A stretch of DNA of 41,660 nucleotides from a candidate division TM6 bacterium GW2011_GWF2_37_49. Lineage in GTDB: Bacteria; Babelota; Babeliae; Babelales; RVW-14. The notes beneath the pieces were generated by a model. The model had not been told where the DNA came from. It did no database searches and saw nothing but the letters and a program-made list of their open reading frames with translations. The stretch's first letter is position 1. Each line of letters begins with the position of its first letter. Below are positions 1 to 41,660 of the stretch, one piece after another. A program made the translations under genes and the position numbers. The DNA is taken from the NCBI GenBank assembly GCA_945861145.1, contig CAMATL010000007.1, positions 1-41,660 on the forward strand. The letters are read 5' to 3'.

Positions 1-128
1 CTACAACACAAGGCCGTATTGACGCCCTTTTAGGCACAATAGCTGATAAAGAGGCTCTCTCGGTTTTTTACAAATCTGCAGCTTGTACAGTAGCAGCAGC
101 TGCTGGTCATTCAGACGACCTTATCTAA
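1..128 (+). CDS. 3' end of an unidentified gene (partial)
   Basis: An open frame enters from the left edge and ends at TAA 126-128. About 41 residues are visible, ending in a small-residue-rich stretch (SAACTVAAAAGHSDDLI). I do not recognise the family. The hairpin at 159-186 follows directly, which supports this as a real gene end. Confidence 0.5.
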   Translation, partial: TTQGRIDALLGTIADKEALSVFYKSAACTVAAAAGHSDDLI

Positions 129-158
129 TTCTCTGTACTTGAACTAGAATCTTAAATA

Positions 159-195
159 CTGGGGACTGGGTAAAACCGGTCCCCAGCTTCTTTTA
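159..195. terminator. Rho-independent terminator, probably bidirectional
   Basis: An 11-bp stem (159-169 with 176-186, one G-T pair) closes a six-base loop and is followed by CTTCTTTTAT. It lies between the stop of the partial + gene and the stop of the minus-strand gene ending at 193, so it may serve both. Confidence 0.75.
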
Positions 196-2310
196 TACAG
201 ATGCTAAGTGGCGCATGAAGCGCAGCTTGCCTTGATCGTTAAGAGGGGTTTGCTCGATACCAACCCAGCTCTTAGGCTCATAATCTTCTACCAAGCGCGA
301 CACTCGATTAAGCCACACGCATTGATTTGCCTGGAGAACATTATTCACATAGCCAAAATGGCGCGATGACATGATTTTTGAAAGCAAGACCACGCAGCCA
401 TGGTTGGCAAAGATACCTTGCTCTTCAAGCCATGGCCGATGCCGCATAAACTCGGCGTTAAAAGTCAGTAATTTTACCGGGTCTTCTTGCGTTCCCAGCC
501 CCTGATACAATCCCTTATAAAACCAATCAATCATTAAATTTTGTGCATAGCAAATCACATACGCATCGTCACCCAATGCTTTTTTAAACGCTGTGCGCAT
601 AGTGATGCCAAGCTGCTTGGCCTTATCGGTTCGCGCAGACAGAAAGGCTCCATAGCGCCCGCTCTGCATCAATCCCTGCATGGCACCGTGCACGGTAAAA
701 TTTTTCCCTACGAGTGTTGGATCAAATGCCGCCAGTGTTTCCTTGTCAAAGCCACATGTTGGTGTAAATGAGCCAATCCGCTTGCGACAATACATCTCAA
801 GATCAAGCACTACGCCACGCAGAGGGATGCCATGTGAAAGCTGCGGATCTTTCCAGCGCTCACACAAAGCCTCAAGCGGCTTGATTACTTCGTTTTGCCA
901 AAATGGCTCATGCAGCGGCGCTGGGATATCGGTAAATTCATTACCAAAACCATCTACCGCGCATACGCTTGGCAAATTGGGTAGATACACATTATTCGTA
1001 ATTTCAAATCCCACCAATAGTACCGGTACCGGGCGCTTAGCCCGCTTACAGGCGGCAGCAAGCTGCTTAGTAAAATTGCTTATCGATGCAAGAAAAGTAC
1101 TTTCTTGTTCTTTTTTGCGCGCAATGGGACTCCAGTACTGATGGGGGTTAAACGTAACCCATAACCCCTCAAATTGTGCCATCACCAGATAATTAATAAG
1201 CGTAGCTTGGCGTTGCTCACGGTCACGTGAGGACTGTTTTTTTGCTTGATCAGGAGACAACGGCTCAAAAACACTCAGCTCCATCCAGGCAACCTTGGTC
1301 AATGCTCGCGCCGCATTATCATCCTTTATTTTCCCAAAGGTATTAACAACTGAGCCAAAGTCGGGCTTGCTGACACGCTTGACCACGGCATGAAAATTTT
1401 TCTTGGCTGGCTCAGCTTGTGTTACCAGCGCGTGAAATTGCGCTAGCCCAAAGCCTATCAGCTCCAGCATCTCTTTTGCGAGTGAGGTTTTAAGGGGGCG
1501 AATATGGAACTGCTCAGTAATCCCAAACGCATTGGCGAGCATCTGGTGCCCTACGAGAATATGAAGTTTTTTTTGTGCACTGTAGGCGTACAGAAAATAA
1601 GGCAGCGTTTGTCTAATTTTTACCGATGCATAGCGGCTTGCATGTGCTGGCAAGAAGGTGAGCGAAAGATCAGGGTGATCATGTGCCTCACGCAAAAGCT
1701 TGCTTGTTAGCTGCCGCCCCTCATGAGGCAATGAAAGCGATGTGTGATAGGGCATCGGGCGACTATTGATAGGATGCTTAAGAAAAAAATCAATGGCTGC
1801 AGTAATGAGCTGGCGCAAACTTATAATTTTTCCGGGACTTTGCTCAAGTTGGCCAAGTAGTACAGGATTTGCGTCAATCCCTAACGGTACAAACAGATCT
1901 CGCAAGGCAGGCAGCAACGCTTTATTTGATGGTACATTATTAAAATTGGGAAGCAGCAGACAAACAAAAAAATTTGGCACCTGTGCAATACGATTGAGTA
2001 CGGTGGTGAGTTTTTTACCAACGGGCGATGTAGTCATGTTTGCCAAAAGATCAGCATTCACCACCAGAAACAAACCTTTATTTTGCGTGGCAATGCGCTC
2101 ACCGATGGCAGCTTCATCCACAAACGTATGCATGCCTGCATAAGTCGGGGCAAAACCAGCTACGCGCAAAAGGCCCAAGAAGGGGGCGTATACAACTTCT
2201 TCATGACCTTCAAGGTCAAGCAGCACACACGCGGCAGAAGACTGAGCAGCCGATGCACCTGAAAACCAGGCGCTCATCATGAGCAGCAGACATCTCGAGA
2301 TCTTTTTCAT
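193..2310 (-). CDS. Large exported protein of unknown function
   Basis: A 705-residue protein with a clear signal peptide (MKKISRCLLLMMSAWFSGASA). The start is fixed by a purine-rich ribosome site (GGAGAGGGGGGAG) just upstream on the minus strand. No family is recognised. The C-terminal half holds alternating hydrophobic strands ending in acidic or aromatic residues (LLVGFEITNN, GVVLDLEMYCRK, AYVICYAQNLMIDW), which resembles a TIM-barrel hydrolase, but this is only a structural impression. It is divergent from the MEMO-AMMECR1 gene and monocistronic. It probably acts in the periplasm or outside the cell. Confidence 0.8.
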   Translation of the reverse strand: MKKISRCLLLMMSAWFSGASAAQSSAACVLLDLEGHEEVVYAPFLGLLRVAGFAPTYAGMHTFVDEAAIGERIATQNKGLFLVVNADLLANMTTSPVGKKLTTVLNRIAQVPNFFVCLLLPNFNNVPSNKALLPALRDLFVPLGIDANPVLLGQLEQSPGKIISLRQLITAAIDFFLKHPINSRPMPYHTSLSLPHEGRQLTSKLLREAHDHPDLSLTFLPAHASRYASVKIRQTLPYFLYAYSAQKKLHILVGHQMLANAFGITEQFHIRPLKTSLAKEMLELIGFGLAQFHALVTQAEPAKKNFHAVVKRVSKPDFGSVVNTFGKIKDDNAARALTKVAWMELSVFEPLSPDQAKKQSSRDREQRQATLINYLVMAQFEGLWVTFNPHQYWSPIARKKEQESTFLASISNFTKQLAAACKRAKRPVPVLLVGFEITNNVYLPNLPSVCAVDGFGNEFTDIPAPLHEPFWQNEVIKPLEALCERWKDPQLSHGIPLRGVVLDLEMYCRKRIGSFTPTCGFDKETLAAFDPTLVGKNFTVHGAMQGLMQSGRYGAFLSARTDKAKQLGITMRTAFKKALGDDAYVICYAQNLMIDWFYKGLYQGLGTQEDPVKLLTFNAEFMRHRPWLEEQGIFANHGCVVLLSKIMSSRHFGYVNNVLQANQCVWLNRVSRLVEDYEPKSWVGIEQTPLNDQGKLRFMRHLASV

Positions 2311-2522
2311 ACTACTCCCCCCTCTCCTTTTCTAAAAACGAGTATAAAAAAAACTCACCGACGGCTTCAAGTCACTGAAAAAGGAAGATAAAAATAGGCC
2401 TGTGATCAACAACATCATGCGCGTTGCGGCAGCATCTTGCTTAAAAAAAACCTCATGTTCATTTTTATAAGCCAACTCACTAGACTGGGGTACTAGATGT
2501 TTAATATGAGAAAGGACGCTCT
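2311..2522. other. Divergent intergenic region
   Basis: About 210 bases separate two divergent exported-protein genes and must hold both promoters. I see no confident promoter pair. The downstream gene has the ribosome site GAAAGGAC shortly before its ATG. No RNA gene or repeat was seen. Confidence 0.4.
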
Positions 2523-4217
2523 ATGTCGAAAATAATAGTATTGTTACTACCGCTTCTGCTGACACTCACGGTAAGCTGTCAAAAAAAAGAGGCCTCTGTA
2601 CAAATAGCAGCTGCAGCAGAGGCAAGCGCAGCGCCAGCAGCACATGCGCAAAATCCAGTAGTCACCAAAGCTGCACACCTAGATGCAAACTGGTACACCA
2701 AAAACGCTGCAGACCTCAACCAGGAGCTGGATGAGTACCTCGAATTAGCGGTTAAAAAATGTTATGTCGAAGCTGATTCTGAAACGGTGCGGGCACTGGT
2801 GGTCCCCCATGCCGGGCTGTATTATTCAGGGTTTTGCGCCGCTACGGTCTATCAAACACTGCTCAGCAGCAAAAATTTATTGTCCTCCAATATCAAAAAC
2901 ACCAAGATCAACCATGTCATTATCCTAGCTCCTGATCACAGCGGTCTAAGCTATGGCATCACCCTGCCTCACTACAGCGAATACAATACACCACTTGGCA
3001 CCATCCCCGTTAATGCCTCAGCAGTAGCTGCGCTTCAAACGCTAAAGCTCGCTAAAGTTTCTGAAAAAGAGCACAACACCGAGCACTCCCTAGAAATGCA
3101 GTTACCATGGCTGCAAAAAACAGTAGAAAATTTCACCATCACGCCGCTCATTGTTGGCAATATTGATCAACATGATTGTGGGCAGCTGGTTGCAGAGCTT
3201 AAAAAACTCATGACCGATACAACACTACTTGTGGTTACCAGCGATTTTACTCATCATGGCGCACAGTACCGTTACCAAGTCTTTGATGATCACATCATTA
3301 ATTATCTACGAGCACTCGACTCTACGGTTATTGAAGCGCTACTAAAAAAAGACCTGAAGAGTTTTAATGAAATTATTGAACGCACACAGGCCACCGTATG
3401 CGGTTACAACCCACTCATGGTACTTCTCTCCCTACTTGAAGACACTAAGCTAGGTGATGTTGAAGGCCGCCTCTGCTCGTACTACACATCTGCCCACCTC
3501 ACAGAGGCACGTATAAGTAACCCTACCATCAATGTTGCAGACCTGATTGGTGACTTGCCTGATGAGCATGCTCAAGCTTCAGTGAGTTACGCAGGTATTG
3601 TGTTTAGCGCACAACGCGTTGCAGACCTTTCGCAAGAAAACAAGCTCACCGGCTTTGAAAAACGCGCACTGACCACCATGGCGCGAGAAACAATCGATAA
3701 TGAATTGGGAACTGTAGATCGTGAACCGCAACAGCTGCTGTGGCCAATTACAACACCAGGCCTCACCAAGCCTCAAGGGGTGTTTGTAACACTACATGAC
3801 AAAAACGATCAGCTTCGTGGCTGCATTGGCCGCATTACTACACTCAAACCGCTGTATCAAACGACGCAAGACATGGTTATTGCCGCTTCATTTAAAGATG
3901 AACGCTTTGGGCCGCTCTCTAAAGCAGAACTCGAATCAACTAAGATAAGCCTTACCGTACTAAGCAAGCCGGAACGCGTGTTTGCACTGAGCAACATAGT
4001 TCTTGGCAAACACGGCATCATCTTGAACAAATTCAATGAGGATGGCACACTACAAACCTCATCGGTGTTTTTACCACAAATACCACTCTCAATGAAATGG
4101 GATCTTGCTACCACACTTGCTGAGCTGAGCAAAAAAGCCGGTTTACCACGTGAAGGATGGCAAGATAATTGTGAACTACAAATTTTTGACGGCTACGAAA
4201 TTAAAGAAGAAATATGA
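2523..4217 (+). CDS. Lipoprotein MEMO-AMMECR1 fusion (AmmeMemoRadiSam system B+A)
   Basis: 564 residues. The N-terminus is a lipoprotein signal (LTVSC, Cys19) followed by a low-complexity Ala-rich linker. A MEMO domain (about 60-345) shows VPHAG, LAPDHSG, EHSLEMQLPWL, TSDFTHHG and TVCGYNP. These include the His, His and Cys positions proposed to bind metal in MEMO1. An AMMECR1 domain (about 375-560) follows with the LRGCIGRI signature. Fused MEMO-AMMECR1 proteins are known beside a radical SAM partner in the AmmeMemoRadiSam system; no radical SAM gene is in this window. The lipobox suggests envelope placement. The stop overlaps the next gene's start by four bases (ATGA), so translational coupling is likely. 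The family's reaction is unsettled. Confidence 0.88.
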   Translation: MSKIIVLLLPLLLTLTVSCQKKEASVQIAAAAEASAAPAAHAQNPVVTKAAHLDANWYTKNAADLNQELDEYLELAVKKCYVEADSETVRALVVPHAGLYYSGFCAATVYQTLLSSKNLLSSNIKNTKINHVIILAPDHSGLSYGITLPHYSEYNTPLGTIPVNASAVAALQTLKLAKVSEKEHNTEHSLEMQLPWLQKTVENFTITPLIVGNIDQHDCGQLVAELKKLMTDTTLLVVTSDFTHHGAQYRYQVFDDHIINYLRALDSTVIEALLKKDLKSFNEIIERTQATVCGYNPLMVLLSLLEDTKLGDVEGRLCSYYTSAHLTEARISNPTINVADLIGDLPDEHAQASVSYAGIVFSAQRVADLSQENKLTGFEKRALTTMARETIDNELGTVDREPQQLLWPITTPGLTKPQGVFVTLHDKNDQLRGCIGRITTLKPLYQTTQDMVIAASFKDERFGPLSKAELESTKISLTVLSKPERVFALSNIVLGKHGIILNKFNEDGTLQTSSVFLPQIPLSMKWDLATTLAELSKKAGLPREGWQDNCELQIFDGYEIKEEI

Positions 4218-5401
4218 GCATAACGATAATCATTGGTACATCAGCAGCTGGCCTCGCCGCTGCCAACAAGCTGCGCGACCTAGACCCATCAGCAGAAATT
4301 ATATGCCTGACTAAAGAATCATCCATGCCCTACAATCGTTGCCTGCTCGCAGATTTTTTAGGCGGTAGTCGAACTAAAGAACAAGTACACACAAAAACTC
4401 AACCGTTTTTTGCTGAAAAAAATATAGACCTCCAGCTTGATGTGGAGGTCACCGGCCTTGATGTAGGGGCCAAAAAAATAACATTGCGCAGCGGGTCTAT
4501 GCTTGCTTACGACAATTTAATCATCGCTACCGGACGATCAGCTTTCGTGCCAACGCCAATAGACGTTAGCCTACCAGGCATTTTTCCATTCTATGATCTT
4601 GACCATGCAACAGATATTTTGTCATACCAAGCAGCAACCAAAGCCAGACGTGTTTTAGTTATTGGGGCCGGCATCACCGGCTTAGAATGTACCGATGCAT
4701 TGCATCAACGCGGCCTAGAAGTTACGGTAGTAGAACGCAGCACACAAGTTTTAGCGCGGCAAATTGATAATGATGGAGCTCTGTTTTTGCAAGATCTTAT
4801 GGCGCGCAAAGGCATTACACTACACCTGGGAACAACGGTAGCTAGCGTAGAAACACTGCAGGTAAGAAATCAACCAGCGTACCGAGTAACGCTTGGCAAC
4901 GGCAAGGTCATTGAAGTTGATAAAATCATCGCCGCTACCGGAGGCAGACAAAATCTTGGGTTTGCTCAAGCAGCAGGCATCACGTGTGATCAATTTGGCA
5001 TCGTCACCGATGAGAGCCAGGCTACAAACATACCTAACGTTTTTGCTGCGGGTGATGTGTGTAGCATTATTAATCTTGCCAGCGGCAAGCGCACATTTAG
5101 CACACTGTGGCCCGATGCAGTAGCACAAGGCTTAACCGTAGCCAACAGTATTGTTGGGCTGTGCAAACCATTTGCAGGCACACTCAACATCACGAGTACT
5201 AATATTTTTGATATCACGCTCGTCACTTGTGGTGATTTTTCAGCAACCAACGGCCTGGATATCCTGAGTAAATCTGCACCCGATTTTTATCATCGCTTTT
5301 ATCTTAATGATGGCATCTTGCAAGCATTTGTTATGGTTGGCAATGTGGGTAGCGTGGGGCAGCTGCGTAAAGCAATTTTAGAAAAAACACGCATTGGTTG
5401 A
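4214..5401 (+). CDS. FAD/NAD(P)-dependent pyridine nucleotide-disulfide oxidoreductase family protein
   Basis: 395 residues. An N-terminal FAD-binding fold (IIGTSAAGLAAANKL), the PYNRCLLADFLGG segment near residue 37, the ATGRS motif, a second dinucleotide fold (VIGAGITGLECTDAL, about 149-163) and the FAD-closing NVFAAGDVC match the NADH oxidase, rubredoxin reductase and NirB-like subgroup. No CxxxxC disulfide of the lipoamide dehydrogenase type is seen; the Cys after PYNR could be redox active. It shares the ATGA overlap with the MEMO-AMMECR1 gene, so the two form an operon. A rubredoxin encoded at 21.8 kb is a possible electron partner. The exact acceptor is unknown. It has no export signal, so it is probably cytosolic, unlike its operon mate. 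Confidence 0.85.
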   Translation: MSITIIIGTSAAGLAAANKLRDLDPSAEIICLTKESSMPYNRCLLADFLGGSRTKEQVHTKTQPFFAEKNIDLQLDVEVTGLDVGAKKITLRSGSMLAYDNLIIATGRSAFVPTPIDVSLPGIFPFYDLDHATDILSYQAATKARRVLVIGAGITGLECTDALHQRGLEVTVVERSTQVLARQIDNDGALFLQDLMARKGITLHLGTTVASVETLQVRNQPAYRVTLGNGKVIEVDKIIAATGGRQNLGFAQAAGITCDQFGIVTDESQATNIPNVFAAGDVCSIINLASGKRTFSTLWPDAVAQGLTVANSIVGLCKPFAGTLNITSTNIFDITLVTCGDFSATNGLDILSKSAPDFYHRFYLNDGILQAFVMVGNVGSVGQLRKAILEKTRIG

Positions 5402-5408
5402 AAAGATG

Positions 5409-5840
5409 TTAAGAGGCTATAAAGCTTAAATGATCTAAGTAATTTTGCAGCACAAACGCGGCAGCCTTAGCATGTTGCATCAATTTTTCTTCTTTATTTT
5501 CTGGTCGCTTGCCAACCGAAGCTGCACGCTTGGAACTCAAGCGCTCATCCCACAGGACCCATTTAATATCGGTAAAACCTTTTTCCAGCACAAGCGCTTC
5601 AAGACGCACCGCTTCAGCACGAATGGTGCGCGTTTGATCACTGTCAGTACCACCGCCAACAGTAATTGGCAATCCTACAACAATTACTTCGATAGGCTCT
5701 TGTGCTAATAATTTTATAAGACCTTGATCAAACGCAGCGGTCGCAAAAGTCTTAAGTGGCTTAGCAGCAATTTTCATGTAGTCAGAAGTGGCAATGCCAA
5801 CCCAGGCATCTCCAAGATCAAGGCCCATCATTTTTTTCAT
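5409..5840 (-). CDS. ruvX: RuvX/YqgF family putative pre-16S rRNA nuclease / Holliday junction resolvase
   Basis: About 143 residues from the ATG at 5840. An in-frame TTG at 5867 would add nine residues and is less likely. The RNase H-like fold signatures are present: GLDLGDAWVGIATSD near the N-terminus, VVGLPITVGGGTDSDQT in the middle and WDERLSSKRA near residue 100. Family members process the 5' end of 16S rRNA and were earlier proposed as Holliday junction resolvases. It converges on the oxidoreductase gene and diverges from polA. The ribosome site is weak (CGAAAGAAA). Confidence 0.9.
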   Translation of the reverse strand: MKKMMGLDLGDAWVGIATSDYMKIAAKPLKTFATAAFDQGLIKLLAQEPIEVIVVGLPITVGGGTDSDQTRTIRAEAVRLEALVLEKGFTDIKWVLWDERLSSKRAASVGKRPENKEEKLMQHAKAAAFVLQNYLDHLSFIAS

Positions 5841-5884
5841 AAAAATTTTCTTTCGAAGCAACAGCAATGGTCATATCAAATATT

Positions 5885-5914
5885 TTGACATACACACGAT
5901 TGGGCGGCATGATA
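5885..5914 (+). promoter_or_regulatory. Candidate promoter for polA
   Basis: A perfect -35 box TTGACA (5885-5890) is followed after 18 bases by CATGAT (5909-5914, 4 of 6 matches). The polA start lies about 50 bases downstream. Seen by eye only. Confidence 0.45.
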
Positions 5915-5964
5915 CAATGCACATTAGGCTATATTAGATCATCTCATAACACAATGCCGAGCAC

Positions 5965-8703
5965 ATGAAAAATAACCAAGTATTGAACGCAGAGGCTCTT
6001 TTTCTTGTTGATGGCTCTTATCTTCTGTATCGCTCTTATTTTGCTATAAAACCATTACAAACTGCTACAGGTATCCCTACCAATGCGGTATTTGGATTTT
6101 GTCGGGCAATAAAAAAACTGATTGATACCTTTGATCCGGCACATATCGCCATCGTGTGGGACAGTAAGGGCGGGTCTTTTCGCAATACGGTCTACCCTGA
6201 ATACAAAGCTCATCGACCACCCCCACCAAACGACTTAATGTCTCAAAAACAGCTCATCATGGAATTTATCAGCTTGGTCGGCATTCACAATGTAGCCCTC
6301 GAAGGCTATGAAGCTGATGATCTACTGGCAACACTGGTTCGACAAGAGTTAGCCAAACAAACGGTTATCGTCTGTGCCGACAAAGACATGTATCAACTCC
6401 TAGAAGACCCTAAGGTCGTCATTACCGATTTATTTAAAGACGAGATTTTTGACGCCGCTCTTTACACGGAGCGCAAAGGCTATGCGCCAGCAAAGATCCC
6501 TTTTTATCACGCACTCGTGGGTGACGCTTCTGACAATATTCCTGGCGTAAAAGGCATTGGCGAAAAATCAGCAACCGAACTGGTCAAGGCATTTGATTCA
6601 CTTGACCACCTGTACCAAAATTTAAATAAAGTTGATAAGTCACGGATCAAAACCGCGCTCATGGCTGACGAGGCTAATGCTCGCCTGAGCTTACATCTGT
6701 TTTCACTTGCAGATGCCCCGCTAGGCTACACGCTGAATGATTTTGTATTCGCCGCCACACAATGGAATCAAGCGCACAGCTTTTTTCAAACACATGAATT
6801 TTATAGCCTTGCAAAGGCAATCATCGCGCCTATAATTCCAGCGCAACAACAAATGTTTCAGCCTGCACAAGAGCAAAACTGGAAGGCAACTATCGTCAAT
6901 ACGGAAGCCGGACTACAAGAACTGTATAAAAAATTATGTGCAGCCGGTACCTACAGCATGGATACTGAAACCAGCACGCTCGAGTGGCAAAATCAAGAAA
7001 TGGTGGGCATGTCATTTTGCATTACCCCTGATGAAGCTTTTTATTTGCCTTTCACACACCCAACTAACGCAACGCAGCAAAACCTTGATCGCACTAAAAC
7101 GCTTGCATTGCTCAGAGGCACACTAGAAAACCCTGACCATAAAAAAATTTTACACCATGCCAAATTTGACCAGCATGTCTTGCGTCGTCACGGTGTATGG
7201 ACGCGTGGAGTACTATTTGACACCTTGATCGCTGCAAATTTAGTACGAGAAGACTGGAAAACAATTAACCTCAAAGACTTGTCTATGCGCCTGCTGAGCG
7301 AACGTATGCAGACATATGATGAGATGGTAGGCAAACAGTACAAGCATTTTGGCCAAGTCCCTGTAGACCATGCTGCAATCTATGGTGCACACGATGCACG
7401 ACAAACCCTGGTATTGATGCCACTATTAGAAAAAAAATTGCACCTCCTGCCTGAGCTTGAGATGTATTTTAACAACATTGATATGCCGTTTGCAGACTTG
7501 TTGTTTCGGATGGAATCGGCAGGAATTTGTTTAGATGCTGCCCATTTAGCCACCGTTAATACCAAAGTAGCAGTTGAGCTTAAAGAGATTGAGGGCAAGC
7601 TTGCAGCGGCTACACCAGCTCAACAGCTGAGCATCGATAACACCGTTAATTTTAACTCACCTCAACAAATTGAATATTTACTGTTTGATGTACTCAAGCT
7701 CCCAACGGTAACCAAAACAGCCAAAGGTCGCCGCTCAACTGACCAGGAAGTACTTGAAAAGCTATCAAACCTACACTTTATCCCAGGGCTTATCTTAAAA
7801 TATCGTGAGCTAACCAAGCTCATGAGTACGTACACGCTGCCACTACCCAAAGAAATTTATCCTGCTACCGGCCGCGTCCACACAACATTCAGCCAAACAC
7901 TCGTTGCAACAGGACGACTTTCAAGCTCAAATCCAAACGTACAAAACATTCCCACGTCGTCTGGCTATGGCCATGCTATCCGCGAAGCATTTGTGGCAGC
8001 GCCTGGCCATGTGCTGTTATCGGCGGATTATTCACAGATCGAGCTGCGCATCCTCGCGCATATTTCAAATGACGAAGCTTTGTGCAAAGCCTTTCATGAG
8101 GATAAAGATATCCATCAGCAAACAGCTGCTGAACTACTTGGCATCACCCTTGATGAAGTAACCCAACAGCAGCGCCAACTTGGCAAACGGCTCAACTTTA
8201 GCATCATGTATGGCCTCACCCCTTTCGGCCTAGCGCAAGATATGAACATCTCGCCCAAAGAGGCTAAAACTTATATCGATGCTTATTTTGCAAGCTATCA
8301 GCAAGTAAAAGAGTGGATGGATCGCACCGTAGAAGCAGGTAGAAAAGATGGGTATGTGTCCTCACTCTGGGGTCGTCGTCGCTATATCCCTGAGCTAAAA
8401 GATAACAATAAGACGGTGTTTGAAGGTGGTCGCCGCATGGCCATAAACACACCAATCCAGGGATCAACAGCAGATCTTATGAAGGTGGCAATGTTAGAGA
8501 TTGATCAAAAATTAACGGCAGCAAAACTGCAGGCGCAAATTTTATTGCAAATCCATGACGAAATCATCTTAGAAATCCCAGAACAAGAGATTAATCAGGT
8601 CGAAACAATTGTCCGCACAACGATGGAGCACGTTGTGGATTGGCGCGTACCCCTTAAAGTAGCGCTCCGCACAGGCAAGAATTGGGGCGAAATTACAAAA
8701 TAA
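5965..8703 (+). CDS. polA: DNA polymerase I
   Basis: 912 residues, the full three-domain form. The 5'-3' exonuclease (about 10-290) has FLVDGSYLLYRSYFA and GYEADDLLATL. The 3'-5' proofreading domain (about 310-500) keeps the DxE motif (MDTETS, near 333-335), the KFD Asp and YGAHD; the usual Asn of ExoII is His (HHAKFD). The polymerase domain has motif A SADYSQIELR, motif B RQLGKRLNFSIMYG and motif C QIHDEI. It fills gaps and removes primers. The proofreading residues are largely intact, unlike many reduced genomes where this domain has decayed. It is followed by rpmA after about 120 bases. Confidence 0.98.
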   Translation: MKNNQVLNAEALFLVDGSYLLYRSYFAIKPLQTATGIPTNAVFGFCRAIKKLIDTFDPAHIAIVWDSKGGSFRNTVYPEYKAHRPPPPNDLMSQKQLIMEFISLVGIHNVALEGYEADDLLATLVRQELAKQTVIVCADKDMYQLLEDPKVVITDLFKDEIFDAALYTERKGYAPAKIPFYHALVGDASDNIPGVKGIGEKSATELVKAFDSLDHLYQNLNKVDKSRIKTALMADEANARLSLHLFSLADAPLGYTLNDFVFAATQWNQAHSFFQTHEFYSLAKAIIAPIIPAQQQMFQPAQEQNWKATIVNTEAGLQELYKKLCAAGTYSMDTETSTLEWQNQEMVGMSFCITPDEAFYLPFTHPTNATQQNLDRTKTLALLRGTLENPDHKKILHHAKFDQHVLRRHGVWTRGVLFDTLIAANLVREDWKTINLKDLSMRLLSERMQTYDEMVGKQYKHFGQVPVDHAAIYGAHDARQTLVLMPLLEKKLHLLPELEMYFNNIDMPFADLLFRMESAGICLDAAHLATVNTKVAVELKEIEGKLAAATPAQQLSIDNTVNFNSPQQIEYLLFDVLKLPTVTKTAKGRRSTDQEVLEKLSNLHFIPGLILKYRELTKLMSTYTLPLPKEIYPATGRVHTTFSQTLVATGRLSSSNPNVQNIPTSSGYGHAIREAFVAAPGHVLLSADYSQIELRILAHISNDEALCKAFHEDKDIHQQTAAELLGITLDEVTQQQRQLGKRLNFSIMYGLTPFGLAQDMNISPKEAKTYIDAYFASYQQVKEWMDRTVEAGRKDGYVSSLWGRRRYIPELKDNNKTVFEGGRRMAINTPIQGSTADLMKVAMLEIDQKLTAAKLQAQILLQIHDEIILEIPEQEINQVETIVRTTMEHVVDWRVPLKVALRTGKNWGEITK

Positions 8704-8706
8704 ATT

Positions 8707-8735
8707 TTGACTTTTGGTAAAAAAATAATCAGAAT
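8707..8735 (+). promoter_or_regulatory. Candidate promoter for rpmA
   Basis: TTGACT (8707-8712), a 17-base spacer and CAGAAT (8730-8735) lie about 90 bases before rpmA. The -10 match is weak (4 of 6). Confidence 0.3.
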
Positions 8736-8827
8736 ATACGATGTATTTATCTACAATACCGTGACTTAGTCGATAAAACTGAATATTTCACCTCGTTAAC
8801 AATAAGTTCAATTGGTAAGGATTACCC

Positions 8828-9091
8828 ATGGCAACAAGTAAACAGGGCGGTTCTACACAGAATGGCCGTGAGAGTCATTCTAAACGGTTAGGCGTTAAAA
8901 AATTTAGTGGCGAAGTCATCAAGGCTGGTAACATCTTGATTCGTCAGCGCGGCAGCAAGTTCTACCCTGGAACTGGCGTCATGCGTGGCGGCGATGACAC
9001 ACTGTTTGCAGTAGCAGACGGTTACGCTAAATTCCACGTCGGCTTCAAAGGACGTCGCTTTGTAAGCGTTATTCCAGAGCGCATGAACTAA
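8828..9091 (+). CDS. rpmA: 50S ribosomal protein L27
   Basis: 87 residues, normal for the family. The N-terminus [16 protein letters not shown], then GNILIRQRG and the [17 protein letters not shown] segment are diagnostic. L27 sits near the peptidyl transferase centre. There is no N-terminal extension of the kind that Firmicutes cleave. L21, its usual neighbour, is not adjacent. A strong hairpin and then secF follow within 65 bases. Confidence 0.97.
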
Positions 9092-9107
9092 AAAAAAAGA
9101 GAAAATA

Positions 9108-9135
9108 ATAAGCACTATTGAAAGATAGTGCTTAT
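9108..9135 (+). promoter_or_regulatory. Hairpin between rpmA and secF
   Basis: A perfect 11-bp stem (9108-9118 with 9125-9135) with loop TGAAAG sits 16 bases after the rpmA stop and ends 8 bases before the secF ribosome site. No U-run follows, so it looks less like a full terminator than an RNA stabiliser or partial attenuator setting the rpmA:secF ratio. The role is inferred. Confidence 0.5.
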
Positions 9136-9153
9136 CTACTTAGTGGAGAGACA

Positions 9154-10056
9154 ATGCAAGAACAATCCTTACAATATCGTTATGATTTTTTAAAGTATCG
9201 TACTGCTTGTTTGGTGTTTTCTATCGTCGCACTGGTCGTTGGACTTGTGTATTACATGTTTGTTGGTGGGTTTAAATACCACATCGACTTTACAGGCGGC
9301 GTAGAAATGCGTATCAGTTTTGCTAAACCAATGGATGCTGCCGCATTGCGTACCGCAATGAGCAATGACGGCTGGAAAGATGCTGTAATTCAAAGCGTAG
9401 GCAAAACCAGTCAAGACTTCTTGATCCGTATTGGCTCATTAGAAGAAAATCCTGAAGCAAACATCAAGGCTTCAATGGTAAAAAACTTTGAAGATAATGA
9501 TGTTACCGTTGGTCACATCGAGGTAATCGGTGCTGAAGTTGGTAAAGATACTTCATGGAACGCTATCAAAGCAGTGTTCTTGTCATTGGTAATTTTGGCG
9601 CTTTATATTGCCATCCGGTCAGAATTTAAGTTTGGTATGGGCGCTGCTATATCGCTCATCCATGATATTCTTATCTTGATGACTTACATTCTCATAACTC
9701 AAGAACCTATTTCATTGCACGTTTTGGCATCAATCTTGGCAGTGATTGGTTACTCCCTGAATGACACAATTGTTATCTTCAGCCGTATCCGCGAAAACTT
9801 TAAAAAGCTCGCCGGCTCAGGAATCTCAGATTACGACCTCGTAAATTTGAGTATCAATCAAACCTTAACTCGTACCATCTTGACAAGCTTTGCGACACTC
9901 TTGTCAGTTGCATCAATCCTATTGCTGGGCGGCGAAGCCCTACATGGCCTCGCGCTCATCATGTTTATCGGGATTATTATTGGTACCTTCTCTTCGATTT
10001 ACATTGCTAGTCCAAGCATGCTTTGGGCAAGCACCAGAGTTAAAAAAGCCAATTAA
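9154..10056 (+). CDS. secF: Protein translocase subunit SecF
   Basis: 300 residues from the ATG at 9154, which has a good ribosome site (GTGGAGAG). A TTG at 9118 would lie inside the hairpin and is rejected. The first membrane helix is followed by the periplasmic signature YHIDFTGGVEMRISF. Five further helices include the conserved VIGYSLNDTIVIFSRIREN. SecF works with SecD and the YajC/SecYEG channel to complete export, powered by the proton gradient. secD is normally just upstream or fused; here rpmA is upstream and no secD is in the window. Confidence 0.95.
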   Translation: MQEQSLQYRYDFLKYRTACLVFSIVALVVGLVYYMFVGGFKYHIDFTGGVEMRISFAKPMDAAALRTAMSNDGWKDAVIQSVGKTSQDFLIRIGSLEENPEANIKASMVKNFEDNDVTVGHIEVIGAEVGKDTSWNAIKAVFLSLVILALYIAIRSEFKFGMGAAISLIHDILILMTYILITQEPISLHVLASILAVIGYSLNDTIVIFSRIRENFKKLAGSGISDYDLVNLSINQTLTRTILTSFATLLSVASILLLGGEALHGLALIMFIGIIIGTFSSIYIASPSMLWASTRVKKAN

Positions 10057-10073
10057 AGAGCCCTAAAAATCCA

Positions 10074-10113
10074 CTAAACTCCCCCATGCTTGAGAAAGCA
10101 TGGGGGAGTTTAG
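10074..10113. terminator. Strong hairpin after secF
   Basis: A perfect 18-bp stem (10074-10091 with 10096-10113) with a GAGA tetraloop lies 17 bases after the secF stop. The T-run on the + strand is poor (GTTTAGCGTT). Read on the minus strand it is followed by GTGGATTTTTA. Confidence 0.7.
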
Positions 10114-10166
10114 CGTTAAAGCTCCCAATAAACAGACTATCAAAGCACAATTAGGAAATCCGCACT

Positions 10167-10940
10167 ATGACATCAAATTTTACAAAAATGCTAGCTCTAT
10201 TACTTTTTAGCACTTCAGTTACTCAAGTTCATTCACTTACTGAAAACGCCGCTACGGGCTATTCAGTTGGTGGTGGTGTAATCGCAGGAGCTGTTGCCGG
10301 CGCAATAACATATGACCTAATTCAACAACCATTCCACCAGAACGGCGCGCAAGAAGCTCTTATTTCTCTTGGCGTTGGTGCTGTTGTTGGTGGTGTTTCT
10401 GGATTATTGATGTATTGGGGCCTTTATCAATACACACCTAAGGCAAGAATATATGCTGCATCACGCATTATCAGCAATGTAAGCAAAAATAGACTTGCTT
10501 CACCAAACGCATTTGAAACAGATGAAGAGCTTTTTTCCGACGCAACTGCGCGCTTCCACGTACGCTGGCCAATTGCGCAAGCGCATGAGCTAACCATCGC
10601 GTTGTTCGACGACCTCAGCAATGCCGCTGCTTTATTAGATCTTGCTGCCACAGATACGCAAAACCAACTAGAAATAAGCGAAATAGAAAAGCTCAGTGGC
10701 AAAATCGAGCCGTTAGCAATAAAATTGCAAAAACATGCTACAGCGTTTCAAGAACACCCTCGCTATGAAATTCAAGCAACCCTACTAGAAGGTCATCGCA
10801 GAGAGCTGCGCATTGAAGAAAAAGCTGCACAACGCCATCGCGAAGCAATGGCACAACAAGCATCACTGCATACCGCAGCAATGGCACAACAACAAGCGCT
10901 TCATAGACCAGCACCAGCAGCACCTCTTCACCGTCGCTAA
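10167..10940 (+). CDS. Exported membrane protein of unknown function
   Basis: 257 residues. A signal peptide (ending near VHS) is followed by two Gly-rich hydrophobic segments (GGGVIAGAVAGAITYDL and GVGAVVGGVSGLLMYWGLY), resembling glycine-zipper helices that pack in membranes. The rest is a charged, mainly helical domain. The tail is low-complexity, with an imperfect repeat (REAMAQQASLHTA / AAMAQQQALHRP) and a Pro/Ala/Arg end. No family recognised. The next gene has the same build (signal, paired hydrophobic segments, helical tail), so they may be distant paralogues; I could not confirm sequence identity. Confidence 0.75.
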   Translation: MTSNFTKMLALLLFSTSVTQVHSLTENAATGYSVGGGVIAGAVAGAITYDLIQQPFHQNGAQEALISLGVGAVVGGVSGLLMYWGLYQYTPKARIYAASRIISNVSKNRLASPNAFETDEELFSDATARFHVRWPIAQAHELTIALFDDLSNAAALLDLAATDTQNQLEISEIEKLSGKIEPLAIKLQKHATAFQEHPRYEIQATLLEGHRRELRIEEKAAQRHREAMAQQASLHTAAMAQQQALHRPAPAAPLHRR

Positions 10941-10945
10941 TTTTT

Positions 10946-11017
10946 TCACCTATCTTAATTTTTAATAAAGCTCCAGTTCAAATGCAACGAAGCTTCATTA
11001 AAAATTAAGATAGGTGA
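10946..11017. terminator. Long inverted repeat between two exported-protein genes
   Basis: Two perfectly complementary 21-base arms (10946-10966 and 10997-11017) flank a 30-base spacer that includes GAAGCTTC. The outer sequence is AT-rich, with T runs on both sides. It may end transcription of the upstream gene or act as a cruciform or regulatory site. The spacer is long for a simple terminator. Confidence 0.55.
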
Positions 11018-11039
11018 TTTTAAATGAAAGGTTTGCCTG

Positions 11040-11762
11040 ATGAAATTCTTTATAAAAGTACTTTCACTTGCATTAATAAGCCTCTCCGTTACATCAATAA
11101 AAGTTCACGGAATTATCGTAACAAAAAATACGTGGACTGCTTCTAACGGAACAGAAAGCTCTTCCACTCGCTTTAGCCTGTATGAAACCAATGCCGCAAA
11201 AAGCGCTGAGCTTTCGCGTATAGCTAATTCAATTGGCTGTCTATCTGGCATTATTGCCGGCTTGTTATGGATGAGTTATGTTGATGAAGGGGTTAGACAA
11301 GGCACCAATTTTGGCAGACTGAATAGGGGTTTTTTAAAATGGTGTGAAGCATATCTTATCAATCTACTTGTTGGTTATGTTAGTAGTTTTACACTGGACG
11401 CACTCTTCCATCTCGGTTGTGATTATCCCGAGAAAGGCATTATCGCAACAGTACAAATAGATCCTGCAGCATGTATTACTCAATGCAATGACACTATCAA
11501 CGCAATAGAACAAATTTCTTCCGTAAAAAATGAATCCCACCGCAGTGAAAATCTCATGCACTGCACCACAATATTAAAGTGTGTAAATCATGCCATAACT
11601 GCCTGCAAGGAAGCTGCAAGCAAAGCAGCAGACTCCGTAATTCTTGCTAAGGCTGATGAATTGCAGGAAAAAATAGTAATCTTAATGGAAACCTTAAATG
11701 ATGAGATTGTCATACTACAAGAGCTACAGGACAATGAAACTGCGCCAATAACAACATCATAA
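11040..11762 (+). CDS. Exported membrane protein of unknown function
   Basis: 240 residues. A signal peptide (MKFFIKVLSLALISLSV) precedes two hydrophobic segments (GCLSGIIAGLLWMSYV and YLINLLVGYVSSFTLDALF) and a helical C-terminal half. Cys is unusually common for an exported protein (GCD, AACITQC, MHCTTILKCVNHAITAC), so disulfides are possible. No family recognised. The layout resembles the gene before it. Confidence 0.7.
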   Translation: MKFFIKVLSLALISLSVTSIKVHGIIVTKNTWTASNGTESSSTRFSLYETNAAKSAELSRIANSIGCLSGIIAGLLWMSYVDEGVRQGTNFGRLNRGFLKWCEAYLINLLVGYVSSFTLDALFHLGCDYPEKGIIATVQIDPAACITQCNDTINAIEQISSVKNESHRSENLMHCTTILKCVNHAITACKEAASKAADSVILAKADELQEKIVILMETLNDEIVILQELQDNETAPITTS

Positions 11763-11884
11763 ATTTAAATAATAGCACTCTAAAGCAACACATTAATTTA
11801 CAATTTCCAACTGTTTTCTACGGAAAAAGAGTAAATAAAAGAACATTTTACATCAGTCATCGACTGTGTTATGATCACTGGGCG

Positions 11885-11900
11885 GAGTGAGAGATCACTC
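11885..11900 (+). promoter_or_regulatory. Small GAGA-loop hairpin upstream of rho
   Basis: GAGTGA and TCACTC pair around a GAGA loop. It is only 6 bp and lies about 150 bases before the rho start, in the otherwise empty stretch 11763-12050. The role is unknown. Confidence 0.3.
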
Positions 11901-11955
11901 TGTCCAATTCGTAAAAAAATCGTTAATTTCTAAAAAAGATCCAAAAATTTGTAGT

Positions 11956-12019
11956 TTTCCTTCCGCCTTATCAGATTTGCGATGCACTTTTGTGCTCACA
12001 CAATCTGTAGCGAAGGAAA
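11956..12019 (+). promoter_or_regulatory. Foldable leader of rho
   Basis: Three nested stems can form: an outer one with a single bulge (TTTCCTTCCGC with GCGAAGGAAA), a middle one (CAGATT 11972-11977 with AATCTG 12002-12007) and an inner one (GCAC-TTTT-GTGC, 11984-11995). The fold ends about 30 bases before the rho ATG. rho is autoregulated through its leader in some bacteria; a similar role here is inference. Confidence 0.45.
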
Positions 12020-12050
12020 GATTCCTCTAACTTTTATTAATGTTGGTTGT

Positions 12051-14030
12051 ATGGTTAAAGATAACAACGAAAAAGCTCCGATAACAGGAAACGACGCTGC
12101 TGAAGAACGCCAAGAAAAGCCTAAGCAGACTCGTACACGTTCAACGCAGCCAAAAAAAATCACTCAAGAACTCGTTGATCAAACCGCAGTAGAATTGAGC
12201 CAACTGGTTGACGAACCACCAGCCGTTGAAGAACAAGCTCAAGAGCAGGCTATGGAAGCAGAAGCTGCTCAACAGGTTGAACAAGCAGCCGAAATGCGAA
12301 CTCAACCAGAACAACAGCAACAACAAACACAACACCAGCCTACTCATCAACCTGCACCACGCCAACACTCACAACAACAAAATCCATCGCATCACAGACA
12401 ACAGTACCAAGGCCGCGAGCGCCAACAGTACAATAACAACCGCCAAGGCCAAAATCAGAATCAAGGCCAGGGCCAAGGATATCAAGGTCAAGGCCAAAAT
12501 CAGAACCCAAATCAAAATCAGGGTCAGAATCAAAACCAAGGCCAGGGATATCAAGGACAAAATCAAAACCAAAATCAGAATCAAGGCCAAGGCCAAAATA
12601 GCGGTGATTATCGTAATCGCCAACAACAACCGCGCCCGTATCAACAACAACCGCGTCCATATCAACAGCAACAGCAACAAACACCTTACTATGACCAACA
12701 AGCTGATCTTGACGCACAAAACGAGCCGACAGACAACACACCAAAACAATCAATGAATGTGCAAGAGCTTAAGGAAATGAGCATCATCAAGCTCATCGCT
12801 TATGCACAACAAGCAGGCATAACTGATGCTGCCTCATATAAAAAACAAGAACTTATTTATAGAATTTTAGAATCACAGTCCGAACGACGTATCGAAATTT
12901 TCTGTGAGGGTATCCTTGAACGCCTGCCTGACGGCTTTGGCTTCTTGCGCTCACCTAAATTTAATTATGTTCCAGGTCCTGATGACATCTATGTCTCACC
13001 AGTCCACATCAAGCGCTTTGCTCTGCGAACCGGCGATGTGGTTAAAGGAACTATCCGCAAACCAAAAGAAGGCGAAAAGTATTTTGCTCTGCAGCGCGTT
13101 GAAACAATCAACTATGAACCAGCATCAAACGCAGCAAGCAAAACGATGTTTGAAAATCTAACACCGCTTTTCCCAAACAAAAAATTTGATCTTGAAGGCA
13201 CTACCGGTAACGGTTTAATCTCAATGCGTATCCTTGACCTACTCGTACCGATAGGAAAAGGACAACGCGGATTAATTGTTGCACCGCCAAAGACAGGTAA
13301 AACTTCACTACTCAAAGAGCTTGCAAATACCATCATTACTAATCACCCAGAAGTGATTTTAATGATTCTTAATATTGATGAGCGCCCAGAAGAAGTAACC
13401 GACATGCAACGCTCCGTTAATGCTGAAGTAGTCAGCTCAACATTTGATGAGTACGCCACACGCCACGTTCAAGTCGCAGAAATTGTGCTTGAAAAAGCTA
13501 AGCGCCTCGTTGAATATGGCCGCGATGTGGTAATCTTGCTTGACTCGATTACTCGCCTAGCTCGCGCGTACAACACGCTTGCACCATCATCTGGCAAGGT
13601 GCTGACTGGTGGTATTGATGCTAACGCGCTCCAGCGTCCAAAGCGCTTTTTTGGTGCTGCACGTAACGTTGAAGAAGGCGGGTCGCTCACGATCATTGCT
13701 ACGGCTCTTGTTGAAACCGGCTCAAAAATGGACGAAGTTATCTTTGAAGAATTCAAAGGTACCGGCAACATGGAAATCCATTTGACGAGAAAGCTTTCCA
13801 ACAAGCGCGTCTACCCAGCATTTGATTTAGTACCTTCAGGCACACGTCGTGAAGAGCTCATGCTCAACGAAGAACAAGTGTCTAACTTATGGGTTTTACA
13901 AAAATTCATGAGTACCATGAACACGGTAGAAGGCATGGAAGTGCTGATCGACAGACTTTCAAAAACGAAAACCAATCAAGAATTTCTTGAGCAAATGCAC
14001 AAGAAAAAACAACAAACTCAACAACGATAA
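12051..14030 (+). CDS. rho: Transcription termination factor Rho with long N/Q/G-rich N-terminal tail
   Basis: 659 residues from the ATG at 12051. The ATG at 11982 lies inside the leader hairpin and its extra residues do not look coding. Residues about 10-225 are a disordered region: acidic and Gln-rich first, then NQ/GQ/GYQGQ repeats and RPYQQQ copies. A normal Rho follows: N-terminal helical domain from about 233, cold-shock RNA-binding domain (GFGFLRSP), Walker [10 protein letters not shown] near 410, [13 protein letters not shown], the Q-loop region and the [10 protein letters not shown]-loop. Rho is an RNA-translocating hexameric helicase. N-terminal insertions are known in Actinobacteria, Bacteroidetes and Clostridia, where some drive condensate or prion-like behaviour. 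No clear ribosome site is visible. Confidence 0.95.
12430..12685 (+). repeat. Low-complexity repeat tract in the rho tail
   Basis: The codons for Gln, Asn and Gly are repeated (units such as CAAAATCAGAATCAAGGC, GGATATCAAGGTCAA and two CCGTATCAACAACAACCGCG-like units). Such tracts can change length by slippage. Units in multiples of three preserve the reading frame. Confidence 0.7.
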
Positions 14031-14042
14031 TCTAAAGTAATT

Positions 14043-15083
14043 ATGTTCATACTTGGTATCGAAACATCTTGTGATGAAACTGGCGTTGCCGTCTTTGACG
14101 TGCAACGCCAGCTTATGCTTTCAAACGCATTGTATTCACAAATCGCCTTGCATGAGATCTATGGCGGCGTGGTCCCTGAAATCGCCTCCCGCTCTCAGCT
14201 AGAAAAAATCCAACCACTCGTCAGCCTAGCACTCGAACGTGCAGGCATTACGCTTCAACAAGTTGATGCGATAGCCGTTACCTGTAAGCCTGGCCTTGTA
14301 GGCTCACTGCTTGTCGGTGTGTGCTATGCCAAAGGCCTTGCTTGGGCGTTGGGTAAAAAAATTATCGGGATCAATCATCTCGAAGGCCATATTTTTTCCA
14401 CGTTTCTCAGGCGCGATAACACGGTATCAACCGATGTACCCTTCCCTCATTTAAGCTTAACCGTCTCTGGCGGCCACACCGCTATGTATTTGGTTGAAGG
14501 ATTTGGTTCTTACACCTGCATCGGGCGCACCGAAGATGACGCCGCAGGCGAAGCATTTGATAAAGTGGCCAAGATGATGGGCTATCCATATCCAGGTGGC
14601 GCACGCATCGAAAAAATGGCGGCAACGGTTGGCTTTGAAGATTATTTTAAATACCCTCGCACTAGAAATCCCGACGGAAACATTTTCTTTAGTTTTTCAG
14701 GGCTCAAAACAGCGGTCCTTTACCACTTGGTACGTGAAGGCGCTTACTCCATGACTACCGGCCCTGTAGCAGGTGTTAGCGATGAATTGAAAGCTAAAGT
14801 AGCGAGCTCACTACTCGTCTGCATCACCGATATTTTCTTGAAAAATATTGAATTGGCGTTTAAAAAATACCCCACGATCAAAGGGTTCACCTTCGGTGGG
14901 GGCGTAGCGTGCAATCAATATATGCAGGAACGAATGGCACAATTTTGCGCAATCAAAGGGCTATCATTCCATTTCCCACCACCAGCATTTTGCACCGACA
15001 ATGGCGGCATGATCGCTTTTGTTGGCGGCTACAAAGCCCAACAAGAAAAATTTGATACTTTTACGCTCGATGTTGGCAAATAG
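14043..15083 (+). CDS. tsaD: tRNA N6-adenosine threonylcarbamoyltransferase
   Basis: 346 residues. GIETSCDETGVAV at the N-terminus, the metal-binding NHLEGH (His near 112 and 116), SGGHTAMY, GEAFDKVAKMMG, FSFSGLKTAV and FGGGVACNQYM are all family signatures. TsaD transfers the threonylcarbamoyl group to A37 of ANN-decoding tRNAs, with TsaB, TsaE and TsaC. It starts 12 bases after rho, so it is probably co-transcribed. It converges on the next gene with only four bases between the stops. Confidence 0.97.
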   Translation: MFILGIETSCDETGVAVFDVQRQLMLSNALYSQIALHEIYGGVVPEIASRSQLEKIQPLVSLALERAGITLQQVDAIAVTCKPGLVGSLLVGVCYAKGLAWALGKKIIGINHLEGHIFSTFLRRDNTVSTDVPFPHLSLTVSGGHTAMYLVEGFGSYTCIGRTEDDAAGEAFDKVAKMMGYPYPGGARIEKMAATVGFEDYFKYPRTRNPDGNIFFSFSGLKTAVLYHLVREGAYSMTTGPVAGVSDELKAKVASSLLVCITDIFLKNIELAFKKYPTIKGFTFGGGVACNQYMQERMAQFCAIKGLSFHFPPPAFCTDNGGMIAFVGGYKAQQEKFDTFTLDVGK

Positions 15084-15087
15084 AAAC

Positions 15088-16098
15088 TTACCCTTCAGCA
15101 TCCACTAAAATCTCACCCTTGCCGTTGCCAATGTCTTTGCTTGCATGCTTAACGTTGGTATGAAACGGACTCATATCTAAGCCATAGAGCAACGACTTGA
15201 TTGATTTGCGTTCAAGCTTTACGCGTTTACCTTCTTTGAATACAATGCGCGGCAGCTTAAGTACGCCAGAGCCAAAATCTCCTGGCCAAGTTTCTTCAAT
15301 ACGAGAAAAATAGGCAGGATTGATGGTAACAACAATCGTATTGCGCGGAATTTGTAGATTTTTTTTACGTAAATCTTTTTCATGTTGAGCCCATTTACCG
15401 CTACCATTGTGATTACGGCTGAAGCGATAATATTTGTAATTCATGTTAGGAATCAGACCAAATGCATCCACTGTGTTGTGGCGACCAAACGTATGCTTAA
15501 TTTTATTGCAAATGATGATGGCATATTTATCAATGCTGGCACCATCGACAGGAAACGAGAAAAAGCCATCGCTGTTGTTGGTGGTCTCCATGCCTTCAAA
15601 ATATACCTTAAACTGCGGTACATCTTCTTCGTCGTGGTCCACCTTGATACAACCTCTAATTTCTTGTACTAGCTTGCTACCTTCACTAAACGATTGATTA
15701 AATCGGCCTAATCCTAACGGCTGACCATCCGCTCGCATAACAAACGAAGGAACCGGCTGTGTAACAAGAGGTCCATCCGCATGACGCTGCTCAAGTACAT
15801 CGTTAGCACGATCTTCCATGGTTGGCTCATGCACACGCACATCACGACCCCGCAAACCATTTTCCTGCGAACCAATAAGAGCCTCCAATGGGTTTTGAGT
15901 TGGCTTTGGCATTGAACGACTAGATTCCATCTGCATTGCAGCTCGTGCTTGGACTTTTGCCAACATCTCTTCTACTCGCCTAGGCAACGGCTGATGCGCA
16001 GCCAACACATTATTAGCTGCTATATTTTCCGCCACTAAATTGCTGCCAAGCCCGACCACACAAGCAAAACTTAATGCAATCCAGATAATCATATTCAT
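15088..16098 (-). CDS. Exported protein of unknown function
   Basis: 336 residues from the ATG at 16098, which has the ribosome site AGGAGAAGGG; an upstream ATG at 16149 lacks one. A signal sequence (MNMIIWIALSFACVVGLGSNLVA) precedes a linker rich in Arg, Pro and Glu. The C-terminal half (about 160-336) looks folded, with FKVYFEGMETTNNSDGFFSFPVD, a pattern like a beta-sandwich or carboxypeptidase-regulatory-type module, and then IVVTINPAYFSRI. I cannot name the family. Confidence 0.75.
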   Translation of the reverse strand: MNMIIWIALSFACVVGLGSNLVAENIAANNVLAAHQPLPRRVEEMLAKVQARAAMQMESSRSMPKPTQNPLEALIGSQENGLRGRDVRVHEPTMEDRANDVLEQRHADGPLVTQPVPSFVMRADGQPLGLGRFNQSFSEGSKLVQEIRGCIKVDHDEEDVPQFKVYFEGMETTNNSDGFFSFPVDGASIDKYAIIICNKIKHTFGRHNTVDAFGLIPNMNYKYYRFSRNHNGSGKWAQHEKDLRKKNLQIPRNTIVVTINPAYFSRIEETWPGDFGSGVLKLPRIVFKEGKRVKLERKSIKSLLYGLDMSPFHTNVKHASKDIGNGKGEILVDAEG

Positions 16099-16164
16099 AT
16101 AATCCCTTCTCCTAAACACACACCCAAGGCTTAAACATTGCTCAAGCAAAAGTTTTATCGTCAG

Positions 16165-16193
16165 ATGACGTCCTTTTTAAAATAAAGTATGAT
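16165..16193 (+). promoter_or_regulatory. Candidate promoter for the DUF2062-smpB-birA group
   Basis: ATGACG (16165-16170), 17 bases, then TATGAT (16188-16193) precede an AGGAGG ribosome site. The -35 box overlaps a small palindrome (CGTCAGATGACG, 16159-16170) that could be an operator. The leader would be very short, about 10 bases. Confidence 0.4.
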
Positions 16194-16210
16194 ACCTAGG
16201 AGGATATACT

Positions 16211-16792
16211 ATGATAAGAAAAATTGTACCGAAAATAAAAGAGATTCTGCGTAAAGCGCTGCTGGGCGGCATCACACCGAAAAACCTTGCTTATTCCGCA
16301 GCCGTGGGTGTATATATCAGCTTTTCGCCGTTTCCAGGAGCTCATACGATCTTAATGCTCGCCTTGAAATGGTTGCTGGGTTTACATCTTCCAACACTTT
16401 TCATTTTTACCACAATCAACAATCCATGGACAATGATCCCTTTCTTTTCATTAGACTATGTGTTTGGCTACTGGCTTACTCATAAAATAATTGGTTGGGA
16501 GCCTAGTTTAACTATTTCACTATCAAAACTTTTTAATGCAGGGCAATTACTCATGCATAAAATATTTGGTTGGGAGGCTGTAGTGAGTAATAATCAACAG
16601 ATACCATTCTTTGGTGACGGCATTATTTGCCTGTGGTCTTTTATGATAGGTGGCAATATTTTAGGCATCATCAGCGGTTTAATCACCTACCCAATCATGC
16701 TCTTTGTTTTTGAGCGTATGCATGCACACATAGAAGCATCAGGTGGTTCGGTACATTTTTCTTCGAAAAACACTCACCATGATCGGGATTGA
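16211..16792 (+). CDS. DUF2062 membrane protein
   Basis: 193 residues with at least three hydrophobic segments. The stretch GGITPKNLAYSAAVGVYISFSPFPGAHT and NNPWTMIPFF are typical of DUF2062 proteins, small inner-membrane proteins of unknown function. The start has an excellent ribosome site (AGGAGGATATACT). The stop is three bases before smpB, so these genes are an operon. Confidence 0.85.
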   Translation: MIRKIVPKIKEILRKALLGGITPKNLAYSAAVGVYISFSPFPGAHTILMLALKWLLGLHLPTLFIFTTINNPWTMIPFFSLDYVFGYWLTHKIIGWEPSLTISLSKLFNAGQLLMHKIFGWEAVVSNNQQIPFFGDGIICLWSFMIGGNILGIISGLITYPIMLFVFERMHAHIEASGGSVHFSSKNTHHDRD

Positions 16793-16795
16793 AGA

Positions 16796-17248
16796 ATGAA
16801 AATCATTAGCTCAAATAAAAAAGCCTATTTTAATTATGAAATCCACGATACCTTCGAGGCCGGCATGGTCTTGAACGGTGACGAAGTGAAATCTATCAGA
16901 GCAAACTCAATCAATATCACCGACGCGTTTGCAGTTATGCAAAAGGGCGAAATGCAGCTTTTAAATTGCTACATCGCACCGTATCGCAATGCCTATTCAA
17001 AAGAAGACTACTCGCGCCGCACACGTACCCTGCTCATGCACCGCAGAGAGATTGTAAAGTTAGTAGGCGAAGTAGCAAAAAAAGGACTGACGCTCATTCC
17101 CACCAAGGTCTACTTCAACGAACGCGGCTACATCAAAATTGAGCTCGGCTTGGCCAAGCACAAAAAAATGGGTGACAAAAAAGAGGTGCTCAAAGAGCGC
17201 GATCTCAAGCGCGAAACCTTGCGCGATATTAAAATCAGACTGAAATAA
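16796..17248 (+). CDS. smpB: SsrA-binding protein SmpB
   Basis: 150 residues, usual length. The N-terminal NKKAYFNYEIHDTFEAGMVLNGDEVKSIR and the C-terminal basic helix (KKMGDKKEVLKERDLKRE) are diagnostic. SmpB binds tmRNA and brings it to stalled ribosomes for rescue and tagging. The tmRNA gene itself was not found in the window. Confidence 0.97.
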   Translation: MKIISSNKKAYFNYEIHDTFEAGMVLNGDEVKSIRANSINITDAFAVMQKGEMQLLNCYIAPYRNAYSKEDYSRRTRTLLMHRREIVKLVGEVAKKGLTLIPTKVYFNERGYIKIELGLAKHKKMGDKKEVLKERDLKRETLRDIKIRLK

Positions 17249-17277
17249 AAATAAAAAACAGAGCTGCGGAGGTTTTT

Positions 17278-18180
17278 ATGGATTGCATTGGCCAACTCAT
17301 TTTAACTGAACAGACCTGTAATGATTCAATAGCCTGGGCAAGGGATATTTTGCCCATGACCATTGATGGCACGGTGTTAATTGCACGCAATCTCACGCAA
17401 GCTCGTGGCCGTCAAGGCCGTCGTTGGATTTTGGCTCAAGGCCAAATCACACACACAGTAATTTTAAAACCATTCGATGATTGCCGCTCGAAAACCTTCG
17501 AGACGCAGCTAAAAGCTGCTCCTCAGGGCGAGCGGGGTTTAAGTAAAACAGAAGTAGAACAAATAAAAGAGCTCCCTATATCCGCTCATCCTGAGGAGGA
17601 TCAAAGATCCGTCTCGAAGGACATGAGCGGCTTTTCATGCACCGAACAAAGCCTTGCCGCACTCAACATGGCGTTCACGCTCGGCCTCTGGTCGCTGCTG
17701 CACAAACATGGCGCAACCATCAAGTGGCCCAATGACCTTTACCTCAATAATAAAAAACTTGGTGGTATGCTGTTTGAAAATCTATGGCATGGTGACGCGC
17801 TGACCAGCATTGTCGTTGCCTACAGTCTCAACATCAACAACAACTGCATTGGCCATGAAATTTTAGAACCTATCGCCACCAGCCTCGCTGACGCTACAGG
17901 AAAACAATTTGATTTAGGGCTTATGCAAACAGAACTATTCGCATCGCTCTCACAATTTTATGCTAGCTGGAAACGCGGCGAGTATCTTGAAATTTTTCGC
18001 CTCTGGCGCTCAGCGCAAGGTTACCTTGGCAAATCAATCAAGGTTCACAATAAAGATGGTTCACTTCTGGAAGGCATAGCACAAGATGTATTACCAAATG
18101 GTGATTTAGTTTTAGCTGTTGCGACATCAGACCGTACCGTAGTTGTTACATTTTCACAGGTTGAAGAAGTAAGTATCTAG
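17278..18180 (+). CDS. birA: Biotin--[acetyl-CoA-carboxylase] ligase with an in-frame repeat insertion
   Basis: 300 residues; no N-terminal DNA-binding domain, so a class I ligase. ARGRQGRRW (biotin and AMP loop), KWPNDLYLNNKKLGGML and the C-terminal SH3-like domain (GEYLEIFRLW to the end) are present. It attaches biotin to carboxylases. Residues about 67-120 (PFDDCRSK to GFSC) have no place in the family. Their DNA (17476-17637) is a palindromic repeat with a near copy at 28324-28408, apparently read through in frame. The insertion lies between the VILKP strand and the helix starting EQSLAALNM, perhaps a surface loop, so the enzyme may still fold. The ribosome site GCGGAGG precedes the ATG. 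Confidence 0.92.
   Translation: MDCIGQLILTEQTCNDSIAWARDILPMTIDGTVLIARNLTQARGRQGRRWILAQGQITHTVILKPFDDCRSKTFETQLKAAPQGERGLSKTEVEQIKELPISAHPEEDQRSVSKDMSGFSCTEQSLAALNMAFTLGLWSLLHKHGATIKWPNDLYLNNKKLGGMLFENLWHGDALTSIVVAYSLNINNNCIGHEILEPIATSLADATGKQFDLGLMQTELFASLSQFYASWKRGEYLEIFRLWRSAQGYLGKSIKVHNKDGSLLEGIAQDVLPNGDLVLAVATSDRTVVVTFSQVEEVSI
17476..17637 (+). repeat. In-frame palindromic repeat element inside birA
   Basis: Two palindromic modules. Module 1 (17484-17535) is bounded by CCGCTCG and CGAGCGG and contains CTCGAA-AACC-TTCGAG and GCAGCT-AAA-AGCTGC. Module 2 (17582-17630) is bounded by CCGCTCAT and ATGAGCGG and contains GGATC-AAA-GATCC. Bases 17482-17524 match 28324-28366 at 40 of 43 positions without a gap, and CAGGGCGAGCGG recurs at both sites. 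This resembles the Rickettsia palindromic elements, which insert in frame in protein genes. Boundaries are approximate. Confidence 0.8.
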
Positions 18181-18200
18181 AAACCAAAAGGGGTTAATTT

Positions 18201-19706
18201 ATGAAATTGTATATAGTTCCTTTGATTTTATTTTTCTGTTTTGCTGGTTGCGGAATCTTTGATGGTAAACATGCTAAAGTTGAACATGGATTGCGTCATA
18301 ACATACTCATAGCTGGCGAAAAAGATCAGCATATGTCTATTTCTGAAAGGATGCAGCATCACAAGGTTCCAGCGGTTAGTATTGCTGTTATTAGTAAAGA
18401 TCAAATAGAATGGGCTAAAGGTTATGGCTGCATTTCTTCTGATAACCCCAAAAAAATTACTACTAATACACTATTTCAGGCAGCATCTATTAGTAAGCCA
18501 GTGACAGCACTTGGTGCTTTACTGCTTATTCAGCAAGGGAAATTATCACTTGATGACGATGTGAATAAGTATTTAAAATCCTGGAAGATCCCAGATAATA
18601 AATTTACTAAAAAAGAAAAGGTTACCTTGCGACGCTTGCTTTCTCATACGGCAGGAACAAGTGTTCATGGATTCGATGGATATCCATCTGGTAAGACAAT
18701 TCCATCTGTAATAGAAATATTAGATGGCAAAAAATCTCGCGCTAATAGTGATCCTGTCAGGGTAACTAAAACTCCAGGTACAGAGCTTCGTTATTCTGGC
18801 GGGGGAATAACCATCGTACAATTGCTTATCGAAGATGTGACGGGTGAAAGATTTGATGCATGGATGAAAAGCAACATATTGGTTCCTTTTGGAATGAATG
18901 CAAGCACCTTTAGTCAGCCACTAACTCAACCATATACCAACCTTGCAGCCCATGGCCATGATTTTAAAGGTAAGCCAGTAAATGGCAAATGGCATACTTA
19001 CCCTGAAATGGCAGCCGCAGGTTTATGGACAACCCCAACCGATTTGGCAAATTTTTTAGTAACTATCCTCAGAATCTTGCATGGAAAACAAACAGGACCT
19101 GTTGGCCAAGAATTGATCAAAGAAGCTCTTAAATCTCAATTTCATGACCCAAAGGATAACGCTAAAAAAGAGGGTGGCGTTGGTTTAGGTTTCTTTCTCT
19201 CTGGCTCCAAGGATAAGATGTTTTTGAGTAGGTGGCATGGTGGTAAAAATGAAGGATTTGTTGCCAAGATTGATCTGTGGCCTGGTCTTAAAAAAGGGTT
19301 AGTCATTATGACCAATGGTGATGGTGGCGATGAATTAATCAATGAAATTATTAATAGTGCGGCAGATGTCTATGATTATCCTGGACGTGAGCCCAAGATT
19401 AAAAATACGATAAGATTAGATTCTTCTATGCTGGCCAAATTTACTGGTGTTTATAGGGATGGCGAACACACGTTCACCGTGAACATGCGTGACAATAAGC
19501 TCTTTGTTCTAGATTCATATTTTCCGAGTGAAATACAATTATACCCAGAGAAAGAAGACTTTTTCTTTATGCGAGAAAAATATATGCTTTCGCTCCAATT
19601 CATGAGATCTAAAGGTGTTATTGATAGCATTATTCCTTTTAGTAAAAATGGTAAACGACTGCGAAATGACAAAGGAGACATCGTATTAAAGAAGACCAAA
19701 GAGTAA
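18201..19706 (+). CDS. Lipoprotein serine hydrolase, beta-lactamase/DD-peptidase (class C) family
   Basis: 501 residues. The lipobox FAGC (Cys17) predicts membrane anchoring. The catalytic motifs of the PF00144 family are present: SISK (Ser96, Lys99), YSG (Tyr198) and HGG (His346). A C-terminal domain (about 400-501) resembles the extra domain common in these hydrolases. Members hydrolyse beta-lactams, D-amino-acid peptides or esters; the substrate cannot be told. A nearby ribosome site is AAGGGG. Codon choice looks more AT-rich than its neighbours, and the gene sits beside a decayed segment, so recent acquisition is possible. Confidence 0.88.
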   Translation: MKLYIVPLILFFCFAGCGIFDGKHAKVEHGLRHNILIAGEKDQHMSISERMQHHKVPAVSIAVISKDQIEWAKGYGCISSDNPKKITTNTLFQAASISKPVTALGALLLIQQGKLSLDDDVNKYLKSWKIPDNKFTKKEKVTLRRLLSHTAGTSVHGFDGYPSGKTIPSVIEILDGKKSRANSDPVRVTKTPGTELRYSGGGITIVQLLIEDVTGERFDAWMKSNILVPFGMNASTFSQPLTQPYTNLAAHGHDFKGKPVNGKWHTYPEMAAAGLWTTPTDLANFLVTILRILHGKQTGPVGQELIKEALKSQFHDPKDNAKKEGGVGLGFFLSGSKDKMFLSRWHGGKNEGFVAKIDLWPGLKKGLVIMTNGDGGDELINEIINSAADVYDYPGREPKIKNTIRLDSSMLAKFTGVYRDGEHTFTVNMRDNKLFVLDSYFPSEIQLYPEKEDFFFMREKYMLSLQFMRSKGVIDSIIPFSKNGKRLRNDKGDIVLKKTKE

Positions 19707-19848
19707 ACTCGAAGATAATACGACGATTGCAGAATATATTACCGACGATATTGCTAACCACATCAATAGCAATAGCTATCTTTATCTTATTATAGATAAG
19801 CTTAAAGCTGTACACCGCTACAAAGAAAGCAAAGAAGAACCCTGCTAA
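19690..19848 (+). pseudogene. Possible gene remnant
   Basis: An open frame without a start codon reads through protein-like residues (IAEYITDDIANHINSNSYLY, then KLKAVHRYKESKEEPC) and ends at TAA 19846-19848. It overlaps the end of the serine hydrolase gene in another frame. It could be the tail of a lost small protein. The family is not recognised. Confidence 0.3.
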
Positions 19849-19878
19849 AAAACAAGTATCTTTCAAAATCGGGTAGGA

Positions 19879-19900
19879 GGAGTTGGCTTCAACCAACTCC
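19879..19900. repeat. Palindromic sequence in the decayed region
   Basis: GGAGTTGG and CCAACTCC flank CTTCAA, and the surroundings are G/C-rich (GGGTAGGA and GACCCCCCACG) within AT-rich DNA. It looks like a dispersed palindromic repeat, but only one copy is in this window. The rest of 19707-20024 holds only the remnant above and the hairpin at 19982-20008. Confidence 0.4.
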
Positions 19901-19981
19901 GACCCCCCACGCCATCGAATAAACTTAACCCGTATACGGAAGAAGTTCGAATTTAAACGATCCATTGCTAGAATTTTGGCG

Positions 19982-20008
19982 AATTTAAGGACTAGTACTC
20001 CTTAAATT
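19982..20008. repeat. 10-bp inverted repeat before the truncated ATPase
   Basis: AATTTAAGGA (19982-19991) and TCCTTAAATT (19999-20008) are perfectly complementary around CTAGTAC. The site lies where the missing ATPase half should be, so it could mark a deletion junction. There is no T-run of a terminator. Confidence 0.35.
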
Positions 20009-20024
20009 TATACAATAATCAGGA

Positions 20025-20657
20025 TTGCCTGTCTTGATTTCAGCCAAAAACGTAGGCTTTAACTTGGTTAATTCATATCTTTTAAAAGACATTCTTGCCC
20101 TGGAGCGAATCAAGAAATCAGACATACTTTTGAATCTTGTTAAATTGCTGGCCTTTCAAATTGGGCAGCTGGTTTCACACAATGAACTTGCCGTACAGCT
20201 GCGCATCGATGCAAAAACCGTAGCCCGCTATTTAGATCTGCTTGAAAAATCATTTGTACTGTGCAAACTTGGCGGATTTGGGAAAAACTTGAGACGGGAA
20301 GTAACGGGCAAGCATAAATTTTACTTTTACGATCTTGGGGTAAGCAATGCCGTCATTGCTTATTTTAATGAGCTGCAATTACGTAATGATGTTGGGGCAT
20401 TATGGGAGAATTTTGTATTCATCGAGCGATTAAAACAAAGCTCATACAAAGGTTTTTATGGTAGTCGCTATTTTTGGAGAACATACGAAGGACAAGGGGT
20501 TGATTTTATCGAAGAGGTTGAACAACAATTAGCTGCCTTCGAGGCAAAATGGTCTTCAAGTAAACACGTGTATGCACCTGCCGCTTGGAAAACAAATTAC
20601 CCTCAGGCATCTTTTGTGGTTATATCACCAGAAAATTATCTCGACTACGTGACCTAA
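20025..20657 (+). pseudogene. Truncated AAA_14/DUF4143 ATPase (C-terminal half only)
   Basis: About 210 residues match the C-terminal part of the AAA_14-DUF4143 proteins: NSYLLKDIL, then a winged-helix-like QIGQLVSHNELAVQLRIDAKTVARYLDLLEKSFVL, then FYFYDLGVSNAV, GALWENFVFIERLK and the nuclease-like VDFIEE...AFEAKW. The N-terminal ATPase domain with Walker A and B, normally about 200 residues, is missing. There is no good ATG or ribosome site; the first in-frame start is a TTG. I read it as a decayed gene. Function of intact members is not firmly known. Confidence 0.72.
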
Positions 20658-20702
20658 TGCACATCTGCGCATCAAATCCAAGAAGAGATGAAGTAAGAAA
20701 TC

Positions 20703-20749
20703 AAAAGCAAGAAGGCCATCGACTCAACATCGAGGGCCTTCTTGCTTTT
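20703..20749. terminator. Bidirectional terminator
   Basis: A perfect 15-bp stem (20703-20717 with 20735-20749) begins with AAAA and ends with TTTT. It lies between the convergent ends of the truncated ATPase and sppA. Confidence 0.85.
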
Positions 20750-20756
20750 AAAAAAT

Positions 20757-21704
20757 TTAAACCTGTAGCTGCGGCTGTTCAGCTCCAAGCTGCATCGCTG
20801 TTTGCTGATAAACGTTCACACAAAAATTTGCCATACGTGCGGCCAACGATGAACTCATCTCAGCACCAAAATCATCTTCATCTGAAAAATGCCGCATGAT
20901 GCCGCGCACGCCTCGACTACCAGTTATCAATTTCAGATCATCGCTATCAACCTTCAAGAGTATCGCCATGGCGTCAACCGCGTCACGATACGAGCCGAGG
21001 TCATCAACCAATTTAAGCTGCTTAGCCTGGTTGCCAGTAAATATTTTACCGTTTGCCCAAGTCTTATGATTTGCCTTATCAAGACCGCGATATTGCGCAA
21101 CATCAGCTACAAATTGATCATAGGTGTCATCAGCTATCTTTTGTAAAAATTCAACTTCATTTTGCTTAACATCCTTAAATGGATCTAGAGCCGTTTTGTA
21201 CTCACCTGCCTGCACATGAGTGTGCGTTATTTTCCATGATTCTAATAAATGTTTCACGTTTGGCGCTCGCAAAACAGCTCCGATACTACCGACAATCGCC
21301 GACGGGTTGGCAATAATTTTGTTAGCACCGCAGACGGCGTAGTACGCTCCGGAAGCACCGCAATTTTCTATAAAAGCAATAACCGGCTTTTTAGTTTTAA
21401 AGCGGCATAGCTCTCGAAAAATTGCTTGGCTTGAACCTGGCATCCCGCCCGGGGATTCAACTTTAACAATAAGACCTTCGATCGAAGGATTTGCTTCAAA
21501 ATCTTGAATCCGCTTTGTGTAAAAAACTGAATCAGTAATCGCGTCGCGCAAATACAAATACCCTACTTCAGTCTTGCCACCCACTACTTCATTGATACTA
21601 CTTCTAATCCCTGCAATAAAAAATGGTAGCACCTGCAAGAAAAGCAGGAGGAAGAAAATATTTTTTAAGACCCCCAAAAAAGTCCATCCTGAGGTGAGTT
21701 TCAT
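20757..21704 (-). CDS. sppA: Signal peptide peptidase SppA (short, 36K type)
   Basis: 315 residues, the single-domain form. An N-terminal membrane anchor (about 14-32) precedes the S49 peptidase domain. The catalytic Ser is in CGASGAYY (Ser118) and the general-base Lys in QAGEYK (Lys170); ESPGG (83-87) is also conserved. It degrades signal peptides left in the membrane after export, which fits the many exported proteins nearby. The rubredoxin gene is about 90 bases upstream on the same strand. Confidence 0.94.
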   Translation of the reverse strand: MKLTSGWTFLGVLKNIFFLLLFLQVLPFFIAGIRSSINEVVGGKTEVGYLYLRDAITDSVFYTKRIQDFEANPSIEGLIVKVESPGGMPGSSQAIFRELCRFKTKKPVIAFIENCGASGAYYAVCGANKIIANPSAIVGSIGAVLRAPNVKHLLESWKITHTHVQAGEYKTALDPFKDVKQNEVEFLQKIADDTYDQFVADVAQYRGLDKANHKTWANGKIFTGNQAKQLKLVDDLGSYRDAVDAMAILLKVDSDDLKLITGSRGVRGIMRHFSDEDDFGAEMSSSLAARMANFCVNVYQQTAMQLGAEQPQLQV

Positions 21705-21790
21705 GCTTTTACTCCATTGTTATTGTAAATATTTCTGCTGGACTTAATGACCTAATTAATCAAAAGACGATGCGCTGTTACCGAATGGTC

Positions 21791-22030
21791 TTATCGCGCT
21801 TTTTTAAGTTTTTTAAGCATCACCGGCTCTGTACTCAGCGAGTCTTCTTCTACTACAGCCAGTGGATCATGTGCAATTTCTTTAAACAAGCTTTTAAGCA
21901 CGCCACATTTGGTGCAGCACCACGTAGCAGGTAACGCTTCAAATGACGAAAAACGGTCGGACTCTGTAGCCCGACCGTTTTGTTGTACTATAAATCCGCA
22001 AACGGTGCACTGAAAATCAGTGAGTATCAT
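21791..22030 (-). CDS. Rubredoxin-like protein
   Basis: 79 residues. Two CxxC iron knuckles are present (CTVCGF at residues 9-14 and CTKCGV at 38-43), with the family's spacing and the FSSFEALPATWCCTKCG pattern (usual form SFEDLPDDWVCPxCG). Some conserved acidic residues between the knuckles are changed, and a 30-residue tail is added. Rubredoxins carry single electrons, often to oxygen- or peroxide-reducing enzymes. The FAD oxidoreductase at 4.2 kb is a candidate reductase. It starts six bases after the stop of the upstream gene, so they are co-transcribed. Confidence 0.85.
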   Translation of the reverse strand: MILTDFQCTVCGFIVQQNGRATESDRFSSFEALPATWCCTKCGVLKSLFKEIAHDPLAVVEEDSLSTEPVMLKKLKKAR

Positions 22031-22036
22031 ATGCTC

Positions 22037-22525
22037 CTAAAGATCGAGACTAATTTTTTTTGAGGCTAAGCGGCGCATCAGGTTTACAGGATCCCGATGA
22101 ACAACCGCAAGTGTCTTTGGTGAATTTGGTTTGTACACAAACTCAACAACACGATCAATTTTACCATCAAACTGTTCAAATTCAACTGAACGAGAATCCG
22201 ATTTTTTACGATAATCCAAGTAACGAACCTCAGTCGAGGCAGCTACCGGCTTATTGTTTTTAATTTTATAGCGGCACGAGATGAAATACGGTGTGCCGTT
22301 GGCGCGTTTGATTGTTTTTTTGATAACGCGCATAGCTTTTTTCATAAGCTGGTTTTCTGATTTTTCATCTTTATCCGGGGTCTGCACGCTTTCGATTTGC
22401 TCGACGCCGGCCGTTTTGTCCACTGCAAACGCAGCTGGAACTATGGTCAAGATACAGGAAGTAAGAACAAGCGCTCGCAATGCCATAAGGCTGCGTAATA
22501 TTGTTAAGGAAGTTTGACGTTTCAC
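22037..22525 (-). CDS. Exported protein of unknown function
   Basis: 162 residues if started at the GTG at 22525, chosen for the strong ribosome site GGAGGA six bases upstream and because a signal peptide then begins at once (VKRQTSLTILRSLMALRALV...PAAFA). Upstream in-frame ATGs (22600, 22585, 22552) lack this. A Lys-rich stretch precedes a small folded part (YFISCRYKIKNNKPVAASTEVRYLDYR). The C-terminus ends in MRRLASKKISLDL. No family recognised. Confidence 0.65.
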   Translation of the reverse strand: MKRQTSLTILRSLMALRALVLTSCILTIVPAAFAVDKTAGVEQIESVQTPDKDEKSENQLMKKAMRVIKKTIKRANGTPYFISCRYKIKNNKPVAASTEVRYLDYRKKSDSRSVEFEQFDGKIDRVVEFVYKPNSPKTLAVVHRDPVNLMRRLASKKISLDL

Positions 22526-22693
22526 GTGTCCTCCACGAGTTTTAAAGCTCATTACAGATTTCCACAAGCGGACCAACCTAATCATCCCCTGGACCCCCAC
22601 CGAGTGCTTGCTATCTGTAATCTTTTTGGGCAGTTACGTTCAATTTCAATCTTCATGAAGAGGAGTAGAATGTAGGCAAAAAGAAAAGGTTTG

Positions 22694-23539
22694 TCAAATC
22701 TGGCACCCGGACCACCGGTTTATTCCCCCACAGTCTTTATGTATTTCAATCGACCTACAGCCTTGTTGCGATAGATATTGAGCCATATCTTTCTGGTCTA
22801 CACCAAACTCAAAAATCAGGTGCAGCCGATCCTCATGAGGCAACGTGATCAATTTTTTTGCTTGAGCTATGAGCTCATGATAAAAAGCATACCCATTATC
22901 ATCTGCAAAAAGAGCTCCCTTGTCTTCCCACGCAAGTACATCTTTACCAACAAGCGCATGTGACGATTCGCTGATGTATGGCGGGTTACTAACAATGAAA
23001 TCAAACGGTCGGGCCCACATGACTGAATTAAAAAGTGATCCCTCAATAAAAGAGACATTGTTCAACGCCAGCATGTTTTTATTTTCTTGAGCAAGCTCAA
23101 TCGCTGCTGGATTTATATCCACGCCAACTATTTGCCAGGCTGGAAATGCAGCTGCCAAAGCTAATGCAATACAACCAGAGCCAGTGCACATATCAAGCAC
23201 CACGAGGGGCTCATCACGGTATTGAGAAAATCTCTCTATCACCCAGGCAACCATCTCCTCAGTCTCTGGCCGCGGTATCAAAATTGGTGGCCGAATAGCC
23301 AAGGTGATGCCGGCAAACGGGATATCTCCTAAGATGTAAGCAAGCGGCTTACCTTGTAATCGCTGCTCTACTAATTCATCAAGCGCTTTTTGCTGATCTA
23401 ATGTAAGAGGCTGCGCTTTAACAAGAAGCATAACGCGTGACAACCCTGTAATTTTTTCAAGCAATAGGCAAGCTTCGTACTGAGCCTGCTGCGTAGACCC
23501 GGCAATTGCCTCAAGTTTTTTGATTAGATTATTAATCAC
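22694..23539 (-). CDS. prmC: Peptide chain release factor N5-glutamine methyltransferase
   Basis: 281 residues. The helical N-terminal domain, PRPETEEMV (90-98), the AdoMet-binding LDMCTGSGCIALALA (115-129) and the catalytic NPPY (185-188) are all present. PrmC methylates the Gln of the GGQ motif in RF1 and RF2. It starts at a GTG inside the end of the upstream gene (GTGATTAA), so translation is coupled. Confidence 0.96.
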   Translation of the reverse strand: MINNLIKKLEAIAGSTQQAQYEACLLLEKITGLSRVMLLVKAQPLTLDQQKALDELVEQRLQGKPLAYILGDIPFAGITLAIRPPILIPRPETEEMVAWVIERFSQYRDEPLVVLDMCTGSGCIALALAAAFPAWQIVGVDINPAAIELAQENKNMLALNNVSFIEGSLFNSVMWARPFDFIVSNPPYISESSHALVGKDVLAWEDKGALFADDNGYAFYHELIAQAKKLITLPHEDRLHLIFEFGVDQKDMAQYLSQQGCRSIEIHKDCGGINRWSGCQI

Positions 23540-24152
23540 CGATAAGACTACCTGATGTTACGGTTACAGCAGCGACAAGCAGCTGCCAAACATTGTTAAA
23601 AGCACCTTGCAGCACCTGCAAAATTCTTTGATATTCTTCAAGCTGTCTTAGCATATCGCTAACGGCAGTTCTACACGTTGGGTCACTCAATAACCCAAGC
23701 GCTTGCGTACGAATAATATTAATTTCATTTTGTTCATGAACCATGGTAGCCACAAAAGCAAATAATGGCTCACGCTCTTTGCCAAAATAAGCTTGGATAT
23801 AATTAATTAACGCATAACCGTTTTTTATATTTTTCTGTTCAAGAAGTCCCAATAATTCTTGAACCACAGGGTTATCACGCGAAATTAAAAATTTCATCAT
23901 GCGATGCTGAAGCTTAACAAGTTGCTGACTAATTGGCGCTTCGTCGGTCAAAACACCATCACAAGTCAGTACAAATGCACCAGCCTCAAGAGGCTTACCG
24001 TGTTGCTCCAAAATATCTTTGAGCGAGCGGCCTTGCGATGTCCGATCACTCCCAATTTTATCTTGTCGAAAATTTGGATTGAATGCATTTTCATGCGCCA
24101 ACACACGAGCCCCCACCAGTACGATACTCATCAACGCGAAATATTTCTTCAT
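23532..24152 (-). CDS. Exported protein of unknown function
   Basis: 206 residues. The signal peptide MKKYFALMSIVLVGARVLA ends at an AHE cleavage site. The rest is mainly helical (LKDILEQHGKPLEAGAFVL, LGLLEQKNIKNGYALINYIQ), with a hydrophobic C-terminal stretch (VWQLLVAAVTVTSG) that could be a membrane or amphipathic segment. It lies between ftsY and prmC and overlaps prmC by eight bases. No family recognised. Confidence 0.7.
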   Translation of the reverse strand: MKKYFALMSIVLVGARVLAHENAFNPNFRQDKIGSDRTSQGRSLKDILEQHGKPLEAGAFVLTCDGVLTDEAPISQQLVKLQHRMMKFLISRDNPVVQELLGLLEQKNIKNGYALINYIQAYFGKEREPLFAFVATMVHEQNEINIIRTQALGLLSDPTCRTAVSDMLRQLEEYQRILQVLQGAFNNVWQLLVAAVTVTSGSLIGD

Positions 24153-24184
24153 ACCCTTACTCCCTTTTTGTCGATGAAAAGGAC

Positions 24185-25078
24185 TTACCCATTAACTAGA
24201 TCATGTACAAATTCGCGAGGATTAAAAAGCTTAAGCGCTTCTACATTTTCACCAAAAGCAATGTACACAACAGGAAGTTTATACTCTGCTGCAATTGCAA
24301 ACACGATCCCACCCTTACCAGTTCCATCAAGTTTAGTAAGCACTACACCATCAAGCGTGGTCGCTTCATGAAAAACTTCAGCCTGACGCAACGAATTTTG
24401 CCCAAGCATGGCATCAACGCCAAGCCATACAGTCACTCGTTGGCCAACAAGTACTTTGTCCAGTACGCGGCGAATTTTTTCCAATTCTTTCATTAAGTTA
24501 ACTTTGGTCTGCAAGCGACCCGCGGTATCAATAATCAAATGATCAAAGCCTTCATTAATAAACCGTTGCGATGCATCAAACATCACCGCGGCTGGATCTT
24601 GATCCGGTTTGCCCACATGCACGGCTACGCCTATGGTCTTACCCCATGCCATGAGCTGCTCGGTAGCTGCAGCGCGAAACGTGTCACCCGCCACCAAAAG
24701 TACTTTTTTGCCCGCGGCACGATACACATGAGCCAATTTGGCCACAAATGTCGTTTTACCACTCCCATTCACACCCACCATGAGTAACACGCGGGGCATA
24801 GGCTCAAGTTTTTCAGGCAATACTAAGCGCTCTATTAAAAGCTCTTCAAAAGCATGCTTTACTGTTTCTACATGATTTGTTTTCAGCTTGGCAATTTCAA
24901 CACGCAACTGTTTAATCAATTCCTCCGTTGTTGCAACACCAACATCAGCACCAATAAGTACTGTTTTCAACTCCTGAAAGAATGATTCATCAAAAATTGC
25001 GCGGTTAAACAACGTACTAACCTTACTAGCAACCTGATCATAAATTTTTTTGAGCTTGTCTTTGATAAAACTAAACAT
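24185..25078 (-). CDS. ftsY: Signal recognition particle receptor FtsY
   Basis: 297 residues, the short form without the acidic A domain of E. coli. The helical N domain is followed by the G domain: GVNGSGKTT (102-110), GDTFRAAATEQL, DTAGR (184-188) and TKLDGTGKGG. It is the GTPase that receives SRP-ribosome complexes at the membrane. It heads a minus-strand group with an exported protein and prmC. Confidence 0.97.
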   Translation of the reverse strand: MFSFIKDKLKKIYDQVASKVSTLFNRAIFDESFFQELKTVLIGADVGVATTEELIKQLRVEIAKLKTNHVETVKHAFEELLIERLVLPEKLEPMPRVLLMVGVNGSGKTTFVAKLAHVYRAAGKKVLLVAGDTFRAAATEQLMAWGKTIGVAVHVGKPDQDPAAVMFDASQRFINEGFDHLIIDTAGRLQTKVNLMKELEKIRRVLDKVLVGQRVTVWLGVDAMLGQNSLRQAEVFHEATTLDGVVLTKLDGTGKGGIVFAIAAEYKLPVVYIAFGENVEALKLFNPREFVHDLVNG

Positions 25079-25299
25079 GTCGGCAAAACCTTTTTGAGAA
25101 AAACGATGTGCAATACCCTGTATTTAAAAGTTTAAAGCAACCTACAAATTATGAAAGCTAAACTTCAAAATGACGGCTCTATAGGGCAATCGGTTACAAG
25201 TGAAGATTGTTTTTATTCTTCTCGTTAATTAAAAATTATCACTCAGCAACACTCTCAGGCATAAGATCAGCAATTCACAACCTGCCTGCAAAAAGTCGG

Positions 25300-25327
25300 T
25301 TGAAAACAAGCTTATTTATGGTAGAGT
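25300..25327 (+). promoter_or_regulatory. Candidate promoter for the first exported/AAA+ cassette
   Basis: TTGAAA (25300-25305), a 16-base gap and TAGAGT (25322-25327) lie about 40 bases before the ATG. This is in the 287-base divergent gap between ftsY and the cassette. The spacing is short and the -10 match modest. Confidence 0.3.
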
Positions 25328-25365
25328 TCACCTTCTTCAGAATTCATTCTTCAAGTAGGATTACA

Positions 25366-26682
25366 ATGCGAAATAAAAAACTCTTGGTTTATGCCTTTTT
25401 TTGCTTGGCACTAAACACCGTAAATGCTAGCGCACCTGTAGCAGGGAAAAATAGCGACAATCCAACAGTAGAAGTCGATGCCGAAGAGCCATTCAATGAA
25501 GCTGAAATTAATGCCATTGCTGCAGATGCGCAAGCTTACGCCGACCCTGCCTATGTGGCAGGCCTGCAAGCCGATGCAGCAGAATTTCAAACCCCTGATT
25601 TTATTCATAGGGTACGATATGCCCGCGAAGCCAGCTATGAAGCCCTAGATGCTTTCTATAAAAAAATACTTTATGAGCACCCAGTAAGCTTACGTGAGAT
25701 GATCCCTGCCGATCGAGTACATAACCTTATTCCTCAAAATCAATTAAATTTTATACCAAATTTAAGAGTCGGGATTTTAGCTAGCGATGTTATTGGGCTA
25801 GCTTCATACACGACTCAATACGCCGTGAATCAGCGCAGTATAAGGGTATTAACAAACAATTTAGCCAAAGCATTGGCCATTGCAGCACAAGATCACCACG
25901 AACAAATAATTGCGTTTCTTGAACAAAAAGGTCCTGATCGTACCCAAGAAAATATCGAAATTATTACCGACCATCTCACTAAAACAGTGTGGCACGCCAA
26001 TGAAAAACTTCCTCTGATTAGCTCATTTCTTAAATACCGCCTTGCTCATGCTGGCCTTGAATGTGTTAAAAAAAGTGTTACACCATTGCCGTTCTACATG
26101 CATGGCAAAACAACGCCTGGCCAAGCTGTTGACGCAAGCGTTGCGCACATAATACCAATCACCAGCATTATTCCAACAACGCTGATTGACGGATTAATCC
26201 ATCGCGAATTTCGTACTACATTTATGCTTTCAGCATCTGAGAGTGCTCTTGAATTGGCGAAACAGTATGAACAAGTTGGCACCATAGATGAAAACCTGTT
26301 ATTCATTGCGGCAAAAGAAATGGCCATTAGCATGCTCTTTTTTCACTACAGCTTTAAGCCATTAGTGAAGAAAATTTTAATCGATGCTCTTCTTACAGAA
26401 AAAAATCACCTCCTAGCAACATTAAATCATTATCAAGAGACTCAAAAAAATTTAACGTTGCCAGAAGATGTTCGCCAAGCAGAAGAAAAAGAATGCCTTG
26501 AGGCTCTCACTTTACTGTTTAATAAGGCACTACAAGAACATCATCACACGTTTGTAAAAAATATGAGATCTTCAGAAAATTCATACAACACACTTGTCAA
26601 TGGGATTATCCTCGCACCAGTCGCTTATAAAATAATATCTACGGGCTGGGCAGCTTACAAAGCCATAACCGCAAATAACTAA
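25366..26682 (+). CDS. Exported helical protein, partner of an ATAD3-like ATPase (cassette copy 1)
   Basis: 438 residues from the ATG at 25366, which has the ribosome site TAGGA and a signal peptide (MRNKKLLVYAFFCLALNTVNA). It is a paralogue of the gene at 28684. Shared stretches include DPAYxxxLxxxxAxFxxPDFxH, KKILYExP, PFYxHGKTTxGQA, FIxAKEMAxSMLFFHY and YxxxQKNLTL. The protein is mostly helical and ends in a hydrophobic segment (IILAPVAYKIISTGWAAYKAI) that may be a membrane anchor. No known family recognised. The ATPase gene follows after about 20 bases; the same order recurs in copy 2, which implies a working partnership. Confidence 0.82.
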   Translation: MRNKKLLVYAFFCLALNTVNASAPVAGKNSDNPTVEVDAEEPFNEAEINAIAADAQAYADPAYVAGLQADAAEFQTPDFIHRVRYAREASYEALDAFYKKILYEHPVSLREMIPADRVHNLIPQNQLNFIPNLRVGILASDVIGLASYTTQYAVNQRSIRVLTNNLAKALAIAAQDHHEQIIAFLEQKGPDRTQENIEIITDHLTKTVWHANEKLPLISSFLKYRLAHAGLECVKKSVTPLPFYMHGKTTPGQAVDASVAHIIPITSIIPTTLIDGLIHREFRTTFMLSASESALELAKQYEQVGTIDENLLFIAAKEMAISMLFFHYSFKPLVKKILIDALLTEKNHLLATLNHYQETQKNLTLPEDVRQAEEKECLEALTLLFNKALQEHHHTFVKNMRSSENSYNTLVNGIILAPVAYKIISTGWAAYKAITANN

Positions 26683-26703
26683 CCAATGAAAGAGCTTACA
26701 ATG

Positions 26704-28248
26704 ATGAAACGTATTTTAATTGCAGTAATTTCTCTGAGCATGGCGGATCTATGCCCCATGGATTCGTGGATGCAAAATTTGGCACAAAACACCAATCCTG
26801 AAGATATTCAAAGAGCCTTGGGTAGAATCGGTCAATGGGACGAAGCTCTTAGGGTAGAACACCGAGAACCACTTACCCGCGGCATTGAAGCTGCCAACGC
26901 TACTCAACTTGCTGCAATTCGAAATCTTGAAGCTGGACGCATTGGCCAGAGACAATACGATTTAATCATTGAGCAAGAACGAGATAAACGAGTAGCGCTT
27001 CAGGCTGACCTTGCTCAACAACAACGGCAAGAAGCCCGCTCCGCAGAGCTTGTGGGAAATGTCTTCGGTGTAATGACAGACGGCGTTAAAGAATACATGC
27101 ATGAAGAAAATACTCGCAAGACAAAAATCGTTACGGCCGCAGCTACCGCAGCCGCCGGTCAAAAAGAAGCAAATAAAGGGCTCTTAGCTATCGCACAACA
27201 CAACACATCTCAAGAAGTTTTATTACGCACGGGACTAACTATCGTTGGTGTAGGCGCTGGCCTCGTGGTAGCTTATTATGGAACAAAATTTGCTTGTGAG
27301 TACGCTCAACAATTTATTGGTATGCCAGAATTGGTCCGAGAATCCTCTGACAAGGGAATGTGGGAAAAACTCGCAAACTTATTTGGAAGCGGCCCTAAAG
27401 AAACATTTAGCACAATTGTTTTACCTGCTGATATTAAAGCATCGGTAGAACGAGTAGCTGCATCTACAAAAATTATTGCTCAACACAATAGAGAAGTAGC
27501 TAAAGAAGAAAGAATCCCACATCGTGGCGTTCTACTCTATGGCCCACCTGGCACCGGTAAAACAATGATCGCTAAAGCAATTGCGCGAGAAAGCAAGACA
27601 AGCTACGCCATTATGTCCGGTTCTGATTTCTCGCAGTTTAAAGAAGGCGAAGATGTTCATCAGCTACACATGGCTTTTGATCGCGCAGAAAAAGGCAACG
27701 GCGATTTCATATTCTTTTTTGACGAAGTAGACGGCTTTTTACTAAAACGTGAAATGCTTGATGCCCGCGGCCGCAAGCTATTGCTTGCATTCTTGGCTCG
27801 TACAGGCGCAAAAACAAACGTCAAAATTTTTATTGCTACTAACCGCCCACAAGATCTTGATACTGCCGTGCTGAGCCGTATGTCTGAGCATATCCATGTG
27901 GGTCTACCTAAGCTTGAAGAACGCATTACGCTCTTAAATCAATACCTTAATATGTATTACGGCATTGATAACACAACAGGTGCTACTATCGCGCCAGAAA
28001 TCGACAGAACCAGCCTAATCCCTCTGGCTAAGCGCTTGGAAAGATTCTCTGGCCGCGACATTGAAGATATTGTTGGATTGGTACAAGATCAGCTGCTACT
28101 CAGCCAACAAAAGATAATTACTCTCGATATCGTCAACGCAGCAGCTAATGAGAAAATGCAACAGAAAAAAGGCGTCCACTCATACAAAGAAGATGAGTTT
28201 TCAGACTTACCTGTAACAGCAACGCCTCATGTAGCCGTCGCTGTTTAA
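26704..28248 (+). CDS. ATAD3-like membrane AAA+ ATPase (cassette copy 1)
   Basis: 514 residues from the ATG at 26704, chosen by alignment with copy 2; ATGs at 26701 and 26686 are alternatives. Order: signal-like MKRILIAVISLSMADLCPM; charged helical, probably coiled-coil region (about 30-115); membrane helix (about 176-192); MPELVRESS (207-215); linker VLPADIKASVERVAAST; AAA+ domain with Walker A GPPGTGKT (280-287), YAIMSGSD, Walker B IFFFDEVDGFLLKRE, sensor ATNRP (378-382) and SRMSE. A cleaved signal plus one helix would put the coiled coil outside and the ATPase in the cytoplasm. Layout and motifs match ATAD3 of eukaryotic mitochondria as I remember it. The substrate is unknown. Confidence 0.88.
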   Translation: MKRILIAVISLSMADLCPMDSWMQNLAQNTNPEDIQRALGRIGQWDEALRVEHREPLTRGIEAANATQLAAIRNLEAGRIGQRQYDLIIEQERDKRVALQADLAQQQRQEARSAELVGNVFGVMTDGVKEYMHEENTRKTKIVTAAATAAAGQKEANKGLLAIAQHNTSQEVLLRTGLTIVGVGAGLVVAYYGTKFACEYAQQFIGMPELVRESSDKGMWEKLANLFGSGPKETFSTIVLPADIKASVERVAASTKIIAQHNREVAKEERIPHRGVLLYGPPGTGKTMIAKAIARESKTSYAIMSGSDFSQFKEGEDVHQLHMAFDRAEKGNGDFIFFFDEVDGFLLKREMLDARGRKLLLAFLARTGAKTNVKIFIATNRPQDLDTAVLSRMSEHIHVGLPKLEERITLLNQYLNMYYGIDNTTGATIAPEIDRTSLIPLAKRLERFSGRDIEDIVGLVQDQLLLSQQKIITLDIVNAAANEKMQQKKGVHSYKEDEFSDLPVTATPHVAVAV

Positions 28249-28271
28249 ATTTTCACAAAGAACCATTTAAT

Positions 28272-28308
28272 AAAGGCCGCTATCGAATTGATAGCGGCCT
28301 TTTCTTTT
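28272..28308 (+). terminator. Rho-independent terminator after cassette copy 1
   Basis: A perfect 13-bp stem (28272-28284 with 28290-28302) with loop GAATT is followed by TCTTTTG. It lies 24 bases after the ATPase stop, so each cassette is its own transcription unit. Confidence 0.88.
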
Positions 28309-28312
28309 GACG

Positions 28313-28457
28313 CAGGCAGGAACTGCCGCTCGAAACCTTTCGAGACGCAGCTAGAAGCTGCTCCTCCCGACCCTCGCCAAGGCTATGATGGACAGGCAGG
28401 GCGAGCGGAAGATGGGCAGTTTATCCTGAGCTTGTCGAAGGGTCCTGGATGGCAGAA
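28313..28457. repeat. Composite palindromic repeat, intergenic copy
   Basis: Bases 28324-28366 match the birA insert at 17482-17524 (40 of 43), and CAGGGCGAGCGG recurs at 28397-28408. An extra internal segment (CCCTCGCC to GGGCGAG) is present. It is followed by TCCTGAGCTTGTCGAAGGGTCCTGG, containing a short palindromic repeat type that I recall from many bacterial genomes. The remaining bases of the 435-base gap, 28458-28683, hold no gene that I can see. Confidence 0.75.
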
Positions 28458-28683
28458 CTGTTGATTCAATAGTCTCTTTCAAGAATTGATTTCTACAATA
28501 ATTCTAGACCTTCAAGCCACCACCCAATTCGAAAAAAACCACCCCAAGCCTCGCCACTGATAGTTTCAAGCAGAAACATTAATCCCTCACTCATAACCCC
28601 TTGCCTGAGGGTAGACCGGGGCGGTTGAGAATTACTTAGCCCATGGTACAGTGGTTTGGGTTCTTAATTTTAATGGGGGGACT

Positions 28684-29952
28684 ATGGGAAATAAATTTTT
28701 TGGGCTTTATGCCCTTCTTTTTCTAACCATACACGCTGCACATGCCAGCGCACCCGTTACCATGCCTGGCGCAGAAGTGGGGGCAGCAAAAGCTGGCTAC
28801 ACACTCTCTCCAGAGCTTGAAAAGCTTATCGAAAAATACCAAGACCCTGCCTACCTTGAAGAGCTCACACATAACGTGGCAAAATTTGAACATCCAGACT
28901 TTCTGCACAAAATTTTGCATGCTCGCGAGACCGGCCTTGAATTAATAGATACTTTAAATAAAAAAATCTTATATGAGTTTCCATCATTTATACGCGCTCC
29001 AAATGGCAAAGCCGTTGGAATTTTTGCATGCGACCTTATTACCCTTGGCACACATACCGCACAATACCTCTTAGACAAAAGCAGTATTCAGGCATTAAAT
29101 GGTAGCCTTGCTCATGCGTTTACCAAGGCAATCCTAGAAGATGATGAACAAATGGCATTGCTTCTCGAGCAAAGAAACACCGAAGCCGTTATCGCACAGC
29201 TCATACAAACGGTATGGGAAAGCAAAGTAAGTATATCGCTACTTGGCACCTACCTTACCCGCCGTCTTGTGCATGCCGGGCTTGTGTATGCTAAAAAAGA
29301 AGTAACCCCACCGCCATTTTATATTCATGGCAAAACAACTCAGGGCCAAGCTGCCGATCAAGATCTGGCGCGAATTACGCCAATCACAACCATCTTTCCT
29401 GAGGGAACTATCGAGGCGATGTTTGATCACACAATTAATGATAATTCTGAAGAGATAAGAAACAGCCTAGGGTTTAATATTGCCTCGCAATATCTTATTG
29501 AAGGCGCAAAGCAGCTTGAATGGATCGGCTCCATAGATGAAGGCGCGCTGTTTATAGTGGCAAAAGAAATGGCCACAAGCATGCTTTTTTTTCATTACGA
29601 CCTTAAAAATTCTATTCACGGCATGTTACGGCTTGCTCTCTGTATGCAAACAGAAGCGCTACACAATTTATTGATGCGCTACCGTGAAGCACAAAAAAAC
29701 TTAACGCTATCAGAAGAAGGCCGCGCAGCAGAAAAAAAACAATGCGCTAAAGCTCTTGAATTGTTTTTCAATACCGCCCTGCAGCAACGCCAGCAAGACC
29801 TACTTATTAATCAACGCTTTGCACAACGCAGGTACAATACAATTACTAATGCGCTCTTACTCACACCAGCGCTCTACAAAATCGTATCACTCGGATGGAA
29901 ATTATTAAAAGCAGTTTACGCGACTCAAAAGAGCGCAACAGTCAGTACATAA
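28684..29952 (+). CDS. Exported helical protein, partner of an ATAD3-like ATPase (cassette copy 2)
   Basis: 422 residues from the ATG at 28684, which has the ribosome site GGGGGGACT and a signal peptide (MGNKFFGLYALLFLTIHAAHA). It is a paralogue of the gene at 25366: the shared blocks line up along the whole length, including the C-terminal hydrophobic segment (LLLTPALYKIVSLGWKLLKAV). It lacks about 20 residues near position 110 that copy 1 has. The ATPase start is 11 bases after its stop. Confidence 0.82.
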   Translation: MGNKFFGLYALLFLTIHAAHASAPVTMPGAEVGAAKAGYTLSPELEKLIEKYQDPAYLEELTHNVAKFEHPDFLHKILHARETGLELIDTLNKKILYEFPSFIRAPNGKAVGIFACDLITLGTHTAQYLLDKSSIQALNGSLAHAFTKAILEDDEQMALLLEQRNTEAVIAQLIQTVWESKVSISLLGTYLTRRLVHAGLVYAKKEVTPPPFYIHGKTTQGQAADQDLARITPITTIFPEGTIEAMFDHTINDNSEEIRNSLGFNIASQYLIEGAKQLEWIGSIDEGALFIVAKEMATSMLFFHYDLKNSIHGMLRLALCMQTEALHNLLMRYREAQKNLTLSEEGRAAEKKQCAKALELFFNTALQQRQQDLLINQRFAQRRYNTITNALLLTPALYKIVSLGWKLLKAVYATQKSATVST

Positions 29953-29963
29953 AGGGTTTTAAG

Positions 29964-31565
29964 ATGAAGAGAATTTTAATTATAGTTTTTATGCTTACCA
30001 TGGCAGACCTATGCGCCATGCGACAAACAATGAATATCGGCGGGCAAGCCATCGATGTTCAAGATCTACAGCGCACGCTTACAGAAGCACAGCGCAACGG
30101 CCAAGAAGCATTTCAAGGCCAGCTTCGAAATATTAATTTTGATATTTCAGCATTTGAAGAACAACAAGCACAACTTGCTATCAATTTAGCAACAAAGCGC
30201 ATCACCCAAGCAGAATATGATGTCCGCATAAAGCAGCTTGATCGTCGCCTTGAAGCTCGCCAAAAAGATATTGAAGCGCTCAATAAACAATCAGAGAAAA
30301 TATCAGAAGTCATGACCAGTATCGTTAGCCAAGGGGCTACCCTTCTAATCGATACCATGAAAGACGAAAGCACACGTAAAACGCATATCGCCGTAGCCGC
30401 CGCTAGCGCTGCAGCAGGGCAAGAAGTAAAAAATCGTGGCGACCTAGAACAACTACAGCTAAAAAACGCTCAGGATCTGACGCTCATGCGACAAAAAATA
30501 CAGGCCCTTACATCCCCTGAATTCATGTACCGCACAGGTGGCACCGTTGCAGCTGCTGGAGCTGGCTTGATCATCACCTATTACGGCGCAAAATTTGGTA
30601 GCGAATACGCGCAACGCTTTATTGGCATGCCAACATTAGTACGTGAATCATCAGAAAAAAGCATGTGGGCGTCTCTGATGAGCTTAGTTACTGGCGCAGC
30701 TAAAGAAACATTTGGCAATATCGTACTTCCTGCGGCTATCAAAGCATCGGTAGAACGTGTATCAGCATCTACAAAAACCATAGCTCAACACAATGCAAAA
30801 TCCCCAAAAGACAAGCAAATCCCACATCGCGGCGTGCTTCTTTATGGACCTCCTGGCACCGGTAAAACAATGATCGCCAAAGCAATTGCTCGCGATAGCC
30901 GTATTCCTTACGCCATTATGTCCGGTTCAGATTTTGCTCAGTTTGAAGAAGGCGAAGATGTTCACCAATTTAACTTACTTATGGATTGGGCAGAGCTACG
31001 CGGCGCTATAATCTTTTTTGACGAAGTAGATGGTTTTTTACTCAAACGCGAACTACTTGATCAACGCGGACGCAAATTATTACTCGGCTTCTTGGCCCGT
31101 ACCGGTGGTAAATCAAATGTTAAAATTTTCATCGCGACTAACCGACCTAAGGATCTTGATACTGCCGTGCTTAGCCGCATGTCTGAACGTATCAAAGTGG
31201 GCCTGCCAGACCTTGAAGCACGTATTACATTGCTACAACAATACCTTTACATGTACTACGGTCCAGGCAATACAACCGGCATCAGCATCTCACCAGAGAT
31301 TAATGACACAAGCTTAAAAGCCCTTGCAATGCGTCTTGATAAATTTTCTGGCCGCGAAATTGAAGACATCGCCGGCTTGGTACAAGATCAGCTAGTAAGT
31401 AGTAAGCAAGTAATTGTTACGCTCGCTATTATTAATGCTGCGGCTGATGAAAAGATCAAACAAAGCAGAGACGTTGATGCATATCAAGAAGATGGGTTTT
31501 CAGATTCATTTGATCCACTAAAAGCAACCCATGGCGTACTGAATAACCCTGCCATCGACGGTTAA
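29964..31565 (+). CDS. ATAD3-like membrane AAA+ ATPase (cassette copy 2)
   Basis: 533 residues from the ATG at 29964, which has the ribosome site AAAGGG. Signal-like MKRILIIVFMLTMADLCAM; coiled-coil candidate (about 60-115 and 158-182); membrane helix (about 191-208); RFIGMPTLVRESS (218-230); Walker A GPPGTGKT (295-302); Walker B IIFFDEVDGFLLKRE; ATNRP sensor. The AAA+ part is nearly the same as copy 1, while the N-terminal part has diverged and gained about 20 residues. Both copies keep all catalytic motifs, so both are probably active. They could form mixed rings or serve different partners. The C-terminal tail is acidic (DAYQEDGFSDSFDP). Confidence 0.88.
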   Translation: MKRILIIVFMLTMADLCAMRQTMNIGGQAIDVQDLQRTLTEAQRNGQEAFQGQLRNINFDISAFEEQQAQLAINLATKRITQAEYDVRIKQLDRRLEARQKDIEALNKQSEKISEVMTSIVSQGATLLIDTMKDESTRKTHIAVAAASAAAGQEVKNRGDLEQLQLKNAQDLTLMRQKIQALTSPEFMYRTGGTVAAAGAGLIITYYGAKFGSEYAQRFIGMPTLVRESSEKSMWASLMSLVTGAAKETFGNIVLPAAIKASVERVSASTKTIAQHNAKSPKDKQIPHRGVLLYGPPGTGKTMIAKAIARDSRIPYAIMSGSDFAQFEEGEDVHQFNLLMDWAELRGAIIFFDEVDGFLLKRELLDQRGRKLLLGFLARTGGKSNVKIFIATNRPKDLDTAVLSRMSERIKVGLPDLEARITLLQQYLYMYYGPGNTTGISISPEINDTSLKALAMRLDKFSGREIEDIAGLVQDQLVSSKQVIVTLAIINAAADEKIKQSRDVDAYQEDGFSDSFDPLKATHGVLNNPAIDG

Positions 31566-31593
31566 TCTCACGCTTCATTTTTTAACCCCGAAA

Positions 31594-31628
31594 ACGCCGC
31601 CATCCTAAGAGATAGCGGCGTTTTTTTT
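31594..31628 (+). terminator. Rho-independent terminator after cassette copy 2
   Basis: AACGCCGC (31594-31601) pairs with GCGGCGTT (31616-31623) and runs into eight T residues. It lies about 30 bases after the ATPase stop. Confidence 0.88.
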
Positions 31629-31702
31629 GGCGTTGCAGTTTGCCCTCGAGCATAGTAGCCTAAAAACGATGCCAACAGGAAATCATTAGGGAAAGGTTAG
31701 TC

Positions 31703-32725
31703 ATGAAAATGCAAGTGCTCACGTATGGTATCTTTCTATTATTATTACAATGCAATACAGCCCAAAGTAAATTAGGCAAAATTCCAGAATTTACCATAGA
31801 GCCAGAGCTTTATTCAAAACCACTTTTTCGATCACAAGATATCACAACAACCGGACATTCCACAAAAATTACTCTTATCATAGAAGAAACATCTTCTCCT
31901 GAAAATGAGGCTTTATTTAGTGAAGAATTTGAAGAAAACGGAATTGACAATACCGCAATCACCGTGATCAATATCAGTCAAAGACCGACAAAAATAGGTT
32001 TCAATTTCTCATCAGAAAATCAGTACAGAGTTTCTACGCTAGCACTCTTTGCGACCTACAAGAAGTACCAAACCGTTGGCACAATGATTGATGAAATGTT
32101 TAACCCGCTTGAAGCATTTATCAGTAAAACATTTGATCAGGTTGCGGGCATTGTTGGCACCGGTGAAATCTCTTATGAAGAATCTGGTTTGATACTTGAA
32201 AATGTTGCATCAAATCTTCTCGGCCTAAATTCATTAGACGCTGAAACAGCTGAAATAATGTACGATGAAGATGCAAGCGAATACGCAGAAGAACCTTTCA
32301 GCAAAACCACCGCCATAAATCTAAATTCTTTTCTAACAACCGCCGCCGGCACAACTATGATGACCGTATTTAATCTGTATCATCTTGTGCTTTATGAGCT
32401 TGCAAGCAAGAAAGCTACTACCTCAGACACGCTAGACTTAGCTAATTTAACCGAAATTTTTATAAATCTTGAAGCTGGTTTTATGGCTGCAATAGAAGCC
32501 AACCTCCCCAAAACTGAAGAACCAACAACCATCCAACAGATTAGAGAGGTATGCTTTGGAGCTCTGGCTGCCGGGCGTGATTTTTTACATGCACAGCGGC
32601 ACGAACTTTGGAATAATACACTCACGGCTGCCACCAATATTGCAGCCGGGGTTGAAAGACCAGTTGAAAATTTGGCGCTATTTGATTTTATCAACGAACC
32701 GAGCCAAATCATTATAACTCTCTAG
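31703..32725 (+). CDS. Exported protein of unknown function
   Basis: 340 residues with a signal peptide (MKMQVLTYGIFLLLLQCNTAQS). The N-terminal third is strand-rich (STKITLIIEETSS, NTAITVINISQRPTKIGFNF). The rest is helical and acidic, with LNSFLTTAAGTTMMTVFNLYHLVLYEL as one hydrophobic helix. It stands alone between two terminators, in the run of exported proteins after the cassettes. No family recognised. The ribosome site AGGGAAAGG is upstream. Confidence 0.75.
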   Translation: MKMQVLTYGIFLLLLQCNTAQSKLGKIPEFTIEPELYSKPLFRSQDITTTGHSTKITLIIEETSSPENEALFSEEFEENGIDNTAITVINISQRPTKIGFNFSSENQYRVSTLALFATYKKYQTVGTMIDEMFNPLEAFISKTFDQVAGIVGTGEISYEESGLILENVASNLLGLNSLDAETAEIMYDEDASEYAEEPFSKTTAINLNSFLTTAAGTTMMTVFNLYHLVLYELASKKATTSDTLDLANLTEIFINLEAGFMAAIEANLPKTEEPTTIQQIREVCFGALAAGRDFLHAQRHELWNNTLTAATNIAAGVERPVENLALFDFINEPSQIIITL

Positions 32726-32756
32726 TTTTTCTTATTTAAAGAATCAGATTTTCATA

Positions 32757-32800
32757 TAAGAAGCCCTACAAGTTTTCACTTATGGGGCTTCTTAATTTTT
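32757..32800 (+). terminator. Rho-independent terminator
   Basis: TAAGAAGCCC (32757-32766) pairs with GGGCTTCTTA (32785-32794), followed by ATTTTT. The loop can pair further (ACAAG with CTTAT, imperfectly). It ends the 340-residue gene. Confidence 0.8.
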
Positions 32801-32851
32801 AACTAACACACCAAAATTACGCCAATCCCCCTAGCCAAGCATAATCAGACA

Positions 32852-32863
32852 GAGGCGCGCCTC
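32852..32863. promoter_or_regulatory. 12-bp palindrome in the gap before the 1257-aa gene
   Basis: GAGGCGCGCCTC is a perfect palindrome in AT-rich surroundings, within the 379-base gap 32726-33104. It could be a binding site for a dimeric regulator. The same gap holds TTGACA (32980-32985) and TATATT (33008-33013), but their 22-base spacing is too long for a standard promoter. Confidence 0.25.
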
Positions 32864-33102
32864 CTTGAAAAAACAGGGGGAAATTAAACATTTTTTCATT
32901 TTTATCGCTAAAAAAAACACCCACTGCCTATCTTTTAAAAGTTGGTATCCTTTTTGCAAAAACCTTCTATTGAAAAATATTGACAAACTCATGAATAAGA
33001 TTAATTTTATATTAGAATTATTTAAAATTACTACCGAAATCAAGCGGGTGAAGCCGCGATCACCAAAAAACGATTCTTATGGGGACTTGGAGGTTATCCC
33101 AG

Positions 33103-33132
33103 ACATGTTACCGGTTAACGCCGGTAACATGT
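33103..33132 (+). promoter_or_regulatory. Perfect hairpin over both possible start codons
   Basis: ACATGTTACCGG (33103-33114) and CCGGTAACATGT (33121-33132) are perfect complements around TTAACG. Each arm contains an in-frame ATG (33105 and 33129). The ribosome site GGAGG is at 33089-33093. If the RNA folds, both starts are hidden, so translation could be controlled here. As DNA it could also be an operator. Confidence 0.6.
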
Positions 33133-36100
33133 TCGCGAGAAAACTTACATGGCTGCTCCTGCTTGCCCTTTTTTCATCACTATCCGCCGCCGTTACTTTC
33201 GATGCGGTAGATCTGAAAAAACAAGCAGAATTTAATGGTTTAGGCTATAAAACAGCCAACCTCATAGTGCTGCAATCACTCGCTAGCAAAATCAACCAAT
33301 CCATGACGCCTGATTATGTCACCGTGCCTGCTTTTGTTGGCATCAGCAACATAACCATGCATCACTACCTCAAAACAATCAATTTTGACCTCGCTGCCAC
33401 TTGGAATACAATTCTTAGGAATACTGCTGGCCCACATCAGCGTAAAAAAATGCTCAAACGCAAACAGCTCAACACTAAATTTAGAATAGCGCTCGAAACA
33501 CTCCAAGAAAGCATTACTAATCTTTTTGTTAATCAATCACTTCTTAGCTTCAAGCCCCTTCATGATTTTTTACACACCGCCAAACAGAGCGACTGGTCAC
33601 TTATGGTACGTAGTACCGGCAAAGAAGACTCTGAGACACTGGCCAACGCTGGTGGCAACGTAAGTGTCGCCAATGTTCCCGCCACAGATTCTCATATTAT
33701 GCATGCCATCGGTGAAGTATTGGCCTCATATGTCAGCGTTAAATCAATGCAACAACGACTACAAGCTGGCGACAACACTGTATTTGAAATTCCTTTTCTT
33801 CCCGTGCTTATTCAACGCATGATCGGCGAACCGATAGGCGGCACAAAACTGGCTACCTCAATTCCTACTGGCTGCGTACTCTATACCACCGAATCTGAGG
33901 GCTTTACGCCCGGCATAGCACTTGTGCAATCAACGTTTGGCCACAACGAAGGCGTTGTACAAAGCTCTATGCCTATCGATACATTTTACCTGAGCAAAAA
34001 CATCACGTACGCAAGTATTAAAAACAAAACTAAGCGGCTTATCCCTGCGCTCGAAATACTGCGCTATACCCTCGCCGAACAAGCAAACCCAGCTACAATT
34101 GCAAGCAATCCAAGCCTTGAACCCCACGCGTTACAATCGCTTTATGTCATCGCTCAGGAAGTAGAAAAATTTTATGGCAAACCCATGGATCTTGAGCTAG
34201 TAGTCATGCCGCACCAAAAGACTATTTATCTCGTGCAAGCCCGCCCCATTGTTATGCCACAAATCAAAGCCACGCCACGATTCCTTAAAGATCTCAACGC
34301 ATTCAAAGTATCGCAACGCATCCCGTGTACTATCATTAATAGTAATCGAGGTATGTTACTCGAAAAAGTATCCGCCCATCAGCTCATCATGGCAAAAACA
34401 CTCGAAAAAGCGCTTACGGAATTCAATAATTTACGCGAAGAAAAAGAAGATATTTTAGCAATTGCCGTTGATGAAGAAGCAGAAACCACTTCTCATGCCG
34501 CTGCAGTATTTCGCGGCGAAGGTAAAGTAATAATACGATTAGCAAACGGATTTGAAAAACTAGCGGCGCTTATGACACAACCACAAGCAACAATTGCAAT
34601 CAGTACACAGCAAGGCGTGATTATCGACTTAACTGATCAATCACTGCTAACACCCGCACAAATTGTATCAGGACTAACAAGTCACCCTGCAAATATCCCC
34701 CTCAGCATTACCAACGGAAGCAATCTGTGGCCGTATTTCACATTGCCAAGCCTTAAAGCAAAGCGCAAGGTAGCAACAATTTTGCAAGAGCTTAAAAAAG
34801 CTCCTCAAAACAGCACCTTGCTCAATGAGCTCTGCGCTGCAGTCAATCAACCTGACCCTCTTATCGTAAGCAAGCAACTACAGAGCGCAACTAAAACAAT
34901 AGCGGCGACCCTGAACAAAAAACGTGGCGCACTGCAACGTTTTGTACTGAACGTCACCCAAGAAATTAAACATGCTGCGAATAAAGAACTTGTTGCATTT
35001 CATCTACGCATGCTCGAGCTTGCTCTCACACAAAAAAATACTCCTGCGTATGCAGATACTTACTCACATGAAAGCCTGCACATATACAGCACATCTGCCA
35101 GTAATTTCCTTAACCATGTCATTGAACCAGCACTTGCAGCAGGCGAAATTTCAACCACACTCATACAAGACGCTACAATCTTAAATCTTGCACAGACCGG
35201 CTATAATCGCTGCCTTACCCCCGCAGTACGACAAGCATGGTTTCACTTTCTTGACTTGCATGCACTCTATAAACTTGCTCCACAACATGCTCGCATTGCT
35301 AAGCTACTAACACGGCTAGAAGAAGATGATTTACTGGCTGGTTGGATTAATACCTCCATCGTACAAATCATGCAACGCCTCCCGGCAAAAAATAGCATTT
35401 CATATCAAGCGGCGGCTGATGCTTTAGCGCACGAGTTTGAAAGCGCTCAAAAACAACTCATTACTATCAACCAAGCACTTCAAGCTATTATGAATATGCA
35501 AATAAACGATTGGGAAGATGCTAAAAAATTTGAGGCTCTTTTTGCTCGGCTTACCAAAGAAGTTATTAACACATACAATACGCCAGCATTTGATGATTTG
35601 CTCGACCTATGCGAACAATCATCAAACAATGCACTCAAGCTCGCCATAATCACAGCGCTTAAAAAAATTACTGACCGCTACGATCTTTTCATTAAAGCAA
35701 TTAAAGGAAGCACTCAGTACACAGACAAAAAAACCAAGATCAGACATTTTCATCTCATGCTAGAAGGTTACGTTCAACTTCTTGAAAAAGTATGTGACAA
35801 CAACGTACTCATGGCAGCACTCAAAGAACGGCTCAATGATTATGATGAAGAAAACGAAGATGAACTTGTAATATCAGAGCACTTTAATGTAAACATCATC
35901 ATCCAACAAAATGAAATTAACAGTTCAAACTCATTCTCTCGTCGTAAATTTTTCGATTACATTGAATCACTCGAAGATCTTTTTACCACTACCCACCAAC
36001 TACTTCTCAGTGAAATCAGTAGAAAAATTGTAGCCTGGGATATCACAAAAGCCATCGATATGCCTGAAGTAGTAAGCGCAGTACAAGAAGTACTTGAACT

Positions 36101-36878
36101 CGATGATCAACTCACCGGCATCAGCTTTGAAGGCTCTAACGTTATCTTTACCTACAACCGCAAGCTTCGCGCACACAGCATCCAAATAGAAGTTTGCTAC
36201 GACTGTATTAATAAAAGAGTAGTCCTGAGCTACCATTTTTATGGCTTCAATGAATTTTTACGTTGGAATCTAATCAAGGATTATATTGCGATCATTTCTC
36301 CAAAACTGAATCTTACAGTCGAACGTGTTGTTTCTCGTGACTATGGACTATCGATTTACTGGCATGTGCCAACGACAGAAGCAGTGCATACACTTAACGA
36401 TTTCTTAGAAGACGTAATCGATATCACGTTTGAGCTTTCAATCGAAAATAGAAAAGCTATCTTTACTCACCTTGAAGACACGCTCGAAAATTTATATAAA
36501 AAATGCCTACAACTCTATAAGTCGCCAGAAGCACTACTCAAAGCACTGACCGCTACTACTTTAAAAACCAGCTTTAACTTGCTTACACTACCAGCACTTA
36601 ATCAAATAGCACAGCAGCAACCGCAAGCGGCGATAGAAATTTTTCAACAAGGGATAAAAACTGCAACTCAAATCGTAGAAAGCACCAACCATGATAATCT
36701 GGTTACTGCACATTACATCCTCGCTGAAATTACCAGCGCGGCCAACGAGCTAAACCATGACTCAACTAAACATAAAATCACGCTGCCAAAACGTACCCGT
36801 TTAGCCAACTACAAAACGTATCATAAAGTAGTAAGTAGTCTTTTAGAAAAAGTAGAATTACTTGTTGATGAAATTTAA
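33105..36878 (+). CDS. Exported protein with PEP-synthase-type ATP-grasp and phosphohistidine domains
   Basis: 1257 residues from the ATG at 33105 (GGAGG upstream); 33129 is an alternative. A signal sequence or anchor (KLTWLLLLALFSSLSA) comes first. Then a pyruvate-phosphate dikinase N-terminal ATP-grasp domain: LMVRSTGKED (about 166-175), VQSTFGHNEGVVQSSMPIDTFYL, FYGKPMDLEL and YLVQARPI (to about 382). A phosphohistidine domain follows, with ETTSHAAAVFRGEGKV (His464). Residues about 510-1257 are long, helical and unrecognised; the usual PEP/pyruvate barrel is absent. Kinases with this swivelling domain pair include PEP synthase and rifampin phosphotransferase. An envelope-directed form is unusual, because ATP is scarce outside the cytoplasm. 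Confidence 0.82.
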   Translation: MLPVNAGNMFARKLTWLLLLALFSSLSAAVTFDAVDLKKQAEFNGLGYKTANLIVLQSLASKINQSMTPDYVTVPAFVGISNITMHHYLKTINFDLAATWNTILRNTAGPHQRKKMLKRKQLNTKFRIALETLQESITNLFVNQSLLSFKPLHDFLHTAKQSDWSLMVRSTGKEDSETLANAGGNVSVANVPATDSHIMHAIGEVLASYVSVKSMQQRLQAGDNTVFEIPFLPVLIQRMIGEPIGGTKLATSIPTGCVLYTTESEGFTPGIALVQSTFGHNEGVVQSSMPIDTFYLSKNITYASIKNKTKRLIPALEILRYTLAEQANPATIASNPSLEPHALQSLYVIAQEVEKFYGKPMDLELVVMPHQKTIYLVQARPIVMPQIKATPRFLKDLNAFKVSQRIPCTIINSNRGMLLEKVSAHQLIMAKTLEKALTEFNNLREEKEDILAIAVDEEAETTSHAAAVFRGEGKVIIRLANGFEKLAALMTQPQATIAISTQQGVIIDLTDQSLLTPAQIVSGLTSHPANIPLSITNGSNLWPYFTLPSLKAKRKVATILQELKKAPQNSTLLNELCAAVNQPDPLIVSKQLQSATKTIAATLNKKRGALQRFVLNVTQEIKHAANKELVAFHLRMLELALTQKNTPAYADTYSHESLHIYSTSASNFLNHVIEPALAAGEISTTLIQDATILNLAQTGYNRCLTPAVRQAWFHFLDLHALYKLAPQHARIAKLLTRLEEDDLLAGWINTSIVQIMQRLPAKNSISYQAAADALAHEFESAQKQLITINQALQAIMNMQINDWEDAKKFEALFARLTKEVINTYNTPAFDDLLDLCEQSSNNALKLAIITALKKITDRYDLFIKAIKGSTQYTDKKTKIRHFHLMLEGYVQLLEKVCDNNVLMAALKERLNDYDEENEDELVISEHFNVNIIIQQNEINSSNSFSRRKFFDYIESLEDLFTTTHQLLLSEISRKIVAWDITKAIDMPEVVSAVQEVLELDDQLTGISFEGSNVIFTYNRKLRAHSIQIEVCYDCINKRVVLSYHFYGFNEFLRWNLIKDYIAIISPKLNLTVERVVSRDYGLSIYWHVPTTEAVHTLNDFLEDVIDITFELSIENRKAIFTHLEDTLENLYKKCLQLYKSPEALLKALTATTLKTSFNLLTLPALNQIAQQQPQAAIEIFQQGIKTATQIVESTNHDNLVTAHYILAEITSAANELNHDSTKHKITLPKRTRLANYKTYHKVVSSLLEKVELLVDEI

Positions 36879-36889
36879 ATCATTGTCAA

Positions 36890-36950
36890 GGTGCTTAGAA
36901 TCGATGAAAAACTTTAAAAACCATTCTTTTCATTGATTTTAAGCAATTTT
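36890..36950 (+). terminator. Possible terminator hairpin
   Basis: GTGCTTAGAATCGATGAAAA can pair, mostly with G-U wobbles, with TTTTCATTGATTTTAAGCAA downstream, then ATTTT follows. It lies just after the stop of the 1257-residue gene and overlaps the next promoter. Confidence 0.45.
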
Positions 36951-36961
36951 CATGCTATAAT
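36933..36961 (+). promoter_or_regulatory. Promoter for the 325-residue exported protein gene
   Basis: TTGATT (36933-36938), a 17-base spacer and a perfect TATAAT (36956-36961) with the extended TGC in front. This is the best promoter match in the window. The ATG is 55 bases further. Confidence 0.6.
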
Positions 36962-37015
36962 TCTCTGTCTATCAGCAACACATCATACGATCCTACATAT
37001 TGGAAAATCGTTACT

Positions 37016-37993
37016 ATGAAAAAAAAATTATTACACTATTTTGCTTTTTTTATCACTTCTTTATCAATCACTCATCTACAGGCAGAATCGCTTGAACCAA
37101 TAGTTATCGAAGATTATTTTGGTGAAACAAAATATACTGTTACCATATTTGATCTTGCTCCTTACATTGATAAACACATCGAAAACAATCTGCCCGAAAA
37201 AGAAAAACTCACAACAGTGTTTTCACTTCTTGGCCTAGAAACAAAGAAGGTGAAAAAATCAGGGCACCAAGTTGATAGATTTTTAAAAGCAAGAAAAGAC
37301 ACATCTAAGCTTTTAGAAAAAGACAGCACCAACGGGACAATTATTTTTGCCACTTCACCTGATGAGCGAGTCGCTAAAACGATACAGTTCATGCAAAGCC
37401 TAGAATCCGGCAATAATACAACACCGTACGAAGTGCACCTTATGCTTCGAGGAGGCGAAAAAAAAAATTCCGACAAATACACAATTTCTAATCAAGCACT
37501 ACATACGGTTCCTACATTGATAGAAAAAGGCCAAGAAGAACCAACACATCACCGACACAATCTATTTGATATGCTCAGCACTCAACTTGATCAACATTTA
37601 GAGCATTTTGGTATTTGGCAAGAAATTTGCCATGAAGCAAAGAATTTTGTTAAAGAAGCCCATCAAGAAATAAGCATGTTTACTGCAATTTCCTGTGACT
37701 GCGGATACAACATTCTAGGTGCAATGCAATACACATTTAATAAAAAAGATAGCTGTTATCATCGAGCTTTCAAACCATTTACAAAAACACACATTAAATA
37801 CCTGAGTAACACAAAAACTCAAAGAGTCTTACGATATGCCATTTACGACTTAGTAAAAGATGCTTCAGAGGATAAAAAAACTCCCTCAGCAAAAACACTA
37901 GCTAAATTTTTATCTAAACTTAGCGACGAAGAGACAAAAGAGATCAATGCAACTATGATGGTAATTGAAGATTTTTATAATTCTTATTGCTAA
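37016..37993 (+). CDS. Exported protein of unknown function
   Basis: 325 residues with a signal peptide (MKKKLLHYFAFFITSLSITHLQA). Contains a Lys/Glu-rich middle, IIFATSPDERVAKTIQFM, and a helical C-terminal half. Cysteines cluster at CHEAKNF, SCDCGYN, SCYH and the final Cys, which suggests disulfides or metal binding. A histidine-rich stretch (HHRHN) is also present. No family recognised. It is ended by the strong hairpin at 38027-38072. Confidence 0.75.
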   Translation: MKKKLLHYFAFFITSLSITHLQAESLEPIVIEDYFGETKYTVTIFDLAPYIDKHIENNLPEKEKLTTVFSLLGLETKKVKKSGHQVDRFLKARKDTSKLLEKDSTNGTIIFATSPDERVAKTIQFMQSLESGNNTTPYEVHLMLRGGEKKNSDKYTISNQALHTVPTLIEKGQEEPTHHRHNLFDMLSTQLDQHLEHFGIWQEICHEAKNFVKEAHQEISMFTAISCDCGYNILGAMQYTFNKKDSCYHRAFKPFTKTHIKYLSNTKTQRVLRYAIYDLVKDASEDKKTPSAKTLAKFLSKLSDEETKEINATMMVIEDFYNSYC

Positions 37994-38026
37994 GACCTTC
38001 AATACTTTTTACTCTTCGCCAAGCAC

Positions 38027-38072
38027 ATTAAAAGAAAACCCCAGCTTTAAAAAGCTGGGGTTTTCTTTTAAT
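38027..38072. terminator. Bidirectional terminator
   Basis: A perfect 22-bp stem (38027-38048 with 38051-38072) with a two-base centre and A/T tracts on both sides. It separates the convergent 325-residue gene and aspS. Confidence 0.92.
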
Positions 38073-38109
38073 GTAAATAAAATGGGGCAAAATTATCCCC
38101 TTTTATTTA

Positions 38110-39870
38110 TTACAAAACTTTAATTCCCAATTCTCGCAGCTGCTTGCCATCAACCTCTGACGGCGTCTCCATCATCAAGCAGGAGCCTTTTTGCGTCTTA
38201 GGAAACGCGATAACATCGCGAATCGACTCAGTACCGCCCAGGATCATAACCAAACGATCAACACCAAAAGCAATACCACCTTCTGGTGGATAGCCAAATT
38301 GTTGCGCTTCGAGCAAGAAGCCAAATTTATTTTTCGCATCTTCTTTTGAAAGCCCGAGCAAGTCAAATACCGCTGACTGGGTTTGTGCATCATGGATACG
38401 GATAGAACCACCACCAAGCTCTTCGCCATTACATACTAAATCGTATGCCCGAGCCTTGATTTCTTTGGTTGGTACATCTCTCCAACCTTCATTAGGCGAA
38501 GTAAACGGGTGATGCTTTGCATCCCAACGTTGTTCTTCTTTATTCCATTCAAACATAGGGAATTCAGTAACCCAAAACATCTTGTAGCAATTGCGATCAA
38601 TGAGCTGCAAGGCCTTGCCAAACTCAACACGCAATTTACCCAAAATATCCCACGCATCATCATATTCACCGGCGATAACAAAGAGGGTATCTTTAACCGT
38701 CAAATCGGTAATTACTTTTTGCATATCATCAAAGAACGTAGCTGGTAAAAATTTAGCTAGTGGCCCGGTTGCCGTTTTATCTTCGTTAAAACGAATGTAA
38801 ATAAGCCCCTTGGCCTTGAATTCTTTAGTTACACGATCAACCCAATGATCCAGCTCTGATCGGCTAAACGCTTTATTTTTAACACACAGCGCACCAACAC
38901 TGCCACCAGCAATAATAATTTCTTTCAAGAAATCTGCGGGCACCGTAGCAAACACACTCGTTACATTATTAATTTCTAAATCAAAGCGCATGTCCGGCTT
39001 GTCTGACCCAAAGCGGCGAAACATTTCATCGTACGAAAAGCGGCTGAACGGCAACGGCAATTCAATATTCAAAAATTGCTTCCAAAGGCGCTTCATCAAG
39101 CCTTCGCAGACTGCATAAATATCTTCTTCGTTGATAAATGACATTTCAATATCAAGCTGAGTAAATTCAGGCTGACGATTTGAACGCAAATCTTCATCGC
39201 GAAAACAACGCGCAATCTGAAAATAGCGTTCCATACCTGCAACCATTAAAAGCTGTTTATAAATTTGCGGGGATTGAGGCAACGCGTAAAACGTGCCTTT
39301 GTTCATACGTGATGGCACCAAAAAATCTCGTGCACCTTCAGGCGTGCTCTTAGAAAGATTTGGTGTTTCGATTTCATAAAACGATTGCCCGTTCATATAA
39401 TCACGCATAGCAAACAAAAGCTCATGACGCAATTTGATAAGACGATGCATTGCAGGACGGCGCAAATCAAGGTAGCGATATTTAAGCCGTAACTCTTCGC
39501 CCACTTTTTCTGCTTCTTCTAATTGAAATGGTAACGGTTCTGATTTAGCACAAAGCTCAAGCTCATTTATCTTGATTTCAAACCGGCCGGTTGGCATTTT
39601 GTCATTGATAGCAGAATCATCGCGATTAACGAGAGTGCCTTTGGCTATGACAACATATTCAAGACGCAAATCTTGAGCTGTAGAAATCACTGAGGCTTCA
39701 AAATGAGGATCGAAAACAAGCTGCACATTACCCGTGCGATCTCGTAGATTGATAAATATCACGCCGCCATGATCGCGCCGTCTATCGACCCATCCAGCAA
39801 CACAAACCGTGCTGCCAACTAGTTCTTGTTTAACTTCTCCACACCACGTTGATCTACGTAGTTTTGCCAT
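38110..39870 (-). CDS. aspS: Aspartyl-tRNA synthetase, bacterial type, probably non-discriminating
   Basis: 586 residues. The N-terminal anticodon-binding OB fold (GWVDRRRDHGGVIFINLRDR), class II motif 2 (FRDEDLRSNRQPEFTQLDIEMSF), the bacterial GAD insertion (about 300-410) and motif 3 (GVDRLVMIL) are all present. It charges tRNA-Asp. In RRRDHGG the His (residue 34) corresponds to the residue linked to non-discriminating enzymes, which also charge tRNA-Asn; discriminating ones usually have Leu. This would need the GatCAB amidotransferase, not seen here. The ribosome site AAGGGCG precedes the ATG. Confidence 0.97.
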   Translation of the reverse strand: MAKLRRSTWCGEVKQELVGSTVCVAGWVDRRRDHGGVIFINLRDRTGNVQLVFDPHFEASVISTAQDLRLEYVVIAKGTLVNRDDSAINDKMPTGRFEIKINELELCAKSEPLPFQLEEAEKVGEELRLKYRYLDLRRPAMHRLIKLRHELLFAMRDYMNGQSFYEIETPNLSKSTPEGARDFLVPSRMNKGTFYALPQSPQIYKQLLMVAGMERYFQIARCFRDEDLRSNRQPEFTQLDIEMSFINEEDIYAVCEGLMKRLWKQFLNIELPLPFSRFSYDEMFRRFGSDKPDMRFDLEINNVTSVFATVPADFLKEIIIAGGSVGALCVKNKAFSRSELDHWVDRVTKEFKAKGLIYIRFNEDKTATGPLAKFLPATFFDDMQKVITDLTVKDTLFVIAGEYDDAWDILGKLRVEFGKALQLIDRNCYKMFWVTEFPMFEWNKEEQRWDAKHHPFTSPNEGWRDVPTKEIKARAYDLVCNGEELGGGSIRIHDAQTQSAVFDLLGLSKEDAKNKFGFLLEAQQFGYPPEGGIAFGVDRLVMILGGTESIRDVIAFPKTQKGSCLMMETPSEVDGKQLRELGIKVL

Positions 39871-39944
39871 GAAACACGCCCTTACTGATTTAAAAACAAC
39901 CTCTCAATTGAACGTTCTAGAGAGAGAAAGTCTACCAGGTTCTA

Positions 39945-39979
39945 TAAAAAAAGCAGCCCTCCTCTATGAGGAGGGCTGC
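39945..39979 (-). terminator. Strong minus-strand terminator upstream of aspS
   Basis: GCAGCCCTCCTC (39953-39964) and GAGGAGGGCTGC (39968-39979) are perfect complements. On the minus strand they run into seven T residues. It lies about 75 bases before the aspS start, so it either ends transcripts from upstream or acts as an attenuator of aspS. Confidence 0.85.
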
Positions 39980-40310
39980 AACAAACTCAAAACAATATTT
40001 ATCTTTTTCGAATGTCAGAATCCAGAGCTAATCTATAACTTAAGATTTTATAGTCGGCGCAAATTCTTTAAGTTTTCGCTCCAGGCCTAAACCAATGAAC
40101 TTTCAATTGCGCTATTCTATCTAAGTAGGAGTATTTTCCGATTGGCTTAAGCAATAATTGCAAAAAAATATCCCAATCCCCAGCAAGGAAAAACCCGCGG
40201 TAAGGGTTCAGAAGGTCGAAAAATCTTGATATTTTGGTGTATGATTCATTTAGCTACTTGAATATCAGCTTAAATAAGCTCTTAATTTATTTGACCAAAC
40301 AAGTATAAAT
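39980..40310 (-). other. 330-base stretch with no gene between the acetyltransferase and aspS
   Basis: No coding frame was found on either strand. On the minus strand it would be the 3' untranslated region of the acetyltransferase, or a leader or small RNA ending at the terminator at 39945-39979. A weak hairpin with a T run (AACCC-TTACCGC-GGGTT, 40203-40219) and a small palindrome (40267-40280) are the only structures noted. Confidence 0.35.
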
Positions 40311-40859
40311 TTATTTACGAACCAGAAAATCTTCTCGAGTTATTTCATAGAGAGCGGTTTCAATATCTCGATTTTTGGAATTATTAAAAATTTTAAGCAG
40401 CTTCATTCCTAATCGCAGCGCAAGCCAACGAGCCGCTTTATGGTCTGCAGGAGTATTAGCTCGCAATGCAGATAATTGAAGATTTTCAAATGCATACCGA
40501 ATAAGAGCCTTACAAGCCTCGGAAGCATAACCCCTCGCTTCGTACTGATAATGAATAATTATACCTAAATCCCAACATTCTTCTTCCGCAAAAACGCCCC
40601 GCATTATGCCACAATCACCAATCTGCTTACCGGTAACTTTTTCGATAATAGCTAAGCGACCAATGCCATAGTTGTTGCAATTATCTATGCTTTTTGTAAT
40701 CCATTCTTTTACCTGCTCTTTAGTGTAAGGCTTTGGCCAAAAACGCATTGTCATTGGATCTGCTAACAAAGAATAAATTCCATCAATATTTTTTTCTTCA
40801 TAATCAATCTTTTCATAGAAACACAGGAACAACCGCTCTGTTTCTAACAGTTTTTTCAT
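40311..40859 (-). CDS. GNAT family N-acetyltransferase (RimJ/RimL-like)
   Basis: 182 residues. ETERLFL near the N-terminus, GRLAIIEKVTGKQIGDCGI in the middle, and the acetyl-CoA-binding region EARGYASEACKALIRYAFENL followed by LRANTPADHKAARWLALRLGMKL match the RimJ/RimL-type acetyltransferases. The substrate may be a protein N-terminus or a small molecule and cannot be told. It follows the P-loop gene by 19 bases and is probably co-transcribed. Confidence 0.9.
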   Translation of the reverse strand: MKKLLETERLFLCFYEKIDYEEKNIDGIYSLLADPMTMRFWPKPYTKEQVKEWITKSIDNCNNYGIGRLAIIEKVTGKQIGDCGIMRGVFAEEECWDLGIIIHYQYEARGYASEACKALIRYAFENLQLSALRANTPADHKAARWLALRLGMKLLKIFNNSKNRDIETALYEITREDFLVRK

Positions 40860-40878
40860 ATTTTAGTTCCTTTTATTT

Positions 40879-41403
40879 CTACTCAATACTTTTTAAAAAC
40901 AAAAGTTCTTTTAAAATACTACAAGCTTCAGAATCATTTCTTATTGCTATCACCTTTACATGAGGGTATTTTTTTTGCGCAAGCGTCCACAACGGCTGCA
41001 TTAGCGAAGTATCAAACTGCCACATATATTTTATAAGCCGCCACGGCACTCCATCAATACATCCATCAGGCCTATCGTTTTGCATAGGAAGCAGAGAGCG
41101 TTTAATCATACGCCATAAACATAATAATCTTGGAAAATTAAAGTAAATTACCAAATCAGCTCTGGCAAACCGCTCCATAAATGATGATTTAATTGCACAC
41201 CCTTCAATAATCCAAGACGGCTGATCAATAAGCGCTTGATGAATAACCAGCCATTCAGGAACAGTATATTTTTGCCAATTTGGCTTCCAGTAATACCGGT
41301 CAATGTGATAACAAGCTATTTGTAGTGAATGTGAAATTTTACGAGCAAAGGTTGACTTGCCTGCACCAGGTAAACCGACAATCATAATCCGTTGAGGCGG
41401 CAT
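40879..41403 (-). CDS. P-loop kinase-like protein (adenylate-kinase-like, FlaR/topology-modulation type)
   Basis: 174 residues. Walker A GLPGAGKST is at 10-18. HIDRYYWKPNW and IIEGC follow the pattern of small nucleoside-kinase-like proteins annotated as FlaR or topology modulation proteins, whose true substrate is unclear. ADLVIYFNFPRLLCLWRMIKR is the segment after the central strand. It is the first gene after the rRNA terminators on the minus strand and pairs with the acetyltransferase. Confidence 0.85.
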   Translation of the reverse strand: MPPQRIMIVGLPGAGKSTFARKISHSLQIACYHIDRYYWKPNWQKYTVPEWLVIHQALIDQPSWIIEGCAIKSSFMERFARADLVIYFNFPRLLCLWRMIKRSLLPMQNDRPDGCIDGVPWRLIKYMWQFDTSLMQPLWTLAQKKYPHVKVIAIRNDSEACSILKELLFLKSIE

Positions 41404-41429
41404 AAAAATCCTTTTTCAAATCAAAAAAG

Positions 41430-41449
41430 CTCCTTCTTAAGAGAAGGAG
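41430..41449 (-). terminator. Third hairpin downstream of 5S rRNA
   Basis: CTCCTTCT and AGAAGGAG pair around TAAG, and on the minus strand C and six T residues follow. It is 27 bases before the P-loop gene, so it also shields this gene from rRNA read-through. Confidence 0.75.
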
Positions 41450-41463
41450 TATAATGACGCTAA

Positions 41464-41497
41464 AAAAAAGGATCAAGTTTTTACTCAATCCTTTTTT
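41464..41497 (-). terminator. Second hairpin downstream of 5S rRNA
   Basis: AAAAAAGGAT (41464-41473) and ATCCTTTTTT (41488-41497) pair. On the minus strand the arm ends in a run of about eight T residues. Confidence 0.65.
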
Positions 41498-41513
41498 AGA
41501 AATAAAAAATAGG

Positions 41514-41548
41514 CATAAAAAAAGTCCCTCGATTTCTCGAGGGACTTT
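41514..41548 (-). terminator. First terminator downstream of 5S rRNA
   Basis: AAAGTCCCTCGA (41521-41532) and TCGAGGGACTTT (41537-41548) pair perfectly around TTTC. On the minus strand a T run follows. It starts three bases after the 5S rRNA. Confidence 0.9.
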
Positions 41549-41550
41549 AA

Positions 41551-41660
41551 TCCTGGCAGTACTTATTTTCCCAGACCGTCGCCAGCCAAGTATCTTCAGC
41601 GTTGCGGACTTTACTGCTGTATTCGAAATGGGAACAGGTGTTTCCCCGCAACTATTGCCA
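41551..41660 (-). rRNA. rrf: 5S ribosomal RNA (5' end cut by the window edge)
   Basis: On the minus strand the sequence reads TGGCAATAGTTGCGGGG, then ACACCTGTTCCCATTTCGAA and ends in GTACTGCCAGG. The ACACCTGTTCCCAT-CGAA block, the two ends that pair in helix I (CCTGGCA with TGCCAGG) and a length near 110 identify 5S. A few bases of the 5' end lie beyond the window. 23S and 16S would be expected beyond the right edge if the operon is standard. Confidence 0.92.

Follow-up and report, generated by a model that had tools for sequence, protein, structure and literature searches.

The closest described systems are the GTAG and CGTC REPs surveyed by Di Nocera et al. (2013; PMC3733652), together with their dimers and with CGTC REPs that have no transposase. 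In Opitutus terrae, Rickettsia conorii, Thauera and others, some REPs are contained entirely within ORFs, to which they contribute 20–30 and up to 82 residues (PMC3733652). RPE-4 and RPE-6 of R. conorii are themselves CGTC REPs (PMC3733652). Like the Rickettsia palindromic elements (RPE-1, RPE-4 and RPE-6), the family described here consists of dispersed palindromes with many in-frame copies in the conserved genes of a small bacterial genome; some of the Rickettsia inserts span 43–82 residues (PMC3733652). It differs from those elements in unit architecture, in lineage and, as far as text descriptions alone allow the comparison, in sequence. Moreover, whereas RPE-bearing proteins have been shown to be expressed in Rickettsia (according to work cited in PMC3733652), here we infer translation. 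The family also resembles REP/BIME/REPIN sequences (PMC3733652), being made of short imperfect hairpins, single or in inverted dimers with variable spacers, mainly intergenic and sometimes within ORFs. Compared with GTAG and CGTC REPs, its unit is longer (∼50 nt), carries no terminal GTAG or CGTC tag, and combines invariant flanks with an inner stem that is hypervariable. Thus, the analogy to Rickettsia drawn in the original prediction applies to the behaviour of the element and not to its identity, which, by text descriptions, is a REP/BIME-type hairpin rather than an RPE.

We analyzed a 41,660-nt stretch of DNA (the window) from a draft genome of 1.26 Mb in 57 contigs, 95.5% complete (G000). 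Assignment of the host to the phylum Dependentiae is plausible, being consistent with small genome sizes and with a phylum search in which one order was seen. The window contains birA, whose reading frame is open across a palindromic insert, so the frame is kept, as predicted (Table 1). BirA was identified in several ways: TIGR00121 (birA_ligase) scores above cut-off, Pfam BPL_LplA_LipB also matches, a BirA profile (A3) matches solved biotin ligases, and the BirA model hits biotin ligases with an E of 7e-18 (Foldseek). Our best explanation of the insert, with a probability of about 0.88, is a mobile, non-autonomous REP/BIME-like element that is translated in BirA as a tolerated loop. The element would consist of two imperfect ∼50-nt hairpin units, arranged head-to-head around a variable spacer.

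Table 1. Coordinates of birA, its insert and related repeats in the window
Feature	Position	Strand	Basis
birA, biotin--protein ligase, 300 codons, open across insert	17278..18180	+	ORF list
In-frame insert of 52 codons (156 nt; residues 69-120)	17482..17637	+	Exactly 52 codons missing from same-genus BirA (L062)
Hairpin unit A, CCGCTCG..CCTTCGAGACG-CAGCT-AAA-AGCTG-CTCCTCAGGGCGAGCGG	17484..17535	+	Covariance model R1, 63.8 bits, window 17480-17538
Spacer between units A and B, 46 nt, open in birA frame	17536..17581	.	Sequence; spacer comparison
Hairpin unit B, inverted, inner stem GGATC-TTT-GATCC	17582..17630	-	Covariance model R1, 74.9 bits, window 17579-17634; pattern matches
Copy of unit A between genes, split by 28367-28397	28326..28408	+	40/43 match; R1 24.4 bits on core 28340-28366
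Fragment (31 nt) of a different dispersed repeat (..CGCCAAGGCTATG..GGACAGG..) within 28.3-kb unit	28367..28397	.	Sequence; related piece in L023
Short-loop subfamily core CCTTCGACAAGCTCAGG	28425..28441	-	Exact match in window

Each unit of the head-to-head pair in birA has the form CCGCTC..CCTTCGAGACG-(variable stem)-CTCCTCAGG..GAGCGG. The original prediction spoke of two nested palindromes; the palindromes are there, but they form two separate inverted hairpin units on either side of the 46-nt spacer. Pairing between the two units is also possible (–76.1 kcal/mol by RNA folding, z –7.3), and the inner stem of unit B is identical to that of a minus-strand unit within mutL. In a family search with BirA, the same-genus protein aligned to residues 1–67 and 121–300 with a single codon between. 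The insertion site falls between ILKPF(DD) and (CT)EQ, both in the DNA alignment and in a protein alignment of nine relatives. The predicted gain of ∼54 residues was nearly exact, the net insertion relative to the same-genus BirA being 52 codons (156 nt); its ends are uncertain by a few nucleotides, and the boundaries are set by a relative ∼71% identical in BirA. Alignment of BirA had been named beforehand as a test, and its outcome agreed with the prediction: the residues are absent from the same-genus BirA and from all further family sequences that span the site, and the DNA repeat occurs elsewhere in the genome.

An AlphaFold model of BirA has a mean pLDDT of 80.7, with ∼90 in the core and <50 at residues 69–72 and 80–119. 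Strand 56–63 precedes the insert and helix 121–144 comes after. Most of the insert is thus predicted to be a disordered loop, with the remainder of the protein well folded. The translated element would form a 52-residue surface loop between the beta strand and the next helix. We considered that the insert might instead be an exapted functional peptide under selection, such as a regulatory loop of BirA. The loop does adjoin conserved biotin-ligase elements, yet it is predicted to be disordered, like peptides occur in unrelated proteins and arise from different unit frames, and no relative recovered has it. We therefore think exaptation very improbable; the enzyme appears to tolerate the loop, which probably brings no benefit. 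Inserts of this kind can depress family scores, a caution for annotators: the best Pfam stretch on BirA covers 38 residues only.

The link between birA and intergenic DNA at 28.3 kb stood up to scrutiny. Positions 17482–17524 and 28324–28366 form a 43-nt ungapped match with 93% identity (40/43). The match ends at CTCCTC because the 28.3-kb unit is interrupted there by 31 nt of another repeat. In the window, TCGAGACG-N-TCCTC has four matches (one hairpin counted twice) versus 0.01 expected from shuffles, which excludes short-range chance as the source of the core pattern. The short-loop core CCTTCGACAAGCTCAGG lies nearby, and is found at 10 places in the genome versus 0 for the reversed-pattern control. 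Rfam gave no family at the element, its sole match over the window being 5S rRNA at the window edge.

Across G000, the pattern CTTCGAGACG-N-TCCTC gave 36 matches versus 0 for its reversed control, and a looser pattern gave 58 versus 10. The whole-genome search proposed in the original prediction was carried out with a covariance model, built from the 36 aligned units with the structure written by hand, and returned 79 units. Flanking blocks are nearly invariant, whereas the four or five inner pairs vary freely and in step. In the 36-unit alignment, 88.5% of cells pair, and both sides changed in 91 cells; shuffles gave 32.0 ± 4.0 such cells, and sliding the partner by 1–3 columns gave no more than 15. 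Double changes compensate for variation in the hypervariable central stem and maintain pairing. A second hairpin subfamily, CCTTCGATACG-N-CACTCAGG, was also seen beside the main one in G000 (C1, C4, C9, C20, C29, C43, C47 and C49).

The traits of these units are those of REP/BIME sequences in general: a short imperfect palindrome dispersed in 79 units, single or in inverted dimers, and mainly intergenic. The 67 listed units form 43 groups, 29 of which fall outside conserved genes and also outside short frames and frames with an N-terminal unit; most copies would thus have settled between genes. Among close pairs, 23 of 24 are oriented '+ spacer –', with spacers of 9–135 nt; in 9 of 23, the spacer starts beside the unit with a motif like TCGAAGGACA. 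Units are spread over ∼25 contigs, inside contigs and mostly far from their ends. This placement bears on whether repeats were stitched into genes during metagenome assembly or binning. The draft state of the genome, with its 57 contigs, would allow such an artefact, but the preserved frames also argue against it, as do independent assemblies (G006 and G008) that behave alike in other genes. We consider an artefact extremely improbable.

Other genomes were searched with the same covariance model. The same-genus genome has 6 units, G006 has 91 and G008 has 50; of the other family genomes, two hold 5 and 2 units, and no unit was detected in the last five. Phylum-wide, under stricter filters, matches were found in 8 of 101 genomes. 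Such a patchy distribution is as expected of a mobile element. The family appears to have been mobile recently and would have spread through G000 after its split from the same-genus relative.

Several known element types were compared with these units and rejected. GTAG REPs with a RAYT (REPtron) do not fit: the units end in CCGCTC/GAGCGG, and no repeat-flanked tyrosine transposase was found in G000 or G006. The consensus also differs from that of CGTC REPs (CGTC end, 8–9 bp stem, 4–5 nt loop, CCA tail), as compared with the text description. An IS-derived MITE would share the inverted-repeat ends, but paired units are often different variants, and no target-site duplication above chance was found over 23 pairs.

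Beyond birA, at least seven conserved genes of G000 carry in-frame units: mutL, tilS, cca, rpiB, uppP, a cyclase gene and a CheA-like kinase gene. The central claim of the original prediction, that a dispersed palindromic repeat inserts in frame and adds peptides to conserved proteins, is therefore supported by at least eight genes. Host genes were identified by Pfam and NCBIfam (UppP stands for UppP/BacA). Short frames, and those with the unit at the N-terminus, were treated separately, since translation may really begin further downstream. For MutL, TilS, RpiB and UppP, the extra residues are absent in the same-genus genome, giving four clean empty sites; with birA, these show the RPE trait of an in-frame insertion absent from relatives. 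In the CCA-adding enzyme (L139, C26:7391–7529), the element occupies the position of the HD motif (CHDLGK..GH) of relatives, and the motif itself is absent from this enzyme; this site falls outside the coverage of the same-genus gene. The HD-motif part of the enzyme was probably lost, perhaps together with a domain function, through the insertion. Because the motif is missing at the insert, not every insertion would be neutral.

Independent in-frame units were found in G006 and G008, in the genes for TsaB, RsmE, MnmA, an acyl-AMP ligase, an Lnt-like protein and a Cu-oxidase_4 (YfiH-like) protein. MurE carries one in both genomes (L333 in G006, L338 in G008). The two MurE inserts occupy the same loop region, and automatic alignment superposes both repeats; since the TFG motif separates their positions, we read them as independent. 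This suggests independent insertions at a tolerated site in MurE of two genera. Two or three REP-type units per gene, including the short CCTTCGACAAGCTCAGG type, were observed in frame in L340 (MnmA, G008) and L318 (membrane proteins, G006).

How suited is the element to coding insertion? A single unit is open in 66–81% of cases per forward frame, and pairs are open in ∼1/6 of frames; its suitability is thus moderate rather than special. Genic copies would survive if their length is a multiple of three nucleotides, they hold no stop in the host frame and they fall in a tolerated loop or linker. Because an open frame across the unit served as the criterion for a coding copy, this in-frame rule is partly built into the search. 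These observations bear on whether the hairpin RNA is spliced out or bypassed by the ribosome, with no peptide added. The RNA hairpins are very stable, and translationally bypassed palindromic elements have been reported in Magnusiomyces mitochondria (as cited in PMC6649704). But bypass would make freedom from frameshifts and stops needless, yet each coding copy is open and lengthens its gene by a whole number of codons, whereas 8 of 16 intergenic pairs have no open frame. Nor was any conserved gene seen broken out of frame beside the nine intergenic pairs inspected (Pfam on flanking genes), a check that is not a complete count of out-of-frame copies. We judge that removal of the insert from the product has only a slim chance of being correct, and favor translation of a tolerated, non-autonomous element.

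We searched G000 for a mobilising enzyme, using three families. No RAYT/Y1 transposase (PF01797) and no reverse transcriptase (RVT_1, PF00078) were found in the 95.5% complete assembly, and the DDE transposase DDE_Tnp_1 (PF01609) was represented by two fragments only. Because no mobilising enzyme was found in G000, the 'selfish' nature ascribed to the element is unproven. PF01797 genes occur in 36 of 101 phylum genomes, with no visible relation to unit number. A RAYT-type tyrosine transposase, since lost or encoded in the missing 4.5% of the genome, could have moved the units, as in a REPIN-like system that lost its engine. This proposal concerns the engine only and is compatible with our best explanation. 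The dimer architecture resembles REP dimers, and G006, with its 91 units, is among the genomes with PF01797. Yet G003 and G008 bear units and have no PF01797, and in G006 no unit lies within ∼1.5 kb of either PF01797 gene (L315, L316), whereas RAYTs are usually flanked by their own REPs. The units also have no GTAG tag, and transposase-free CGTC REPs are already published (PMC3733652). We regard a RAYT engine as doubtful, if conceivable.

Many copies of the core CCTTCGAGACG-N-CTCCTCAGGATGAG occur in Alphaproteobacteria, a scan yielding at least 120 stretches. Among the matches listed, titles carry alphaproteobacterial or broader proteobacterial names, except for one BMS3Bbin10 record titled 'Bacterium'. 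These CCTTCGAGACG..CTCCTCAGGATGAGG repeats (Bradyrhizobium, Bosea, Reyranella, Methylocystis and others) have the same flanks as the G000 units and an inner stem that is likewise hypervariable yet compensated; they too form inverted pairs and occasionally lie within genes. Unlike the G000 units, they have no additional CCGCTC/GAGCGG outer stem, and the pairs among the matches listed are mostly '– +' with short gaps (25, versus 7 '+ –'), the opposite of G000. The 155 alphaproteobacterial units among the matches listed have 45 different inner 4-mers, mostly with 4–6 perfect inner pairs; they show no GTAG tag, GTAG being found no more than 25 nt from the 3′ end in 6 of the 155. Two of the 10 long spanning alphaproteobacterial frames examined hold a unit, those of UvrC and a 2-oxoacid dehydrogenase E2. 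In UvrC (L290:323–2470), the unit lies inside the RNase H domain, where 216 residues matched a 159-position profile. DNA-repair genes are recurrent REP targets in the published survey too (PMC3733652). A broader scenario is that a REP lineage with this shared core repeatedly invaded the core proteome of one (probably Dependentiae) family, by transposase-independent or unknown movement, and that hairpin template switching during replication made the hypervariable but perfectly paired stems, continually rewriting both stem and encoded peptides; we offer it as speculation that is probably wrong in some part.

A literature search of incomplete coverage found no report of such elements in Dependentiae, searches with the repeat sequence found nothing relevant, and the paper on Chromulinavorax, a member of Dependentiae, makes no mention of palindromic or transposable elements. 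Because in-frame REPs are published in other phyla (PMC3733652), the element counts as a further case of known behaviour; the addition is the host lineage and such a unit in coding sequence. It probably places a new phylum, independent of Rickettsia, among the few lineages in which palindromic repeats write peptides into core enzymes. The affected enzymes include BirA, TilS, the CCA enzyme, MurE, MnmA and TsaB, all usually essential elsewhere. Four related genomes that differ greatly in unit number (79, 6, 91 and 50), together with clean empty sites, allow one to investigate by what means REPs move without a transposase, and where in a protein 20–75 additional residues are tolerated.

Other repeats were seen in the window. 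A two-gene module (a secreted protein and an AAA+ ATPase with a similar N-terminal leader) is present as a tandem duplicate at 25207–28248 and 28651–31565, the copies being ∼3.3 kb apart and 73–79% identical in blocks. A Rho-like termination factor (11982–14030) has a long Q/N/G-rich low-complexity N-terminal region with direct repeats at 12441–12598; regions of this kind are called prion-like in some Rho proteins. Finally, a near-perfect 27-nt inverted repeat (96%, 18-nt loop) lies at 10946–11017, between two putative exported-protein genes.
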